Assembly (NCBI GenBank): GCA_021647205.1
Contig: JAKIVD010000011.1
Span: 1-64,000 of the forward strand
Origin: Bacteroidales bacterium
Lineage (GTDB): Bacteria > Bacteroidota > Bacteroidia > Bacteroidales > F082
DNA length: 64,000 nucleotides
Reading direction: 5' to 3'
Of the stretch, positions 1 through 64,000 are shown piece by piece; position 1 is the stretch's first letter; each line of letters begins with the position of its first letter. The position numbers and the translations under genes were made by a program. The notes under the pieces were generated by a model that was not told the DNA's origin, searched no databases, and saw only the letters and a program-made list of their open reading frames with translations.

Positions 1-243
1 AAAACCCTGGGTTCCTTCTTGGTAGTGGAGCTGATGCGCAACGGCCGAACACCGCAACAGGCCTGCCGCGAAGCCGTGGAGCGTATCGTGAAAAAAGTGC
101 CCGAAAACAAAATCCGCCAGGTGGGATTCATCGCCGTCAACAAACAAGGAGAAACCGGCGGCTTCAGCCTGCAACCCGGTTTCAACTACGCCCTGGCACA
201 AAAGGGTGAAAACAAAATGGTGGATTGCAATTCGTTTTATTGA
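1..243 (+). CDS. N4-(beta-N-acetylglucosaminyl)-L-asparaginase, C-terminal end (partial)
   Basis: The window opens inside this gene; about 80 C-terminal codons remain, stopping at TGA 241-243. The text VVELMRNGRTPQQACREAVE, then GFIAVNKQGETGGFSLQPGF, matches the beta-subunit end of the Ntn-hydrolase glycosylasparaginase/isoaspartyl peptidase family. These enzymes cut the GlcNAc-Asn bond left after N-glycoproteins are digested. The catalytic Thr lies upstream of the window, so activity cannot be judged. The next two intact + strand genes are a GH20 hexosaminidase and a GH92 mannosidase, which supports the glycosylasparaginase reading over a plain L-asparaginase. Assignment is by family resemblance and context. 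Confidence 0.75.
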   Translation, partial: KTLGSFLVVELMRNGRTPQQACREAVERIVKKVPENKIRQVGFIAVNKQGETGGFSLQPGFNYALAQKGENKMVDCNSFY

Positions 244-247
244 TTTT

Positions 248-280
248 AACTTTTCCAAAGTTTGAAACTTTGGAAAAGTT
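248..280. terminator. Perfect inverted repeat after the asparaginase gene
   Basis: AACTTTTCCAAAG at 248-260 is exactly mirrored by CTTTGGAAAAGTT at 268-280, and the 7-base loop TTTGAAA can pair further. It lies 5 bases after the asparaginase stop and just before the stop of the minus-strand HicB remnant, so it could end transcription from both sides. It is also the kind of palindrome dispersed in Bacteroidota intergenic DNA. There is no long T-run. Confidence 0.5.
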
Positions 281-281
281 A

Positions 282-431
282 TCAAATACCTCTCTCCTTC
301 AATTCTTCAATATAAAGTTCGATGGCTTCTCTGACCATTTCCAGGGCATGGTCCACATCATCGCCAAATGTTACGCGTCCCGGAAGAGATGGAACTTTCG
401 CGGTATATCTGCCGTAATTTTTTACCCCGGT
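282..431 (-). pseudogene. HicB-family antitoxin remnant
   Basis: The minus strand from 431 to 282 encodes VKNYGRYTAKVPSLPGRVTF, then GDDVDHALEMVREAIELYIE and ELKERGI before TGA. This is the hallmark HicB fold text (Y-x-A-x-V-P-x-LPG-x-x-TFGD, then an amphipathic helix ending IELYIEEL). The frame is closed by TAA at 432-434 and there is no start codon, so the first strand is lost. No HicA toxin was found beside it. It overlaps the upstream region of the GH20 gene. I read it as a decayed antitoxin half of a HicAB module. Confidence 0.7.
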
Positions 432-469
432 TTACTTCAAAATCTTTTATCTTGCAGGCAAAAAACCCC

Positions 470-2812
470 ATGAACCCCATCCGCTTGCTGTCCTTCGTTT
501 TCCTGGCGCTGGCCGCTGCCTGTTCTTCCGGGCACCGGGCCGTTTCCCCGCCGGCAGTCATTCCCCTGCCCGTCAAAACGCAAACTGCAGACGGTCTGTT
601 CCTGATTGACGAACACACCACACTTTCTTTTCCCGATGACGAAAAAGTCGTGGCGGTGGCAGATTATTTCAAAGCATGGATAAGGCAGCCCGCAGGCTAT
701 GAGCTGAAAAGAACAGAAGAGGGTGCAAACCACAACACCATTGTTTTTCAGCTTGCCGACATCGACTCCCTGGGAAGTGAAGGCTATCTGCTTGATGTTA
801 CGCCTGAAAAGATTACCCTCACGGCCAAGGGCAGCGCCGGACTTTTTTACGGTGTGCAAACGCTTTTACAGCTGCTGCCGCCTGAGGTCTATAGCTTCAA
901 GAAGGCGGAGGGAGTCAGCTGGGCCCTTCCATGCGTGCGTATTTTTGACAAGCCCCGTTTCGGCTGGCGCGGCATGCACCTGGATGTTTCGAGGCACTTC
1001 TTCCCGAAGGAATTCATCAAAACATACATTGACCTGATTGCCATGCACAAACTGAATGTGTTCCACTGGCACCTTGCCGACGACAACGGCTGGCGGATCG
1101 AGATCAAAAAGTACCCCAAACTCACGGAGATCAGCGCCTGGCGCGTGTATCGCGAAGATCAGCCGTGGCGTGAACGGACACCCCCCAAACCCGGTGAGAA
1201 AGCCACTTATGGTGGATGCTACACACAGGACGATATCCGCGAGATCGTGAAATATGCAGCCGACAGGCAGGTCATGGTGCTCCCCGAGATCGAGATGCCC
1301 GGCCACACCAGCGAAGTGTTTGCCGCTTATCCCCCGCTTTCCTGTTCCGGAAAGAAAACCTTTGTGCAAGCCGGCAGCTACTGGCCCAACGTAGATATTT
1401 TTTGTGCCGGTAACGACAGCGTGTTTGTCTTTCTGGAAGACGTACTGGATGAAGTGATGGAACTGTTCCCCGCTCCTTACATTCACATCGGCGGTGACGA
1501 AGCCGACAAAACCAACTGGAAAAAGTGCCCCAAATGCCAGCAGCGGATCAAAGATGAGCATTTGAAGAATGAAGAGGAACTGCAAAGCTGGTTTGTGCAG
1601 CGTATTGAAAAATACCTGAATGCCCATGGCAAAAAACTGATCGGCTGGGATGAGATCCTCGAAGGCGGCCTGGCGCCCGAAGCCACGGTCATGTCGTGGA
1701 GGGGCGAAGAAGGCGGCATCGAATCCGCCCGCCAGGGTCATGATGCCATCATGTGTCCCGTGGGATATTGTTATTTCGATTATTACCAGGCCGACCCGGA
1801 GTTTGAACCCGAAGCCATCGGCGGATTTACCACATTGAAAAAAGTTTACTCGTATGAGCCCGTACCCGAAGAGCTGAGCCCAGCAGAGGCAAAACACATC
1901 CTGGGCACCCAGGGCAATGTGTGGACCGAGTTCATCCCCACCCCGGAACATGCGGAATATATGGCGGTGCCCCGGATGACCGCCCTGGCCGAAGTGGCCT
2001 GGAGCCCGGCATCCGAACGTAACTGGGATGATTTCAGAAAACGCCTGAACACCCAATTCAAACGGTTCGACTACATGGGTGTGAATTATTCCAAAGGTTC
2101 CTGGAAAGTGGATATTCAGCCGCAATTGTCGAAAGACGGAAAACAGTTCACCATTGTGCTGGAAACCGAGCAAACGGGCTATCCGGTTTATTACACCCTG
2201 GATGGCTCCGACCCGGATACGGCTTCCCTGCTGTATGAAAAACCGATCGTGATTGACCAAACGGCCACCATCAAAGCCGGAATTTTTAAAGACGGAAAGC
2301 TGAAGGAACGCTATGCGGAGAAGTCGTTCTTATACCACAAAGCCCTGGGGAAGCCCGCGTGGCTGAAAATCCAGCCCAATCCCAGGTATGGTGGAAATGG
2401 CGCACAAACGCTGGTGGACGGTATGACGGGTTCGCGCAAACACAACGACGGCTACTGGCTGGGATTTAAAGGCGATGATCTGGATCTCACTGTGGATTTG
2501 AAACAGACGACTCTTGTTCACCGTGTGGCCGTCAACTTTTACCAGCGACAGGCTTCCTGGATTTTTCTGCCCGTGGAAGTGAAAATCGAAGTGCTGAACG
2601 ACCGCCGGGAAGTCGTGGCATCCAAAATCCTGAAGCCGCAGGCCAAACCCGATGCCGAAGGCACCCTCATCGAAACTTTTAGGGCGGTTTTTCAGGATGT
2701 GAAAGGCAGCGCCATCCGGATTACGGCAAAAAATATCGGCACCTGCCCGCCCTGGCACCGCGGCGCGGGACAACCAGCCTGGATGTTCGCCGACGAGGTG
2801 ATCGTAAACTGA
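470..2812 (+). CDS. Beta-N-acetylhexosaminidase, GH20, lipoprotein
   Basis: Exo-acting enzyme removing terminal GlcNAc/GalNAc, 780 aa. The start at 470 gives a lipoprotein signal (MNPIRLLSFVFLALAAAC) with Cys near residue 18; the frame is open to 368, but that would add a non-signal leader overlapping the HicB remnant. Domains: GH20 N-terminal alpha/beta domain to about residue 150; catalytic barrel from RGMHLDVSRHFFP; catalytic pair D343-E344 in HIGGDEADKTNW; WDEILEGG and MSWRGEEGG complete the active site; a short beta domain near 520-615 (PVYYTLDGSDP); a C-terminal discoidin-like module ending WHRGAGQPAWMFADE. The GH92 enzyme downstream has a closely similar end, which suggests a common sugar target. 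Confidence 0.93.
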   Translation: MNPIRLLSFVFLALAAACSSGHRAVSPPAVIPLPVKTQTADGLFLIDEHTTLSFPDDEKVVAVADYFKAWIRQPAGYELKRTEEGANHNTIVFQLADIDSLGSEGYLLDVTPEKITLTAKGSAGLFYGVQTLLQLLPPEVYSFKKAEGVSWALPCVRIFDKPRFGWRGMHLDVSRHFFPKEFIKTYIDLIAMHKLNVFHWHLADDNGWRIEIKKYPKLTEISAWRVYREDQPWRERTPPKPGEKATYGGCYTQDDIREIVKYAADRQVMVLPEIEMPGHTSEVFAAYPPLSCSGKKTFVQAGSYWPNVDIFCAGNDSVFVFLEDVLDEVMELFPAPYIHIGGDEADKTNWKKCPKCQQRIKDEHLKNEEELQSWFVQRIEKYLNAHGKKLIGWDEILEGGLAPEATVMSWRGEEGGIESARQGHDAIMCPVGYCYFDYYQADPEFEPEAIGGFTTLKKVYSYEPVPEELSPAEAKHILGTQGNVWTEFIPTPEHAEYMAVPRMTALAEVAWSPASERNWDDFRKRLNTQFKRFDYMGVNYSKGSWKVDIQPQLSKDGKQFTIVLETEQTGYPVYYTLDGSDPDTASLLYEKPIVIDQTATIKAGIFKDGKLKERYAEKSFLYHKALGKPAWLKIQPNPRYGGNGAQTLVDGMTGSRKHNDGYWLGFKGDDLDLTVDLKQTTLVHRVAVNFYQRQASWIFLPVEVKIEVLNDRREVVASKILKPQAKPDAEGTLIETFRAVFQDVKGSAIRITAKNIGTCPPWHRGAGQPAWMFADEVIVN

Positions 2813-3121
2813 GCCTCCTGACCTTTCAGGTGGAGTTGCGACCGGAACGCCCGCCTGAACGGAACGGGCAGGAAGTGAAAGGAGCAACCTCCTGAAAGGT
2901 CGAAGAAAAACCGGGCCTTTTTAGAACCACTTTTTCATTTCCACCTTTCAAATCCCGGCCGTACAGGTTTGCTACGACCTGAAAGCTGCATCCCCCACTG
3001 GTCGAAGTTTGTAACTTCTACCTCTTATCGCCCCGGTATTCGTCCTTGCCCTCCCCACCGCCAATTTTTTGTTACTTTACAAAAAAATTACCCGGTTTAT
3101 CCGGCTTTGAAGTCTGATGTC
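2813..3121. repeat. Intergenic palindromic repeat cluster
   Basis: The gap between the GH20 and GH92 genes holds no gene that I can see. GACCTTTCAGG near 2819-2829 is answered by CCTGAAAGGTC near 2892-2902, forming the arms of a long imperfect palindrome. A third copy of the motif, ACGACCTGAAAG, lies near 2974-2985. Such CCTGAAAGGTC palindromes are typical Bacteroidota dispersed intergenic elements. A weak promoter-like run (TACTTTAC) lies near 3073, about 45 bases before the GH92 start. Confidence 0.4.
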
Positions 3122-6061
3122 ATGAAGAAACTTTTTACTGCTTTCGTTCTGCTGATTCTGTTCAACGCCTGTTCAAGCCACAAGACGAACAAGCCGGTGG
3201 ATTTCGTCAATCCCTTCATCGGGACGGGCGGCCACGGCCACACTTATCCCGGTGCCACCGTTCCTTTCGGGATGGTGCAGCTTAGTCCCGATACCCGAAA
3301 AGACAGTTGGGACGGCTGCTCGGGTTATCATTATTCCGACAGTGTGGTCTTCGGCTTCAGCCACACCCACCTGAGCGGGACAGGCATCGGCGACTACGGC
3401 GATATCCGCCTGATGCCCCTGACGGGTGAACTGAAAACCGAACCCGGAACGTCCGAAAACCCCGACGCCGGCTATGCCTCCCGTTTCGACCACGGGCACG
3501 AAATGGCACAGCCCGGTTTCTACGCCGTCCGCTTGAGCGACTACAACATTTTCGTGGCACTGACGGCTACCGAAAGGGCCGGTTTTCACAAATACCTATT
3601 CCCCGCTGCCGACAGTGCCTTCATCCTCATCGACCTGAAAGAAAGCGTGGTAAGCGAAACCATCCTGGAATCGGAAGTGGAGGTGGTGAACGACAGCACC
3701 ATCAGGGGGTTTCGCCGCAGCCGCGGATGGGCAGCCGATCAGTACATTTATTTCCACGCCGTGTTCTCAAAGCCTTTCGACGACTGGGGGATTGTGGAAA
3801 ATACGCAGCGCAAAAACGGACTGTCCGCTGCCTCGGGAACCGACCTGAAAGCCTTCGTACGCTATGCCACCCAAAGCCGGGAACTGATTTTTGTAAAAGT
3901 GGGCATCTCCGCCGTGGATTACAAAGGCGCCGAAAACAATCTGCAGCACGAGATTCCCGGATGGAATTTTGCGGAAGTCAAAGCCCGGGCACGTGAAAAA
4001 TGGAACCGGGAACTGGGACGCATTCGCGTCGAAGGAGCTTCGGAAGCGCGGAAAACCGTCTTTTACACCGCCCTTTACCACAGCCTGCTGGCACCCAACA
4101 TCTACAGCGATGCCGACGGACGCTACCGCAAGCATCGCCGGCAGATTGCCCGTTCCGAAACGCCCCGTTACACGGTCTTCTCGCTCTGGGATACTTTCCG
4201 CGCCCTGCATCCCCTGTTCACCGTCATTCAGCGGGAGCGCACCGTCGAGCTCATCGAAACCATGCTGGATTTTTACACCATTGACGGCCTTTTGCCCGTG
4301 TGGGAACTGGCTGCCAACGAAACCGACTGCATGATCGGATACCATGCCGTACCCGTCATCGCGGATGCCTATGCCAAGGGCATCCGGGGTTTCGATGCAG
4401 CGCTGGCCCTGGAGGCCATGCAGGCTTCGGCCCAATCGGGACTCTTCGGCCTGGAATGGTACACTGCCAAAGGCTACATCCCCGCCGACAAAGCAGGCGA
4501 GTCGGTTTCCAAAACCCTGGAATACGCTTACGACGACTGGTGCATCGCCCGGATGGCGCAAATGCTGGAAAACGAAGAGGTGTACGACACCTTCATCCGG
4601 CGGGCGCAGTACTACAAAAACATTTTCGATAAAGAAAGCGGCTTTTTCAGGGGAAAAAGCAACGGCAGTTTCGTGGAGCCTTTCGATCCCGCTCAGGTGA
4701 ATTTCATGCTCACCGAAGCCAACACCTGGCAATACAATTTTTTCGTCCCCCAGGATGTGAACACCCACATCGACCTGCTGGGCGGCAACGAGGCATACAT
4801 CGCCAAACTCGACGAGCTGTTCTCCGCCTCGGGTCTTTCGGGAAGGAAGCAGTCCGACATCACCGGCCTCATCGGGCAGTACGCCCACGGCAACGAGCCC
4901 AGCCACCACATGGCTTACCTTTACAGTTTTGCCGGTGCGCCCTGGAAGACGCAGGAACTGGTGCACCGCATCACCAACGAGCTGTATTCGGCGCAGCCCG
5001 ACGGCCTCAGCGGCAACGAGGACTGCGGACAAATGTCGGCATGGTACGTGCTGAGTGCCATGGGTTTTTATCCCGTAACGCCGGGAAGCCCGAATTACAT
5101 CCTCGGTACACCGGCCTTCGAACAAGCGGAAATCCGCCTGGAGAACGGAAACACATTCCGCATCAAAGCGAACAATCTTTCGCCCGGGAACTTTTATGTG
5201 CAGTCGGTCAACTGGAAGGGCGAACCGTGGACAAAGTCCTACATCACCCACGACATGATCATGGAGGGCGGGGAGTTGGTGTTCGAGATGGGGCCTGCAC
5301 CCAACAAATCGTGGGGCAGTGCGCCCGGCGAGCGTCCCGTACAACGCATTGCCGGCCGGCTGATCACCCCGGTGCCTTACTTTCAGCCTGCCGTCCGTAC
5401 TTTCGAAACCGAACTGGAGATTTCCCTTTCCGATCTGGTGGAAGACGCCACACTTTACCTGAGCACCGATCCCGCCTATTTCGGCAAATACGTCCGTCCC
5501 CTGCGGTTCGACCGCAGCTCGAAGCTGTATGCCAAAGCCGTGTGGAATGGTCGGGAAAGCTTTGCGGAAACGGCAGAATATTACCGCATTCCCAAAGGCC
5601 GAAAAGTAAAACTGAAGCATCCTTACAGCAAACAATACACTGCCGGTGGCGACCTGGCGCTGGTGAACACCCTGCGCGGGGGCAGCGACTTCCGCACGGG
5701 CAACTGGCAGGGCTACCACGGTGTTGACCTGGATGCCGTCATCGACCTGGGAGAAAGCCGGTTTGTACTCAAGATCGGCGCCGGATTTTTGCAGGACCAG
5801 AATTCATGGATCTTCATGCCCGAGTGGGTACGCTTTGAAGTTTCAGCCGACGGGAAAACTTTTGCACCGGCCGGAAAGATCAGCAACAAGATTGACCCGC
5901 GTTACGAAGGCTCCGTGATCCGGGATTTTGTGGTTGACGGCGTTAACAAGAAGATCCGTTTTGTCCGCATTCTTGCCAAAAACAGGGGCCTTTGCCCTGC
6001 TTGGCACAAAGGTGCCGGCGAGCCTGCCTGGATTTTTGTGGATGAGCTTTGGGTGGAGTAA
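3122..6061 (+). CDS. GH92 alpha-mannosidase, lipoprotein
   Basis: Calcium-dependent exo-alpha-mannosidase family, 979 aa from the ATG at 3122. That start gives a lipoprotein signal (MKKLFTAFVLLILFNAC); upstream codons have no signal character. The mature part begins with the family opening VNPFIGTGGHGHTYPGATVP and has DGCSGYHYSD, SLWDTFRALHPL, PVIADAYAKG, and near residue 633 the hallmark NEDCGQMSAWYVLSAMGFYP, which carries acidic active-site residues. After about residue 820 an F5/8-type module follows, ending WHKGAGEPAWIFVDE, a near twin of the end of the GH20 protein. Probably acts on high-mannose N-glycans together with its neighbours (inference). Confidence 0.92.
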   Translation: MKKLFTAFVLLILFNACSSHKTNKPVDFVNPFIGTGGHGHTYPGATVPFGMVQLSPDTRKDSWDGCSGYHYSDSVVFGFSHTHLSGTGIGDYGDIRLMPLTGELKTEPGTSENPDAGYASRFDHGHEMAQPGFYAVRLSDYNIFVALTATERAGFHKYLFPAADSAFILIDLKESVVSETILESEVEVVNDSTIRGFRRSRGWAADQYIYFHAVFSKPFDDWGIVENTQRKNGLSAASGTDLKAFVRYATQSRELIFVKVGISAVDYKGAENNLQHEIPGWNFAEVKARAREKWNRELGRIRVEGASEARKTVFYTALYHSLLAPNIYSDADGRYRKHRRQIARSETPRYTVFSLWDTFRALHPLFTVIQRERTVELIETMLDFYTIDGLLPVWELAANETDCMIGYHAVPVIADAYAKGIRGFDAALALEAMQASAQSGLFGLEWYTAKGYIPADKAGESVSKTLEYAYDDWCIARMAQMLENEEVYDTFIRRAQYYKNIFDKESGFFRGKSNGSFVEPFDPAQVNFMLTEANTWQYNFFVPQDVNTHIDLLGGNEAYIAKLDELFSASGLSGRKQSDITGLIGQYAHGNEPSHHMAYLYSFAGAPWKTQELVHRITNELYSAQPDGLSGNEDCGQMSAWYVLSAMGFYPVTPGSPNYILGTPAFEQAEIRLENGNTFRIKANNLSPGNFYVQSVNWKGEPWTKSYITHDMIMEGGELVFEMGPAPNKSWGSAPGERPVQRIAGRLITPVPYFQPAVRTFETELEISLSDLVEDATLYLSTDPAYFGKYVRPLRFDRSSKLYAKAVWNGRESFAETAEYYRIPKGRKVKLKHPYSKQYTAGGDLALVNTLRGGSDFRTGNWQGYHGVDLDAVIDLGESRFVLKIGAGFLQDQNSWIFMPEWVRFEVSADGKTFAPAGKISNKIDPRYEGSVIRDFVVDGVNKKIRFVRILAKNRGLCPAWHKGAGEPAWIFVDELWVE

Positions 6062-6184
6062 AGGTCTGCACTGTGCGCACGAGAACAGTGAGTTATTTTT
6101 CATCCTGAGATTCCGGAATTGTTGTACAGTAAGCCTGTCGGAAAACCTGCCCCTGGCCATCGAAGCCCCTGAACCATACTGAAA

Positions 6185-6490
6185 GATTCTTACAGCAGGT
6201 TATGCCTCCCACGCAACAAGAACACTGGTTTCCTGTTTAGGCAATGTAATAGCGACGGCTCGGTGGACACTGATTTCGGGGATAACGGGCTTGTTGTTTC
6301 CTCACCCGGTCAGCTTACAATCAAAATGTTCGATCTCACCGGGAAACACCTCAAAACGTTTCGTGATGAAGCAAGTTTGCCCAAAGGGGAACATACAATT
6401 AGTTTTGATCTGGAAGGAATTGATGCAGGTCTTTACCTCCTTGAATTAAAAGCTGGTAGTTGCAGCCGTAAGCTAAAGCTGATAAAACAA
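6185..6490 (+). pseudogene. Orphan tail of a delta-60-repeat, T9SS-sorted protein
   Basis: Reading continuously through 6263, the frame gives CNSDGSVDTDFGDNG, which resembles one delta-60 repeat (DGSLDxxFGxxG), followed by a T9SS type A sorting domain: LTIKMFDLTGKHLKTF, then IDAGLYLLELKAG and SRKLKLIKQ. There is no start codon or signal peptide, and the frame runs past the expected end (KLIKQ) to a stop at 6620-6622, overlapping the minus-strand GH109 gene. Best explained as the last piece of a deleted T9SS cargo gene. Confidence 0.6.
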
Positions 6491-6604
6491 TGGGTTTCCC
6501 CTGGGAAAGAGACTTACGCAGGCGATAGTTTTTCGGCATGCCGGGAGCCTGCTCTTCTGCGCCCTGTTCCGGAAGGTTTTGTCCACCAGGTGAGCCTGAG
6601 TGAA

Positions 6605-7960
6605 CTACCAGGTCTCCTTTAGCCAGTTGTACGGCTTCCGTTTGATCCATTGTGCGCGGGTAAAATCAGGGAAATCCTGCACTTCGCCATTGTTGGCGAT
6701 GGATACTTCTGAAAGTGGTGTAATGGCACTCCAGGCAGCGGCATCGTAGGCGTCCAGCGGTGGTGCAATATTGCGTTTGGCCGATTCAACGAAAGCGTTG
6801 AGCACAAACCAGTCCATGCCGCCATGTCCGGCCCCTTCGGCATCATCACCAAATTTTTGCCAGAGCGGGTGGTCGTAATTCTTGAGCCACCCGCCGGCCT
6901 CATCCCAACGGTGGGGTTTGGAAACACCCTCAATGTAGATTCTGCTGCCATCCACTTCCCATAGGCCTTTGGTTCCCTGCACCCGGAATCCCAAAGAATA
7001 CGGCCGTGGCAAATTAGTGTCGTGGGTAACGATGATGGTTTCGCCATTGGCAGTATTGATGGTGGTGGTGACCACATCACCCAGTTTCCATTTCAGTTTG
7101 GCATTTTGATTGTCGGCGCCGCCTTTTTCGACAATATAATTATGCAACCCTCTTGATTTGGTGGCGTGTGAGGTAAGCGAAACAAAACGGTTTCCGCGGT
7201 TGATATCAGCATAAGCTGCAATTGGTCCCACGCCATGGGTAGGGTAGAGGTCGGCATTGCGTTTGAGGCTGTGGAGGGTGCGCCATTGTGCTTCGCTGGT
7301 GGCTTTGTCGCCAAACAGCACGCCACCGCCGTAGGGCTGCATGCCGTTGTTGAATTTCACTTCACGCAAATCGTGTTGGTAACCACAGCGGTAATGCACC
7401 AATTCGCCAAAAACACTTTGTTTCACCATATTTAAAACCGCCATCACATCGCGGCGGTAATTCACATTTTCGAGTATCATCATGTGGGTGCCCGTTTCCT
7501 CGTGGGTATTCACCAGGTCCCAGCACTCGGCCAAAGAAGTGGCAGCCGAAACCTCGGTTCCGGCATATTTCCCGGCTTTCATGGCATCAACAGTCATGGG
7601 GGTGTGCCACAACCAGGGAGTCGAAATAATGACGGCATCCACTTTATCGAGTTCCAGCAGATGACGGTAATCGTGATCATCGTTGCCAAACTCTTCTGCT
7701 TTGTGTTGTCCTGCTTTTGCAATATGCTGCTGGCAGATTTTTAAGCGCTCGGGGTCGATGTCGCAAATGGCAGTTATTTCCACATCATTTCGCCGCAAGG
7801 CATTGGTAAGGTGGTTTGTCCCCCTCAGGCCCACGCCGATAAATCCCAGTCGTAATTTTGAACCGGTTGTTCTTTTGCCGAAGGCGATGGATGGCGCCAC
7901 GGCCAGTCCTGCACCTGCAATGGTTGTTGTCTTGATAAAATCGCGTCTTTTAATTCCCAT
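6605..7960 (-). CDS. GH109-type Gfo/Idh/MocA glycosidase (alpha-N-acetylgalactosaminidase family)
   Basis: 451 aa. It starts MGIKRRDFIKTTTIAGAG, a twin-arginine (Tat) signal, so it is exported folded, as fits a bound NAD. Then comes the Rossmann motif LGFIGVGLRGTNH. The text NDDHDYRHLL, TPWLWHTPMTVDAMKAGKY, LENVNYRRDVMAVLNMV, GGYQHDL-like GYQHDLREV, DLYPTHGVGP and AGHGGMDWFV runs parallel to GH109 enzymes, which use an NAD-dependent elimination mechanism to release alpha-GalNAc. The 9-base gap after the upstream gene (stop at 7970) indicates one transcript. Substrate is inferred; many GH109-like proteins are untested. Confidence 0.85.
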   Translation of the reverse strand: MGIKRRDFIKTTTIAGAGLAVAPSIAFGKRTTGSKLRLGFIGVGLRGTNHLTNALRRNDVEITAICDIDPERLKICQQHIAKAGQHKAEEFGNDDHDYRHLLELDKVDAVIISTPWLWHTPMTVDAMKAGKYAGTEVSAATSLAECWDLVNTHEETGTHMMILENVNYRRDVMAVLNMVKQSVFGELVHYRCGYQHDLREVKFNNGMQPYGGGVLFGDKATSEAQWRTLHSLKRNADLYPTHGVGPIAAYADINRGNRFVSLTSHATKSRGLHNYIVEKGGADNQNAKLKWKLGDVVTTTINTANGETIIVTHDTNLPRPYSLGFRVQGTKGLWEVDGSRIYIEGVSKPHRWDEAGGWLKNYDHPLWQKFGDDAEGAGHGGMDWFVLNAFVESAKRNIAPPLDAYDAAAWSAITPLSEVSIANNGEVQDFPDFTRAQWIKRKPYNWLKETW

Positions 7961-7969
7961 GGTTTTTAT

Positions 7970-9526
7970 TTATTGGATGATTATTTTTTGTGTTTGAGTC
8001 GGAAAACCCTTCCCGCTGATGCGGAGGAAATAAACCCCTGTTTTGAGTCTGCCTGTGCCGATGGAGAACTCATTTCCCGTGCCATCAGTTTGATAAACGA
8101 GCAAACCGCCAAAGCCAAAAGTTTCAATTTTTGCCGTACTATTTCCTGCGGCCAGCCTTTGAACATTAATATTTCCCCCGCTTTGTAAAATTGTAGGAAA
8201 AATATTAAAGGGGACTTCCTGCATGCGCTTATCGGCGATGCCGGAAAAATTTTCTGTACCAAGATAGCCAATACTTTGTCCCGCGGCCAGCCTGTCCGAT
8301 TCGATGGTCAGTAGCGGGTTGTTGCCTCCTGCCGAAACTGTACATTCCAATGTTTCGCCGGGTGCCAGCAGTTTTAAGGATTGAGGTGAGCGCACACCGT
8401 TTACACTAATAAACGCATCGTAATAAATGGGGGCAACCCCACTGTTCTTCACCACCACTACCGATGAATCGGTTTTGGTTTTGAACGAAACAATCTTGAA
8501 TCGATAACCTGAAGCCAGGCTTGCCTGTTTGATGCGATCGGTGGTTTGGTAATTGGGCTGGTCGTTGCCAATGATGTAGGTCATGTGAAAATCTTCGGCG
8601 TAAAATTCCCAGGGTTTCCCGTAAGGGCCGTCGGGCCAGTCGAGCACATGCTGCTGGTCGTAGTCAGAATAGTAACTGAACTCGCCACCTGCCGGTGATT
8701 TTTTATAACGTTCCCTGCCAAAAAAATTCCAGCTTTCGGTATTGTAATTGCCGGGTTCGCCAAAGCCGTCATGCATAAACGAATCATCGAAATTACCGAA
8801 ATGCAGGTTCAGTAACCCGGGTTTTTCCTCGAAAGGGGAATAGGCGTCGTCGGCTGCATCTATGGAACAACTAAAAGGTGTAAGTACAAAAGTAGTGTCC
8901 AAATGGCGAAAAAAATCTTCCTGAAAAGCCTTGCTTGGGAAGGTGACCCCTAACTCAAATGGGCCGTCGTAAATGTGGTATTCGGCCCACAAACCAAATC
9001 CGACCTGAATAAATGCCAGCCGGGGATCGTTGTCGTAACGCTCGGCAAATTTGGTATAAAATTCCAAAGTAAATCGTTGTAATTCCGCATTAGTCCAGTC
9101 GGGAAACCAGGTGGTTTTTCCTTCAGAAATCCCTTCGGTCTCGTTGTAATCGTCCATGGCTTTCAGGTAGTCGGGTACGGAAGTTTCGTAACCCGGGTAC
9201 ACATAGCGGAAACGAAAAATGGCCTGGTGCTTCCGCGAAGCGATGTCGGCCAGTTTTACCTCCACAGCATCCCAGTTGTACACGCCATTTTCAACTACCA
9301 CATCGTTAAAAAGCAGGTAAGAAAATTCCATCGAAATGGCTTCTTCACCCGCTTCGATGTGTTCCCCCTGCCAGAAAACAATACCCGTCATGGGCTGTAC
9401 CTGTGTGATGAGGGTGTCGATTTGGATGTCGATAAAATCGTCTCCAAAGTTTAACTGGGCTGTTGTTCTGCCAATTAAAAAGACAAGGAAAACAACAAGC
9501 AATAATTCAGAAATATATCTTTTCAT
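7970..9526 (-). CDS. T9SS-exported TIM-barrel-like glycosidase candidate (DUF4832-like)
   Basis: 518 aa, secretory signal at residues 1-24 (ISELLLVVFLVFLIGRTTAQ). The middle looks like a beta/alpha barrel: AIFRFRYVYPG, then PRLAFIQVGFGLWAEYHIYD, where W-A-E sits where clan-A glycosidases carry the acid/base Glu, and LHFGNFDDSFMHDGFG. A beta-sandwich follows (FISVNGVRSPQSLKLLAPGE). The C-terminus is a T9SS type A sorting domain (LKTGVYFLRISGKG ending TQKIIIQ). First gene of a two-gene minus-strand unit with the GH109 gene. The family call is uncertain; export by T9SS is clear. Confidence 0.5.
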   Translation of the reverse strand: MKRYISELLLVVFLVFLIGRTTAQLNFGDDFIDIQIDTLITQVQPMTGIVFWQGEHIEAGEEAISMEFSYLLFNDVVVENGVYNWDAVEVKLADIASRKHQAIFRFRYVYPGYETSVPDYLKAMDDYNETEGISEGKTTWFPDWTNAELQRFTLEFYTKFAERYDNDPRLAFIQVGFGLWAEYHIYDGPFELGVTFPSKAFQEDFFRHLDTTFVLTPFSCSIDAADDAYSPFEEKPGLLNLHFGNFDDSFMHDGFGEPGNYNTESWNFFGRERYKKSPAGGEFSYYSDYDQQHVLDWPDGPYGKPWEFYAEDFHMTYIIGNDQPNYQTTDRIKQASLASGYRFKIVSFKTKTDSSVVVVKNSGVAPIYYDAFISVNGVRSPQSLKLLAPGETLECTVSAGGNNPLLTIESDRLAAGQSIGYLGTENFSGIADKRMQEVPFNIFPTILQSGGNINVQRLAAGNSTAKIETFGFGGLLVYQTDGTGNEFSIGTGRLKTGVYFLRISGKGFPTQTQKIIIQ

Positions 9527-9586
9527 TTTTCTTTGTGTAAAGATATAAATCTTTGCCGGTTTAAACAGCTGTTGAGCCGGGAAGGC

Positions 9587-10522
9587 TTATGGCTTTTTCT
9601 TTTCTTCCCCGCCAATAATAAGGTTCAGTGCTTTTTGGGCAATCCTTTCGGTAAAGCCCGAAACAAAGGCAATGGTGTAGTAATCCACATCGCGCGAAAT
9701 ACTAAAGTTGAGTAACTGAATGCTGTCCAGCAACGAAGACCTGAGCAGGAAGTATATAAAAATGGTGAACCCAACGCCTACCGCTATTTTGCTTAAAACG
9801 ATAAAAGTATTGGTCGATATTTCTGAGATGCGCGAAAAAGCAGCCTGGTTGCGGGTGAATAAAATAGAACTTGTAATGGCACCCAAAAGCCCGAAAAGAA
9901 TAATGCCGTACATCATGGTGTCGTATTCGGGCAGTTCCCCCGATTCTGAAATGCTGCTGCTGACGAAAAAAAACAGAAGTGCGGTAACTATGGCCAGCAG
10001 CGCAAACAGCATGCGGTATAAACCGGCAGTCAGCCGGTTTTGGTAATACAAATTATTGTAGTGTTCATCTTTTAAAGCGGTGGCCCGTACTACCGTTGTG
10101 GCTGGCGGAGCGGAATAACCTTCCGTTTCGGGCTTGCCTATCAATTCTTCAATGGCTTTTCTTCTCCAGCTATTTAGTTTCACCGTTTCTGAAATCAGGG
10201 TTTTACATATTTCTGTGCGTTCACCGTCAGTCATCCCAAAAATCTCCTGACGCTGGGCAGTATGAAAACATTTCCATGCCTCATCAAACTTTCTTAATTC
10301 AAGAAATTCTTCTGATTCCTTAAGCAAGCGTTTTGCTTCGACAGCCCATGGGGCGTCTTCATGTTTTCCGTTTTTTATCCGAAAATCGAGTTCGGCCTTG
10401 AAAGTAGTGAGCGAACCTCTCAGTCGGGAATAGCGGAGAGCAGAATCCAAAGGAAGTATTTTTTCAAGTTGCTTAATCAGGTAATTTGCCATGGCAGATA
10501 AAAGCTTAAATAGTCCAAACAT
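9587..10522 (-). CDS. Unknown membrane protein with three C-terminal helices
   Basis: 311 aa, or 301 if translation starts at the second Met (10492, MANYLIKQLEKILP). I do not recognise the family. The first ~150 residues are charged and helical (EAKRLLKESEEFLELRKFDE), probably cytoplasmic. Three hydrophobic segments follow, near residues 168-190 (FALLAIVTALLFFFV), 205-225 (MYGIILFGLLGAITSSILF) and 243-263 (LSKIAVGVGFTIFIYFLL). The end reads FVSGFTERIAQKALNLI, a phrase seen in several uncharacterised membrane proteins, then a lysine tail. It stops 60 bases before the T9SS protein gene and may be co-transcribed with it. Confidence 0.6.
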   Translation of the reverse strand: MFGLFKLLSAMANYLIKQLEKILPLDSALRYSRLRGSLTTFKAELDFRIKNGKHEDAPWAVEAKRLLKESEEFLELRKFDEAWKCFHTAQRQEIFGMTDGERTEICKTLISETVKLNSWRRKAIEELIGKPETEGYSAPPATTVVRATALKDEHYNNLYYQNRLTAGLYRMLFALLAIVTALLFFFVSSSISESGELPEYDTMMYGIILFGLLGAITSSILFTRNQAAFSRISEISTNTFIVLSKIAVGVGFTIFIYFLLRSSLLDSIQLLNFSISRDVDYYTIAFVSGFTERIAQKALNLIIGGEEKKKP

Positions 10523-10839
10523 TTATACTGTGATCATACTGTTTAAGTTACACCGGTAAAACAAGTCTTGACGCTCAATCCAATTTGCCTTTTGCGATTA
10601 AAATACCTTTGGTCAGCAAAGTGAAAAAGTTGAGTTAAATGAAGCCGGGATTTATGATGAAATCCATGGTGAAGGAGAGCTGCTGGTGCTGTTACTTTGG
10701 TATATGGGCAGCAACAAGATTTATGACCGTTGGCTTGAAGATTGGTCAAAAAAATATCAGCTTATATTTCCGGTTTTTTTTCGCGGACCATGCAACCCGA
10801 AGGGAACATGTGCATCAGTAAATAGAAGAGCGTCTACGG
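10523..10839 (+). other. Gap with a possible coding remnant
   Basis: No intact gene. From 10602 (after TAA at 10599-10601) the + frame reads protein-like text, GQQSEKVELNEAGIYDE then GELLVLLLWYMGSNKIYDRW, for about 65 codons before turning into low-quality sequence. There is no convincing start codon. It could be the end of a lost gene, or chance. Confidence 0.2.
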
Positions 10840-10873
10840 TTGTGGGCGCGTTTTGGCAAAAGTATTACCTTTG
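10840..10873 (+). promoter_or_regulatory. Candidate Bacteroidota-type promoter
   Basis: TACCTTTG at 10866-10873 is an exact match to the -7 consensus TAnnTTTG, with TTG at 10840-10842 placed about 23 bases upstream as a partial -33 element. It lies 24 bases before the ATG at 10897 of the interrupted T9SS cargo gene. Confidence 0.4.
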
Positions 10874-10896
10874 CCCTTTAGCCGTAAAACCTGAAA

Positions 10897-11649
10897 ATGG
10901 GTATTTATATCCCCGGAAAACGCCACCCTGTGAAAAAGTTACTTTTATTTATCGGCCTGCTTCAGTTTGCAAATGTATCTGCCCAACAGTACGGGCTTGT
11001 TCACAATCATTTACCGGCATTTTACGTCTTTGGCGTTGAGCAAATTACTTTTTCCATTGACTCGTCAAGTGCTTTTTCCGGTGATACGGTTTACTTCGCT
11101 TACACAAGCATCAGGGATACTTCAAACAATGGCGGTTGCGACAATTGTCTGGATGCCGGCGGTGGCCAGATTTTGGGAAGGGTGTTGCTTCAATCGGATG
11201 CCAAAACAAGTATCATTAATTTCCAGGGCGATTCTGTTCATTACTTTCGGCAAACCATGCCGGGGGAAAGTTATGTGTTTTATCAATATCCGAATGGGAT
11301 GCGTATTGAAGCCACACATTTTCAAAGCGTTTATGAAGAAGTGCTGGGTACGATGGATTCGGTAAAATACTTCAGCTTGCAGGCTTTCGGCCTTTCAGGT
11401 GATTCTGTCGACAATGATTTTAACGGGGAGGTTTTTCAATTGAGCCAGGCTCACGGATTGGTGTCAACATTCGACAATTACCTTTTTCCACTTTTGCCCT
11501 ACCGTTACGAACTGAGCGGTTTTTCCAATCCGGTAAGCGGTGTTTACGGCATCGGTTGGAAGGCTGTTTTTAACATTGATATTGGCGACGAGTTTCATAT
11601 CCGCGAACAGCAAGACCAGTGGTTTTATAATGAAGTTGTATTGCATTAG
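10897..11649 (+). pseudogene. Split T9SS cargo gene, N-terminal half
   Basis: About 250 codons. A signal peptide (VKKLLLFIGLLQFANVSAQ) begins at the GTG at 10930 or, with 11 extra residues, at the ATG at 10897. The mature text is an uncharacterised Bacteroidota secreted domain (FSGDTVYFAYTSIRD, CDNCLDAGGGQILGR, FNIDIGDEFHIRE). Reading stops at TAG 11647-11649, a few codons inside the AT-rich insertion. The matching second half, with the T9SS sorting domain, resumes in the same frame at 13313. As it stands it would make a truncated protein without a sorting signal. Confidence 0.75.
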
Positions 11650-11670
11650 AGAAAAGATTAGGATTTAATT

Positions 11671-12354
11671 ATGGAACAAGATAAAAAAATAGAAATTTTA
11701 AACAAACAAATACAAAAATTGGATGATCCTGATTTTGACCATCATAATTGGTATACTGAAACAGGAAATCGATTAAAACTAATTTTTGAAGATGCAGATG
11801 ATAGAATACATCAATTAAAATCCCCAATGCATAGACCTGAATATATGTTGAGCGGGATAGTTGTAGAAAAATTAATAAAAGATTGGAAACGATTATTGGA
11901 GGGATACAAGGAGGAGTTAGATTTGTTAGGTGAAGAAATGCCCGAAATTGAAACCATAGAAAATGGCAATTTTATTGACTCTGAAAGAATATTAGAGTTA
12001 ACAAAAATTACGTCTGATGAATTTGATTTTTCTAAATTAATTGCTCTGAGTCAAGAATTGAACTGGAATTATTCAAATGGAAACTATTTAACAGTTTCAA
12101 TGCTTAGCAGAGCAATAATTGATCATATTCCACCAATCTTTGGAATGGGAAAGTTTAATGAAGTGGCAAATAATTGTGGTGGCAAAAGTTTTAAAAAAAA
12201 TATGTTAAACTTGAACAACTCACTAAGAAATATTGCAGATAATTATTTGCATCAAACAATTAGAAATTCAGAAATTCTTCCGAATAAAACTCAGATTGAT
12301 TTTAAAAATGATTTTGATGTATTATTTGCAGAAATTATTAGAATCTTTAAATAA
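11671..12354 (+). CDS. Unknown protein of the AT-rich cassette (abortive-infection-like context)
   Basis: 227 aa, starting 27 bases inside the left cassette border. I do not recognise a named family. The N-terminal half is charged and helical (KIEILNKQIQKLDDPDFDHH). The C-terminal half has a conserved-looking core: LTVSMLSRAIIDHIPPIFG, FNEVANNCGGKSFKKNM, LRNIADNYLHQTIRNSE and TQIDFKNDFDVLFAEIIR. The R-x7-H arrangement in LRNIADNYLH is loosely reminiscent of HEPN-type helical bundles in defence proteins, but it is not a clean RX4-6H motif. Eight bases separate it from the nuclease gene, so the two are co-expressed. Codon use is strongly AT-biased, unlike the host genes. Confidence 0.65.
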   Translation: MEQDKKIEILNKQIQKLDDPDFDHHNWYTETGNRLKLIFEDADDRIHQLKSPMHRPEYMLSGIVVEKLIKDWKRLLEGYKEELDLLGEEMPEIETIENGNFIDSERILELTKITSDEFDFSKLIALSQELNWNYSNGNYLTVSMLSRAIIDHIPPIFGMGKFNEVANNCGGKSFKKNMLNLNNSLRNIADNYLHQTIRNSEILPNKTQIDFKNDFDVLFAEIIRIFK

Positions 12355-12362
12355 ATAGTGAG

Positions 12363-13226
12363 ATGAGAAAATTTGGAAAAACCATAAAGTTATTTCTTAT
12401 AGATGGCGAACCAAGTGGTCGAATGACTTGTGAATTATCGAATTGGACTGGTAAAGCCTATAAGATTCCAAGGATTCAAATAAAAGAATCTTATGAAAGA
12501 AAAGATTTGAAGAAAACAGGAATTTATTTGCTTTTTGGGAAAAATGATGAAGGTAAAAATCAGATATATATTGGAGAAGCAGAAACAATTATTGACCGAT
12601 TAAAACAACACTTATCACAAAAGGACTTTTGGAACGAAGTAATTCTATTTATAAGTAAAGATGAAAATTTAAATAAAGCACATGTGAAGTATTTAGAGAA
12701 TAGATTGTATGAATTAACAAAGGAGGTTAAACGGTATTCTATTGAAAATAATTCAACGCCTGCAAAATCATCAATTTCAGAATCTGAAATTGCAGAAATG
12801 GAAGAATTTATTGAAAATATAAAACTTTTAACTAATACATTAGGGCATAAAGTTTTTGAAAAACTTGTTAATGATTCAATTCAAAAGACTGATAGAACAG
12901 TATTTTTAATTAATGCAGCGAGAGGAGCAAAAGCAAAAGGTTTTCCGAGTTCAAGTGGTTTTATAGTTTTAAAAGAAAGTGAAATTGCAACATCAATAGT
13001 TACTTCAATTCATAAACCTTTAAAAAATATTAGAGAGAAACTTATTAATGAAAAGATAATTGTTCCAAAAGATGATAAATTAATTTTTGTTAGTGATTAT
13101 GAATTTTCAAGTCCTTCAACAGCAGCAGCAATTGTAATGGGCAGAAATGCAAATGGATTAACCGAATGGAAACTAAAAAATGGTAAAAATCTAAGAGAGT
13201 ACGAGACAAATGAGAAGAGTAATTAA
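12363..13226 (+). CDS. GIY-YIG nuclease with C-terminal DUF4357 domain
   Basis: 287 aa. The GIY-YIG domain lies near residues 53-115: TGIYLLFGKNDEGKNQIYIG supplies both signature strands (GIY and YIG), followed by EAETIIDRLKQH with the catalytic-type Arg, and later the Glu in KYLENRLYELT. The DUF4357 domain near residues 190-280 reads NAARGAKAKGFPSSSGFIVL and SPSTAAAIVMGRNANGLTEW. This pair is common in small nucleases of mobile and defence regions of Bacteroidota. The stop codon at 13224-13226 lies 6 bases before the attC-like inverted repeat. Second gene of the AT-rich cassette; the unknown partner gene ends 8 bases upstream. Confidence 0.88.
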   Translation: MRKFGKTIKLFLIDGEPSGRMTCELSNWTGKAYKIPRIQIKESYERKDLKKTGIYLLFGKNDEGKNQIYIGEAETIIDRLKQHLSQKDFWNEVILFISKDENLNKAHVKYLENRLYELTKEVKRYSIENNSTPAKSSISESEIAEMEEFIENIKLLTNTLGHKVFEKLVNDSIQKTDRTVFLINAARGAKAKGFPSSSGFIVLKESEIATSIVTSIHKPLKNIREKLINEKIIVPKDDKLIFVSDYEFSSPSTAAAIVMGRNANGLTEWKLKNGKNLREYETNEKSN

Positions 13227-13232
13227 AAAAAC

Positions 13233-13312
13233 GCAATACAACACGCAATATAAAAAAATTGGGCAGATAGTGCTAAATATGAATATTTTAACTATAAATA
13301 AACAACGTTGTA
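13233..13312 (+). repeat. attC-like site at the cassette 3' end
   Basis: Starts with GCAATACAAC (13233-13242) and ends with AACAACGTTGTA (13301-13312). The first box is the exact reverse complement of GTTGTATTGC at the left border (11635-11644) and pairs imperfectly with GTTGTAAATTG (13307-13317). ACGCAATA occurs twice (13231-13238, 13243-13250). The inner part contains a small hairpin, AAATAT-GA-ATATTT, near 13276. Length, position right after the last stop codon and terminal boxes suit an attC; inner L boxes are not clear. Confidence 0.5.
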
Positions 13313-14155
13313 AATTGAAATATTGGTGTTTCAAAATGCCCAACTTTTCATATTGCCACCGAAGACAGCACAACTTATAAAATAAGTTTTATTACAGATA
13401 AGATACGGACAGTTGTAGCGACAGAAGATTTTTTGGATTCTGTACGGTTTGTGTACCAGGAGTGCTGGCGAAAAACGGTGTACCGCCCGGACGGAATCGA
13501 CACAACTTACGTTAGCGATACCCTTATTGAAGAAATGGTAAGAAGAAATTCGGCGATTTTGTGGCAGGATTTGTCGTGGTTGGATTTGTATGCCGGGCAG
13601 TTCTACAGCAGTAATGAACAAGGGTATTCAGGTGTTCGTCAGATAAAAACCAACAGCTTCAATGGGCGGGGGCAAAAGTACATCAGGCGCAGCGAAATCG
13701 ATGGCGACAGTTGTTTGAATTATACAATTATTTGCCCCAACTGGCCCGAAGATTATTTTGTTGAAGGATGTGGCGGCCCCTTTTATGTTTATCCGGGATT
13801 TGGTCTGGAAAGCCGGCGCGAGCTGCGTTATTTTAAAAAGGGCGGTGAGCAATGGGGATTCCCTCTGGCCGACGATTGTAACGACCTGATCAGTAGTGCA
13901 GATGTGCATGCATCGCTTGATGACGGTCTGCTTGTTTACCCCAATCCGTTCACCCGACAATTGTTTGTAAGCAGCAAAACAGCAATGATTTCGGTGCTGC
14001 GTATTTTCGATGTTTCGGGAAACTTGCAAATTATCGAAAAGGTGGATGGCTACCATGCGCTTCTCAATACTTCCCTGTTGCCGGCAGGACTTTATCTTGT
14101 TGAAATACAAGGGTCGGATGGACAAATATTTCGACAGAAAATAATCAGGAAATAG
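13313..14155 (+). pseudogene. Split T9SS cargo gene, C-terminal half
   Basis: From 13319 the frame reads NIGVSKCPTFHIATEDSTTY and KISFITDKIRTVVATEDFLD, continuing the secreted domain begun at 10897, then ELRYFKKGGEQWGFPLADDC, and ends with a T9SS type A sorting domain (LLVYPNPFTRQLFVSS, LPAGLYLVEIQGSDG, FRQKIIRK). It lies in the same frame as the first half once the cassette is removed; a single TGA (13316-13318) remains at the junction. No signal peptide or suitable start of its own, so it is unlikely to be exported now. Confidence 0.75.
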
Positions 14156-14175
14156 AAACTTTAAATCAAATTCTG

Positions 14176-14894
14176 ATGAAGAAAACCACGTTCTGTTTTA
14201 TCGCACTCAGTGTTATTTTTGTTTTCGTTGTTAAACGGGGTGCAGCGCAAACTGAGTTTTCGAAGGTGTACTACCAGGAGTTTCAGTCTTTACACGTCAA
14301 TTCAGTGGCGACTGCTTTTAATGGTTCTTACGTTATTGCCGGTGAAGAAACAACCAGTACTTTTTGCCCGCGATTAATTTGACAGGCGATACACTTTGGA
14401 ACAAAACCATTCTGGGAAAGGACAATTATGAAATGTTTTTGTATGTAAATATACTATCCCTTTTGGGTTCCCCCTTCTTGTTTGTTGCCAGTTATCTAAA
14501 CCCTGATTCAGACCATCTGGATGTAATGTGTTTAAAGCTTGATGTGGATGGGAACATGATTTGGAGTAAGACTTTTGATTTTGGCAGCACAGCCGAACCC
14601 TACGCAGTTATACAAACTATTGATAAAGGTTTTATAATAACAGGTCGTATCTTGCAGGATGTCCAACCGCACCGGAAGATTTTGGTTTTGAAACTTGACA
14701 GCTCGGGTGAGGTGCAGTGGTCAAAGATGATGGCTGGCGGAGATGTTGTCAACCAGGCTTATTCCATGAAGCAATCAGCTGTTTTGAAAGCAACGGAAAT
14801 AAAAGCTGACCTGAGTGGCAGCCCGGGGGGTATTTACTTTTTGAGAATCAGGAACAACAACAAAGTGTATTCCCGGAAAATAGTGCGGTACTGA
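14176..14894 (+). pseudogene. Frameshifted, internally deleted T9SS cargo gene
   Basis: A signal peptide (MKKTTFCFIALSVIFVFVV) is followed by propeller-like text ending ETTSTFCPRLI and a stop near 14380. The story continues in another frame as LPAINLTGDTLWNKTILGKD, KLDVDGNMIWSKTFDFG and LDSSGEVQWSKMMAGGD, repeats of a secreted beta-propeller type. It then jumps directly into the last strand of a T9SS sorting domain (GIYFLRIRNNNKVYSRKIVRY without the first residue). A small insertion near 14360-14375 and a large internal deletion both fit. It follows the split cargo gene by 20 bases. Confidence 0.7.
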
Positions 14895-14901
14895 TTTAGC
14901 C

Positions 14902-14934
14902 AAAAAAAGGCTGCCCGTCAACGGACGGGCAGCC
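14902..14934 (-). terminator. Rho-independent terminator of the DHOD-like gene
   Basis: Read on the minus strand, GGCTGCCCGTC and GACGGGCAGCC form an 11-bp perfect stem with a 4-base loop, followed by a run of seven T. It lies 26 bases after the stop of the minus-strand gene at 14960. Confidence 0.85.
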
Positions 14935-14959
14935 CAAAACTACTTTTCAATGAAAGCGC

Positions 14960-15973
14960 TTACTTCATCGGGTATTTATTAAATATCTCTCCCGAACGCA
15001 TCAGTATGTCAACATACTGTGCCCTGCGGTAAGCGTAGGGGTCTTTGATGTTTTTCTTCGACAACTTGCCGCGGAAAGCACCCAGGCTTTCGTACTGGTT
15101 GTTGGCCATCCATATTTCGATGTCTTCAAGGATCTTGGTGATTTGCTGTGCCCCATGCTTGTAGATTGTGCTCACCACTTGCACAACATCGGCACCGGCA
15201 AGTATCATCTTAATGACGTCTTCACCGGTAAAAATACCCCGGTTGGCACAGATGTCAGCCTTCATGTTTCCATAAAGCAAACCCGTATATTTCATGGGCA
15301 GCCGGCTTTCTGCAGAGGTGCTCAGGTTGTAAGGGAATTCCATTTTTTCCAGTTGTATGTTAATGTCGGGCTGGAAAAGTTTGTTGAAAAGCACAAAGCC
15401 GTCAACCCCTTTTTTGTCCATTTCATTAAAGGTATACAGCGGGTTGGTGTAAAAAGGGCTCAGTTTAACACTTACCGGAATCTTCACAGCTTTCTTGACA
15501 CCTTCAATAATATCGAGTTCCTCGTTCAGGATGGAGCGCCCTTCCATTTCAAAGTCTTTCGGGTTGTTGTAAAAATTGAGCTCCAGTGCATCGGCACCCG
15601 ACTCTTCCAGTTTTTTGGCATAGGCGTACCACGAGTCGTCGAAAATGGCATTCAGGCTGGCGATGAGTGGGATGTTGATTGCTTTCCGGGCATCCCTGAA
15701 GTGCATCAGGAACTCTTCGGGGCTGGCCTCGTAAATGTCTGTTGGAAACAGCGACGTCATTTCGGCATGGCGGTGGTCGTAATCTTTGAGGTCTTGTTCG
15801 AGTTCCAGGTTCTCAAGCTGGATTTGCTCTTCAAACAACGATTTGTAAACGATGGCGGCAGCGCCGGCCTCCTCCAGTTTTTTAATCATATCGAGGTTCT
15901 GTACCAGGTTGCTGGCACCAACAATAACGGGATTCTTTAATTCCAATCCCAGGTATTTCGCTTTTAAATTCAT
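14960..15973 (-). CDS. Dihydroorotate dehydrogenase-like protein
   Basis: 337 aa FMN-dependent beta/alpha-barrel protein of the class 1 dihydroorotate dehydrogenase superfamily. Seen: MNLKAKYLGLELKNPVIVGA at the start, ELNFYNNPKDFEMEG, the phosphate/FMN strand IPVSVKLSPFYTNP, and DVVQVVSTIYKHGAQ near the end. It belongs to the DHOD-like branch found in Bacteroidota and related anaerobes, whose role is not settled, rather than to a clear PyrD; no other pyrimidine genes lie nearby. It is divergent from pyruvate:ferredoxin oxidoreductase with about 200 AT-rich bases between them, hinting at shared regulation (inference). Confidence 0.85.
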   Translation of the reverse strand: MNLKAKYLGLELKNPVIVGASNLVQNLDMIKKLEEAGAAAIVYKSLFEEQIQLENLELEQDLKDYDHRHAEMTSLFPTDIYEASPEEFLMHFRDARKAINIPLIASLNAIFDDSWYAYAKKLEESGADALELNFYNNPKDFEMEGRSILNEELDIIEGVKKAVKIPVSVKLSPFYTNPLYTFNEMDKKGVDGFVLFNKLFQPDINIQLEKMEFPYNLSTSAESRLPMKYTGLLYGNMKADICANRGIFTGEDVIKMILAGADVVQVVSTIYKHGAQQITKILEDIEIWMANNQYESLGAFRGKLSKKNIKDPYAYRRAQYVDILMRSGEIFNKYPMK

Positions 15974-16173
15974 GACTGTTTTTTTAAGGGAAATTGAGGC
16001 GTAAAATTAAGATAATTTCAATTTCAATGCGGACAGAATACTAATTAAATTGATTTTAAATTGACAACCAGGCGGTTAATTTTAGGAATAGAATAAGCAG
16101 GTTTGTTTTATTATTGAGTACTTTCGCACGAAATTTTATTACTGAAAATTAACATTACTTTCTAAATAAAACA

Positions 16174-19100
16174 ATGATGGAAAGAAAGAAAAGATTTATC
16201 ACTTGTGATGGAAACTATGCCGCTGCCCACGTGGCATATATGTTTAGCGAAGTAGCTGCTATTTACCCCATTACGCCTTCTTCAACAATGGCCGAGTATG
16301 TTGACGAATGGGCCGCCTACGGCAGAAAGAATATATTTGGTGAAACGGTAAAAGTAACCGAGATGCAGTCGGAAGGTGGTGCCTCCGGTGCTGTGCACGG
16401 CGCTTTGCAGGCGGGTGCCCTCACCACTACTTTTACAGCCTCGCAGGGTCTGCTGCTGATGATCCCGAATATGTACAAAATGGCCGGCGAATTGTTACCT
16501 GCCGTTTTTCACGTCAGTGCCCGCAGCCTTGCCGCCCAGGCGCTCTCCATTTTTGGCGACCACAGCGATGTGATGAGCGTCCGCCAAACCGGCTTTGCCA
16601 TTCTGGCCACCGGCAGCATCCAGGAGGAGATGGACATTGCCCCCATCGCCCACCTGGCCGCCATCAAAAGCAGGATTCCTTTCCTGCACATGTTTGACGG
16701 TTTCCGTACCTCGCACGAAATTCAAAAAGTGGAGTATTTTGAACACGAAGACCTCGAACATCTATTTCCATGGGAAGAGGTTCAAAAATTTAGGGACAAC
16801 GCCCTGAACCCCGAACACCCGGTAACCCGCGGAACGGCACAAAACCCCGATATTTATTTCCAGTCGCGCGAAGCGGCCAACCGTTTTTATGAACCCATTC
16901 CCGACCTGGTGGAAGAATATATGCAGGAAATCACCAAAATGACAGGTCGTGAATACCATCCGTTTTCCTACTACGGCGATCCGAAAGCAGAAAATATTAT
17001 TGTTGCGATGGGCTCGGTTACCGAAACCATCCGCGAAACCGTTGATTATTTAAACAACAAAGGCAAAAAACTGGGCATGATTGCTGTGCATTTGTACCGC
17101 CCGTTTTCTGAGAAATACTTTATGAAAGTGGTGCCCAAATCGGTTAAACGAATTGTCGTACTTGACCGTACCAAAGAACTGGGTGCCAATGGTGAACCTT
17201 TGTATCTTGATATTAAAGATATATTTTACGGAAAAGAAAACCAACCGCTTATTGTGGGTGGCCGCTACGGTTTGAGTTCGAAAGACACCACCCCGGCACA
17301 GATTATTTCTGTTTTCGAAAACCTCGCACTGAAAGAACCAAAAAATCAGTTTACCGTTGGTATTGTTGATGATGTAACTTTCAAGTCATTGCCCCTTCTC
17401 CCAGAAGTCAGCATCAGCGACAAAAGCACTTATGAAGCCAAGTTTTATGGCCTGGGTGCTGACGGAACTGTGGGCGCCAACAAAAACTCCATCAAAATTA
17501 TCGGGGAAGCCACCGACAAATATGCACAGGCTTATTTTGCCTACGATTCGAAGAAATCGGGCGGGATTACTATTTCTCACCTGCGCTTTGGCGACACCCC
17601 CATCCGTTCGACCTACCTGGTTGGAACACCTGATTTTGTGGCTTGCCACGTTCCTTCGTATCTCACAAAATACGATATGCTGAAGGGGCTGAAAAAAGGC
17701 GGAACTTTCCTCTTGAACAGCATTTGGGATGAAGAAGAAACCAAACGCCGTTTACCCGATTCCATGAAAAAATACATGGCAGAAAACAACATCAGGTTCT
17801 ACAGCATTAACGCTACCAAAATTGCCTCCGATATTGGATTGGGCAACCGAACCAATACCATTATGCAGGCAGCCTTTTTCAAGGTTTCGGAAGTCATTCC
17901 CTATGCCGATGCCGAGGAACACATGAAAACCTTCATCCACAAAACCTATGGAAATAAAGGTGAAGAAATTGTAAATATGAATTATGCCGCCGTTGACCGG
18001 GGTGGCAATGTTACCGAGATTAAAGTACCTGCTGAATGGGCCAAACTGAAAGGTGAGGATGAGGGGGAAAATACGGACCATCTGCCTGATTTTATCCGCG
18101 ATGTTGTCCGTCCAATTGAAGCCTTAAAAGGGGACGAGTTGCCCGTTAGCGCTTTCCTGGGACGCGAAGATGGTACTTTCCCCCCGGGGACGGCAGCCTA
18201 CGAAAAGCGGGGTATTGCCGTAAACGTACCCGAATGGCAGGCTGACAATTGTATCCAGTGCAACCAATGTGCTTATGTTTGTCCACACGCTGCCATCAGG
18301 CCGTTTTTGCTGGATGAAGAAGAAGCAAAAAATGTTCCGGAAGGAACCGTTCTGCTGGAAACCAAAGGAAAACTTGCCCCGCATAAATACCGTATCCAGG
18401 TGAGTGTGCTCGACTGTACCGGTTGTGGCAGTTGTGCCGATGTTTGCCCTTCCAAAGAAAAATCATTGATCATGAAGCCGCTTGACGGCCAGATGGGAGA
18501 AGTTCCCCGCTGGGATCACTTGATTAAAAATATCACCGTAAAAGACACTGTTGTCGATAAATTTTCTTCGGTGAAAAACAGCCAGTTCGCGCAAACCCTG
18601 TTTGAATTCTCGGGTGCCTGTGCAGGCTGTGGCGAAACCCCTTACATCCAGTTGGCCACCCAATTGTTTGGCGACCGGATGATGATTGCCAATGCCACCG
18701 GTTGTTCATCCATTTACGGCGGTTCGGCCCCGGCAACACCGTATACGACAAATGCCGAAGGCAAAGGGCCGGCCTGGGCCAACTCATTGTTCGAAGACAA
18801 TGCCGAGTATGGTTTTGGCATGGCAACAGCTGTTCGAAAAATGCGCGACCGCATTGAGCGCTTTATGACCGAAGCCATCGAAAATGGAACAAGTACCGAC
18901 CGCAAAGAAGCGTATGAAGCATGGATTGCTGCCAGGGAAAACGGGGAAGAATCCAAAGCTGCTTCTGCAACAGTTTCGGATTTACTGAAAGATGCCAAGG
19001 ACGAAGAAGCCAAAAAACTGATGGAACTTGAACAGTATTTCATCAAAAAATCGCAATGGATTTTCGGTGGCGACGGTTGGGCTTACGACATTGGTTTTGG

Positions 19101-19716
19101 CGGGCTGGACCATGTGCTGGCCTCCGGCGAAGATGTGAATGTGTTGGTAATGGATACCGAGGTGTATTCCAATACCGGCGGACAATCGTCCAAGGCCAGC
19201 CAAACTGGTCAGGTGGCCAAATTTGCCACGGCAGGTAAGGTCGTGGGCAAGAAAGATCTCGGCGCCATTATGATGACCTATGGTTATGTATATGTTGCTC
19301 AGGTTGCGATGGGCGCGAACCAGAACCAGTACTTTAAGGCCCTTAAAGAAGCTGAGGCTTTTCCCGGCCCATCGTTGATTATTGCCTACTCGCCATGTAT
19401 TGCCCACGGTTTGCGCAGCACCATGGCCAAATCGCAGCTCGAAGAAAAACTGGCTGTTGAAGCCGGCTACTGGACGCTTTACCGTTACAACCCACTGCTG
19501 GAGCTGGAAGGCAAGAACCCCTTCCAACTGGATTCGAAAGAACCCGACTGGAGCAAGTTTGAGCATTTCCGCGACGGCGAGGTTCGTTTCCTTTCGCTGA
19601 AAAAGACTTTCCCCGAAAAGGCCAGGGAACTGACAAAACAGGCGTTGAAAAATTCGCAGTGGCGTCACAACTTCTATAAGCGCCATGCGGAGATGGATTT
19701 CTCCAACAAGGCTTAA
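16174..19716 (+). CDS. nifJ: Pyruvate:ferredoxin (flavodoxin) oxidoreductase
   Basis: Single-chain enzyme, 1180 aa, the usual length, converting pyruvate and CoA to acetyl-CoA, CO2 and reduced ferredoxin in the cytoplasm. Domain order: N-terminal pyrimidine-binding domain (AIYPITPSSTMAEYVDEWAA), transketolase C-like domain, two 4Fe-4S motifs (CIQCNQCAYVCPH and CTGCGSCADVCP), then the thiamine domain with CAGCGETPY, ATGCSSIYGG, GGDGWAYDIGFGGLDHVLAS and TEVYSNTGGQSSKAS. Two adjacent ATG codons open the frame; the first is given. A box TACTTTCG (16119-16126) resembles the -7 element with one mismatch. Monocistronic, with a strong terminator after it. Marks an anaerobic-type metabolism. Confidence 0.97.
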   Translation: MMERKKRFITCDGNYAAAHVAYMFSEVAAIYPITPSSTMAEYVDEWAAYGRKNIFGETVKVTEMQSEGGASGAVHGALQAGALTTTFTASQGLLLMIPNMYKMAGELLPAVFHVSARSLAAQALSIFGDHSDVMSVRQTGFAILATGSIQEEMDIAPIAHLAAIKSRIPFLHMFDGFRTSHEIQKVEYFEHEDLEHLFPWEEVQKFRDNALNPEHPVTRGTAQNPDIYFQSREAANRFYEPIPDLVEEYMQEITKMTGREYHPFSYYGDPKAENIIVAMGSVTETIRETVDYLNNKGKKLGMIAVHLYRPFSEKYFMKVVPKSVKRIVVLDRTKELGANGEPLYLDIKDIFYGKENQPLIVGGRYGLSSKDTTPAQIISVFENLALKEPKNQFTVGIVDDVTFKSLPLLPEVSISDKSTYEAKFYGLGADGTVGANKNSIKIIGEATDKYAQAYFAYDSKKSGGITISHLRFGDTPIRSTYLVGTPDFVACHVPSYLTKYDMLKGLKKGGTFLLNSIWDEEETKRRLPDSMKKYMAENNIRFYSINATKIASDIGLGNRTNTIMQAAFFKVSEVIPYADAEEHMKTFIHKTYGNKGEEIVNMNYAAVDRGGNVTEIKVPAEWAKLKGEDEGENTDHLPDFIRDVVRPIEALKGDELPVSAFLGREDGTFPPGTAAYEKRGIAVNVPEWQADNCIQCNQCAYVCPHAAIRPFLLDEEEAKNVPEGTVLLETKGKLAPHKYRIQVSVLDCTGCGSCADVCPSKEKSLIMKPLDGQMGEVPRWDHLIKNITVKDTVVDKFSSVKNSQFAQTLFEFSGACAGCGETPYIQLATQLFGDRMMIANATGCSSIYGGSAPATPYTTNAEGKGPAWANSLFEDNAEYGFGMATAVRKMRDRIERFMTEAIENGTSTDRKEAYEAWIAARENGEESKAASATVSDLLKDAKDEEAKKLMELEQYFIKKSQWIFGGDGWAYDIGFGGLDHVLASGEDVNVLVMDTEVYSNTGGQSSKASQTGQVAKFATAGKVVGKKDLGAIMMTYGYVYVAQVAMGANQNQYFKALKEAEAFPGPSLIIAYSPCIAHGLRSTMAKSQLEEKLAVEAGYWTLYRYNPLLELEGKNPFQLDSKEPDWSKFEHFRDGEVRFLSLKKTFPEKARELTKQALKNSQWRHNFYKRHAEMDFSNKA

Positions 19717-19743
19717 GACCATTTCGGTAAATACGAAAACACC

Positions 19744-19777
19744 AGAACCGCCTCAATATTGAAGCGGTTCTTTTTTT
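19744..19777 (+). terminator. Rho-independent terminator of nifJ
   Basis: AGAACCGCCTCAAT and ATTGAAGCGGTTCT form a 14-bp stem (one G-T/C-A position) followed by a run of T, 28 bases after the nifJ stop. Confidence 0.9.
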
Positions 19778-19931
19778 GCCTTTATTCTTTCTTCAAACCG
19801 GCAGAGAGGCGGAGTTCCGGAGGGATCAAGACTCAAAAAATACGGTGCTCACTGTACATTTGGAAAGCAGCGGTTTTCTATTCGGGATGTCTTAATTGGG
19901 TCTTAATTAAGAATGATTTTAAATTATTTCT

Positions 19932-19939
19932 TAATTTTG
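19932..19939 (+). promoter_or_regulatory. Candidate -7 box upstream of the repeat protein
   Basis: TAATTTTG matches TAnnTTTG exactly and lies 90 bases before the start of the S74-domain protein. No good -33 TTTG was found at the normal distance. The rest of the 19778-20029 gap holds no gene that I can see. Confidence 0.3.
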
Positions 19940-20029
19940 TAGCACATTTCCAAACACACTCCGACTTCATAATCGTTTTTTCCCTTTCCAAAAAAGAGGG
20001 AGTTGTGTATTCACCAATCTCATTATATC

Positions 20030-23000
20030 ATGAAATTAAACTCAATTTTTCTTGTCGTAATTCTTTTGATTGCAAAAAACATCCTTGCCCAGGTCGCCAT
20101 CAACAAAGATGGCAGCCAGGCTGACAGTTCGGCCATGCTTGACATCAGTGCGACCGATGCCGGGCTACTCATTCCCCGGATGACTTATCTCCAGCGGGAT
20201 GCCATTGTCAATCCCGCACAGGGTTTGCTGGTCTTCAGCACTACCGACAAAAACTTTTATGTTCACAACGGCACAGCATGGATAACAGTGCTGAGTTCAA
20301 CATCCGGCTGGGCTTTGTCGGGCAACAGCAACTCGGTTAACGGAACGCATTTTATCGGCACTACGAATGATCAGGACCTGGATTTCCGCACCAATGATGT
20401 GGTCCGCCTTACGATTACACAATCGGGGCAGTTGGAAATATTGAATACCGGACAATCGGTTTTTATCGGGGAAGGTGCAGGTGCCAGTGATAATTTATCC
20501 GACAATAAAAATGTTTTGATTGGCTACCAGGCCGGGACCTCAACCTCCAGCGGTTATAATAATACCGCCATTGGTCACTCCGCACTCAATACCAACACCA
20601 GCGGCGATTTCAATACCGCAATTGGAAATCAGGCATTGAAGTCCAACATCATGGGGAACGGAAATACCGCCATTGGCAGCAGCGCCTTGTTGTTCACCAC
20701 CACCTATGGCAATACCGCAACGGGCAGCAATGCGCTCCGGGATAATACAACCGGCAGCTACAATACGGCCAGCGGCAGTAGTTCATTGCAAAAAAATACC
20801 ACCGGAAATCACAATACCGCTGGCAGCGCCTACGCGCTTTACAACAATACAACGGGAAGGGCAAACACTGCCATCGGGGCATTTTCCCTTTACAAGAACA
20901 CCGTTCGGAGCAACCTGGTAGCAGTAGGCGACTCGGCATTGTACAACAACGGAACAGGGGCAACGGGCAATGTTGAGGCAACTAAAAATACGGCCGTCGG
21001 TTCAAAATCGCTTTACAACAACACGACGGGGTATAAAAACACCGCCAGCGGAACCAACTCACTTTATAGCAACAGAACAGGGAATGACAACAGCGCCTTT
21101 GGCTTTTCCGCACTTCGTAACAATGTATCCGGCATATCCAATACCGCAATTGGTGCTGCCGCACTTTACAGCAACACCGGAAGCTACAACACAGCTTCAG
21201 GTTACTGGGCCCTCTATAAAAACACAACAGGCAATTACAATACGGCTCACGGTTTCAGGGCACTTTATTCCAACACTTTTGGCGAAGGGAATACGGCTAC
21301 CGGATCCAAGGCTTTGCACAAAAACTTAAGTGGTGACTTCAACACGGCCTCCGGATATCTGGCACTTGAATTGAACTCTGGCGGTGATGGCAACACGGCC
21401 AATGGTTACAAAGCACTCAATAAAAATTCATCCGGACTTTACAATACAGCAACGGGATACCTTGCATTGTCAACCAATATCACCGGAGATAACAACACGG
21501 CATACGGAAGCAATGCTTTGAAGACAAACGACTACGGGGTTTTCAATACGGCAACCGGCGATTCTGCATTATATTTCAACACCTTAGGAAGATACAATAC
21601 GGCAGCAGGTGCTTCATCCCTGAAAAATAACCAAACAGCATGGAATAACACGGCAACCGGTTACCATACTTTGTATAAAAACAGTACCGGTGCAAAAAAC
21701 ACTGCTGTGGGAACCAATGCCCTGAACAAAAATACTATTGGTAACGAAAACACCGCAGTAGGTATGGAAGCCTTATACGGGAACACCTCACAAAGTTACA
21801 ACACGGCAGTGGGTAACGGCGCGCTTTATTCCAACGATAACGGAGAAAAAAATACGGCAGTAGGGAACAGGGCACTCTACAATAACGAATTTGGTGTCGA
21901 AAATTGTGCGGTAGGCTACTGGGCGCTTTACATCAATATTACCGGAAGCTATAATACAGCGATGGGAACCCTTGCTTTGCAGGCTAATTACAATGGTATC
22001 AATAATGCCGCACTCGGGTATAAAGCGCTGTATTCGAATTATTCGGGAACTGATAACTCCGCATCCGGTTATCAGTCCCTTTATTCGAATTACGACGGAG
22101 CGCGGAACACTGCCCAGGGTTCAAACGCGATGTACAACAATTTATCCGGCTTCGACAATTCTGCTTTCGGTGTCTGGGCACTTTATTCGAATACCGCCGG
22201 ACAGGAAAATATTGCTATTGGCGGCAGATCGCTCTATTCCAACACACTTGGCGATTTTAATACGGCAACGGGCTTCAAGGCGCTTTATTCCAACGTCAGC
22301 GGAAATAAGAATGTGGCCAACGGGTACAAAGCTTTGTTCTTTTCTACCGGTAGTTACAATACGGCTATTGGCAATACGGCTTTATACAACACAAGCTCTG
22401 CCAATTATAATACAGCCTTGGGCCATGAAGCCATGTTTTCTACTACTACCGGCGGATATAACAGTGGAAGTGGTTCCCAGTCATTGAATAACAATACGTC
22501 GGGATACAGCAATACGGGCATGGGCTACCGTGCATTATACGGCAACACAACCGGTTATCAAAACTCAGCATTTGGACGAAATGCCTTTACCAATGGCACC
22601 AATTACCACAACTCAACCGCACTGGGCTTTAATGCCAACATTACCGCTTCCAATCAGGTAAGGGTGGGCAATGTTGCCGTTACTTCCATTGGCGGCTTTA
22701 CCTTCTGGAGCAATCTTTCGGACGGACGTTTTAAGACGGGGATCAAGGAGGATGTCCCGGGTCTGGACTTCATCCTGAAACTGCGACCACTTACCTACCG
22801 CCTCGATATGGATGCCATTGCCGGTTTCATCAATACTCCCGACGAGCTGAGAAACCGTCAGGACGAAGCCCGCAAAAGCAACCAGCTTCAGACCGGTTTT
22901 ATTGCCCAGGAAGTGGAACAGGCGGCCAGGGCCATCGGGTACAACTTCAATGGCGTGGACACACCCGAAAGCGGCGATGATTACTACGGCCTGCGGTATG

Positions 23001-23149
23001 CCGCTTTCGTCGTTCCCCTGGTGAAAGCCGTGCAGGAACTCAACGAAAAAAACAGGGAATTGGAGGCAAAACTGGCCGGGATGGAGGAAATTCAAGCACG
23101 CCTGACTCAAATCGAAAAGGAACTGTCGGACAGCAGGCAGGCTGACTGA
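20030..23149 (+). CDS. Surface protein with 17-residue tandem repeats and S74 self-cleaving chaperone domain
   Basis: 1039 aa. The start at 20030 gives a signal peptide (MKLNSIFLVVILLIAKNILA); the nine codons before it add nothing. The N-terminal ~150 residues (SSAMLDISATDAGLLIPRMT, FSTTDKNFYVHNGTAW) are a common opening of Bacteroidota fibre-like proteins. Then about 39 repeats of pattern NTAxGxxALYxNTTGxY follow. The C-terminus has the Peptidase_S74 intramolecular chaperone signature SDGRFKTGIKEDV, TGFIAQEVEQAA and GLRYAAFVVPLVKAVQELNE, then a coiled coil. In phage tail spikes this domain trimerises the fibre and cuts itself off before the Ser of the S-D motif; the same is expected here. 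Function of the fibre is unknown. Confidence 0.85.
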   Translation: MKLNSIFLVVILLIAKNILAQVAINKDGSQADSSAMLDISATDAGLLIPRMTYLQRDAIVNPAQGLLVFSTTDKNFYVHNGTAWITVLSSTSGWALSGNSNSVNGTHFIGTTNDQDLDFRTNDVVRLTITQSGQLEILNTGQSVFIGEGAGASDNLSDNKNVLIGYQAGTSTSSGYNNTAIGHSALNTNTSGDFNTAIGNQALKSNIMGNGNTAIGSSALLFTTTYGNTATGSNALRDNTTGSYNTASGSSSLQKNTTGNHNTAGSAYALYNNTTGRANTAIGAFSLYKNTVRSNLVAVGDSALYNNGTGATGNVEATKNTAVGSKSLYNNTTGYKNTASGTNSLYSNRTGNDNSAFGFSALRNNVSGISNTAIGAAALYSNTGSYNTASGYWALYKNTTGNYNTAHGFRALYSNTFGEGNTATGSKALHKNLSGDFNTASGYLALELNSGGDGNTANGYKALNKNSSGLYNTATGYLALSTNITGDNNTAYGSNALKTNDYGVFNTATGDSALYFNTLGRYNTAAGASSLKNNQTAWNNTATGYHTLYKNSTGAKNTAVGTNALNKNTIGNENTAVGMEALYGNTSQSYNTAVGNGALYSNDNGEKNTAVGNRALYNNEFGVENCAVGYWALYINITGSYNTAMGTLALQANYNGINNAALGYKALYSNYSGTDNSASGYQSLYSNYDGARNTAQGSNAMYNNLSGFDNSAFGVWALYSNTAGQENIAIGGRSLYSNTLGDFNTATGFKALYSNVSGNKNVANGYKALFFSTGSYNTAIGNTALYNTSSANYNTALGHEAMFSTTTGGYNSGSGSQSLNNNTSGYSNTGMGYRALYGNTTGYQNSAFGRNAFTNGTNYHNSTALGFNANITASNQVRVGNVAVTSIGGFTFWSNLSDGRFKTGIKEDVPGLDFILKLRPLTYRLDMDAIAGFINTPDELRNRQDEARKSNQLQTGFIAQEVEQAARAIGYNFNGVDTPESGDDYYGLRYAAFVVPLVKAVQELNEKNRELEAKLAGMEEIQARLTQIEKELSDSRQAD
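20561..22609 (+). repeat. About 39-40 tandem 51-bp repeats (coding)
   Basis: Each unit encodes 17 residues with N1-T2-A3, G5, A8-L9-Y10, N12 and G15 conserved. Unit length is almost constant; a few units have 16 residues, and one region near 20890-20990 is irregular. DNA identity between units is modest, so the array is old or kept at the protein level. Confidence 0.9.
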
Positions 23150-23226
23150 GAAGCCTCAAAACGCTCCGCTCAGATGCTTTGCATAAATCCGCTACACCGG
23201 CCTAAGGGCAGGTCGGTACAGCACAT

Positions 23227-25449
23227 CTAAATCCCGTCAATAATTGCATTCATTGTTGCGCTGGGGCGCATGGCTTTGGTGGCCAGTTCATCGTCTGGCA
23301 TAAAGTATCCGCCAATGTCGGTGGCTTTGCCTTCGGCGGCAGCTATTTCTTCCAGGATTTTTGTTTCGCTGCTTTTAAGCTGTCCGGCAACCACAGTGAA
23401 TTTCTCTTTCAATTCGGCATCCTCGTTTTGTTCTGCCAGCTGCTCGGCCCAGTACTGTGCCAGGAACATGTGGCTGCCACGGTTGTCGATTTCGCCGGCT
23501 TTGCGCGACGGCCCCCGGTTGTTGTCGAGGTGTTTGGCAACGGCTTTATCCAGTGTTGTCGATAAAAGTTGTGCGCGTTTGTTTCCATATTTACTGGCAA
23601 GGTGCTCCAAAGAGACCGTTAAAGCGAGGAACTCTCCCAAAGAATCCCAACGCAAATGACCTTCGGCATTGAACTGCTGCACGTGCTTGGGGGCTGAACC
23701 TCCGGCACCGGTTTCAAACAATCCGCCACCGGCCAGCAGGGGAATTATCGACAGCATTTTGGCGCTGGTACCCAGTTCGAGAATGGGGAATAAATCGGTT
23801 AAATAATCCCGCAACACATTGCCCGTTACCGAGATAGTGTCTTTTCCCGCTTTGGTACGCAAAAGGGTAAACTGCATGGCTTTATCCGGCGACATGATTT
23901 TGATTTCGAGTCCGGAAGTGTCATGGTCTTTTAAGTAGGTGTTCACCAGTTTGATAATTTCTGCATCGTGGGCACGGTTTTCATCCAACCAGAAAACGGC
24001 AGGATTGCCTGTGGCACGGGCACGGCTTACGGCCAGTTTTACCCAGTCCCTTACCGGAATGTCTTTGGTTTGGCAAGAGCGGTAGATGTCGTCTTTCTCC
24101 AGCTGGTGTTCCATCAGCACCTCACCGGCACTGTTAACAATACGGATGGTTCCGTTTCCGCTGGCTTTAAAAGTTTTGTCGTGCGAGCCGTATTCTTCCG
24201 CTTTTTGTGCCATCAGTCCCACGTTGGAAACATTGCCCATGGTAGCCGGGTCGAAGGCGCCATTTTTCTTGCAGAAGCTAATCGCTTCCTGGTAAAAAGT
24301 GGCGTAAGACCTGTCGGGGATAATGGCCTTGGTGTCTTGCAGTTTTCCATCGGCATTCCACATTTTACCGCTGTCGCGGATGACCACCGGCATAGAGGCG
24401 TCGATGATGATGTCGTTACCAGCGTGCAGATTGGTGATGCCTTTGTCGGAATCGACCATGGCAATCGCAGGGTTTTTGGCATAAACAGCCTGGATGTCGG
24501 CTTCTATTTCGTTGCGTTTGCTTTCATCAAGCGAAGCAATTTTTTTGTATAAATCACCGAGGCCCAGATCAGGGTTTACACCCAATTCAGCAAATAATGC
24601 GGCGTATTTTTCAAAGACATCCTTAAAGAAAACAGAGACGAAATTTCCAAAAATAATCGGGTCGGAAATTTTCATCATAGTGGCTTTCAGGTGGATGGAG
24701 AAAAGGGTTCCTTCGGCTTTCGCGTCGTCAATTTGTTCGCGGATAAACCGGCGCAAAGTAGCGGCACTCATAAAAGTACCGTCCAGTATTTCACCTTTTA
24801 ACAGGGAAAGCCCGTCCTTTAAAACAGTCACATTTCCATCTTTATCAACAAACTCATAACGAACGCTATCGTCTTTGTCCATCACCACTGTTTTCTCATT
24901 TCCGTAGAAATCACCCGATTTCATATGTGATACGTGGGTTTTGGAATCGGCCGACCAAGCGCCTAATTTTTTCGGGTGTTTTTGCGCAAAAGCCTTAACC
25001 GAAGGGGCAACCCGACGGTCAGAATTTCCTTCGCGAAGAACAGGGTTTACGGCACTGCCCAGGCATTTGGCATATCTTGATTTGATGGCTTCTTCATCTG
25101 CATTTTTTGGCTCCTCGGGGTAATTGGGCAGATTGTAGCCTTTTTCTCGGAGTTCGGCAATAGCAGCCTTTAGCTGGGGAATAGATGCGCTGATATTGGG
25201 AAGCTTGATGATGTTTGCTTCGGGTTTTTGAACCAGTTTTCCGAGGAAGGCCAGTTCATCATCTATCTGCTGCGCAGCCGTGAGGTACTCAGGAAAAGTG
25301 GAAATAATTCTCGCTGCAAGCGAAATATCTCTTGTTTCAACATTTACTCCCGCGGCTTTGGTAAAAGCATTTACAATAGGAAGTAATGAATACGTAGCCA
25401 AAGCCGGTGCTTCGTCAATTTTGGTCCAGGTTATTTTCGGATTGTTCAT
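23227..25449 (-). CDS. icd: NADP-dependent isocitrate dehydrogenase, monomeric type
   Basis: 740 aa, the size of the monomeric enzyme (about 740), twice that of the homodimeric form. It oxidises isocitrate to 2-oxoglutarate in the TCA cycle. Seen: [20 protein letters not shown] at the start, [80 protein letters not shown] and EYGSHDKTF, all typical of this family. The start at 25449 is the family N-terminus. No partner genes nearby; convergent with the repeat protein, with 77 bases between the stops. Confidence 0.97.
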
Positions 25450-25563
25450 GATAATTGTTTGTTTGAAAAATGAAACGGGGACTGATCAACCCCGATTGCT
25501 AAAAGAGTGCAAATGTAAGAAATTTGAGGTTTTTCGTGGTTGTTGTTTAGCTATAAATTAAGA

Positions 25564-25588
25564 AGGCTGCCTATGCGGGCAGCCTTTT
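25564..25588. terminator. Hairpin between icd and the lipoprotein gene
   Basis: AGGCTGCC and GGCAGCCT flank a short loop, with TTTT on the + side and a weaker T-rich stretch on the - side. It lies about 46-70 bases after the minus-strand lipoprotein stop at 25634, so it most likely ends that transcript before icd. Confidence 0.6.
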
Positions 25589-25633
25589 GCGGAATCCTTT
25601 CCGGCCGAATGTGGAGCCGTTTTGACCGATCAG

Positions 25634-26359
25634 CTACCAGCTGCCCTGGTCGATGACTACTCCACCATCATACGCCCACCACTGGCCATGGCCCGAAGCA
25701 TCCCATTCGGCGCGGAAATCCAGCACATATTGTCCGTTCTGCCAGCTCTTCACTTCAACAAAACCTGAGCCGTCAGCATTTACATTTACAGCCATCAGCA
25801 CTTCGTTGGGGATTTCAAAGGTAAAATTGGTAACACTACCGTTATCGTACCACGACATCGTCATTAAAATACCCCCGGTTTCCGGGTCGTAAACAGTAAA
25901 ACTGCTGCTTGATCCGTCTTTGGCTTCTTCGGCTTTGAGGTAGGTGAAGTTGTTGAAAGCCTGTCCTTCCAATATGCCGTCAATAATCATTTCCCAGTAG
26001 TAGGTCGTTACCGATTCGGATACTTTCAGGGTGAAGGTGCAATGGGTGTTTCCATCGTTTATTTCCCAAACATAAACATCACCCCCACCATCTTTAAAAT
26101 TGGTGACCGATGTCCTTTTTGAAGGAGGCGTCATCATGCTGCCATAACCGGCCATACCATTGACCATGTTGATGTAAGATGCGGCCTGTTGTGCGCCGGG
26201 ATCACTTGACTGTACCATGGCATCGGGAACCTGTACCGTTTTTACTTTGTAATTGGGCGCATCCTTGTTGGGATCGGTGTCGTCATCTTTTTTACAGGAC
26301 GAAACAATGACCAGCGAAAAGATGCTTGTAAAAAGGGCTAAAAACTTAAGTGTTTTCAT
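25634..26359 (-). CDS. Unknown lipoprotein, 241 aa
   Basis: Lipoprotein signal MKTLKFLALFTSIFSLVIVS then SCKKDDDTD, the Bacteroidota pattern of Cys followed by Lys and Asp. I do not recognise a named family. The mature part has an Ala/Met-rich helix (DPGAQQAASYINMVNGMAGY) followed by beta-strand-like text: GGDVYVWEINDGNTHCTFTL, YYWEMIIDGILEG, VEVKSWQNGQYVLDFRAEWD. Probably a periplasmic or surface beta-sandwich. It lies in a run of minus-strand secreted protein genes (25634-28766) but with gaps above 100 bases to the next one. Confidence 0.8.
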   Translation of the reverse strand: MKTLKFLALFTSIFSLVIVSSCKKDDDTDPNKDAPNYKVKTVQVPDAMVQSSDPGAQQAASYINMVNGMAGYGSMMTPPSKRTSVTNFKDGGGDVYVWEINDGNTHCTFTLKVSESVTTYYWEMIIDGILEGQAFNNFTYLKAEEAKDGSSSSFTVYDPETGGILMTMSWYDNGSVTNFTFEIPNEVLMAVNVNADGSGFVEVKSWQNGQYVLDFRAEWDASGHGQWWAYDGGVVIDQGSW

Positions 26360-26414
26360 GATTACGGGTTTTTAAGGTTAATATAAGGATGTGTTTCTTT
26401 ATTTCTTAAAAAGA

Positions 26415-26482
26415 AGACAGTGGCCGGGACTGAAATATAGTTGTTGTTGGACATCAGCTTAGTGAGTTGACCGGCCCTGTCT
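26415..26482 (-). terminator. Long-loop hairpin after the PD40 lipoprotein
   Basis: AGACAGTGGCCGG (26415-26427) and CCGGCCCTGTCT (26471-26482) can pair with one bulge; on the minus strand the stem is followed by TCTTTTTA. The loop is about 43 bases, so this may be a repeat element rather than a terminator. Confidence 0.3.
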
Positions 26483-26511
26483 TATCAATTCAATAACCAA
26501 TTGTTCATTTT

Positions 26512-27564
26512 CTATTCGTGTTCGTCCCACAATTGCCAGCTGGGTGTATAGTAACTATAGCCGGCAGCCTCCCTGTCGGTCAGTTTCACAGGCGATCCTT
26601 TGATGGTCAGAACGTCATCATGGATTTCGTATTCGGCAATAAACAGGTCGCTTCCGCCGCCGAGGTGCTGATTGAAAACCAGTCTGTTTGAATTGGGAGA
26701 AGTGCTGATGTGATAAACCTGGTCGCCGTTCAGCTCAAGGGCAGCGGTGATATCGGTTACTTTTCCGCTGCTGATGTTCAGCGCTTTTACCCTTCTGTGA
26801 AAACCGTCATCCGGCACCATCCTGACAAACAACAGGAAATTTCCATCCTGTGTCCAGCACAGATCATAGATCTCGATGTGCTGTCCCGGCTCGGAATAAA
26901 TGGTTTTCTTGTTGCTGCCATCTGTGTTCATGGTCAGAATAAATTCATAATAATCCCAGAGGTTCGGTAGTGACAATACGGATGCGTTGAAGGCTATTTT
27001 TGAGCCGTCCGGCGAAAATACAGGAAAGGCTGTTGTTTGCAATTGGTATGAACCGCCATCCATTCCAGGCACGGACTCCCCGGATTCGCTGAGGTGTAAC
27101 AAACCGCTGCCGTCTTCGTTGATCGTATAAATTGACTGGTACTCAGACACATCCTTCGGCTTGCCGACAAAGACAACTTTTGGCCCTGCCGGTGACACGC
27201 TGATTTCCTCATAGACATATAGATTATCCGGCGTAATGGCCCTGGTGCCGGCACCTGTTTTTGCATCACAGGTGTATAGGGTCATTGTATAATCTCTCAG
27301 CATATTTTTTGCTGTAAAAACAGCATTTTTGCACATATAACCTGCTTTGAGGCCTTTCACATCGTCAACGGAAGGTGAGGGCACACTTACATAAAGGTCC
27401 TTGCCATCTACAGGGTTGGTTAGTACAAGTTTGGCACCACTTCCCCTTGATAGTATCAGGCTGTTGTCGTACTCGGGATTGTTGTCGTTATCATCTTCTT
27501 TTTGGCAACCAAGCAGTCCGAAGACGAAAAGAAGCAGCATGAATAAATAGTTTGATTTTTTCAT
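26512..27564 (-). CDS. TolB/PD40-type beta-propeller lipoprotein
   Basis: 350 aa. Lipoprotein signal FMLLLFVFGLLGC at residues 7-19, then acidic spacer QKEDDNDNNPE. WD40-like PD40 repeats are seen as FPVFSPDGSKIAFNAS, TMNTDGSNKKTIY, LCWTQDGNFLLFVRM and ISTSPNSNRLVFNQH. These build a TolB-like propeller used for binding; no enzyme motif is visible. It ends 153 bases before the next minus-strand lipoprotein and begins 25 bases after the T9SS cargo stop at 27589, so it is likely transcribed with that gene. Substrate or partner unknown. Confidence 0.82.
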   Translation of the reverse strand: MKKSNYLFMLLLFVFGLLGCQKEDDNDNNPEYDNSLILSRGSGAKLVLTNPVDGKDLYVSVPSPSVDDVKGLKAGYMCKNAVFTAKNMLRDYTMTLYTCDAKTGAGTRAITPDNLYVYEEISVSPAGPKVVFVGKPKDVSEYQSIYTINEDGSGLLHLSESGESVPGMDGGSYQLQTTAFPVFSPDGSKIAFNASVLSLPNLWDYYEFILTMNTDGSNKKTIYSEPGQHIEIYDLCWTQDGNFLLFVRMVPDDGFHRRVKALNISSGKVTDITAALELNGDQVYHISTSPNSNRLVFNQHLGGGSDLFIAEYEIHDDVLTIKGSPVKLTDREAAGYSYYTPSWQLWDEHE

Positions 27565-27588
27565 TTTAACAGGTTTAAAAGGTTTGTA

Positions 27589-28632
27589 TTAATGTTTGAT
27601 GACTCTTTCAGTTAAAGTACTGCCATCTTTAAATCCAACTTCAATAAAATAAATGCCTTTTGGGTAGTTGCTTAAATTAACTGTATGTTGATGAGGTGGA
27701 TTTGTTGGCATAAGGACGGTATCCATTAGCTGGCCGCTTAAAGAGAAAACACTGATGTGATAAATCACTTCATTTGTTTTGATGTTTAGCCTGTCTGTTG
27801 TTGGGTTTGGGAATATTTCGAGACAGACTTCTGACTGCTCTTCAATTCCCACCTGAAAATTATATTCAACAAGGTAGCGTACGTCATAGCTTGGGAAGTC
27901 CTCCTTTTCAATAATATACATCACGGGTGTTTTGATGTTTGGTGCGTACCATTTGTATTCAATATCAGTAGAAAAGCCCAATGGTATCCAGTCACCGCCT
28001 GCTTCAAACCTCATCCATGAATAATCAACCGTGGTTGTTTTCACTCTTAATGCGTCTGGAAATACGCCAAGTGGGGTTGTAATTGTGCCATAGGCATCGG
28101 CTTCAACAGTCGTAAAAGATGAATCGCGCATATCGTAGTATCCCCCGTTAATACTAAAGTTTATGAACTCCCAGGTGTCGTCAAAACTATCGTTATAAGT
28201 AAATGGGAATTCGCAAACCGTCATTATGTCGGTATAAGTACCAAAACTGCTTCCGGCCTCTGCGACAAATCCCATGGCAATTACATTCTGCGAGGAGTTA
28301 TCGTTGTCGAAGTATTGAAAAGGGCCAATATCATCCACGTTTTTGGTGCAAATATTGGCATCGGCAACGGCGGCAGAATCGGCAAAGGGTGTGGTGGCAG
28401 GATCGACACAAATGGCCGCCACACCTTCTATAAACATCTCGCCTGTAATATCGGAAAAGTCCCATATTAGATTGGCCCCGCCGGGTCCGGGTTCAATATT
28501 TGTTACTTCTGTATAGCCATCGTAGCGATAGGTATCACCAATGGATAAATTGATGTCGCTGGTTAATACGGGCTGTGCGCACACAGAAAACGCCGCTGAG
28601 AATGAAACAATTAATAAGATTGATCTTTTCAT
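27589..28632 (-). CDS. T9SS-sorted secreted protein
   Basis: 347 aa. Signal peptide residues 1-19 (SILLIVSFSAAFSVCA). The mature domain has paired aromatic strands (NLIWDFSDITGEMF, CEFPFTYNDSFDDTWEF) found in uncharacterised Bacteroidota T9SS cargo. The C-terminus is a T9SS type A sorting domain: LEIFPNPTTDRLNIKTN, FSLSGQLMDTV, YPKGIYFIEVGFKDG, ending TERVIKH. Its ATG (28632-28630) overlaps the stop TGA (28631-28629) of a 45-codon upstream ORF, so translation is likely coupled. Probably co-transcribed with the propeller lipoprotein downstream. Confidence 0.88.
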   Translation of the reverse strand: MKRSILLIVSFSAAFSVCAQPVLTSDINLSIGDTYRYDGYTEVTNIEPGPGGANLIWDFSDITGEMFIEGVAAICVDPATTPFADSAAVADANICTKNVDDIGPFQYFDNDNSSQNVIAMGFVAEAGSSFGTYTDIMTVCEFPFTYNDSFDDTWEFINFSINGGYYDMRDSSFTTVEADAYGTITTPLGVFPDALRVKTTTVDYSWMRFEAGGDWIPLGFSTDIEYKWYAPNIKTPVMYIIEKEDFPSYDVRYLVEYNFQVGIEEQSEVCLEIFPNPTTDRLNIKTNEVIYHISVFSLSGQLMDTVLMPTNPPHQHTVNLSNYPKGIYFIEVGFKDGSTLTERVIKH

Positions 28633-28766
28633 TTTGAATAGGTTTTAATGATTTTATTTAAGGCATCCTTTTGATGCTTGATTTTCTCTTTCAAGGCCGC
28701 AATGGATTCTTTTTCAGATAGCTTCTGCTTCTTTTTCTTGGCAATATTTCTTTTTTTCTTTTTCAT
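28629..28766 (-). CDS. Small, very basic 45-residue protein coupled to the T9SS gene
   Basis: Reads MKKKKRNIAKKKKQKL, then SEKESIAALKEKIKHQKD and ALNKIIKTYSK, stop TGA at 28631-28629. About 18 of 45 residues are Lys or Arg; the second half looks like an amphipathic helix. I do not recognise it. Its stop overlaps the start of the T9SS cargo gene as ATGA. A candidate -7 box lies 26 bases upstream. It could be a real small nucleic-acid-binding protein or a leader peptide that controls the downstream gene. Lys-rich frames also occur by chance in A-rich DNA, which lowers confidence. Confidence 0.5.
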   Translation of the reverse strand: MKKKKRNIAKKKKQKLSEKESIAALKEKIKHQKDALNKIIKTYSK

Positions 28767-28791
28767 GAAGTTGCAATTCTGAATGGCACAA

Positions 28792-28799
28792 CAAAACTA
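28792..28799 (-). promoter_or_regulatory. Candidate -7 box for the small ORF and T9SS gene
   Basis: On the minus strand TAGTTTTG is an exact TAnnTTTG match, 26 bases before the ATG of the 45-codon ORF. No clear TTTG at -33. Confidence 0.4.
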
Positions 28800-28881
28800 T
28801 TGTCACATTCGGGGCTATCCTAATTTTTTGGGTAGCCTAAAAGTTTCAGGGCGGGTTTCAAAAAGTCACAATATTTGAAAA

Positions 28882-28912
28882 ACCCGCTAAGTCGCCGGAG
28901 GACTTAGCGGGT
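28882..28912 (-). terminator. Palindrome, terminator-like on the minus strand
   Basis: ACCCGCTAAGTC (28882-28893) and GACTTAGCGGGT (28901-28912) are perfect complements with a 7-base loop; on the minus strand TTTTTC follows. One of the CCCG..CGGG intergenic palindromes of this window. Confidence 0.6.
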
Positions 28913-28943
28913 CGAAGAAATTTTTACCAAAGGATATATTTTC

Positions 28944-28978
28944 AACCCGCCGGGAGCAAAAGCCCACCCGTCGGGTTT
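28944..28978 (-). repeat. Second CCCG..CGGG palindrome
   Basis: AACCCGCCGGG (28944-28954) and CCCGTCGGGTTT (28967-28978) pair with one mismatch around a 12-base loop, a few bases after the stop of the LuxR-type pseudogene. Probably the same element family as 28882-28912 and 45372-45414. Confidence 0.5.
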
Positions 28979-28981
28979 GGG

Positions 28982-30263
28982 CTAAATCTGCATCAGGAAA
29001 GGAACCAGTTTGTCGTCGTTTGTCAGTCCCAGCTTTTTCCTTAAACGATAGCGTGTGGTTTTGATTCCGCCTTCCGACTTAAAAGCGATGGCGGCAATTT
29101 CTTTGGTGGTGAGGTTTAATTTTAAAAGGGCGGCGGTTTTAATTTCTGAGGCTGTTAGCCCGGGACATATTTCGAGCAATTTGTTGTAAAAATCGGAGTG
29201 GATATTTTTAAATATTTTTTCGAACTCGTTCCAGATGTTTTGCTTGGTGTGGTTTTCCAAATCGCGGATAATATCTTTGATGGAGTTTTCGGCGTCAGGA
29301 TGATTGTCAAGGCTGTTGTTCAGGCTGTCCAGCTTTGCGATGATGCTCGAAATGGTTTCATTGTACCTTAGCATTTCCAAGGCTTTGGAACCCAGTTCCC
29401 TGTTTTTGGATTCCAATTGCTCCTGAAGTAATTGGTTTTCTTTCTCGTTGATCTGGTTTTCCTGGGCATGGATAATTTTTTCCTGTTCAAGCAGCCTTTT
29501 CTGCCGCATGAAGGCCGTTGATTTGTACCGAAACATCACGATTAGCAGAAAAATCACGATCAAAAAAACAAATAATAAAATGATCAGCATGATATTCCTA
29601 TTCCGCTAAACTTTGGCTTTTTCTTTCAGCAGGGCAATGTCCCTGTCTTTTTTTTCCGACTGGAATTTGGCTTCCACTTCGGCAAGCATTCGTTCCTTTT
29701 CGGAAGTAAACAGGCTGTCCTTTAGATGTTCATGTTCTTTTCGGTATTCGAATGCTTTTTGGTAGTCAGTATTAAAAGCATAAATATCCGATAGTTTTGA
29801 ACATTTCCAACGCATGGATATAATCACCCCTGATACGAGAATTTACGGCTTTCGCAAAATAAGTGAAAGCGAGTGCGTTTGATTCATCGGTTGTTTTCAA
29901 CATTGCTTCGGCCTTATCGAGGTAATTATTGGAAAGGGGATAGTCGTCTTTGTAATAGTAAACGCGCCCTTGCCAAAGCAGGCTTTTTCCAATTCCTTCC
30001 GTATAGTTTAAAGATGTTGCAATGGTAAATGCTTCCTGAAGATACATCAGCGCTTTGTCGTTTTCAAGACTGCAATAATGCTCACCGAGCTTGAGCAGCA
30101 GGTTTACTTTGGCTGTGTCGTCCGGCATACCTGAAATCTCTTTCTCAATTTGCCGGTTTAGCGGCAGGGAAAATGACAAACGACACGGAACCAACAAAAA
30201 GAGAAATATAAATGACACCACCGGAATGGTTGTCGTTACTGATAATCGGAGTTGCTTTTTCAT
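28982..30263 (-). pseudogene. Broken TPR/LuxR-type membrane regulator
   Basis: Three pieces of one gene. Piece 1 (30263-29772): signal anchor SFIFLFLLVPCRLSFSL, then TPR text (VNLLLKLGEHYCSLENDKAL, GDYIHALEMFK) running into a stop after GYLCF. Piece 2 (from about 29800, another frame): LSDIYAFNTDYQKAFEYRKE and a coiled coil, cut by in-frame TAG at 29606-29608. Piece 3 (29590-28982, same frame as 2): membrane helix LIILLFVFLIVIFLLIVMF, coiled coil, then a LuxR-like HTH (LTASEIKTAALLKLNLTTKE, RYRLRKKLGL). Several TPRs seem deleted at the frameshift. Piece 3 alone could still be made from its own ATG as a membrane-anchored HTH. Confidence 0.75.
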
Positions 30264-30376
30264 CAGTTCATCCGCTATAAAAGACGGGTATTTTCAGTCA
30301 AACCAAAGGTATAAAAAAAAGCGTACTTTTACGGCAGGCCGGGAATAAACCGGTTTTTTCAGTTGTCATTAGTTAG

Positions 30377-30562
30377 TTTGTAACAAATCTATCCGATATA
30401 AAAAAATCATTCGACATCAACGGAAGGCTGGTTGAAAACAAAACCATCAACGGGCAAATGCAAACAAGTTTCGGAAGTGAGCTCCGCAACGGACTTTACA
30501 TCATGGTGCTTTCGAATAAGGGCAAGGTACTGCTCAATTCCAAACTGCTCATCACGCGGTAA
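30377..30562 (+). pseudogene. Orphan T9SS sorting-domain fragment
   Basis: After a stop at 30374-30376 the + frame reads DINGRLVENKTINGQ, then LRNGLYIMVLSNKGKVLLNS and KLLITR, stop TAA 30560-30562. This is the second half of a T9SS type A sorting domain (G-R-L-V, then NGLYIMVL). No start codon, signal peptide or cargo domain remains upstream. Confidence 0.6.
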
Positions 30563-30601
30563 AAAAATTCATCCGGCTTTTTATGCTGCCCGAAAAAAAA
30601 G

Positions 30602-30629
30602 AAAAGACGGCCCTTGCCGTCTTTTTTTT
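30602..30629. terminator. Bidirectional terminator
   Basis: AAGACGGC and GCCGTCTT form an 8-bp stem with a 4-base loop; T8 follows on the + side and A-runs precede, giving T-runs on the - side. It sits 15 bases after the minus-strand SDR gene and also closes the + side remnant. Confidence 0.85.
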
Positions 30630-30643
30630 CTTGCAAAGCATCG

Positions 30644-31396
30644 CTAATGCACATAACTCCCCGCATTGATATCGATGGTGGTTCCGGTGGCATGGTCGGC
30701 CAGTCCGGAGGCCAGCAGGACGATCATGGGGGCAAGGTCTTTGGGTTCGGTCAGTTTGTTCAGTGCAAGGCCCCGGGTGATGGTTGCTTCACCAAGTCGT
30801 TCGATGGTTTCTTTGTTCATGTCGGTTTTGACCCAGCCGGGTGCAATCAGGAAGGCGGTGATGCCGTTTTTGCCGTAGCCCCGGGCAATGGATCTGGTGA
30901 GCGCCACCATCCCCGCTTTGGAAGCCGCATAAGCCAGGTGTTCCGGATTGTCGCCACGAAAGGCTGCCCGTGAGGAAATATTGATGATCCTCCCCCCGCC
31001 ACGCTGCTGAAAGTGCAGAATTGCAAGACGGCTCAGCAGGGCGGTTGCACGCAGGTTTACGTCCAGGGTGGTGTTCCAGTCCGCGAGCCAGCGGTCGCTC
31101 TCCAGCGGTGAATTGAGAAAAATCCCGGCATTGTTCACCAGCACGTCCAGCCGGCCGAAAGTGGCGATGACCGCCTCGAACAGCCGGTTGCAGTCCTCCG
31201 GTTTTTCCAGGTCGGCCTGAAAAGCCCGTGAATCGTTGCCTATTTCTTTGGCCAGCGTTTCGGCCAGCTCATTGTTTTTCCGGTAATGGACGGCCACCGT
31301 AGCTCCGGATTTGCCCAGCGCTTCGGCGATGCCCCGGCCGATGCCCCGGCTGGCCCCCGTAACGAGGATTGTCTTTCCTGTAAGGTCAATATTCAT
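30644..31396 (-). CDS. SDR-family oxidoreductase (FabG-like)
   Basis: 250 aa, classical short-chain dehydrogenase size. NAD(P)-binding TGASRGIGRGIAEALG, structural NNAG (LDVLVNNAGIFL), catalytic Ser in INISSRAAF, and Tyr-x3-Lys in YAASKAGMVAL; PGWVKTDM follows as usual. HYRKNNELAE after strand 2 has a basic residue suited to NADPH. It resembles 3-oxoacyl-ACP reductases, but no other fatty-acid gene is near, so the substrate is open. A bidirectional terminator follows at 30602-30629. The next gene upstream starts on the same strand 128 bases away. Confidence 0.88.
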   Translation of the reverse strand: MNIDLTGKTILVTGASRGIGRGIAEALGKSGATVAVHYRKNNELAETLAKEIGNDSRAFQADLEKPEDCNRLFEAVIATFGRLDVLVNNAGIFLNSPLESDRWLADWNTTLDVNLRATALLSRLAILHFQQRGGGRIINISSRAAFRGDNPEHLAYAASKAGMVALTRSIARGYGKNGITAFLIAPGWVKTDMNKETIERLGEATITRGLALNKLTEPKDLAPMIVLLASGLADHATGTTIDINAGSYVH

Positions 31397-31523
31397 GCGT
31401 ACACAATTGTTAAAGGCTGCCTTCTGTTTCTTTCTTCATTCCTTTCAGTGTAAAAGAAAAAGCAATATTGAAGATGCCGGCAATCATAAAAAATATTGAA
31501 ATAAGTCGTAAATGTAATCAAAA

Positions 31524-32495
31524 TTAACTGAAAAGATAACCAACCGTTTTTACCAGGCCTTCCGGTAATGGGGTCGGTTTCCATCCCAATACCTTTTGTG
31601 CTTTGCGGCTGTCGGGAATGGCGCCCCACAACAAAAAATGCAATTGCCCCCTGGGGATAAGCGGTGGTTTGGAAGTGAATTTCGACAAGTATTCGCCTGT
31701 TTCCGAAACCATTTTAACAATCGGCAGGGGCATGACCACCGGCACTTTTTTACTGATGTTGAGCACCTTGAACAGATGGGCCGCCAAAGCGGGAAGTTGG
31801 TAAAAACCTTCGCTTAAAATAAAACGCTGACCGGCATTTCCCTTTTCTTCTGCCAGTACATGGCCTTCGCCCACATCTTCCGAAAAAACCAGGGGAAGGC
31901 CACCGGGGAGCAGCATGGGCAGCTTTCCGTTTTTGAGGTCAACAGCAAAATTATTGATGCCCGGTGAGGATGCTGGTCCGGGACCATAAATGGCTGCCGG
32001 ATGAACAATCACAAGCGGAAGCCCTTTCTGCAAGGCTTTTACCGCTCTTCTGTCGGCCTCCTGTTTCGAGCGTTCGTAATGGGTTCCCTTGGGGTTGGGG
32101 TCAATGTGGCTTTCATCAAACAGTTCCCCTTCTTTGGCTTCAAAAACATCAATGGTACTGGTGTAAATCATTTTTTCGATGCCTGATTCGATGGCAGCAT
32201 CGAGGACATTTTGTGTTCCTTCAACATTTACCCTTTCAAAAATAGCCGGGTCTTTCAGCCATTGTTCCGGATATCCTGCGGCGTGATAAATCCTGTCGCA
32301 TCCTTTTAAAGCCTGCCGAACAGATTCTTTATTGGTAATATCCCCCGCCACCAATTCCACCTCCCCCGGCAATAATCTTTGTCCTTTTTCAATCGACCTG
32401 ACCAGTGCTTTTACTTTCCGCTTTCTTTTCAACAAAGCAAGGATAATATTGTATCCGGCCAGGCCGGTGCCTCCTGTTACCAGTGTCTTTTTCAT
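31524..32495 (-). CDS. NAD-dependent epimerase/dehydratase family protein
   Basis: 323 aa from the ATG at 32495, which puts the Rossmann motif VTGGTGLAGYNI at the very start; the frame is open 17 codons further but without homology. Extended-SDR features: VAGDITNKESVRQAL, IYHAAGYPEQW, VEGTQNVLDAAIESG, STIDVF and the catalytic pair Tyr-x3-Lys in HYERSKQEAD, then IVHPAAIYGPG. The look is that of dihydroflavonol reductase/3beta-HSD-like proteins. Substrate cannot be told. Same strand as the SDR gene, with 127 bases between. Confidence 0.85.
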   Translation of the reverse strand: MKKTLVTGGTGLAGYNIILALLKRKRKVKALVRSIEKGQRLLPGEVELVAGDITNKESVRQALKGCDRIYHAAGYPEQWLKDPAIFERVNVEGTQNVLDAAIESGIEKMIYTSTIDVFEAKEGELFDESHIDPNPKGTHYERSKQEADRRAVKALQKGLPLVIVHPAAIYGPGPASSPGINNFAVDLKNGKLPMLLPGGLPLVFSEDVGEGHVLAEEKGNAGQRFILSEGFYQLPALAAHLFKVLNISKKVPVVMPLPIVKMVSETGEYLSKFTSKPPLIPRGQLHFLLWGAIPDSRKAQKVLGWKPTPLPEGLVKTVGYLFS

Positions 32496-32585
32496 TTCAG
32501 GGGTTTTGGGTTTGTGCCTGCAAGCTGAATTGAAAAATGATTCCAAAAAGGAAAATGGTGATGGTCTTTATCATCATAAAGGGAT

Positions 32586-34190
32586 TTATTTTGTGGATAA
32601 TTCAGCAGGCTGCATCAGCCGGTACACCGGGTAGGGATAAAAACCCCTTCCCCACTGGGGCACAAGGTAGCGGTCGAAATAATTCCATTTGAGCAAGCCG
32701 TCGTCCGATTGCGCTTCGAGCAAATAGGCAGCCAGTTTCCCGAGGGGGCGGGCGGTGTAAACAACGTACGTTCCACCGGGAAAATCTTTTTCCTTTTGCA
32801 CAAATTCACCTTCCACACTATTTTGGTAATGTCCCTGGAACAAGCGTTGTTTTGCTTTTACATTGGTGATATTGAATTCTTCCACCAGAAGATTGCTTGT
32901 TTTCGTCAACTGCTCAACTTCGATTCCATGCCATTTCAGGAGTTCTGCAATCTCAGGATCGGCAATGGTTATTAGATAGGCGAAGGGCATTTTTATACTC
33001 TGGCTCGGAAAATAATCGGCAATGTAAGGAACGGTAACACTTACTTTTCGGTCGCTTTGTTTATAACGCCAGTAGCCTTTTACACCGGGAACAGTGTCGG
33101 CTTCGATGGCTTTGATGGTGATTTTTTCGGGGGTGGCCACGCCTTTGTATTGAAGGGCAAGGGAGTCAGAAATGTTTGTGGCGACCGCGTTTTTATCCGC
33201 TTCGTCAATCAGCCGTTCGATTTCTTTTTTGTGCTTCGATGCGTATTCCAAAATAGTCAGCAACAGGTGGTAACTGGCGTTTACCCGTGTTTTGAAATCG
33301 GCGTAAACATAGTTTTCGTTGAGGATGGCCAGCCGGTTTCTGAGGCCGATGTAATTGACGAGAAACCGGGGCTCGGCGGCATAAGAAATCCAGCCTTTGC
33401 TGTAATCCATCCGGTCGATAAACTCCCCGTAAAAAATATTTTCCACCCCGTATTTGTCCCACAGGGTGCGATGTACTTTCGGCATCATTTTGTCGCGCAT
33501 ATAATTAATCAGGTTGCGGTCGCCATTGGGGTTCATCTGCCACACAAAAGTAGTGGGCTCTTCGTGGTAGGAGCCGTTGGTGGTGTGGCAATCGACCGAA
33601 ATGGCCGGGTCCCATTTGTTCAAAACATTTTGCACCACTCCCCTGATTTCGGGGGTTTCCAGTTTCATGGCATCGCGGTTCAGGTCGAGCATTTGCCCAT
33701 TGTAACGCACACCCACACTGGGCGGGCCGTTCTGTCTTGTGCGGTTTTTTGTGCTGAATTTCTCGTTGCCGTCCGGATTGAGAATGGGGTTGATCAGGAC
33801 AATGACGTTCTTTAAGATTTCCGAATCCGGGTTTCTCAATACATCGCGGGCCAGCATTTGGGTGGCTTCTTTGCCTTCCACTTCACCGGCATGGATGTTC
33901 CCCTGGATGTAAACCACAATGCGGTCATCATTTGCCAACTCTTCCGGGTTTTCCGGGAGCGGGTTGGCGATAATTAATAAGGGAACACTTCTTCCCTCAA
34001 TACTTGTGGCCAGGGTTTCAAGCCGGGCATAAGGTGATGATTTATCAAGGGTTGAAATAAAATCCATGACCTCGGCATAGGTTGAAGTTTTTTGGTAATC
34101 GGTGCGCTCGGCAGTAGTCAGTAATTTGTCCTGGGCATTTGCAAAATGCAGCAGGGCGATGATGGCTAAAATCGACAGAAATGCTCTCAT
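32586..34190 (-). CDS. M14-family zinc carboxypeptidase, secreted
   Basis: 534 aa from the ATG at 34190, which gives a signal peptide (MRAFLSILAIIALLHFANA); the 12 codons before it are basic and not signal-like. Zinc ligands H and E in GNIHAGEVEGKEA, third ligand H in ISVDCHTTNGSYH, substrate Arg region FSTKNRTRQNGPP and LDLNRDAMK, and catalytic Glu candidate in AILNENYVYADF. After about residue 340 a C-terminal domain of unknown role follows. Acts in the periplasm or outside on peptides. A run of nine G (C on this strand) lies 38-46 bases upstream of its start. Confidence 0.9.
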   Translation of the reverse strand: MRAFLSILAIIALLHFANAQDKLLTTAERTDYQKTSTYAEVMDFISTLDKSSPYARLETLATSIEGRSVPLLIIANPLPENPEELANDDRIVVYIQGNIHAGEVEGKEATQMLARDVLRNPDSEILKNVIVLINPILNPDGNEKFSTKNRTRQNGPPSVGVRYNGQMLDLNRDAMKLETPEIRGVVQNVLNKWDPAISVDCHTTNGSYHEEPTTFVWQMNPNGDRNLINYMRDKMMPKVHRTLWDKYGVENIFYGEFIDRMDYSKGWISYAAEPRFLVNYIGLRNRLAILNENYVYADFKTRVNASYHLLLTILEYASKHKKEIERLIDEADKNAVATNISDSLALQYKGVATPEKITIKAIEADTVPGVKGYWRYKQSDRKVSVTVPYIADYFPSQSIKMPFAYLITIADPEIAELLKWHGIEVEQLTKTSNLLVEEFNITNVKAKQRLFQGHYQNSVEGEFVQKEKDFPGGTYVVYTARPLGKLAAYLLEAQSDDGLLKWNYFDRYLVPQWGRGFYPYPVYRLMQPAELSTK

Positions 34191-34227
34191 AATTTTGTTT
34201 TTGAATTTCTTCTGCCCTGTTTTCACA

Positions 34228-34266
34228 GGGGGGGGGTTGACACAGGAAATTTCCAGGGTGTCAACC
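34228..34266 (-). promoter_or_regulatory. Nine-base homopolymer and hairpin upstream of the M14 gene
   Basis: G9 at 34228-34236 on the + strand, overlapping a hairpin GGTTGACAC (34235-34243) / GTGTCAACC (34258-34266). The hairpin can end the upstream cysteine synthase transcript; the homopolymer sits in the promoter region of the peptidase. Confidence 0.4.
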
Positions 34267-34324
34267 TAAGGAACAGTATGATGTTTGGTTCCGCCAAAAT
34301 ACGGAATCCGCCCGGAACAGCAAG

Positions 34325-35470
34325 TTAAACGTCCGAAACCCCAGGAAGGCGGGGGATTTGATGTCCCCGACGCGCACAATACGGCAACACAAACCCGATG
34401 TCTTCCCCCTGATAGTGCGCTTCAACGCAGTCGGCAGGTTCGCAACAGGTATGGCAAACCCTTTTAAAAGCCCTGAAATCCTGTAAGTCCACATCCGGCG
34501 ACAAAAACCCTTCTTTCAGCGGTTCTTCGTTAAGCAGGTCGGTACTCAGGTATTTTTTGTTGCTGTCAGGGAAAACGGTTACAACAATTGCCTCTTTTCC
34601 CATTTTATTTTGAACCATCAAAGCGCCGAGGAAATTTGCCCCGGAAGAAATGCCAACCCCGATGCCAAGGTTTTGGGAGAGTTGCTGTGCCATGATGATT
34701 GCATCGCCATCATCCACACTCACTATCGAATCCAGTTCGTCAAGTTTTACTATGGAAGGGATAAATTCATCAGAAATACCCTGAATACGGTGCTTTCCTA
34801 TTTTATGGCCGGTTGACATGGTGGGTGAATTGGAAGGTTCCAGCGGGTGAATCCGGATGTTGCTGTCCTGCTCTTTTAGAAATTTCCCCACGCCCATTAC
34901 GGTGCCGCCTGTCCCCACGCCGGCCACAAAAGCATCGGGTTTCAGGGAACGGTAGCGAAGTTGCCACCAGAGTTCGGGACCGGTGGTGGTGTAGTGGGCA
35001 TCCACATTATCTTCGTTGGAGAACTGTCTGGGAAGAAAGCTGCCGGCAGTTTGCTTCGCCAGTTCTTCTGCCATGTTAATGCTGCCCAGAAAGCCGCCTT
35101 CTGCTTTGCTCACCAGGCGGATATCTGAGCCCAGGCTCCTGATGAGGTTCTTCCGTTCGTTACTCATCCAGTCGGGCATAAAAATGGTTACCGGATGCCC
35201 CAGTGCTTTTCCGATGGCCGCAATCGAAATACCGGTATTTCCACTGGTGGCTTCGATAAGCCTGTCGCCGGGTTTTAAAGTGCCCCTTTCGTAGGCATTT
35301 GCCAGGATGTGAAAAGCCATCCGGTCTTTGATGCTGCCCGTCATGTTCAGGTTTTCGGCTTTGGCGTAAATCGTTCTGGCTTCGCCCTGATAAGTAAAAT
35401 TAATGGCCAGTAAAGGTGTGTTTCCTACCAGGCTCGAAAGCCCGAGTATGCGTTTGTTGGTCTTTTTCAT
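34325..35470 (-). CDS. Cysteine synthase family PLP enzyme with a Cys-rich tail
   Basis: 381 aa from ATG 35470 (four codons more from 35482). Fold type II PLP enzyme: [12 protein letters not shown] lysine in [27 protein letters not shown], phosphate loop [15 protein letters not shown], and [10 protein letters not shown] near the end. This fits O-acetylserine sulfhydrylase or cystathionine beta-synthase. Unusual: about 60 residues past the normal end contain CHTCC, DC, and C in YCARRGHQ, five to six Cys that look like a metal or Fe-S site. The rest of the pathway is not nearby. The gene ends 134 bases before the peptidase start. Confidence 0.85.
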
Positions 35471-35537
35471 GAAAGAAAACAAATTTTGCGCGAAGATAAG
35501 AATTGCATGCTTTGGAGAAGCGTGTCGGTAAAAAATA

Positions 35538-35678
35538 CTAAGTTGGGTTCACTTTTATGGGGTTATTTCTTTTCCAGAGGTTAAGCTTATTGCCAACTTC
35601 TTTTATAATGAGGTACTCAAATTGAATATCGAATATCCGGGACAAAACTTTCAGGTTTTCGTCAATGGAATAAATATT
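35538..35678 (-). pseudogene. Possible C-terminal fragment of a regulator
   Basis: The minus frame from a stop at 35679 reads SIDENLKVLSRIFDIQFEYL, then IIKEVGNKLNLWKR before TAG at 35538-35540. The phrase LSRIFDIQFEYLI resembles the end of small HTH regulators. No start codon and no HTH remain. It lies beside a nuclease remnant, so both may come from a lost restriction-type locus. The assignment is weak. Confidence 0.25.
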
Positions 35679-35814
35679 CTAACAAGGGTGAAGAAGCAAA
35701 AAAACAGTTTCTTTTTCAATAAAGGACTGTGCTTTATGTTGCAGCTTTATTGTTGAGAGTAAATACGTTTGGTGTGCAACAGAAAAAACATACCGGTTGT
35801 TTATCGGGAATTGC

Positions 35815-35822
35815 TACATTTG
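35815..35822 (+). promoter_or_regulatory. Candidate -7 box before the HNH remnant
   Basis: TACATTTG is an exact TAnnTTTG match 21 bases upstream of the ATG at 35844. A TTG at 35797-35799 is closer than usual for a -33 element. Confidence 0.3.
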
Positions 35823-35843
35823 TAATGTGCAAGAAACCAAGGT

Positions 35844-36023
35844 ATGCCAGTTAAAGATTTACAGTACTATTCTTATCAATTTGAACATTTAAGAAGGGAT
35901 CATAAAAATGGGGGTGTATCTCACAACATTAAACAATTCTCAGGAATGAGGTTGCTTTTACCTGAGGATGAAAAGTTTTTCCCATCACACAAATCGCTGG
36001 AACATCATAGAAAAAGATTCTAA
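35844..36023 (+). pseudogene. HNH endonuclease remnant with central deletion
   Basis: A 59-codon open frame reads MPVKDLQYYSYQFEHLRRDH, KNGGVSHNIKQFSG, then LLLPEDEKFFPSHKSLEHHR and KRF. The first part matches the opening of restriction-type HNH endonucleases (F-x-x-LR-x-D-x-x-x-GG-x-x-H-K), the last part matches their very end (LP-D-x-K-F-x-P-S-x-x-L-x-H-R-x-x-x-F). The roughly 200 middle residues with the nuclease centre are missing, so this is a deletion derivative. The rest of the 35471-36038 gap shows no intact gene. Confidence 0.6.
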
Positions 36024-36038
36024 TACCAAAAATTTGAC

Positions 36039-36069
36039 AAAAAAAGGGAACCCCCCAGGCCTCCCTTTT
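36039..36069 (-). terminator. Terminator of sucC
   Basis: On the minus strand AAAAGGGA and TCCCTTTT flank a G-rich loop and a T-run follows; it lies 20 bases after the sucC stop. Confidence 0.65.
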
Positions 36070-36088
36070 CAATAATAGTTCGTTTTTA

Positions 36089-37279
36089 TTATGCCAACAC
36101 CTCATTTACCAGACTGGCGGCTTCGGCCAGCATGATGGCGGAGTGCACTTTCAGTCCTGATTTATCGATGAGTTCTTTGCCTTCTTCGGCATTGGTGCCC
36201 TGCAAGCGGACGATAATCGGGACATCAATTCCGCCGATATTGTTGTAGGCATCCACTATTCCCTGGGCCACACGGTCGCAGCGGACAATGCCCCCGAAGA
36301 TATTTACCAGGATGGCTTTCACATTGGGGTCTTTCAGGATAATGCGGAAAGCTTCTTCCACCCTTTTGGCATCGGCAGTTCCGCCCACGTCCAAAAAGTT
36401 GGCCGGTTCGCCACCCGACATTTTTATCATGTCCATGGTGGCCATGGCGAGTCCTGCCCCATTCACCATGCAGCCTACATTTCCGTCGAGTTTAACAAAA
36501 TTCAGATCAAAACGGCTGGCTTCCACTTCCTGCGGGTCTTCTTCGTGCAGGTCGCGCATGGCATGAATATCTTTGTGGCGGTACAGGGCGTTGTTGTCGA
36601 TGGCCACTTTCGCATCTGCGGCATAAATCCTGCCGTCGGCAGCCTTAATAACCGGGTTGATTTCAAACAAACTGGAGTCTGAACCAACATAAGCTTTGTA
36701 CAAAGCGCCAACGAACTTCACCATTTCTTTAAAGGCGGTACCACTCAAGCCCAGGTTAAAAGCTATCCTGCGTGCCTGGAAACCTGTTAAACCAATATGG
36801 GGGTGAATCAATTCGTAAAATATTTCGTTGGGTGTTTCTTCAGCAACCTGCTCAATATTCATCCCGCCACGGGGCGAATACATCACCATATTTTGCCCTT
36901 TGTCACGGTTCAGCAAAATACTCATGTAATACTCTTCCACATCTTCCGGGCCGGGGTAGTAGATGTTTTGCTCCACGAGAACCTTCCTGACAAGTTTGCC
37001 TTCTTTTTTTGTTTGCGGGGTAACCAACATCATCCCGATAATCTCGTCGGCGTATTGCCTGACTTCATCAAGGCTTTTGGCAATTTTCACCCCACCGCCT
37101 TTTCCGCGGCCACCGGCGTGAATTTGTGCTTTGACAGCCCACTTGTCCGAACCGGTTTTCTTTTGAATTTCTTTGGCTGCTTCAACAGCTTTGTCAGGGG
37201 AAGCGGCAACCAGACCGAAAGGAACGGAAACACCGTAACCCTGAAGGATGGATTTGCCCTGGTATTCGTGTAAATTCAT
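36089..37279 (-). CDS. sucC: Succinyl-CoA synthetase, beta subunit
   Basis: 396 aa from the ATG at 37279 (MNLHEYQGKSILQGYGVSVP, the family N-terminus). The same frame stays open for 65 more codons upstream, but that text is not protein-like. ATP-grasp domain: KAQIHAGGRGKGGGVKIAKS, LVEQNIYYPG; CoA-ligase part: DGNVGCMVNGAGLAMATMD, FLDVGGTADAKRVEEAFRII, ILVNIFGGIVRCD. Makes succinyl-CoA or, in reverse, ATP from it in the TCA cycle. The alpha subunit gene (sucD), often adjacent, is not in the flanks: downstream lies a terminator, upstream a lipoprotein. Confidence 0.96.
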   Translation of the reverse strand: MNLHEYQGKSILQGYGVSVPFGLVAASPDKAVEAAKEIQKKTGSDKWAVKAQIHAGGRGKGGGVKIAKSLDEVRQYADEIIGMMLVTPQTKKEGKLVRKVLVEQNIYYPGPEDVEEYYMSILLNRDKGQNMVMYSPRGGMNIEQVAEETPNEIFYELIHPHIGLTGFQARRIAFNLGLSGTAFKEMVKFVGALYKAYVGSDSSLFEINPVIKAADGRIYAADAKVAIDNNALYRHKDIHAMRDLHEEDPQEVEASRFDLNFVKLDGNVGCMVNGAGLAMATMDMIKMSGGEPANFLDVGGTADAKRVEEAFRIILKDPNVKAILVNIFGGIVRCDRVAQGIVDAYNNIGGIDVPIIVRLQGTNAEEGKELIDKSGLKVHSAIMLAEAASLVNEVLA

Positions 37280-37491
37280 TGTAAAATCTTTTAAATTGTT
37301 CTCAATTTTTGGTTGCCAAAAGTAGGACAAAAAACGGGATGTCAGCCAGGAAGCTTTCAAAGATTTTGTGTGTTGCTCATATTTAGAAGGAGATTTAAAT
37401 AATGCCTGGGGCAAAACCCCCTGAATTGTCATTTTTATGCCAAATGCATTTGTGATTTTAAGCTGCTTTTTCACAAATACGTTTGTGACTT

Positions 37492-37938
37492 TTAATTTGA
37501 ATCCTTCAACAACACCCGTTTATCCGAATCCTTCAGCCTGAGCCAAATACCTCCCGACGAAGCCAATTCCGTAAATACGGACAAATCAAAATACAAGGTA
37601 TCCTGAACGATGGAACGGCAGGGGTCATCATCTTTAAAATGCAGAAACAGCGTTGTTTGCGGTGGCATGGAATGCATCACTTTGTTGGTGTAATACAATT
37701 CAAAAGCGGCCCCGCCACAACCGCCGCTGTAAGTCACAAACGCTTCGAGGCAATTGTTGGTAACCGCCAACGAATCCAGATCAAAAAAATCTGATGCTGT
37801 TGCATTTACTTCTTCTGTTAAAAGAAGCATGGGTTTGCAGGCGACTTCAGCCTTTTTGTTTTGCTGTTTTGCTACCTCTTTTTGTGCATGGCAGGAAAAG
37901 AGAAAAAGCAATGCGAATAAAAATACCAGTTTGTTCAT
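37492..37938 (-). CDS. Unknown lipoprotein, 148 aa
   Basis: Lipoprotein signal MNKLVFLFALLFLFSC. The mature text includes LAVTNNCLEAFVTYSGGCGG and AAFELYYTNKVMHSMPPQTT, then DDDPCRSIVQDTLYFDLS and GGIWLRLKDS, a small Cys-containing beta-protein of a type repeatedly found as unknown lipoprotein in Bacteroidota. Four Cys in the mature part may form disulphides. It begins 33 bases after the dapB stop on the same strand, so it is likely the last gene of that unit. Confidence 0.78.
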   Translation of the reverse strand: MNKLVFLFALLFLFSCHAQKEVAKQQNKKAEVACKPMLLLTEEVNATASDFFDLDSLAVTNNCLEAFVTYSGGCGGAAFELYYTNKVMHSMPPQTTLFLHFKDDDPCRSIVQDTLYFDLSVFTELASSGGIWLRLKDSDKRVLLKDSN

Positions 37939-37970
37939 TTTCTGTTATTTATCCCGTGAACTGATTCTTG

Positions 37971-38690
37971 TCAACTGATTCCCAGTAAATTACCCATCGT
38001 AAAAACACCTTTCTTCCCCTTCACAAACTCCGCAGCCAGCACCGCTCCCAAGGCAAATCCACTCCTGTTTTTGGCTTCGTGCTTCAGGGTGATAGTGTCC
38101 ACCTCGGAGTCATAAACTACTTCGTGTGTTCCGGTCACCTCCCCTTCCCTTTTGGAAAGAATGGAAAGCTCAGATGGCGAATCCGATGCTTTGTTCACCC
38201 ATCTTTGAATATCCGGGATTTGACCGATAATTCCTTCCGCAAGTTGTATGGCCGTTCCACTGGGCGCATCCAGTTTGTGGATGTGATGGGTTTCGTCAAT
38301 CTGAACAGAATATCCTTCCACCCCAGCCATCAGCTTTGCCAATTGGCGGTTAACCTTAAAAAAAATATTGACCCCGATGCTGAAATTGGGCGCATAAAAA
38401 AGTGTTCCGGACTGTTCTGCACAAAATCGTTTCACCTCATCAAATGCTGCGTCCCAGCCGGTGGTACCGCTAACAATCGGAACCCCTGACCGAAAACACC
38501 GTTTCATATTTTCGACCACCACTTCGGGTTGGCTAAAATCAATGACAACATCGGCCTGTTGCCAAACCCCCTCAAACTGCTCCCATTCTTCTGTCCGGTC
38601 AATTTTAGCAACAATCTGGTGAGCGCGTTTCAGCGCAATTGCCTCGACTTCTTTACCCATTCTTCCGTAACCGGAGATTACAATTTTCAT
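37971..38690 (-). CDS. dapB: 4-hydroxy-tetrahydrodipicolinate reductase
   Basis: 239 aa from ATG 38690 (MKIVISGYGRMGKEVE, NAD(P)-binding). The frame extends 16 codons upstream, through a repeat-like AGACGCGAAGACGC stretch, and is not coding there. Catalytic signature DETHHIHKLDAPSGTA; SGTTGWDAAFDEVKRFC and YAPNFSIGVNIFFKVN also typical. Reduces HTPA in lysine and diaminopimelate synthesis in the cytoplasm. In many Bacteroidota it follows parA-parB-DUF5683, as here, though a signal peptidase gene often comes next and is absent. Confidence 0.96.
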   Translation of the reverse strand: MKIVISGYGRMGKEVEAIALKRAHQIVAKIDRTEEWEQFEGVWQQADVVIDFSQPEVVVENMKRCFRSGVPIVSGTTGWDAAFDEVKRFCAEQSGTLFYAPNFSIGVNIFFKVNRQLAKLMAGVEGYSVQIDETHHIHKLDAPSGTAIQLAEGIIGQIPDIQRWVNKASDSPSELSILSKREGEVTGTHEVVYDSEVDTITLKHEAKNRSGFALGAVLAAEFVKGKKGVFTMGNLLGIS

Positions 38691-38702
38691 CGTTTTAAAT
38701 TT

Positions 38703-38775
38703 TTTCGCAAAGACGCGAAGACGCGGAGAATACGGCAATCATTTCCTTGTCTGCCTGTCGGCAGGTGTGTCAGTA
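38703..38775. repeat. Short intergenic repeat strings
   Basis: CGCAAAGACGCGAAGACGCGG at about 38706-38726 and CTGCCTGTCGGCAGG at about 38750-38764 are two dispersed-repeat types known from many Bacteroidota intergenic regions. They separate dapB from the partition genes. Confidence 0.5.
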
Positions 38776-38878
38776 GTCTTTGTCGTGTTGGCTTCATGTA
38801 TTCAATATTTCCCCACCCCTGTTCTTTCATGTGATTAGTATTCATCATGGGTGTTTATAACTTCAAAACTTTTCTCAA

Positions 38879-39571
38879 TCAAAACTTCAGGCTGACCGAT
38901 ATGCCATTGATGCCCGCGGAACTGGGCCCGGCTGTATTTCCGAAAGCGGGGCGCAGCAGTGGTCTGAAGACCGGCTGCACACTCACTTTCAAATCCTCAT
39001 TGACCTCCCAATCGTACAAATGGGCATCAACAGTTGCGTCCAGTATCTGTAAAATATACCATACTCCCATAATGATATAAGACAACTCCATGTTTCTGCG
39101 GTAATAATCACGGTTTTCCCTTAAACCGTCAACAGTGTATTTCTGGGCCAGCGGATTATCGCAAATTGTGCTGGGGTCATCAGGGTCTTCGGCCAATTTA
39201 CAGCTGTAGGCATTGGCAAACAGCCTGTATTCGTTGCGGTTACTAATGGCAAAATAACCCGTTACGGCAAAGCCGGCATACACAATGGGGAGTTTCCAGT
39301 ATTTTTTATTGTACACCTGCCCGAGTCCGGGAACAAAGCCGAGGTAAGTAGCTATTTTAGGATCGTGACCGTTAAAAAAGCGCTCAAAACTTTGATTGAT
39401 TGCGGCTGTTTTTTGGGGAAACATCGACATTCGGGACAAGGGGGCCGTATCGGCAACAACCACTTCATCCTCTGCCTGCTGTGCAAAAAGAGGAGCAGAA
39501 AAACAGGCCAGCACCAATAACAAGGTCAAAATCCTTGTTGTCAGATTGTTTACAGTATTGTTCAAAACCAA
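38879..39571 (-). CDS. DUF5683 membrane protein
   Basis: 230 aa, signal-like segment near residues 12-30 (TRILTLLLVLACFSAPLFAQ). The core YLGFVPGLGQVYNKKYWKLP is the DUF5683 signature, with IVYAGFAVTGYFAISNRNEY next and LSYIIMGVWYILQILDATVD later, two membrane helices; the end is beta-rich (VQPVFRPLLRP). Role unknown. It begins 4 bases after the parB stop, a position kept in many Bacteroidota, so it is co-transcribed with parAB. Confidence 0.9.
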   Translation of the reverse strand: MVLNNTVNNLTTRILTLLLVLACFSAPLFAQQAEDEVVVADTAPLSRMSMFPQKTAAINQSFERFFNGHDPKIATYLGFVPGLGQVYNKKYWKLPIVYAGFAVTGYFAISNRNEYRLFANAYSCKLAEDPDDPSTICDNPLAQKYTVDGLRENRDYYRRNMELSYIIMGVWYILQILDATVDAHLYDWEVNEDLKVSVQPVFRPLLRPAFGNTAGPSSAGINGISVSLKF

Positions 39572-39575
39572 TTGC

Positions 39576-40469
39576 TTAATCCCCGATCAATGAAATAATT
39601 TTATCCAGTTCGCCATCATCATTAAAGCCAATAACGATACTTCCCTTTCCCTTATTGTTTCGCTTCAGGCTTACTTTCGCCCCAAACCTGCGGCTCAGCA
39701 GCGCGGGCACTTCCTTGTATTTCTCCGGGATTTTGCTATGGCCACCGGTTTCGTTGCGGGCAGCTTTGTCGGAAATATTTCTGATGAGGCTTTCCACCTG
39801 TCTGACGTTTAAGCCCTGCCTGATTATTTGCCTGAGGATGTCCTCTTGCAATTTTTCATCAGTTACCGGGATGAGTGCACGGGCATGCCCCATCGTGATA
39901 AAACCGTCGCGCAGGGCTACCTGCACATCGGGCGAGAGTTTGAGCAGCCGCAGAAAGTTGGCGATTGTCGAACGGTTTTTCCCCAGTTTTTCGCTCAGCA
40001 GTTCCTGTGTGAGTTTGCATTCGTCAAGCAGGCGCTGGTAACTGATGGCCATTTCGATGGCGTTCAGGTCTTTGCGGTGAATGTTTTCAATCAGGGCAAG
40101 TTCCAGCATTTGCTCGTCGTTGGCCACACGGATAAATGCAGGAATGGCCTTGATGCCTGCCATCCGGCTGGCCCGCAAACGGCGTTCCCCGGCAATCAGT
40201 TGGTATTTGTCGTAACCCAGTTTGCGTACGCTGATGGGCTGAATAACACCCTGCACCCTGATGGAATCAGCCATTTCACGCAGCAGCATTTCGTCAAAAT
40301 CACTACGGGGCTGGAAAGGGTTGGCTTCAATCTTTTTCACTTCAATTTCGGCAATGGCACCTGTAACGAAATTCCCGGAAATGTCAGCCGAGGTAATGTC
40401 CGTCTCCGGACTTTGCAGGATGGCATCGAGGCCTCTTCCCAGCGCTTTTTTCTTTCCTTTGCTACTCAT
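39576..40469 (-). CDS. parB: Chromosome-partition protein ParB
   Basis: 297 aa. It opens KKKALGRGLDAILQ, the family start. CTP-binding ParB/Srx domain with IEANPFQPRSDFDE, then YQLIAGERRLRASRMAGIK (box with GERR), then ENIHRKDLNAIEMAISYQRL and the helix-turn-helix LSEKLGKNRSTIANFLRLLK, MGHARALIPV. Binds parS and spreads to form the origin-proximal partition complex. Its start overlaps the parA stop by 8 bases. I did not find an obvious parS 16-mer (TGTTTCACGTGAAACA type) in the window. Confidence 0.96.
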   Translation of the reverse strand: MSSKGKKKALGRGLDAILQSPETDITSADISGNFVTGAIAEIEVKKIEANPFQPRSDFDEMLLREMADSIRVQGVIQPISVRKLGYDKYQLIAGERRLRASRMAGIKAIPAFIRVANDEQMLELALIENIHRKDLNAIEMAISYQRLLDECKLTQELLSEKLGKNRSTIANFLRLLKLSPDVQVALRDGFITMGHARALIPVTDEKLQEDILRQIIRQGLNVRQVESLIRNISDKAARNETGGHSKIPEKYKEVPALLSRRFGAKVSLKRNNKGKGSIVIGFNDDGELDKIISLIGD

Positions 40470-41274
40470 GGCCGGTGTCTATTTTTTTCTCTTCGTTTTT
40501 CAGTGCTGTCAGGTTGTTCTTCTGCAATATTTCCCTGGCCAGGTTCAGGTAATTGACGGCCCCGGTACTTTTGGCATCGTACATGATGGCCGAATCGCCG
40601 TAGCTTGGCGCCTCGCCGAGGGTGGTGTTGCGGTTGATCAGCGTGTCGAAAACCATTTGCTGAAAGTGCGTTTTCACTTCTTCCACCACTTGTTTTGAGA
40701 GGTTCAGCCTGACATCGAACATGGTGAGCAGGATGCCTTCGATGTCGAGTTCGGGGTTCAGCCGTTCCTGCACTATTTTAATGGTGTTCAGCAGTTTGCC
40801 CAGCCCTTCAAGGGCGAAATACTCACATTGTACCGGGATAATCACCGAATCGGCGGCAGTAAGGGCATTGACGGTAATCAGGCCCAGCGAGGGTGAACAA
40901 TCGACAATGACAAAATCGTAATTGTCTGTAACTTTCGATAAGGCCCGGCGCATCATTTTTTCGCGGTTGGGCAGGTTGATAATTTCTATTTCCGCCCCTA
41001 CCAGGTCAATGTGTGCCGGAATTAAATCCAGGTTCGGGGTCTTGGTTTGCAAAATCACATTGTTGGTATCAATGTCATCGATGATGCATTCGTAAATACT
41101 GGTCTTGATATTTTTGGGGTCAAACCCAATTCCCGAAGTCGCATTGGCCTGCGGGTCGGCATCAACAATCAGGGTTTTGTATTCCAAAACAGCCAGACTG
41201 GCTGCCAGGTTAATGGCGGTAGTGGTTTTTCCTACCCCCCCTTTTTGATTGGTTATGGCTATGGTTTTTCCCAT
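40462..41274 (-). CDS. parA: Chromosome-partition ATPase ParA
   Basis: 270 aa, the size of chromosomal Soj-type ParA. Deviant Walker A AITNQKGGVGKTTTAINLAA, LIVDADPQANATSGIG (Walker A'), VIVDCSPSLGLITVNAL (Walker B) and GILLTMFDVRLNLSKQVVEE. ATP-bound ParA coats the nucleoid and moves ParB-parS complexes apart. First gene of parA-parB-DUF5683. A 178-base gap separates it from the PUR-family gene upstream. Confidence 0.97.
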   Translation of the reverse strand: MGKTIAITNQKGGVGKTTTAINLAASLAVLEYKTLIVDADPQANATSGIGFDPKNIKTSIYECIIDDIDTNNVILQTKTPNLDLIPAHIDLVGAEIEIINLPNREKMMRRALSKVTDNYDFVIVDCSPSLGLITVNALTAADSVIIPVQCEYFALEGLGKLLNTIKIVQERLNPELDIEGILLTMFDVRLNLSKQVVEEVKTHFQQMVFDTLINRNTTLGEAPSYGDSAIMYDAKSTGAVNYLNLAREILQKNNLTALKNEEKKIDTGHE

Positions 41275-41452
41275 TATTTACACGCTTTTGAATGAAAGTG
41301 CAGTCAAACAAAATTACGTTTTTCGAAGGCCTGGAGCAACTTTTCCCTACCGGAAGTTATCAACAAACGAAAAGGGCGCCAAAGCAGGCTGTTAAACTGG
41401 TTGATAAATCCTGTCTGACTAAAAAAAATCTCAAAACCGGCCAGCGGGCTGC

Positions 41453-41821
41453 TTATTTGTCAGAAGTGCTTTCTTCTTTCCCAAGGTCTTCAAAGCTTAC
41501 GTCCACACTTTCGTTTGTCTTGGCAGTACTCACTTCTTCTGCAATTTCTTCAACAGGTTTTTCCCCGGTTTCAATAAAGTGGATGGCGGTTTGAAGACCT
41601 TCGCTGAATTTTTCAAAATCCTCCTGATACAAGAATATTTTGTGCTTTTCGTAAAAAAACTTGCCTTGTTCCGTATCGAACCGGCGCTTGCTTTCGGTGA
41701 TTGTCAGATAGTACTGATTGGCCCGTGTAGCCTTTACGTCGAAAAAATACGTCCGCTTGCCGGCCCTGACCACTTTCGAGAAAATATCTTCCCTTCTTTC
41801 CTGTTTACCTTGCTCTTCCAT
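41453..41821 (-). CDS. PUR-family nucleic-acid-binding protein (DUF3276)
   Basis: 122 aa. The single PUR repeat reads DIFSKVVRAGKRTYFFDVKA, TRANQYYLTITESKRRFD and KHKIFLYQEDFEKFSEGLQT, as in the small Bacteroidota/spirochaete PUR-alpha proteins that bind single-stranded nucleic acid as dimers. An acidic Ser/Glu tail (VDVSFEDLGKEESTSDK) follows. Located just upstream of parA on the same strand. Confidence 0.92.
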   Translation of the reverse strand: MEEQGKQERREDIFSKVVRAGKRTYFFDVKATRANQYYLTITESKRRFDTEQGKFFYEKHKIFLYQEDFEKFSEGLQTAIHFIETGEKPVEEIAEEVSTAKTNESVDVSFEDLGKEESTSDK

Positions 41822-42451
41822 TCTGCTCCGTTTTGATTAATGGTTAACCGAAACAAAATTAAAAATTAATTGAGAAAACTACTTTGCCCCGGGGCATTTG
41901 TTAACAATTTCTTTAATTGTTGATAAGATGTTTTAAAACCGGAAATCAGGAGCCGGTAATGGAAGTCATTTTTGGAGGTTCGGTTGTTAGGTGGCTTGGT
42001 GGTTCGGCTGTTAGAAGGTTTGATTGTTATTGCTGTAAACGGAGCTATCGTACGGCCACTTGTTGTTTTATGGGCAGCCGGGCGGGCTATCCGCTTTAGC
42101 GTGCTCGCGGCGGTGGTGTTTCGCAGCGGTCGTGCGGGGTCTTTCCCGTGGCAGCGGGAGCAGCCTCCGCCAACCGGCTCAACATCCACCGCCACTTCGC
42201 CCGGCTGTCGCTGCTATCCCTGCTGCGGGGGGGCTCCTACACCATCTGTCCCCAGCCGGTGTCTTCAACCGGATGTTTTAAACTCAAACCGCTCTTTTTT
42301 TCACGCATGAAAACCCCAAACGCGGCGGGCCCACCGTTGTCAGACCACTGGAGAAAAACCTTCCTGTTCTGCAATTTTGCCAAAAGTGCTCATGCGACCT
42401 GAATGCACCGAAACAATCTATTTAGACTTATTCCAGATTCCTGAAAAAGAT
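41822..42451. repeat. 630-base gap with repeat-like, GC-rich non-coding DNA
   Basis: No credible gene. AACAATT / AATTGTT (about 41904-41922) forms a small hairpin. GGTTCGG(T/C)TGTTAG occurs twice near 41978 and 42002. From about 42060 to 42300 the sequence becomes GC-rich (GGGCGGGCTATCCGCTTTAG, then many CGG/GCC runs), unlike its surroundings; the phrase CGGGCTATCCGCT is a widespread string in Bacteroidota intergenic DNA. Frames that stay open here give no protein-like text. Confidence 0.45.
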
Positions 42452-42459
42452 TATTTTTG
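42452..42459 (+). promoter_or_regulatory. Candidate -7 box of the E2 gene
   Basis: TATTTTTG, exact TAnnTTTG, 78 bases before the E2 start codon. No clear -33 TTTG. Confidence 0.35.
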
Positions 42460-42537
42460 CAAATCCCTGCCGGGACGGATGTGCAATCCGCAAGCAGGTG
42501 AAATTAAAAGCATTAGGTTTACCGAAGGAAAGTATCA

Positions 42538-43836
42538 ATGGCCAAATTTGAAATAATCATGCCCAAACTGGGCGAAAGCATTATCGAAGCTACCATCACC
42601 CGCTGGGTGAAAAGTGTGGGCGATACAGTTGAAGAGGATGATTCCATTGTCGAAATTGCCACCGACAAAGTGGATTCGGAAATTCCAAGCCCGGTGGAAG
42701 GGAAATTGTTGAAAACCCTTTTTAACGAAGGCGATGTGGTGGCCGTGGGAACAGTTATCGCAGTGATGGAAATTGAAGGGGGGGGCGCTGACGAACCCGC
42801 TCAGCCCCCCGAACAAATGGAAGCCGCTGAAAACCAGTCTGAACAATTGACAACACCAGCGGAAAAAGAGGCAACTGCAATTGTCGAAAAAGCGCAAGCT
42901 GCGGATTTTTCCCAGTCCGACCGCTTTTATTCACCCCTTGTCAAAAGTATTGCCAAAACCGAAGGCCTCGGCATGTCAGAACTGGACAGTATCAGCGGCA
43001 GCGGAAAAGACGGCAGAGTTACCAAAGCCGATCTGCTGGCTTACCTTGAAACAAGGAGCAGTAGTGTTGCCGCACCAAAAGCTGCCGCTGCTCCGGCCAT
43101 CCAACACCCCGTTGTGAATACCGAAGCCGGCGACCAGGTGGTTGAAATGGACCGCATGCGCAAACTCATTGCCGACCACATGGTCATGTCCAAACAGGTT
43201 TCGCCCCATGTTACCTCTTTTATTGATGTGGATGTTTCGGCCATTGTTAACTGGCGGAACAAGGTAAAAGACAGCTTCCTGAAACGCGAAGGGGAGAAGG
43301 TAACTTTTACGCCCATCTTCATCCAGGCTGCTGCCCAGGCGCTGAAAGACTATCCGCAAATCAACGCTTCGGCGGACGGATACAACATCATTTACCGTAA
43401 AAAAGTCAACATTGGCATGGCGACTGCCTTGCCCAACGGCAACCTCATCGTCCCGGTCATTAAAAACGCAGACGAAAAAGGTTTGCTCGGCATGGTCAAA
43501 GCAGTGAACGACCTGGCTGCAAGGGCACGGACAAACAAACTACAACCTGACGAAATTTCCGGTGGGACGTTCACCACGACCAATTTCGGGTCTTTCGACA
43601 GCTTAACCGGTACACCCATCATCAACCAGCCCCAGGCAGCCATTTTGGGAATTGGCGCCATCCGGAAAAAACCCGTCGTGATTGAAACACCCGAGGGAGA
43701 TGTCATTGGTATCCGCAGCATCATGATTCTTTCACTGGCCTACGACCACCGCATTGTCGATGGCGCTTTGGGCGGGATGTATTTAAAGCGGCTGAAAGAA
43801 CTGCTGGAAAGATTTGACCCGGACACGGCTATTTAA
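42538..43836 (+). CDS. 2-oxoacid dehydrogenase E2 (dihydrolipoamide acyltransferase)
   Basis: 432 aa. Lipoyl domain, residues 1-80, with lipoyl-Lys in EIATDKVDSEIPSPVEG; Ala/Pro/Glu linker; E3/E1-binding domain near 125-165 (FYSPLVKSIAKTEGLGMSEL, GKDGRVTKADLLAYLE); catalytic acyltransferase domain from MDRMRKLIADHMVMSK to the active-site DHRIVDGALGGMYLKRL. The order is the normal one-lipoyl E2. The specific complex (pyruvate, branched-chain or 2-oxoglutarate) cannot be told, and no E1 or E3 gene is adjacent. Since nifJ is present, a branched-chain complex is plausible (inference). Confidence 0.93.
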   Translation: MAKFEIIMPKLGESIIEATITRWVKSVGDTVEEDDSIVEIATDKVDSEIPSPVEGKLLKTLFNEGDVVAVGTVIAVMEIEGGGADEPAQPPEQMEAAENQSEQLTTPAEKEATAIVEKAQAADFSQSDRFYSPLVKSIAKTEGLGMSELDSISGSGKDGRVTKADLLAYLETRSSSVAAPKAAAAPAIQHPVVNTEAGDQVVEMDRMRKLIADHMVMSKQVSPHVTSFIDVDVSAIVNWRNKVKDSFLKREGEKVTFTPIFIQAAAQALKDYPQINASADGYNIIYRKKVNIGMATALPNGNLIVPVIKNADEKGLLGMVKAVNDLAARARTNKLQPDEISGGTFTTTNFGSFDSLTGTPIINQPQAAILGIGAIRKKPVVIETPEGDVIGIRSIMILSLAYDHRIVDGALGGMYLKRLKELLERFDPDTAI

Positions 43837-43857
43837 TGTGATGTATGCGTGACCTGC

Positions 43858-43887
43858 AACCCATAACCCGTAATCCGTAACCCGTAA
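43858..43887 (+). repeat. Short tandem TAACCCG-type heptads
   Basis: AACCCATAACCCGTAATCCG followed by TAACCCGTAA: about four degenerate 7-base units in the 117-base gap between the E2 and exonuclease genes. Confidence 0.5.
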
Positions 43888-43953
43888 ATCATCAACCTGT
43901 CCTGTCCAAACATCTTTTTTCTTAGTTTAGCACAACAAACAAAACTTTATTAA

Positions 43954-44757
43954 ATGGAATTAAATTTAAAGCGCCCCCTGGCCTTTTTCGACCTGGAAGC
44001 CACCGGCCTGAACGTAGCCAAAGACCGCATTGTGGAAATCAGTATTTTCAAGCTGAAGCCCAACGGCACTACCGAAACAAAAACCTGGCTGCTCAACCCC
44101 GGCTATCCCATAGCAGAAGAGGCCACGGCAGTACATGGTTACACCAATGAAGACCTTGCAGACAAACCCACTTTCAAACAAGTGGCCAAAGACATCAGCC
44201 GTTTTCTGGAGAACTGCGACCTGGCAGGGTACAACGCCCTGAAATATGACATTCCCATGCTGGTTGAAGAGTTCCTGAGGAATGAAATCGATTTTGAGGT
44301 CAGCAACAGAAAACTCATCGATGTGCAGAACATTTTCATGAAAATGGAGCAAAGGACATTGAAAGCAGCGTACCGTTTTTACCTGCAAAAGAACCTGGAG
44401 AATGCGCATTCAGCTGAGGCAGATACCAAAGCAACTTACGAGATTCTGAAAGCCCAGCTTGATAAATATACCGAAACTGAATTTACGGACAGAAAAGGGC
44501 AGACGAGTGTTCCGGTAAAGAATGAAGTGGAAGCCCTTGCCGCTTTCTCGAGCCACCACCGCAACGCAGACCTGATGGGGCAGATTATCTTTAACGAAGA
44601 AAATAAAGAGGTGATTAACTTTGGCAAGCACAAAGGAAAAACGGTGGAGGAAGTGCTGGAAACCGAACCGTCCTATTACAATTGGATGATGCAGGCCGAC
44701 TTCCCGCTGTACACTAAAAAACTGATGACGAAAATCAAACTCAGGATGTTAAAATGA
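43954..44757 (+). CDS. DnaQ-like 3'-5' exonuclease
   Basis: 267 aa. DEDD residues: D and E in LAFFDLEATGLNVAKDRIVE, D in GYNALKYDIPMLVEEF, and H-x4-D in AHSAEADTKATYEIL (DEDDh). The C-terminal ~50 residues (INFGKHKGKTVEEVLETEPS, YYNWMMQADFPLYTKK) form the small DUF3820-like domain also found after the exonuclease in ExoX-type proteins. Likely a DNA repair or proofreading nuclease. Its stop overlaps the start of the next gene (ATGA, 44754-44757), so the two are translationally coupled. Confidence 0.9.
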   Translation: MELNLKRPLAFFDLEATGLNVAKDRIVEISIFKLKPNGTTETKTWLLNPGYPIAEEATAVHGYTNEDLADKPTFKQVAKDISRFLENCDLAGYNALKYDIPMLVEEFLRNEIDFEVSNRKLIDVQNIFMKMEQRTLKAAYRFYLQKNLENAHSAEADTKATYEILKAQLDKYTETEFTDRKGQTSVPVKNEVEALAAFSSHHRNADLMGQIIFNEENKEVINFGKHKGKTVEEVLETEPSYYNWMMQADFPLYTKKLMTKIKLRMLK

Positions 44758-45365
44758 AGATAATCTGCATTGGCCGCAATTACATTGCACATGCCAAAGA
44801 ATTAAAAAACCCGGTGCCAAAGAAGCCTGTTTTTTTTATGAAACCCGATACGGCCTTGCTGCCAAAGGGCAAGCCTTTTTTTTATCCGGCATTTACCAAC
44901 GATTTGCATTACGAAACGGAACTCGTGCTTAAAATCTGTAAAAACGGACGCCACATTGAGCAGGAATTTGCACACAAATACTATGACGAAATTGGTGTTG
45001 GCATTGATTTCACAGCGAGGGACGTTCAGGCCGAATGCAAACAAAAAGGCCTCCCCTGGGAAATTGCCAAAGCTTTTGACCATTCCGCCCCCCTGGGCAG
45101 TTTTCTCCCGCTTACAGTCTTTGCTGATTCGGGTAACATTTCTTTTTCCTTAAAAATTAACGGAGAACTCAAACAACAGGGGAACAGTAGCGAAATGATC
45201 TTTTCTTTTGACCAAATCATTGCGTATGTTTCCCAATTCATCACCCTGAAAATAGGTGACTATATCTTCACGGGTACACCCAAAGGCGTTGGCCCGGTTC
45301 AAGCCGGAGACCATTTTGAAGCATTTGTCGGGGAAAGCAAATTGCTCGAATTTGAGGTGAAATAG
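44754..45365 (+). CDS. Fumarylacetoacetate hydrolase-family protein
   Basis: 203 aa, the short single-domain form. Metal ligands: E and E in the HYETELVLKICKNGRH strand region and D in GVGIDFTARDVQ; KGLPWEIAKAFDHSAPLGSF and YIFTGTPKGVGPVQAGD are family hallmarks. Related small members are acylpyruvate hydrolases or oxaloacetate decarboxylases; the substrate is not decided. Start overlaps the exonuclease stop by 4 bases; the two products have no obvious common pathway. Followed by a strong palindrome at 45372-45414. Confidence 0.9.
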   Translation: MKIICIGRNYIAHAKELKNPVPKKPVFFMKPDTALLPKGKPFFYPAFTNDLHYETELVLKICKNGRHIEQEFAHKYYDEIGVGIDFTARDVQAECKQKGLPWEIAKAFDHSAPLGSFLPLTVFADSGNISFSLKINGELKQQGNSSEMIFSFDQIIAYVSQFITLKIGDYIFTGTPKGVGPVQAGDHFEAFVGESKLLEFEVK

Positions 45366-45371
45366 CCGCAG

Positions 45372-45414
45372 GGATTAACCCGCTGGGTGCAAGCTCACCC
45401 AGCGGGTTAAATCC
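45372..45414. terminator. Palindrome between two convergent genes
   Basis: GGATTAACCCGCTGGGTG (45372-45389) and CACCCAGCGGGTTAAATCC (45396-45414) pair over 17-18 positions with one extra A. Lies between stops at 45365 (+) and 45417 (-), so it can end both transcripts. No T-run; one of the CCCG..CGGG palindromes. Confidence 0.6.
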
Positions 45415-45416
45415 GT

Positions 45417-45707
45417 CTACCTTAACACCATGTCGGTAATCACTTCCTTTCCTGCTTCCTTATTTAGCGACAGAATGATTTTTGATTTCGCCATGTGCAA
45501 TTCACTGCGCAAAACCGATGAATTAAGCTTGACATAGAGTATTTTATTTTTTACTGCCATGTTCACGGTGTGTTTTCCGATAATGCCGCCAACCACCTTT
45601 TCCCAGGACTCAACCAATTTCGCCTCGTCAAGTTTGCTGCCCCAGCGATAAGCTTTCAGCAACTCGCCAATGACTTCTTTGAGGGTGAATTCGCTTTCTC
45701 TTTTCAT
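45417..45707 (-). CDS. DUF721 (DciA-like) protein
   Basis: 96 aa. FTLKEVIGELLKAYRWGSKL, LVESWEKVVGGIIGKHTVNM and LYVKLNSSVLRSELHMAKSK form the KH-like DUF721 domain. DUF721 includes DciA, the ancestral loader of DnaB helicase, but this short form keeps only the core. It starts 58 bases after recF on the same strand; recF-DUF721 pairing is common in Bacteroidota. dnaB itself lies at 51794-53299 in this window. Confidence 0.9.
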   Translation of the reverse strand: MKRESEFTLKEVIGELLKAYRWGSKLDEAKLVESWEKVVGGIIGKHTVNMAVKNKILYVKLNSSVLRSELHMAKSKIILSLNKEAGKEVITDMVLR

Positions 45708-45765
45708 GCTGTTTCTTTGTCTTTTGCCGATATTACGTCCTAAGGCTTACTCTATGCAGCACTCC

Positions 45766-46878
45766 TTATTCAATATCCGGTTTTACCTTTCCTGCCTTAA
45801 CCTCAAAAACTTTGTGGTCGATGTTTATTTCCCTGAAAATAGCAGCAATCCGCTTTTTCTGGGTGTCGGTGATGAAAACCTGCCCGAAATTATTCTCGCT
45901 GACCAGGTGAACAATTTGTTGTACCCTTTTGTCGTCGAGCTTATCGAAAATGTCATCAAAAAGCAGGATGGGTTTGAACTTCCTGATTCGCCGGGTGTAC
46001 TCAAACTGCGCCAGTTTAATGGCGATGACAAAAGATTTTTGCTGGCCCTGCGAACCGTATTTCTTTACCGGATAAGCATCCATCTTAAACAACAAATCAT
46101 CTTTGTGAATACCCGTTGTGGTGTACCTGAGCATCCGGTCCTTTCCCAGCGCCTGTTTCAACAAATCGTTCAACGGCATTAAATTTAACTGCGATTCATA
46201 CACGATTTCCACCTTTTCGTTGCCGCCCGAAAGATATTGGTAATACTCGTTGAACAGCGGGTTAAACTCGTTCAGGAAAGCAATTCTGGTTTTGAACAAT
46301 TGCTGTCCCAGCGATACCAGTTTTTCGTTCCAGATTTCAAGCGAGACTTCATCAAAATACCCCCCCTCAAAAAAACTTTTCAGCAAAGTGTTGCGTTGCA
46401 AAAGTACTTTGTTGTATTCCAGCAAATTGTTGAGGTACACTTTGTCGAATTGTGCAATTACACCATCAATGTATTTCCGTCTGGCCTCGCTGCCGTCTTT
46501 AATCAGGTCGCGGTCGTAAGGTGAAATCATCACCAGGGGGATTCGCCCGATATGGTCGGCGAGCCGTTTGTAATTTTCTTTGTTGAAACTAAATTTCTTT
46601 TTCGCCTGGCGTTTTTGCACGCAGCTCACTTTATCGTCGGTATTTTCCTGGTTGTGGTAAGTTCCGTGCACAGCAAAGAAGGCTGCTTCGTGCAGGATGT
46701 TCTGTGTATCAACAGAATTAAAACAGCTTTTGCAGAAGGATAAATAGTAAATGGCATCAAGGATGTTGGTTTTACCAGAACCATTGTCACCGACAAAGCA
46801 ATTGATCTTGTCGCTGAAAGTCAGCTCCGCCTCCTTGTAGTTCTTGAAATTACTCAGCCTGAGTTTTTGGAGGTACAT
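45766..46878 (-). CDS. recF: DNA replication and repair protein RecF
   Basis: 370 aa. Start MYLQKLRLSNFKNYKEAELT, Walker A FVGDNGSGKTNILDAIYY, middle GRIPLVMISPYDRDLI and GSEARRKYIDGVIAQ, ABC-type signature YGSQGQQKSFVIAIKLAQ, Walker B KPILLLFDDIFDKLDDKRVQ. Loads RecA at single-strand gaps. The WG-repeat gene stops at 46884, 5 bases upstream of this start, so it is transcribed together with it; DUF721 follows. Confidence 0.96.
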   Translation of the reverse strand: MYLQKLRLSNFKNYKEAELTFSDKINCFVGDNGSGKTNILDAIYYLSFCKSCFNSVDTQNILHEAAFFAVHGTYHNQENTDDKVSCVQKRQAKKKFSFNKENYKRLADHIGRIPLVMISPYDRDLIKDGSEARRKYIDGVIAQFDKVYLNNLLEYNKVLLQRNTLLKSFFEGGYFDEVSLEIWNEKLVSLGQQLFKTRIAFLNEFNPLFNEYYQYLSGGNEKVEIVYESQLNLMPLNDLLKQALGKDRMLRYTTTGIHKDDLLFKMDAYPVKKYGSQGQQKSFVIAIKLAQFEYTRRIRKFKPILLFDDIFDKLDDKRVQQIVHLVSENNFGQVFITDTQKKRIAAIFREINIDHKVFEVKAGKVKPDIE

Positions 46879-46883
46879 ATTTG

Positions 46884-47975
46884 TTAATCAATCTTTACAA
46901 AGCGGAAAGCATTGGGGAATTGCGGGTTGATGAGGTAACTGCCGTTTTGGTCGATCCATCCCCATTCGCCACCTTTGCGCACCATTGAGCGGCCATTTTT
47001 GAAGTCGCGCACTTTTTCAAATTGCGGGTTAATTTCCCATTTTCCGGCTTTATCCACGAAACCCCATTCTTTTCCTTTCTGCACGCCCGCCAGCCCATCG
47101 CTAAAACCCTGTGCATTGTAAAACTGCGGGTTGATGAGGTAGCTCCCGTTCTTGTCGATAAAGCCCCATTCCTTGCCTTTTTTCACGGCGGCCATCCCGT
47201 CTTTAAATGGTTTAACGTTATAAAACTGGGGGTTAATAAGGTAGGCGCCTTTCTTGTCGATAAAGCCCCATTCTTTCCCCTTTTTCACTGCGGCCAGTCC
47301 CTCGCTGAAGTTTTGTGCGTTGTCGAATTGCGGATTGATGACATAGCTTCCTTGTTGGTCAATGTACCCCCATTCGCCCCCTTTTCTCACTTTTGCCATC
47401 CCGTTGTCGAAGTCTTCTGCTTTTTCAAATTGCGGGTTGATTACCCACCCGCCATTTTTGTCAATATAACCCCACTCTTTGCCTTTTAATACGCCGGCCA
47501 GGCCTTCTTTAAAATCGTTTATTTTCTGAAATTGGGGGTTGATCACAAAGCGGCCGCTTTCATTTATAAATCCCCACTCGCCCCCTATGCGTACCCTGGC
47601 CATTCCATCATTAAAATCAAAAGCCAGTTCAAACTGCGGGTTTATTGCCCATTTTCCGTCAACGTCCACATAACCCCATTCTTTCTCTTTTTTTACAGCG
47701 GCCAGTCCGGAATGAAATTCTTTTGCGTCCTGAAATTGCGGGTTCACCACAAAGGTCCCTGTTTTATTTACAAATCCCCACTCACCCGCTTTGCGGACGG
47801 CTGCCATCCCCTCGGAGAAATCATTCGCGTGTTCGAATTGCGGGTTAATCGTCCATTTACCATCTGTAGAAATGTATCCCCATTCTTTCCCTTTTCTGGC
47901 CCGGGCAAGGTAATCCTGTGAAAAACAAAAACCCGATAAGAGCAATCCGGCTAAAAGTAGACTAAACGTTTTCAT
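46884..47975 (-). CDS. WG-repeat protein with ten 34-residue units
   Basis: 363 aa. Signal peptide residues 1-19 (FSLLLAGLLLSGFCFS). Then ten WG repeats of 34 residues, each with GKEWG or GGEWG, a turn DxxGx, INPQF and a helix-like tail (DFSEGMAAVRKG). Spacing is exact from unit to unit, giving a regular solenoid probably in the periplasm. Units with G-K-E-W-G and G-G-E-W-G partly alternate, as if pairs had been duplicated. Function unknown for the family. It ends 5 bases before recF, an odd partner for an envelope protein. Confidence 0.9.
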   Translation of the reverse strand: MKTFSLLLAGLLLSGFCFSQDYLARARKGKEWGYISTDGKWTINPQFEHANDFSEGMAAVRKAGEWGFVNKTGTFVVNPQFQDAKEFHSGLAAVKKEKEWGYVDVDGKWAINPQFELAFDFNDGMARVRIGGEWGFINESGRFVINPQFQKINDFKEGLAGVLKGKEWGYIDKNGGWVINPQFEKAEDFDNGMAKVRKGGEWGYIDQQGSYVINPQFDNAQNFSEGLAAVKKGKEWGFIDKKGAYLINPQFYNVKPFKDGMAAVKKGKEWGFIDKNGSYLINPQFYNAQGFSDGLAGVQKGKEWGFVDKAGKWEINPQFEKVRDFKNGRSMVRKGGEWGWIDQNGSYLINPQFPNAFRFVKID

Positions 47976-48324
47976 GATGTTTCTATTTTTGACTTGTTAT
48001 CTGTACGCTAAAATAATTTTTATTTTAATACCAGGGGCTAAAAATCTTATTTAGCAGAAATCTAAACAGACTGTGTGGCAAGCGGGGAAGGCTGTAAGTT
48101 TTATATAGTAACGATCAATGATCAGAATGCGCCTTATAAACCGAAATACCTTATCGCTTGTTTGTCAATTAAGAATTCTTGCATATCAGATAGTTACGGA
48201 AGCACATAATTAAGGATATCGGGCCGGATAAGAAGATACGTAATGGTGTGCCTGGTGCTCAGCTGTGGTAGTATAACGCAGACGGGGTATGCAAGCCTGA
48301 AAAGAGAAAACAACAGGGCCCTGA
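47976..48324. other. 349-base gap, no gene seen
   Basis: Between the WG-repeat gene and porQ. AT-rich first half and no protein-like frame. No tRNA-like cloverleaf, terminator or repeat was recognised. Confidence 0.4.
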
Positions 48325-49374
48325 CTACTTCTTGATAAAGGAGTTCATGTCGAAAACAAGTGTGAGGTAATTTGGTGAGCCGACAAGACTGTAGGTGGCG
48401 CGCGAATAATTGATTTTAAACTTGTAAATCCTGATTCCGAAGCCCCAGCTAAAACCAACCATTCCTGTTTTGTTGTTAATCTTCAATTCCTGTCGCCGGC
48501 GGTAATTATACCCTCCCCTGAGGGTAAAATTTTTACCAAGGTAAAGCTCGGCGCCAAAAACAAGGTGGCGCATAAACTGGTCGCCAATTTTCGCAAAACC
48601 CGTATTGTATTGTGCCTCGCCGGTGATGGGGTCGAAACCAGCTGAGGGGTTTGCCGGATCATCATAAGTCAGGTCCCATTTTTCAATATGATCATAAATC
48701 AAATGAAAGCGGAAAGGTACATGGTCCAGCCTTTTGGAGATCACATATTGTATATTGAAAGGCAAAGGGTCGCGCACACCGGAAGTGTAAGTTGTTAGCT
48801 GCGTCCCGATGTTGCGGGCCACCAGCGACATTACCCAGCCACTTTTGCTGTAATACGTTCCGGCTACATCCACAGCCAGTCCGAAAGAAGTGTAAGATTC
48901 GTAAAACGAATAAATAAGTTTTGCTGTGGCACCAATCGAAAACAAGGAATCCAAACGGCGGCCCCAGCCGATATTCAGTGCAAAGTCGGAAGCCCCAAAA
49001 CTCCCGTTGATGTTTCCGGTTTCGTCTGCCAGGTCAAATTTTCCATAATCCATGAACTGAAGTGTTGCGAGGAAACTACCCGCTTTCTCAAAAGTATTGG
49101 CGTATTGCAGGCTGCCAAAATTAAAGCCGGCAAACGAATTGATGTAATTAAACCCCAACATATTGTCCATGCCGGGATTAATGAGCGACGGGTTGACAAA
49201 ACCCAGGTTGATGTCGTCGTCTTCGATGGCTGCAACATTGCCGCCCAGGGCCGTAATACGGGCAGATACAGACTGCTCCAGAAAAGAATAGGCGTAGCGC
49301 CCCCCAAGCTGGGCATGCAGTGATAAGGTCAATAGGGAAATTATGCTGATTAGAAAGAGGTACTTTTTTTTCAC
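48325..49374 (-). CDS. porQ: Type IX secretion system protein PorQ
   Basis: 349 aa outer-membrane beta-barrel. Signal peptide residues 1-21 (FLISIISLLTLSLHA). LGGRYAYSFLEQSVSARITA, GGNVAAIEDDDINLGFVNPS and NMLGFNYINSFAGFNFGSLQ are the PorQ N-terminal text (PorV-like FadL superfamily); later strands FRFHLIYDHIEKWDLTY and FGIRIYKFKINYSRATYSLV. PorQ, with PorU, V and Z, forms the attachment complex that removes sorting domains and fixes cargo to lipopolysaccharide. This explains the sorting domains found on several genes here. Single gene, other por genes absent. Confidence 0.92.
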   Translation of the reverse strand: MKKKYLFLISIISLLTLSLHAQLGGRYAYSFLEQSVSARITALGGNVAAIEDDDINLGFVNPSLINPGMDNMLGFNYINSFAGFNFGSLQYANTFEKAGSFLATLQFMDYGKFDLADETGNINGSFGASDFALNIGWGRRLDSLFSIGATAKLIYSFYESYTSFGLAVDVAGTYYSKSGWVMSLVARNIGTQLTTYTSGVRDPLPFNIQYVISKRLDHVPFRFHLIYDHIEKWDLTYDDPANPSAGFDPITGEAQYNTGFAKIGDQFMRHLVFGAELYLGKNFTLRGGYNYRRRQELKINNKTGMVGFSWGFGIRIYKFKINYSRATYSLVGSPNYLTLVFDMNSFIKK

Positions 49375-49428
49375 ACGGATTGGTTTATGTTTCCCAAATA
49401 ACGAAAGACCCCCATTTTTAGTATAGTG

Positions 49429-50145
49429 TTACTCTGTTTTTATTACCGAGCCACTGCCTGAAATATCAGACTTAATTTGCGGGTTTCCGGCATAGCTCAG
49501 GTCGCCACTGCCCATCACACTGACCCTAAGGCGGTTCAAAACGTGAACGTCTGCATTGCCGGATCCGTTGATTGTTACTTTGGCTTCGTAAGCTTTCAAC
49601 CCCAGGCCCCTGAAGTCACCGGAACCGTTAATTTTTATCATGAGCTTTTGTGTGGCTCCGTTGACAACGGCTTCGCCGGAACCGTTTACCTTGAAGTCAA
49701 GCCGGTTTGTAAAAACAGCTGCCAACAGTTTGCCCGAACCGTTGATGCTCAATTTGAGTTTGTCTGTTTGCAAAGAATCGTACACGCTTACATTGGCCGG
49801 GCCATTAATCTCAATTGAACTTAAGCTGACGACAGTAAGTTGAATCCGGATGTCATTGTTGTTGCTGTTTACACAAGGGCTTGCCCCGATTTCAAGGGTT
49901 TTTCCCCTCACCGGTGTTCTAAGGGATTTGAACACGTTCCCGGGAGCGGTAACCCGGATGGCCGGCCTTTGCCCCACACGAATGCTAACGATGGCCGGCA
50001 AACTGATTTCCAGTTCTTCAAATGATGCAAGTTGAAGTTCTTTGGTTTTTGTTTCACCTGTGGCATCAATGCAGTTTATGCAGGATGAAAAAAAAGTGAA
50101 AATACCCGAAAACAGGAATAAGTAAAAGAAATGGGGCCGTTTCAT
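49429..50145 (-). CDS. Head GIN domain lipoprotein (DUF2807)
   Basis: 238 aa. Lipoprotein signal FYLFLFSGIFTFFSSC near residue 21, with a second Cys pair just after. The mature part is a right-handed beta-helix-like array of G-S-G turns: LKLSINGSGKLLAAV, DFKVNGSGEAVVNG, IKINGSGDFRG, VTINGSGNADV, VSVMGSGDLSY, SDISGSGSV. DUF2807 proteins are putative envelope adhesin-like proteins without known activity. It lies upstream of porQ on the same strand with 54 bases between, so the two may share a transcript. Confidence 0.9.
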   Translation of the reverse strand: MKRPHFFYLFLFSGIFTFFSSCINCIDATGETKTKELQLASFEELEISLPAIVSIRVGQRPAIRVTAPGNVFKSLRTPVRGKTLEIGASPCVNSNNNDIRIQLTVVSLSSIEINGPANVSVYDSLQTDKLKLSINGSGKLLAAVFTNRLDFKVNGSGEAVVNGATQKLMIKINGSGDFRGLGLKAYEAKVTINGSGNADVHVLNRLRVSVMGSGDLSYAGNPQIKSDISGSGSVIKTE

Positions 50146-50228
50146 CTATGGTTTAATGATGAGCTTTTCATAGCTGCTTTGGAGAGCCTGCAAAAATGAA
50201 TAAAGCAAGGGGTACATTTAAAAAGCGG

Positions 50229-50429
50229 TTAACGGCTGTTCACCCACTTGCCTTTTTTAGACTCCCCTAAAATAACCACCTCTTTGGTTTTTCCATATTC
50301 TTTTGCTGCCTTGCGCATTTCCGCTTCGCTTTCCCTGACTATCTTTATTCCTGTTTTTGCTCCCGGATTACGTACTTCAATGTACCATCCATCCCTGAGT
50401 TTCTTAGGTTTTGTTGGTGGTCTTCCCAT
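50229..50429 (-). CDS. Small conserved hypothetical protein, 66 aa
   Basis: MGRPPTKPKKLRDGWYIEVR, then AKTGIKIVRESEAEMRKAAK and VVILGESKKGKWV. Starts with a basic Pro-rich segment and continues as a small alpha/beta unit. The same kind of short protein recurs across Bacteroidota as far as I recall; no function is known to me. Basic and soluble, so nucleic-acid contact is possible (inference). Confidence 0.7.
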   Translation of the reverse strand: MGRPPTKPKKLRDGWYIEVRNPGAKTGIKIVRESEAEMRKAAKEYGKTKEVVILGESKKGKWVNSR

Positions 50430-50642
50430 AATAATATATTCAAAAATTCAATAATTGTGCTGACTGCCAAACGCAAACCGGCAGGTTTCTCCGTAACGAG
50501 CGAATATACAAAAAAATCAATGCTTTCAACAAAAGGAACAAAAAAATTATTCTGATTAAACTTCTCTTTATCCCTTACTGGAAAAAGCCCTGAAAAAAGC
50601 CTGAACGTTTCAGTACAAACGGAGGATTTCTGCGTTTAGTAC

Positions 50643-51488
50643 TTAATCAATCTTCGAAGATTTTGTGATGGTTGTCCCCGTAATGCTAGCGGGAAATTTT
50701 TGCCCGGCCTGTTCAATATTCATGGAGACTTCCTGGTCGATGGTTGCCTCGATGAGCCAGCCGGTTTTGGTATCTACTATCATTTCCCCACTTTGGGTTC
50801 CATGTAGGTTCATGTCCTCATTGTTGACTTTGTTTGCAGAAATTGTTCCCTCAATACCCAAAGTAGTTTGTTTGTTGTTGGTTTTTAGCACGGTGTATTT
50901 AATGTGATACTTCATATCACTTGTTCTCAGTGGTTCTATGTCTTTCTCCCAGGTATCGCCGACACCCACTTTTTGATCCGGGTAAATGGCATAATTACTG
51001 CCTGAGCTCAGGTTTTTGGCCAGGTCATCATTCCTGGTGATATCACTCAGGTCCATGTTTTTTACGTTTCCCCTGTTGTCCATTGTCATCGTGTATGAAC
51101 TGCCCACAAGGTCCTTCATTATTGACGAAATCTGCGCGGCCATCGGGTTTTCTGCCGTTGACGGATCATCGGAATCATACTTTATTTCCATACCAAACAA
51201 ACTCTGCAACATCGTTACACGATTGATGGTTGTTTTGACAACAATGCTGTCGCGCTCGTTGTTTTCCACGGTTCCGGTCATTTCAAATCCGATCTTACTT
51301 GTTACCACCATCGTCTGGCCGTTGGTTTCAAAGGCGATGTCCTGTTCGGTTTCGATATTGTATTCGTATTTGTCCCCCTGGTTTAAATTGTACCTGAGTT
51401 CAACAGTTTTCTGTGCAGAAATTGTCAGGAATAATCCGGGCATCAGCATGGCGATGGTCAGCAATAAAATTCGGTTGTAATTTTTCAT
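50643..51488 (-). CDS. DUF6263 secreted protein
   Basis: 281 aa. Signal peptide residues 1-25 (LLLTIAMLMPGLFLTISAQ). ELRYNLNQGDKYEYNIETEQ, DSIVVKTTINRVTM, YTMTMDNRGNVKNMDLSD and VGVGDTWEKDIEPLRTSDMK are typical DUF6263 text, a periplasmic beta-barrel-like domain of unknown role. The phrase SGEMIVDTKTGWLIEATIDQ near the end resembles lipocalin-like last strands. Single gene. Confidence 0.82.
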   Translation of the reverse strand: MKNYNRILLLTIAMLMPGLFLTISAQKTVELRYNLNQGDKYEYNIETEQDIAFETNGQTMVVTSKIGFEMTGTVENNERDSIVVKTTINRVTMLQSLFGMEIKYDSDDPSTAENPMAAQISSIMKDLVGSSYTMTMDNRGNVKNMDLSDITRNDDLAKNLSSGSNYAIYPDQKVGVGDTWEKDIEPLRTSDMKYHIKYTVLKTNNKQTTLGIEGTISANKVNNEDMNLHGTQSGEMIVDTKTGWLIEATIDQEVSMNIEQAGQKFPASITGTTITKSSKID

Positions 51489-51793
51489 GTAAAATATTGT
51501 TAAGAAATAAATAAACGAAATATAGGCAGTAAAATTATACTTTTTCTAAATAGCCTCCTGTTTTTATCTTCTTGTTGGCAACTATTTCCTTTTGTGAACC
51601 GACGGGTTAAGCTGTCGGTTACCGGGGGTTTTATCTCGTGAAAAACTGTTTTGGTTGTGAAACCCGGTGGGTCAGTGTAGGAAGCTAAAGCCTTCGTATT
51701 AATCTGTGGCTATTGTATTTGCCTTGCTTACTTCATGTCTTATTCATAGTTTTCAGTCCGGCCCAAACACACTACCAAAACTAACTGCCACTT
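51489..51793. repeat. 305-base gap with CCCG-type palindromes
   Basis: AACCGAC / GTCGGTT (about 51597-51620) forms a hairpin around GGGTTAAGCT, and AAACCCGGTGGGT stands near 51660. These resemble the CCCG..CGGG intergenic palindromes at 28.9 and 45.4 kb. No gene seen. Confidence 0.4.
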
Positions 51794-53299
51794 CTAAAAA
51801 CCAATGGGGTCGCTGTCATCGTCGTTCATTTTTGATGACATGGTTTTAAACCCTGCATTTACGTCGTCTTTCGAATAATTGCCTCCGCCGCTCTGGTCAA
51901 TATCTTCGAAGCGGGCAAAAGTATCGATGAACTTCAGTTTAACCTCGCCGGTCGGTCCGTTCCTGTGTTTGGCAATAATAACCTCGGCCACACGGTGGGT
52001 TGATGAACCATCTTCAAACTGGTCCATTTTGTAGTATTCGGGCCGGTAAATAAAGAGTACCAGGTCGGCATCCTGTTCGATGGCACCCGATTCGCGCAGG
52101 TCGGAAAGGATGGGCCGCTTGGACTGGGCAGGTCTGTTTTCGACTGCCCGGCTTAATTGGGAAAGTGCCAGAACAGGGACATTCAGCTCTTTGGCAAGGG
52201 CTTTCAGCGACCTTGAAATCTGACTGATTTCCTGCTCACGGTTTCCTTTGTTATCAGTACCGCGCATCAACTGAAGGTAATCGATAAATACCATCTGGAT
52301 GTCGTGCTGCTGTTTTAACCTCCGGCATTTGGCCCTTAGTTCAAAAATGGTGAGTGCCGGGGTGTCGTCAATAAATATCTTGGCATCGACCAGTTTGGAA
52401 ATTCTGTCGTTGAGTTGTTGCCATTCATAACTTTCCAGTTCGCCGGTTTTCAGTTTATCGGCACGGAGTTCAGACTCGCTTGAAATAAGCCGCGTTACCA
52501 ATTGAACTGCAGACATCTCCAAAGAAAAGAAAACAATGGGGCGGTCAAAGTCAACAGCCACATTCCGTGCCATGGAAAGTGCGAGTGCTGTTTTTCCCAT
52601 GGACGGCCTTGCCGCTAAAATAATCAGGTCCGATTTTTGCCAGCCCGATGTTTTGCGGTCGAGATCGGTAAAGCCCGAAGGCACGCCACGCATGTGCACG
52701 TCGGCATTTTTGGCAGCTTCGATGTCTTCGATGGCTTGCTTTACCAGCGAGGGCATGTCTTCAAAGTTGCGGCGCAGGTTGGATTCTGATACAGAAAACA
52801 GATTCTGCTCTGCTTTGTCCAGCAAATCAAAAACGTCGGTCGTGTCTTCGTAAGCATCTTTGATTATTTCGGATGAAATTCTGATCAGCTCACGTTGAAT
52901 GTGTTTCTGCAGGACAATCCGGGCGTGATATTCCACATTGGCTGCCGACGAAATCCGGCTGGTGAGCATGGTGATGTAATAAGGGCCACCAGCCATTTCC
53001 AGTTCCCCAGTGCCTTTCAACTCGTTGGTAACGGTAAGAATGTCCACTGGTTCTGATTTTCCAAACAGGCGCTGAATTGATGAGAAAATCTTCTTGTGGC
53101 TTTCTTTATAGAAAACCTTGGGTTCGAGTATGTCGATAACTGCAGAAACGGCATCTGCCTCAAGCATCATGGCCCCGAGTACAGCCTCTTCCAGGTCAGT
53201 GGCCTGTGGTGGGACTTTGCCGTGTTCGATGAACTGCTGCGTTAAATCAGCTTGTTTTGGAATGCTCTTTTTTTTGAGGTTTTTTGTGGCTTCTTCCAT
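51794..53299 (-). CDS. dnaB: Replicative DNA helicase DnaB
   Basis: 501 aa. N-terminal hairpin domain (GKVPPQATDLEEAVLGAMML), linker helix, then RecA-type core: Walker A LAARPSMGKTALALSMARN, Walker B VFIDYLQLMRG, LALSQLSRAVENR and RPILSDLRESGAIEQDADLV; arginine-finger region VAEVIIAKHRNGPTGEVKLK. No intein. The C-terminal tail (NAGFKTMSSKMNDDDSDP) is acidic. Unwinds DNA at the replication fork. Single gene; the DUF721 DciA-like candidate loader is 6 kb away. Confidence 0.97.
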   Translation of the reverse strand: MEEATKNLKKKSIPKQADLTQQFIEHGKVPPQATDLEEAVLGAMMLEADAVSAVIDILEPKVFYKESHKKIFSSIQRLFGKSEPVDILTVTNELKGTGELEMAGGPYYITMLTSRISSAANVEYHARIVLQKHIQRELIRISSEIIKDAYEDTTDVFDLLDKAEQNLFSVSESNLRRNFEDMPSLVKQAIEDIEAAKNADVHMRGVPSGFTDLDRKTSGWQKSDLIILAARPSMGKTALALSMARNVAVDFDRPIVFFSLEMSAVQLVTRLISSESELRADKLKTGELESYEWQQLNDRISKLVDAKIFIDDTPALTIFELRAKCRRLKQQHDIQMVFIDYLQLMRGTDNKGNREQEISQISRSLKALAKELNVPVLALSQLSRAVENRPAQSKRPILSDLRESGAIEQDADLVLFIYRPEYYKMDQFEDGSSTHRVAEVIIAKHRNGPTGEVKLKFIDTFARFEDIDQSGGGNYSKDDVNAGFKTMSSKMNDDDSDPIGF

Positions 53300-53612
53300 G
53301 CCTCAAAAATAATTCAATGGAAGGATGTTTAGCGAATTGTTGATAAAAATATTTTGTAGTACGATAAGCCAATAATTGCAGGTAGTCACACGAATTGTTC
53401 AATGTTTCGGGCAGGCAATGAAAATACGCTTATTTTTGCCGCAATTAAGAATGATTAAAAATAATGGCGCTCCCAACAATTTAAGGGGACATTGTTATTT
53501 GTGTGCCTGATACGTCATTGCCAGCTCACGTTGGATAAAACAGAAACCGGATGAACCGGTGCTAAGCGGTCGGTAAACACAAGAAACAGAATATTTTAGA
53601 TTTTATAAAAAC
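53300..53612 (+). promoter_or_regulatory. 313-base gap with a candidate promoter
   Basis: TATTTTTG at 53431-53438 is an exact -7 match; TTTC at 53405-53408, 22 bases upstream, is a poor -33 element. It is 175 bases before the phosphatase start, which would leave a long leader. Nothing else seen in this gap. Confidence 0.3.
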
Positions 53613-55061
53613 ATGAAACACACACTGATTACCATAACCATTCTTCTGTTTGCCCATTTTTCGTATGCGCAGCTAAGCTCACGGGATGCGGGACAAAGTA
53701 ACCGGCCAACTACTGCTGACAATCTGGGAATGAACAAGCCGGCTGGCGTTGTTGTCACCTTCCTTAAAGCGCCCTATTTGCTTTATACCGGCGAGAATGA
53801 CCAAATGCTGGTGTTGTGGCAGATGGGTGCTACACAAAATTGCCTGTTGGAGTGGGGGACGGATCTGAATTATTCGGATGGTTCGGTAACAACCGAAGAA
53901 TACGGAGAGGATCACCAGCACCAGGTTGCACTTACCGGACTCTGCCCGAATGTGAAATATTACTACAAGGTAAGTACAACAGATGAAAACATAAAGCAGG
54001 GCAGTTTTGTTGCCGGGGCCCAGGACAGTGATAGAACAATAAGTTTTTATGCATACGGCGACACGAGAACTTATCCTGCAAATCACGACATGGTGGCCGC
54101 ACAGATACTGCAAGATATGTCGCAGCACCCCGAAACGCAGACCTTTATTATCTCAACCGGCGATTTTGTTGCCAATGGTGACAGGGAAAAAGACTGGACG
54201 GATCAGTTTTTTGATCCACAGTACACCTCCCTGCAAAAAATGCTAAGCGAACTGCCGTATATGGCAGCTGTTGGCAACCACGAAGGGCAGGGCCTGCTTT
54301 TCAGAAAGTATTTTCCCTATCCCCGCTTTGTGTCAGACAGGTACTATTTCTCATTCGATTACGGCCCGGCTCATTTTATGGTAATTGACCAGTTTACCAG
54401 CTATGCGGTGGGCAGCGACCAGTACAACTGGTTGGTCAACGATTTGGAAGCCACGAATAAGGACTGGAAATTCATCTTGTTGCACGAACCGGGATGGACA
54501 GCCGGTGGCGTACACCCAAACAACCCTGAGGTGCAGGAAATTATCCAGCCACTCTGCGAAACTTACGGGGTACAGATTGTGCTGACAGGCCACAACCATT
54601 ATTATGCCCGTGCCGTGGTTGACGGTGTGATGCACATCACTACCGGTGGGGGAGGGGCGCCGCTTTATACACCCAACCCTTTCGAGGAAAAGATTGTTAC
54701 GGTGAACAAATCAAATCATTATTGTAAAATTGAAATTGACACCGATACTTTGTCGTTTTCTGCAATAACAAAAGATGGTGACCTCATCGAAGGTTTTCAG
54801 CTTTTCCTGAGTCCTAACAACATCAGCGATAAATTTGAAGAAGATTTATTTAAAGTGTACGCAAGCCACCGTTTGATAAAAGTGAGCAACGACAGTTTTG
54901 TGAAAGGGCAATTAAGCGTTTATGACAATTATGGCCGGCTTGTATTCAGGGATGGTTTTGTCAATAAAGAACACCAGGTCGGCGTGGATAACGGGGGTGT
55001 TTATTTTGTACGGATTGATTTTGAAGGGGAAAGAGTCGTGAAAAAAGTTTTTGTGAAATAA
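53613..55061 (+). CDS. T9SS-exported purple-acid-phosphatase-like enzyme
   Basis: 482 aa. Signal peptide residues 1-19 (LITITILLFAHFSYA). A fibronectin-III-like domain near 45-125 (MLVLWQMGATQNCLLEWGTD, LCPNVKYYYKV) precedes the metallophosphoesterase core: YAYGDTRTY, ISTGDFVANGDREKD, MAAVGNHEG, FILLHEPGW and VLTGHNHYYARA supply the two-metal ligands D, D, N, H, H, H. The C-terminus is a T9SS type A domain (LSVYDNYGRLVFRDG, NGGVYFVRIDFEGE, VVKKVFVK). Likely releases phosphate outside the cell. Tail to tail with lpxH, 18 bases between stops. Confidence 0.92.
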   Translation: MKHTLITITILLFAHFSYAQLSSRDAGQSNRPTTADNLGMNKPAGVVVTFLKAPYLLYTGENDQMLVLWQMGATQNCLLEWGTDLNYSDGSVTTEEYGEDHQHQVALTGLCPNVKYYYKVSTTDENIKQGSFVAGAQDSDRTISFYAYGDTRTYPANHDMVAAQILQDMSQHPETQTFIISTGDFVANGDREKDWTDQFFDPQYTSLQKMLSELPYMAAVGNHEGQGLLFRKYFPYPRFVSDRYYFSFDYGPAHFMVIDQFTSYAVGSDQYNWLVNDLEATNKDWKFILLHEPGWTAGGVHPNNPEVQEIIQPLCETYGVQIVLTGHNHYYARAVVDGVMHITTGGGGAPLYTPNPFEEKIVTVNKSNHYCKIEIDTDTLSFSAITKDGDLIEGFQLFLSPNNISDKFEEDLFKVYASHRLIKVSNDSFVKGQLSVYDNYGRLVFRDGFVNKEHQVGVDNGGVYFVRIDFEGERVVKKVFVK

Positions 55062-55079
55062 TGAAGTTTTCAAAACCAC

Positions 55080-55871
55080 TCATCCTTTAAAAAATTCCAG
55101 GCGCATTTTTCCGTCTTCGAAAATGCCATAGGAAAAATGGTACAACCAGTCGCCCAGAATAATGATTTCTGCTTTATCGCTTACCTTTTGCTGCAAGGGC
55201 AGGTGGCGATGGCCGAAAACGAAATAGTCAACTTCCGGTAATTCTTTCGCCTTGTGCTGTGCATATTTAAACAGCATTTCATCTTCGGGTGGTGTTGAGT
55301 TTTCTTTTCGTTCTTCTCTCGAGATATTGGCCAGGCGGCTCTTTCCTGAAAAGTAGAGTCCCATCCGGGCACCCCAATCGGGGTGCAGCCACCGGAATAG
55401 AAACTGGTTGGGCTTGAATTCAAAAACTTTCTTGAGCAGTTTATAGCCATTGTCCCCGGGCCCCAGGCCATCGCCATGGGCAAGGAAAAGTTGTTTGCCC
55501 TCAAAACTAAAAACTTCAGATTCACGGTGAATTTGTATGCCCAACTCCCTGCTCAGGTAATCGAATGCCCATACATCGTGGTTGCCCCTGAACAGGTGGA
55601 CCGGAATTCCATTGTCAGTCATTTCGGCCAACTTGCCCAGTAAACGAACATATCCCTTGGGAACAACATATTTGTACTCGAACCAAAAGTCGAAAACATC
55701 CCCCATCAGAAAAACCATGGAGGCATCACCCGAAATTTTTTCAAGCCAGCGCACCAGTAACCTTTCCCTTTTCAAACTGCTTTCAGCATCGGGAATGCCC
55801 AGATGAAAATCGGATGCAAAGTATATTTTGTTCTTTTTCAATGGAATGGGAATTTCGGGACAAAACTGCAA
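55080..55871 (-). CDS. lpxH: UDP-2,3-diacylglucosamine diphosphatase, LpxH type
   Basis: 263 aa metallophosphoesterase: metal motifs IYFASDFHLGIPD, MGDVFDFWFEYKYVVP, HLFRGNHDVWAFDY, LFLAHGDGLG and VFGHRHLPLQ, as in LpxH, which cuts UDP-diacyl-GlcN to lipid X in lipid A synthesis on the inner face of the membrane. The FDFWFEY segment is typical of the LpxH branch. It begins 3 bases after the stop of the nucleoside phosphorylase gene and belongs to an lpxK-PNP-lpxH unit, which supports the role. Confidence 0.9.
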   Translation of the reverse strand: MQFCPEIPIPLKKNKIYFASDFHLGIPDAESSLKRERLLVRWLEKISGDASMVFLMGDVFDFWFEYKYVVPKGYVRLLGKLAEMTDNGIPVHLFRGNHDVWAFDYLSRELGIQIHRESEVFSFEGKQLFLAHGDGLGPGDNGYKLLKKVFEFKPNQFLFRWLHPDWGARMGLYFSGKSRLANISREERKENSTPPEDEMLFKYAQHKAKELPEVDYFVFGHRHLPLQQKVSDKAEIIILGDWLYHFSYGIFEDGKMRLEFFKG

Positions 55872-55874
55872 AAG

Positions 55875-56684
55875 CTATACTTCGGTCACTAAATCTTGGA
55901 TGATGCGCGTTAATTGAGGTGCTACCATCGCGGCAGCATCAACTACTTCATCGTGCGAGATTTCGACAATTTTTCCCTCCACACCCAAATCGGAAATAAC
56001 CGAAACAGCAAAAACAGGCAGGCGCATGTGCCGGGCCACTATCACTTCGGGCACGGTTGACATGCCTACCGCGTCGGCGCCAATGGCCTGAATGTATTTG
56101 TACTCTGCCAGTGTTTCATAAGTCGGGCCACTGATTCCGGCATAAACACCAGTTTGAAATTGAATACCGTGATGACGGGCAATCTTTTTTGCTTTGCTCA
56201 ACAGCCGCTTGTCGTAGGCTTCGCTCAGGTCAACAAAACGGGGGCCGTACTCACTGTGGTTGGGCCCAATCAGGGGATTGGGCATTAGGTTGATGTGGTC
56301 GGTAATAAACATAATGTCGCCCACCTCAAAGTCAACATTTACCCCGCCGCTGGCGTTGGAAACGAAAAGATACTGGATGCCGAGCAGTTTTAAAACCCGT
56401 ACCGGAAAGGTGATTTCAGCCATCGAATAGCCTTCGTAAAAATGAAACCGGCCCTGCATGGCCACCACCTGAACACCATTCAGGCTGCCAAAAATCAACC
56501 GGCCCTCGTGGCCTTTGACCGTTGAAACCGGAAAGCTTGGAATTTCGGAATAGGGAATGCTTGTGCTGATTTCAATCTCGTCGGCCAGTTGCCCCAGGCC
56601 CGATCCCAAGATAATACCCACTAAAGGTTCTTTTGTCAGTTTCTGCTTGATGAAAGCAATGGTTTCATCTATCTTTTTTAACAT
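55875..56684 (-). CDS. Purine nucleoside phosphorylase
   Basis: 269 aa from ATG 56684 (MLKKIDETIAFIKQKL); the frame stays open upstream inside lpxK but is not coding. PNP type I signatures: VGIILGSGLGQLADEI, VKGHEGRLIFGSLNG, FVSNASGGVNVDFEVGDIMF, ISGPTYETLAEYKYIQAIGA, AVGMSTVPEVIVARH. Splits purine nucleosides with phosphate. The start lies 20 bases inside the lpxK coding end, so translation is coupled; lpxK-PNP adjacency is common in Bacteroidota. Confidence 0.94.
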   Translation of the reverse strand: MLKKIDETIAFIKQKLTKEPLVGIILGSGLGQLADEIEISTSIPYSEIPSFPVSTVKGHEGRLIFGSLNGVQVVAMQGRFHFYEGYSMAEITFPVRVLKLLGIQYLFVSNASGGVNVDFEVGDIMFITDHINLMPNPLIGPNHSEYGPRFVDLSEAYDKRLLSKAKKIARHHGIQFQTGVYAGISGPTYETLAEYKYIQAIGADAVGMSTVPEVIVARHMRLPVFAVSVISDLGVEGKIVEISHDEVVDAAAMVAPQLTRIIQDLVTEV

Positions 56685-57723
56685 ATTCAAGTATTTGATT
56701 TCTAAAATTATGCCTGCCCTCTTCGTGTAGTTTTGCCCGGATGGGGATGTAAAACAACGGCAGGTTTTCAAGCGCGCTAAAATAGGGAGAATTTATTAGT
56801 CGCATGGCATCTTTCTCGGTAGTGAGAATTATTTTCCGTCGCTGAAAAGCATCGTCAAACGCTGACCTGATTTTACTTAAATCCTTTTTTGTGTAAACGT
56901 GGTGGTCAGAAAACTTTAAAGTAACCAGCTCGTTGCACAATGTACGAGTATGTTCAATGAGGGGCGCCGGATTTGCTATTCCTGAAAAGAGAACGATAAG
57001 TCCCGGTTTCTTTTTGTCAACATATTTTTCAACTCCCGGAAAAGGGACAAATTTACCATAGACGATGAAGGAAAAGTAGAGCTGTTGGTAGGGTTTTACC
57101 TTTAACTTTTCCACAATAGACCTGCGTACAAAGGGGGAGAGTACCCTGTGGGTTTTGGTGACAATTACAATATCGGCACGCTTTGCAGCTGCTACCGTAT
57201 CGCGTAAAGTACCCGTTGGGAGAAGAAAGTTGTCCACATATAGTTTATGACTGTCGGTAAGCAAAATGGAAAGTCCGGGCTTTACATACCTGTGCTGAAA
57301 AGAATCGTCGAGCAGGATGACATCAATTTTTTTATCCGTTTTCAACAATTGTCTGATTCCGTTTCTCCGGTCTTCGTCAACGGCAACGGTGATGCTGCTT
57401 CCGAATTTGTGATAATATTGCATCGGTTCGTCACCGATTTCTTTATAAGAGGATTCGGGGCCTGCCAACCTAAAGCCTTTTGTTTTACGCCCGTAGCCCC
57501 GGCTCAGGGTGGCCACATTCTTTTCTTCTTTCAGTAACATAATCAGGTACTCGATGAACGGGGTTTTTCCCGTACCCCCGAGGCTCAGGTTGCCCACGCC
57601 AATGACCGGGACAGGAAACGATTCTGATACCAAAAATCCGTGGTTAAACAAAAAATGCCTGATCCTGACTACCAGACCGTAGAGGCATGCAAAAGGAATC
57701 AGAAACACCCGCCAAAAATTCAT
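56665..57723 (-). CDS. lpxK: Tetraacyldisaccharide 4'-kinase
   Basis: 352 aa. N-terminal membrane-touching helix FWRVFLIPFACLYGLVVRIR, P-loop GVGNLSLGGTGKTPFIEYL, LSRGYGRKTKGF, DEPMQYYHKFG and VILLDDSFQHRYVKPGLSIL, all LpxK hallmarks. Adds the 4'-phosphate to lipid IVA precursor on the inner membrane. Head of an lpxK-PNP-lpxH unit. The 155-base region to the divergent Nif3-family gene should hold both promoters. Confidence 0.95.
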   Translation of the reverse strand: MNFWRVFLIPFACLYGLVVRIRHFLFNHGFLVSESFPVPVIGVGNLSLGGTGKTPFIEYLIMLLKEEKNVATLSRGYGRKTKGFRLAGPESSYKEIGDEPMQYYHKFGSSITVAVDEDRRNGIRQLLKTDKKIDVILLDDSFQHRYVKPGLSILLTDSHKLYVDNFLLPTGTLRDTVAAAKRADIVIVTKTHRVLSPFVRRSIVEKLKVKPYQQLYFSFIVYGKFVPFPGVEKYVDKKKPGLIVLFSGIANPAPLIEHTRTLCNELVTLKFSDHHVYTKKDLSKIRSAFDDAFQRRKIILTTEKDAMRLINSPYFSALENLPLFYIPIRAKLHEEGRHNFRNQILEYVKKDR

Positions 57724-57878
57724 ACGATAATTTTTTCACCTCTTCCCTTGCGGGAAGTTGTATTTCCATTAATTTAGTGCATTTATTGTACCGGGCAGTT
57801 TTAACGAGCCGCCCAAGGTACAAAAAAAACGTTTTAGCCGGGGAAAAATTTAATCTTTAAGCAAAAAAAAAACACCGA

Positions 57879-58973
57879 ATGAAAGTATCCGAAATTAGCC
57901 GGGCGCTTGAAGAAATAGCGCCATTAAATCTACAGGAACCCTATGATAACTCCGGTTTGCTGATAGGTGAATCTGACCGTGAAGTTAGAAAAGCCCTCAT
58001 TACACTTGACCTTACAGAAGAAGTGATGGAAGAGGCCGTCCGCGAAGAATGCGGACTGATTATTGCCCATCATCCGATGATTTTTAAAGGGATAAAAAGA
58101 ATTACCGGCGCTAACCTCACCGAACGCCTGATAGTTCAGGCCATTCAAAATAATATTGCCGTTTATGCCATTCACACCAATCTCGACAATGCTGCTCAGG
58201 GAGTAAATAAAATGCTGGCTGAGAAACTGGGCCTTCAAAATACCCGCGTTTTACAGCAAGCGAAGTCGGCACTCAGGAAATTGGTTGTGTTTTGTCCGGT
58301 AGCACATCTTGCTCCTGTGCGCTCGGCCATGTTTGCGGCTGGTGCGGGACAGATTGGGAATTACAGCGATTGCAGTTTCAATATTTCCGGAACGGGAAGT
58401 TTCAAAGCCCTCGCCGGAAGCGACCCTTTTGTGGGCGAACAGGGTAAATTGCATGAGGAAGACGAAATCAGGATCGAGACGGTCGTTCCTGACTACAGGC
58501 TGCCAGGTGTAGTAGGCGCAATGATTGCGGCCCATCCTTACGAAGAAGTTGCTTACGATGTTTATCCGCTTTCCAATTCCGATCCCACTTCCGGAGCCGG
58601 AATGATAGGGGAAGTGAAAAATAACCAAAACGCCACCGACTTTTTAACCCGCGTGAAACAGGTACTGGGGACACCTTTTCTGAGACACAGCCCTTTGATA
58701 AACCAAAAAGTGAAAAAAATAGCGATTTGCGGGGGGAGTGGCAGCTTTTTAATCCACGTGGCGGCCCGCGCAGGTGCCGATATCTTTTTAAGCGCCGACA
58801 TCAAATACCATGATTTTTTTGAGTACCGGGGCAAGATGACCATTGTTGATGCGGGACATTTTGAGACTGAGCAATTTACAAAAGAGTTATTGTTCGATAT
58901 TTTAAAGGAAAAATTTCCTAATTTTGCACTCCGAATTTCAGGAGTCGATACCAATCCTGTTTCATTCTTGTAA
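57879..58973 (+). CDS. Nif3-like dinuclear metal centre protein
   Basis: 364 aa. First lobe: YDNSGLLIGESDREVRKALI, CGLIIAHHPMIFKGIKRI with metal-binding His pair, YAIHTNLDNAAQGVN; a middle CutA-like insertion near 125-230; second lobe HSPLINQKVKKIAICGGSGS, ADIFLSADIKYHDFFE and DAGHFETEQ. The long form with insertion is usual in Bacteroidota. Forms a hexameric toroid; cellular role unclear, with GTP cyclohydrolase-like folds in relatives. It is followed 21 bases later by the zinc-ribbon gene, a conserved pair. Confidence 0.92.
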   Translation: MKVSEISRALEEIAPLNLQEPYDNSGLLIGESDREVRKALITLDLTEEVMEEAVREECGLIIAHHPMIFKGIKRITGANLTERLIVQAIQNNIAVYAIHTNLDNAAQGVNKMLAEKLGLQNTRVLQQAKSALRKLVVFCPVAHLAPVRSAMFAAGAGQIGNYSDCSFNISGTGSFKALAGSDPFVGEQGKLHEEDEIRIETVVPDYRLPGVVGAMIAAHPYEEVAYDVYPLSNSDPTSGAGMIGEVKNNQNATDFLTRVKQVLGTPFLRHSPLINQKVKKIAICGGSGSFLIHVAARAGADIFLSADIKYHDFFEYRGKMTIVDAGHFETEQFTKELLFDILKEKFPNFALRISGVDTNPVSFL

Positions 58974-58994
58974 CAAATTGAAAACTTAGGTAAT

Positions 58995-59771
58995 ATGAAT
59001 AAAAAGAAACAAACTGAAGCGGATGATGTAAGTGTTGAACAAAAACTTCAGGCACTTTTCACCCTCCAGCAAATCAATTCGCAAATCGACAAGATCAAAA
59101 TTGTACGTGGTGAGCTTCCGCTCGAAGTGCAGGACCTCGAAGACGAAATTGCCGGCCTCGAAACCCGTGCTGCTAATTTTGAACAGGAAGTTGCCGACTT
59201 AAACGAAACAATCAACGCACGTAAGGCTGCCATTAAAGAAAGTGAGTCGATGATTGCAAAGTACAAGGAACAGCAAATGAAGGTGAGGAACAACCGTGAA
59301 TTTGATTCGCTGACAAAGGAATTGGACTACCAGACACTCGAAATCCAGCTTTCGGAGAAGAAAATAAATGATGCCCGCTTTAAAATTGAAAACCTCGAAA
59401 CCGAAATTGCAAACACCAAAGAACAACTAAAGGAACGCAACATCGACCTGAAAGCGAAAAAAGCTGAACTGACAGATATTGTGAAAGACACAGAAAATGA
59501 AGAAGAAGCGCTGGCCAAAAGATCGCTTGAGAATGAAAAATATATCGAAGACAGGTTGCTGACGGCCTACAAACGTATTCGCGAAAACGCCCGCAACGGC
59601 CTTGCCGTTGTGCAGGTAGAACGCGATGCCTGTGGCGGGTGCTTTAACAAAATCCCGCCCCAGCACCAACTTGATATCAGGATGCACAAGAAAATTATCG
59701 TTTGCGATTACTGTGGCCGTATCCTGGTCGACAAAGATGTTGCCGATACGGTTCATGAACAATTCAAGTAA
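58995..59771 (+). CDS. Zinc-ribbon coiled-coil protein (C4 type)
   Basis: 258 aa. A long alpha-helical coiled coil (residues 15-190, LEDEIAGLETRAANFEQEVA and so on) leads to the C4 zinc ribbon ACGGCFNKIPPQHQLDI plus IVCDYCGRILVD near residues 212-245. Similar proteins are found beside Nif3-family genes in many bacteria and may bind nucleic acid or act in ribosome or trans-translation contexts. Twenty-one bases separate it from the Nif3-like gene; a terminator follows. Confidence 0.92.
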   Translation: MNKKKQTEADDVSVEQKLQALFTLQQINSQIDKIKIVRGELPLEVQDLEDEIAGLETRAANFEQEVADLNETINARKAAIKESESMIAKYKEQQMKVRNNREFDSLTKELDYQTLEIQLSEKKINDARFKIENLETEIANTKEQLKERNIDLKAKKAELTDIVKDTENEEEALAKRSLENEKYIEDRLLTAYKRIRENARNGLAVVQVERDACGGCFNKIPPQHQLDIRMHKKIIVCDYCGRILVDKDVADTVHEQFK

Positions 59772-59794
59772 CAAAAAGGATTACATAAAATTTC

Positions 59795-59827
59795 AAAAAG
59801 GGGTGTGTTTTTCATGCCCCTTTTTTT
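59795..59827 (+). terminator. Rho-independent terminator of the Nif3/zinc-ribbon unit
   Basis: AAAAAGGGG(TG) pairs with (CA)CCCCTTTTT-type text (AAAAAGGGGTGTG / CATGCCCCTTTTTTT), followed by a T-run, 24 bases after the stop. Confidence 0.85.
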
Positions 59828-59857
59828 ATTTACTTTTATCTCGGCTATTCATAGGAT

Positions 59858-61348
59858 ATGAAGCAGATTAAACTTGTTTTCTTTTTCATGCTCTTGACTT
59901 GTTTTGCACCAGCCCAGGTAGTGCTGACCGATGGTTGCAAAGCAGCTTACAACGACATACTCTCGTTAAGGTTTGCAGATGCACGCCTGCATCTGCAAGA
60001 AGAGAAAACAGCTAATCCCGGCAACTTGTACATCGTTTACCTCGAAAACTACATCGATTTCCTGAGCCTTTTTATTGGGGAGAATGAAGACGAATTTCAT
60101 CGCCTCGAAGACAATAAATCTGAACGAATCGATCAAATTGGCAAACTCGGAAACGACTCACCTTACAAAAAATATATGTTGGGAAACATTTATTTGCAGT
60201 GGGCGGTGGCACGTCTCAAATTTCACGAGTACTTCACAGCCGCCTTTGAGATCAACAAAGCCTACCGCTTATTGGAGGCTAACAAGCGGGAATTCCCCGA
60301 TTTTGTCCCCAATAATATTTCATTGGGTATTTTACATATTATGATTGGACTGGTCCCTGGTAAATACCATTGGGTTCTTAACCTGATTTCGATGGAGGGA
60401 AACATTGAGCAGGGCAGGGCAGAATTGTCTTATGTGCTTCAAAGGAGCAAGACCGGTTCCGCCTATGCTTACCTTAGGAACGAGACCTTGTTTTACCTTG
60501 GTTTTATTGAGCTTAGTATTAATCCTGACAAGAAGAATTCGATGGCTTTGCTGCGTGAGCTTGACGAGGTAAAACAAGACAATTTACTGCTTTCTTATCT
60601 GGCAATAGATATTTTGATTAGAACGGGGCACAACGAAAAAGCACTGGAAGAATTCAGCCTGATTGGGAACCGTAGCGGGTATTTTCCTTTTTATTACCTT
60701 GACTACCTGCATGGGGAATGCCTGCTCCGCAAGCTTGAAACAGACGCTGCCCGGAAAAAGTATGCGCTGTTTCTGGAAAACTTCTCCGGAAAGAATTACC
60801 TGAAAGATGCAGAAAGAAAAAAATCCTGGACATATTTGCTCGAAGGCGATACGTCAAAATACTTTCAATCTTTGAGACAAATTCTTTTTGTGGGCAACGA
60901 TGACGTTGACAGCGACAAACAGGCAGTATTTGAAGCACAGAACAAACGCATGCCGGATGTTAAGCTGTTAAAAGCAAGGTTGTTGTTTGATGGTGGTTAT
61001 TATTATAAAGCGGATTCAATTCTTGATAAGATTGACCCCAACGATTTAACAGTTGAGCAAAACCTGGAACGTTACTACCGGAAAGCCCGGATTGCTGATG
61101 AATCGGACTATACGGAAAGAGCAAAAGCAGCTTACCTGCAAACTATTAAAAGCGGGAAAGGTTCCCATCGCTACTTTGCGGGAAACGCCGCATTGAAATT
61201 AGCCGGAATTTACGAATCGGAAGGGAATTTAGAGCGAGCCGAACATTTTTACCGTGCCTGTTTAAAAATGAACTTTATCGAATACGAAACAAGTATCCAC
61301 ACCAAAGCAAAAACCGGCCTAAAACGGGTTACTGACAAACAGGATTAA
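59858..61348 (+). CDS. TPR-like repeat protein, secreted
   Basis: 496 aa. Signal peptide residues 1-20 (LVFFFMLLTCFAPAQ). Helical pairs in the TPR style throughout: LRFADARLHLQEEKTANPGN, YFTAAFEINKAYRLLEANKR, GNAALKLAGIYESEGNLERA and EHFYRACLKMN near the end. It resembles the Bacteroidota periplasmic TPR proteins of unknown partner. Single gene. Its stop and that of the convergent outer membrane protein gene overlap (TTAA, 61345-61348), which leaves no room for a terminator between them. Confidence 0.85.
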   Translation: MKQIKLVFFFMLLTCFAPAQVVLTDGCKAAYNDILSLRFADARLHLQEEKTANPGNLYIVYLENYIDFLSLFIGENEDEFHRLEDNKSERIDQIGKLGNDSPYKKYMLGNIYLQWAVARLKFHEYFTAAFEINKAYRLLEANKREFPDFVPNNISLGILHIMIGLVPGKYHWVLNLISMEGNIEQGRAELSYVLQRSKTGSAYAYLRNETLFYLGFIELSINPDKKNSMALLRELDEVKQDNLLLSYLAIDILIRTGHNEKALEEFSLIGNRSGYFPFYYLDYLHGECLLRKLETDAARKKYALFLENFSGKNYLKDAERKKSWTYLLEGDTSKYFQSLRQILFVGNDDVDSDKQAVFEAQNKRMPDVKLLKARLLFDGGYYYKADSILDKIDPNDLTVEQNLERYYRKARIADESDYTERAKAAYLQTIKSGKGSHRYFAGNAALKLAGIYESEGNLERAEHFYRACLKMNFIEYETSIHTKAKTGLKRVTDKQD

Positions 61349-62799
61349 AAGATGTACCGCAGGCTAAGTACAAAATTCTGGTCGGTGAAGGTGTTGCTCA
61401 CCGGGTTTGGCTGGATGTTTTCGGTACTGTAGAAATAATAATCTTCATCTTTAACAGAATAGACGTAAGCAAAATCAAGTGCAACATTGTCCATCCTGTA
61501 TCCTATTCCACCGGAGAAAGATTGCCGCTTGCCATCATTCAGCTTGTTACTGTAAGGACTGCCATAAAAGGCATAGCCTGCCCGAAGGCTGACTTTAGAG
61601 ATACGCCATTCGGTACCGGCACGGAAGTTATGTGTAGACCGGTAATAATTTCTTATGTTGGAATTTTCATCCCCAAATCCGTAATCCCTTGCATTGAGTT
61701 TGGCCTGGCCATAATTGACAAATTCGTACTCGAACGAAACAAAACCAAATTTCTTGATGACAAATGCCAGACTTCCGATGGCGCGCATGGGGGTCGTCAG
61801 TTTGTATTTGTAAGTACGGATTGGCATCAGGGTATCACCCGTAAACCAATCCAGCTTGCTCGACATGCCAATGCTCCAGGTATCGCGCATGTTCCAGTAC
61901 CATGTGGGCGTATGCAGTGCCAGTCCGATTCGTACCCAGTCAACCGGCCTTACTATTGCCCCCAATTTGAAATTAATGCCAAAGCCCGTTGTTTCCAGGT
62001 TCTCTGTTGTGGTCCAGTTTTCAAAGTAAGGAATGGTATCGGCCACATCTGTTTCTGAATAAAACGATTCCCTGAAATAGCGGACGTAGGGCATGCCCAC
62101 CGATGCGCCGAGGTACAATACATCATCAAAGTTTCCGGCGCCTGCAAAAAGGAATTCGTTTATGGAGCCACGGCTGTTTATTCTTTGTGTTTGCAAAGTT
62201 CCGGCGTACGGTAGCGGTGTGTAATACTGGTTGGTTGTTCCCGGAATGGTATCCAGTAAATACAACCACCAGGCCGGGGTTAAATCATCGGGGTAGCGGC
62301 CATTTTCAATGTCTTCAAAAGGTTTTCCGTCTGCCTTTTCCTGGTAAACATCTAATTTGGAGTTGAGCAGATTGGGGCCCTGCATGTACATATTTGTGTT
62401 GAAGGTGTTCAACCTGTTCATTCCGAAGCCCAGTTGGTAGTACCTCCATCCCTTGCCGCCACGGCCCAGTGCCTTGGCCGAAACCCATCCCAAATTGGCA
62501 AAATCGAAAATGGTCCTGTTTTCGGTTTGTTGCAGGTTATTGTAGGTGGAAGTAGTATTTCTGTTAAAGACCTCGGGGCTGGCACTCAGCTCGCCGGAAC
62601 GGTAAATGGCAAGTCCGCCGGGGTTCGTGCTCAATACCGAGAAATCACCACCCAGCCCCCCAAAAGCACCCCCAACAGCCATGCTGCGTGCCGTACCCTG
62701 CCTGTAAAGTTCTGAAAACCGCAGGGCATCTTCCGCAAACTGGGCAGACAGGGCATAAGCCAGTGTCAGGAAACCTAAGATAATAATGGACCTTTTCAT
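61345..62799 (-). CDS. FadL/OmpP1-type outer membrane protein
   Basis: 484 aa. Signal peptide residues 1-19 (IIILGFLTLAYALSAQ). ELYRQGTARSMAVGGAFGGL, then DFSVLSTNPGGLAIYRSGEL is the FadL-family start (GGAF..., NPAG-type turn as NPGG). Alternating beta-strands with aromatic girdles follow, ending in the C-terminal strand FVLSLRYIF with a final Phe as in BAM-inserted barrels. Likely a transporter for hydrophobic compounds. Antisense and convergent to the TPR gene. Confidence 0.88.
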   Translation of the reverse strand: MKRSIIILGFLTLAYALSAQFAEDALRFSELYRQGTARSMAVGGAFGGLGGDFSVLSTNPGGLAIYRSGELSASPEVFNRNTTSTYNNLQQTENRTIFDFANLGWVSAKALGRGGKGWRYYQLGFGMNRLNTFNTNMYMQGPNLLNSKLDVYQEKADGKPFEDIENGRYPDDLTPAWWLYLLDTIPGTTNQYYTPLPYAGTLQTQRINSRGSINEFLFAGAGNFDDVLYLGASVGMPYVRYFRESFYSETDVADTIPYFENWTTTENLETTGFGINFKLGAIVRPVDWVRIGLALHTPTWYWNMRDTWSIGMSSKLDWFTGDTLMPIRTYKYKLTTPMRAIGSLAFVIKKFGFVSFEYEFVNYGQAKLNARDYGFGDENSNIRNYYRSTHNFRAGTEWRISKVSLRAGYAFYGSPYSNKLNDGKRQSFSGGIGYRMDNVALDFAYVYSVKDEDYYFYSTENIQPNPVSNTFTDQNFVLSLRYIF

Positions 62800-62849
62800 T
62801 GTTGTGAATTATCAGCTACCAGATGAGTTTGTACTGTCGGGGCAACTAT

Positions 62850-64000
62850 TTATCTTCTTCCACCGCCACGGCTCGAGCCGGAGCTTCTTGATGAACTGCC
62901 CCCGCCCGAACTCCGCGAAGGCGAACTGTAACTTTTGGATGGTGAACTGTAACTTCTTGAAGGCGAGCTGTAACTCCGTGAAGGCGAACTGCCCGACGAC
63001 CGGCCTGGCGAAGAATAACTCCTGGTAGGCTTGTAGGTTTTGCTTCGTGTTCCTGTATTTATGTCCCTGCTGCTGTTGGATGTAGCCGGCTTTCGTGTGC
63101 GTATGTACGGGCTTGATGAGGACCTCGTTGTTGTTTTTGTTGACGGCCTTACATATTCTTTGCTCGAACGTGGTTGGCGGGAAGGGAGGCTCTGGTAGGA
63201 CTTGGGTTTTTGATAGCGCGGTGCAGGCCTTTGGTAGGTCTTCGATTCAGGTTTCTTCATTCTTTCCTGATTAACCGCTCTTGTCCTTGTGTTTGTCAAA
63301 TCATTTCCCCTTATCCGTACAGCAGCATCCGGGCGGTTTTCTGCCGGTTTGGCCCGCTTGCTCGAAGCAATTGTGGCTGTAGAAGAGGTGCTCCTTCCGC
63401 TGTTTGCGGTTGCAACTCCTCTTCCGGAAACAACCACACCACTTTTGTTGTCGTCGTCCCCGTTACTTCCTGTTGTTCTTCCACCACGCGATTTGGGAAC
63501 TGTTGTCCCTCCCGTTCCGGAACCTCTCGGGCCATAGGCAACATAGGATGAGCCATAGTCGGGATAGTAACCGCCACCGTAACCCGGGTAGTAGCCACCG
63601 CCGTAACCGGGATAGTAACCCCCGCCGTAGTAGCCGTTCCAATAGCCGTTCCAATAGCCGTTCCAGTAACTACTCCCATAGTAACCACCATAATAAGGAA
63701 AACCGTAGCCGTAAGCGGGGTAACCGTAATAGGGCCATCCGTAACCATATCCCATCGACATGCCATATCCCATGCCCATTCCGTAGCTCATGCCCATTCC
63801 AAAACTCATTGAAAAACTGGAACTGCTTCCACCCCCGCAGCACGAACTACCGGTGTAATAATCGTCGTAATAACCGCGGTCGCTGCTGCTGCCATCATTG
63901 AACCTTCTTAAACGGGAACTATAATCCGAGTCGTAATAATCGTCGATGTATTCGTAATCCCCTTCACTTTCCTGACCGCCGGCAGCATTGGCCTTGTAAT
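62850..64000 (-). CDS. Gly/Tyr-rich then Ser-rich unknown protein (5' end cut off)
   Basis: At least 383 codons; the frame is open to the window edge at 64000, so the ATG at 63809 is internal. Readable order: an acidic Tyr-rich part (GDYEYIDDYYDSDYSS), a Ser/Cys patch (SSCCGGGSSSSFSMS), Met/Gly/Tyr repeats (GMGMSYGMGMGYG, YPGYGGGYYPGYGG), then a basic Ser/Arg-rich tail with SPSRSYSSPSRSYSSPSKSY repeats. No folded domain can be named. A signal peptide is probably lost beyond the edge. Low-complexity Bacteroidota envelope proteins look like this; function unknown. Confidence 0.7.
   Translation of the reverse strand, partial: YKANAAGGQESEGDYEYIDDYYDSDYSSRLRRFNDGSSSDRGYYDDYYTGSSCCGGGSSSSFSMSFGMGMSYGMGMGYGMSMGYGYGWPYYGYPAYGYGFPYYGGYYGSSYWNGYWNGYWNGYYGGGYYPGYGGGYYPGYGGGYYPDYGSSYVAYGPRGSGTGGTTVPKSRGGRTTGSNGDDDNKSGVVVSGRGVATANSGRSTSSTATIASSKRAKPAENRPDAAVRIRGNDLTNTRTRAVNQERMKKPESKTYQRPAPRYQKPKSYQSLPSRQPRSSKEYVRPSTKTTTRSSSSPYIRTRKPATSNSSRDINTGTRSKTYKPTRSYSSPGRSSGSSPSRSYSSPSRSYSSPSKSYSSPSRSSGGGSSSRSSGSSRGGGRR

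Follow-up and report, generated by a model that had tools for sequence, protein, structure and literature searches.

The window, a 64,000-nucleotide stretch from a Bacteroidales bacterium, contains a T9SS cargo gene that spans positions 10897-14155 and is split by a segment carrying two open reading frames and an attC-like recombination site. The features of the locus are the following.

10897..11635, + strand: 5' half of the interrupted T9SS cargo gene (part of ORF 10897-11649)
11635..11636, + strand: left crossover point G^TT, target ...TTTATAATGAAG / TTGTATTGC... (flank comparison; the R' extension TTGTATTGC is complementary to R'')
11636..13361, + strand: insert of 1726 bp, read as an integron-type gene cassette (joined flanks align gap-free with the intact homologue; G+C 28%)
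11636..11644, + strand: R' arm TTGTATTGC at the cassette start, forming GTTGTATTGC with G13361 (sequence)
11671..12354, + strand: ORF1, 227 aa, without known family (ORF list, profile searches)
12363..13226, + strand: ORF2, 287 aa, GIY-YIG and DUF4357, candidate phage-defence family PDC-S14 (PADLOC, Pfam)
13233..13361, - strand: attC-like recombination site; the bottom strand folds, and 11636-11644 completes it in the circular cassette (fold; covariance model)
13233..13242, + strand: R'' box GCAATACAAC (10-bp complement of R')
13245..13265, + strand: L'' box GCAATATAAAAAAATTGGGCA (pairs with L' in the fold; the stem covaries in the site family)
13337..13356, + strand: L' box TGCCCAACTTTTCATATTGC (fold; covarying stem in the site family)
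13361..13362, + strand: right crossover point ...GCCACCG / AAGACAGC... (flank comparison)
13362..14155, + strand: 3' half of the interrupted T9SS cargo gene with the C-terminal sorting domain (Por_Secre_tail 8e-10; joined reading frame)

The original prediction had placed an integron-type cassette between two direct repeats of GTTGTA, at 11635-11640 and 13307-13312, and had pointed to a GC drop within the segment and to two ORFs lying inside a T9SS cargo gene. Both repeats and both ORFs are present as claimed and the drop in G+C was confirmed (28% in the cassette against 44-45% in the flanking gene halves); its right border at 13307 was wrong. A congener (G002) carries an intact homologue of 499 aa to which the 5' half is 54% identical, and ORF 10897-11649 ends prematurely at 11649 due to cassette sequence. 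Joining 11635 to 13362 gives a single open frame that aligns without gap with the congener gene (W-F-Y-N-E-E-D-S against W-A-Y-D-E-E-D-S) whereas a join at 13307 runs into frameshifts and stops, and the insert is therefore 11636-13361. The comparison with a related genome that the original prediction had called for thus favours a cassette, the congener gene being uninterrupted. The empty target site is GAAG^AAGACAGC, with no target duplication beyond the common G and no direct repeat of the target at the true borders. Since this single base is all that the two borders have in common, the event was a conservative recombination and not a transposition with target duplication. GTTGTA occurs 43 times on both strands of the 64 kb window, so that a direct repeat of these six bases is unremarkable; the copy at 13307 is internal to the recombination site and its match to the left one is coincidental.

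Of the two cassette genes, ORF1 has homologues in 3 of the 396 related genomes, at 48-53% identity; one of these shares a 3 kb locus with a member of the same attC-like site family. ORF2 matched PDC-S14 in PADLOC (E=1.7e-116) and DUF4357 in Pfam (1.8e-23), with GIY-YIG slightly below its cut-off. The cargo is defence-like by family name alone, and we infer that it may serve in defence. Another genome (G004:C1:910119-910378; L029, L031) has a PDC-S14 remnant from which an internal part is deleted; its two pieces are 66-76% identical to the window ORF2, and no recognisable attC-like site lies beside it.

With the right end corrected, the order at the cassette end is R'', L'', loop, L' and then CCACCG. 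In the resulting hairpin R'' and R' pair over 10 bp and L'' and L' over about 19 bp, which places the inner L boxes that the original prediction had left unclear. Its statement that GCAATACAAC is exactly complementary to G plus TTGTATTGC was confirmed. The bottom strand of the circular form folds with a computed energy of -22.2 kcal/mol (z -4.1) into a 3'-terminal imperfect palindrome R''-L''-L'-R', as a single strand, with the crossover at G^TT and R' carried on the start of the cassette itself. The window site scored 126 bits with covariance model R2 and 92.9 bits with R3, so the proposed covariance search did find an attC-like fold. The GTTRRRY / RYYYAAC consensus is usual in attC sites but not strictly required; the window R', GTTGTAT, departs from it as had been cautioned. 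A genome-wide search with the pattern GCAATACAAC..GTTGTA gave one other match; this is no attC but a REP-type repeat located by a probable Y1 (RAYT-like) transposase gene. On contig C7 of the window's genome (L002 6620-7945) REP-type hairpins AACAACCTTCC...GGAAGAGTTGT lie on both sides of a Y1/RAYT-type transposase-like gene (L002 6846-7508, minus strand), the family of which was judged from its sequence alone.

Sites of this kind form a family in Bacteroidota. A covariance model built from the single window site (R1) gave about 70 matches in 39 of 149 related genomes, and one built from the window site and 22 others (R2) found sites, often in arrays, in at least 147 of the 395 Bacteroidota genomes sampled (37%), a lower bound as few candidates were scored per genome. 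Across 23 sites the stems showed 45 both-side changes against 9.8 in shuffles. Across 122 distinct sites there were 760 against 226.5, in an alignment that was fitted to the model, the 23-site test being the cleaner one. The signal collapses when the pairing partners are slid. Between the two stem segments, 104 of 123 sites keep a G opposite a T; AAC/GTT is kept in 140 of 150, with further bases variable. The loop of ~70 nt is conserved and the site length is uniform among the members used for the model (121-127 nt), and length variants from 57 to 200 nt also occur. No Rfam family scored above threshold for these sites, and R3 had no match to a class 1 integron cassette stretch or to the IntI region of genome G043; the family is thus distinct from at least these two. 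The window's own genome has 13 sites in total. Among them are further lone sites at C22:234069-234201, C12:132647-132782 and C23:5443-5576, two of which continue in non-GTT sequence (CCG^AGAAGC and CCG^TATAAC) and may be further stray cassettes; left borders were looked for at the other lone sites of this genome and not recovered.

In integrons R' belongs to the cassette start and R'' to the cassette end, and complementarity is therefore expected between the two ends of one cassette and not across a site within an array. Among 72 adjacent pairs in arrays at least 5 of 6 bases were complementary across the cassette in 57 and across the site in 5 (shuffles: mean 3.9, maximum 11). At independent loci the corresponding counts were 37 of 41 and 4, with 2.6 in shuffles. 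The complementarity of the ends of one and the same cassette fits the prediction from recombination at G^TT. Many of the exceptions come from genomes G536 and G186 and are due to a constant palindrome directly after CGTT. This palindromic element (CAGCAAGATTCGCTTCGCTCATCTTGCTG in G536) stands at the crossover border of several sites (L130 in G536, L137 in G186), positioned as if it used the same junction as the cassettes.

The original prediction had seen no integrase nearby. This is right for IntI, none scoring above the cut-off in a search of the window's whole genome, and it overlooks contig C41 of the same genome, which carries an array together with a recombinase of the cognate type. There a 384-aa tyrosine recombinase (C41:92749-93903) is followed by cassettes with at least three sites (L047), and the cargo includes a paralogue of the window ORF2, a type II methyltransferase and PDC-M19A/B. 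Good homologues of this recombinase number 28 in 36 genomes that bear arrays or sites. Of these, 22 lie within 20 kb of a site, against 1.3 expected, and all 22 are on the upstream side of the sites (18 co-oriented, 4 divergent). At 80 further named loci, picked by the recombinase protein alone, all sites (68/68) are downstream and co-oriented and the upstream flanks hold zero sites. These loci include Draconibacterium, Maribellus, Labilibaculum, Alkaliflexus, Arenibacter, Maribacter and others, some Bacteroides, and a few MAGs named as Neomarinimicrobiota or Tenebribacter. Where at least 1.5 kb of downstream sequence was available 24 of 40 loci have a site; at 26 others the contig ends within 500 nt past the integrase. 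Gut Bacteroides loci with the recombinase had no recognised site downstream, and close integrase homologues in gut Bacteroides, Phocaeicola and Parabacteroides (L206, L211, L216, L227, L230, L234, L242) are followed by 6 kb without a recognised site. Such gut loci may use a site of another kind, be empty integrons or serve some other role.

In most of 25 loci the first cassette begins 33-205 nt past the integrase stop and is preceded by a variable arm close to TATATAAACAAG^TT, at the position expected of an attI. A cassette array with an attI-type junction beside an integrase gene is found at these other loci and on C41, not in the window itself. A weight matrix gave no support for the window target as a near-copy of attI, the likeness being weak and equalled by 8% of sites ending in G.

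The IntI-specific insertion of roughly 32 residues is missing in all 42 aligned array recombinases, which thus do not have the additional domain of IntI, and is present in a comparison set of IntI1, IntI3, a cyanobacterial IntI and the true IntI of G043. Five recombinases tested fell below the TIGR02249 cut-off with the insertion region unmatched (215 bits for an array recombinase against a cut-off of 265) and scored around the cut-off of NF040815, the NCBIfam family 'site-specific tyrosine recombinase/integron integrase'. The predicted structure of the recombinase (pLDDT 85, pTM 0.59) best matched XerA (4a8e, 5hxy) and IntI4 (2A3V). The model has an additional N-terminal alpha/beta domain without confident family, and many members have the extra domain. 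A HARP-like N-terminal domain was considered and rejected, with only sub-threshold Pfam matches (HARP, DUF5710) and recombinases and their relatives as the 50 best fold matches shown. In a tree four IntI form one clade (100/100) within or beside the array recombinases and apart from the own-genome XerC/D-like pair, with a weak root and outgroup sampling and two long Xer branches. The C41-type recombinase is related to IntI and archaeal XerA and is without the IntI-specific domain.

No IntI above the TIGR02249 cut-off was found in 30 of 37 genomes searched, many of them closed; a true IntI is present in seven, where it does not head these arrays. In G153 four sites (C1:1203834-1211215) lie beside a true IntI gene that is on the downstream side of the array, and this is the only IntI within 20 kb of a site among the listed sites. 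G043, of the same order, has a true IntI on C50 (L044 10267-11175, minus strand; TIGR02249 367 bits) with no site of the attC-like family near it.

Taken together, we read 11636-13361 as a single cassette, made up of ORF1, the PDC-S14 candidate and the attC-like site, of an integron-type system with the C41-type recombinase as its likely enzyme (probability about 0.88). The fold, the covariation in the family, the empty site and the complementarity of the cassette's own ends all uphold the proposal that an integron-type cassette landed at a secondary site. In the proposed route an integrase would excise the cassette as a circle via the bottom-strand hairpin of the attC-like site, with the cut at G^TT, and the circle would then insert at the secondary, non-att target GAAG^AAGACAGC, breaking the T9SS cargo gene. 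The likely enzyme would be a tyrosine recombinase of the type that heads the C41 array. Catalysis by this type, the acting strand and single-strand folding in the cell are putative parts of the route, set beside computed borders, a conserved hairpin, cassette-end complementarity, an attI-like position, co-localisation and the absence of the domain.

Alternatively a canonical IntI, resident earlier or in another cell, could have moved the cassette, leaving the domain-less recombinase as a bystander. Cassettes can be mobilised in trans, and insertion by IntI1 at non-att sites (attG) is known according to PMC12901181, which cites Loot et al. 2024. An IntI could act in trans in the seven genomes that have one above the cut-off; this does not extend to the remaining 30 or to the genome of the window. 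Moreover IntI is not at array heads and the one near listed sites, in G153, is on the downstream side, whereas domain-less recombinases head arrays in 22 of 28 cases and accompany 68 of 68 sites, and we consider this alternative unlikely. Covariation alone cannot separate RNA from single-stranded DNA and many sites come directly after stop codons, as might be expected if the hairpins were an RNA element (such as an intergenic terminator or a regulatory RNA) and the arrays ordinary repeats. Against this, the complementarity is between opposite ends of a cassette, over a distance of about 0.5-2.5 kb, rather than within a site, the insertion borders are exact, the sites are linked to integrases and Rfam gave no family above threshold, which makes an RNA element highly improbable. 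Least credible of all is a transposon or MITE-like insertion for which the copies of GTTGTA at 11635 and 13307 would be a 6-bp target duplication. It is refuted by the 11635/13362 join that aligns with the intact homologue; a join at the repeats breaks the reading frame, the hexamer is frequent in the window, and neither a transposase nor terminal inverted repeats were found by eye at the GTTGTA borders.

IntI is the defining component of integrons, which are considered rare in Bacteroidota. IntegronFinder identifies integrases by the IntI-specific domain (Messier and Roy 2001), as stated in the archaeal integron paper PMC9668308, and IntegronFinder 2 detected few integrons in Bacteroidetes, the one complete example in Bacteroidetes proper being that of Salinibacter ruber (PMC9024848). 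An earlier description of this integron-like lineage of Bacteroidota, which may be new, was not found in the literature searched, preprints and most subscription papers being outside the search. Our results make it probable that Bacteroidota and neighbouring phyla have a widespread second kind of complete integron, with attC-like and attI-like sites and an integrase without the IntI-specific domain. Given the placement of IntI in the tree, within this group of integrases or next to it, cassette recombination may predate the domain. If this is true, definitions and tools based on the domain detect at most integrase-less sites, and if the system is active, gut and marine bacteria would hold a large reservoir of overlooked mobile genes, candidate phage-defence genes included. 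The system also tests the need for the IntI-specific domain in recombining folded single-stranded sites, and the window offers a natural example of cassette insertion at a place that is not part of an integron.

The array recombinases have the tyrosine recombinase core in common with IntI integrases (TIGR02249; IntI1, IntI3, VchIntIA/IntI4 2A3V). Unlike these they are without the insertion, many have the N-terminal alpha/beta domain and most of their genes are co-oriented with the cassettes. Their best sequence and fold matches are archaeal XerA and NF040815; XerA resolves chromosome dimers at dif, whereas the enzyme here heads cassette arrays. With attC cassettes of integrons and with SALIN (single-attC, integrase-less) the window cassette shares a hairpin site at the 3' end after one or two genes. 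As in integron cassettes, R'' pairs with R' and L'' with L', the crossover is at G^TT and the cassette ends are complementary; as in attG insertions, the cassette sits at a non-att site. Unlike integron attC, the sites here have a conserved ~70-nt loop and a uniform length in the model members, a conserved central G/T mismatch takes the place of clearly assigned extrahelical bases, and the window R' reads GTTGTAT in place of GTTRRRY.
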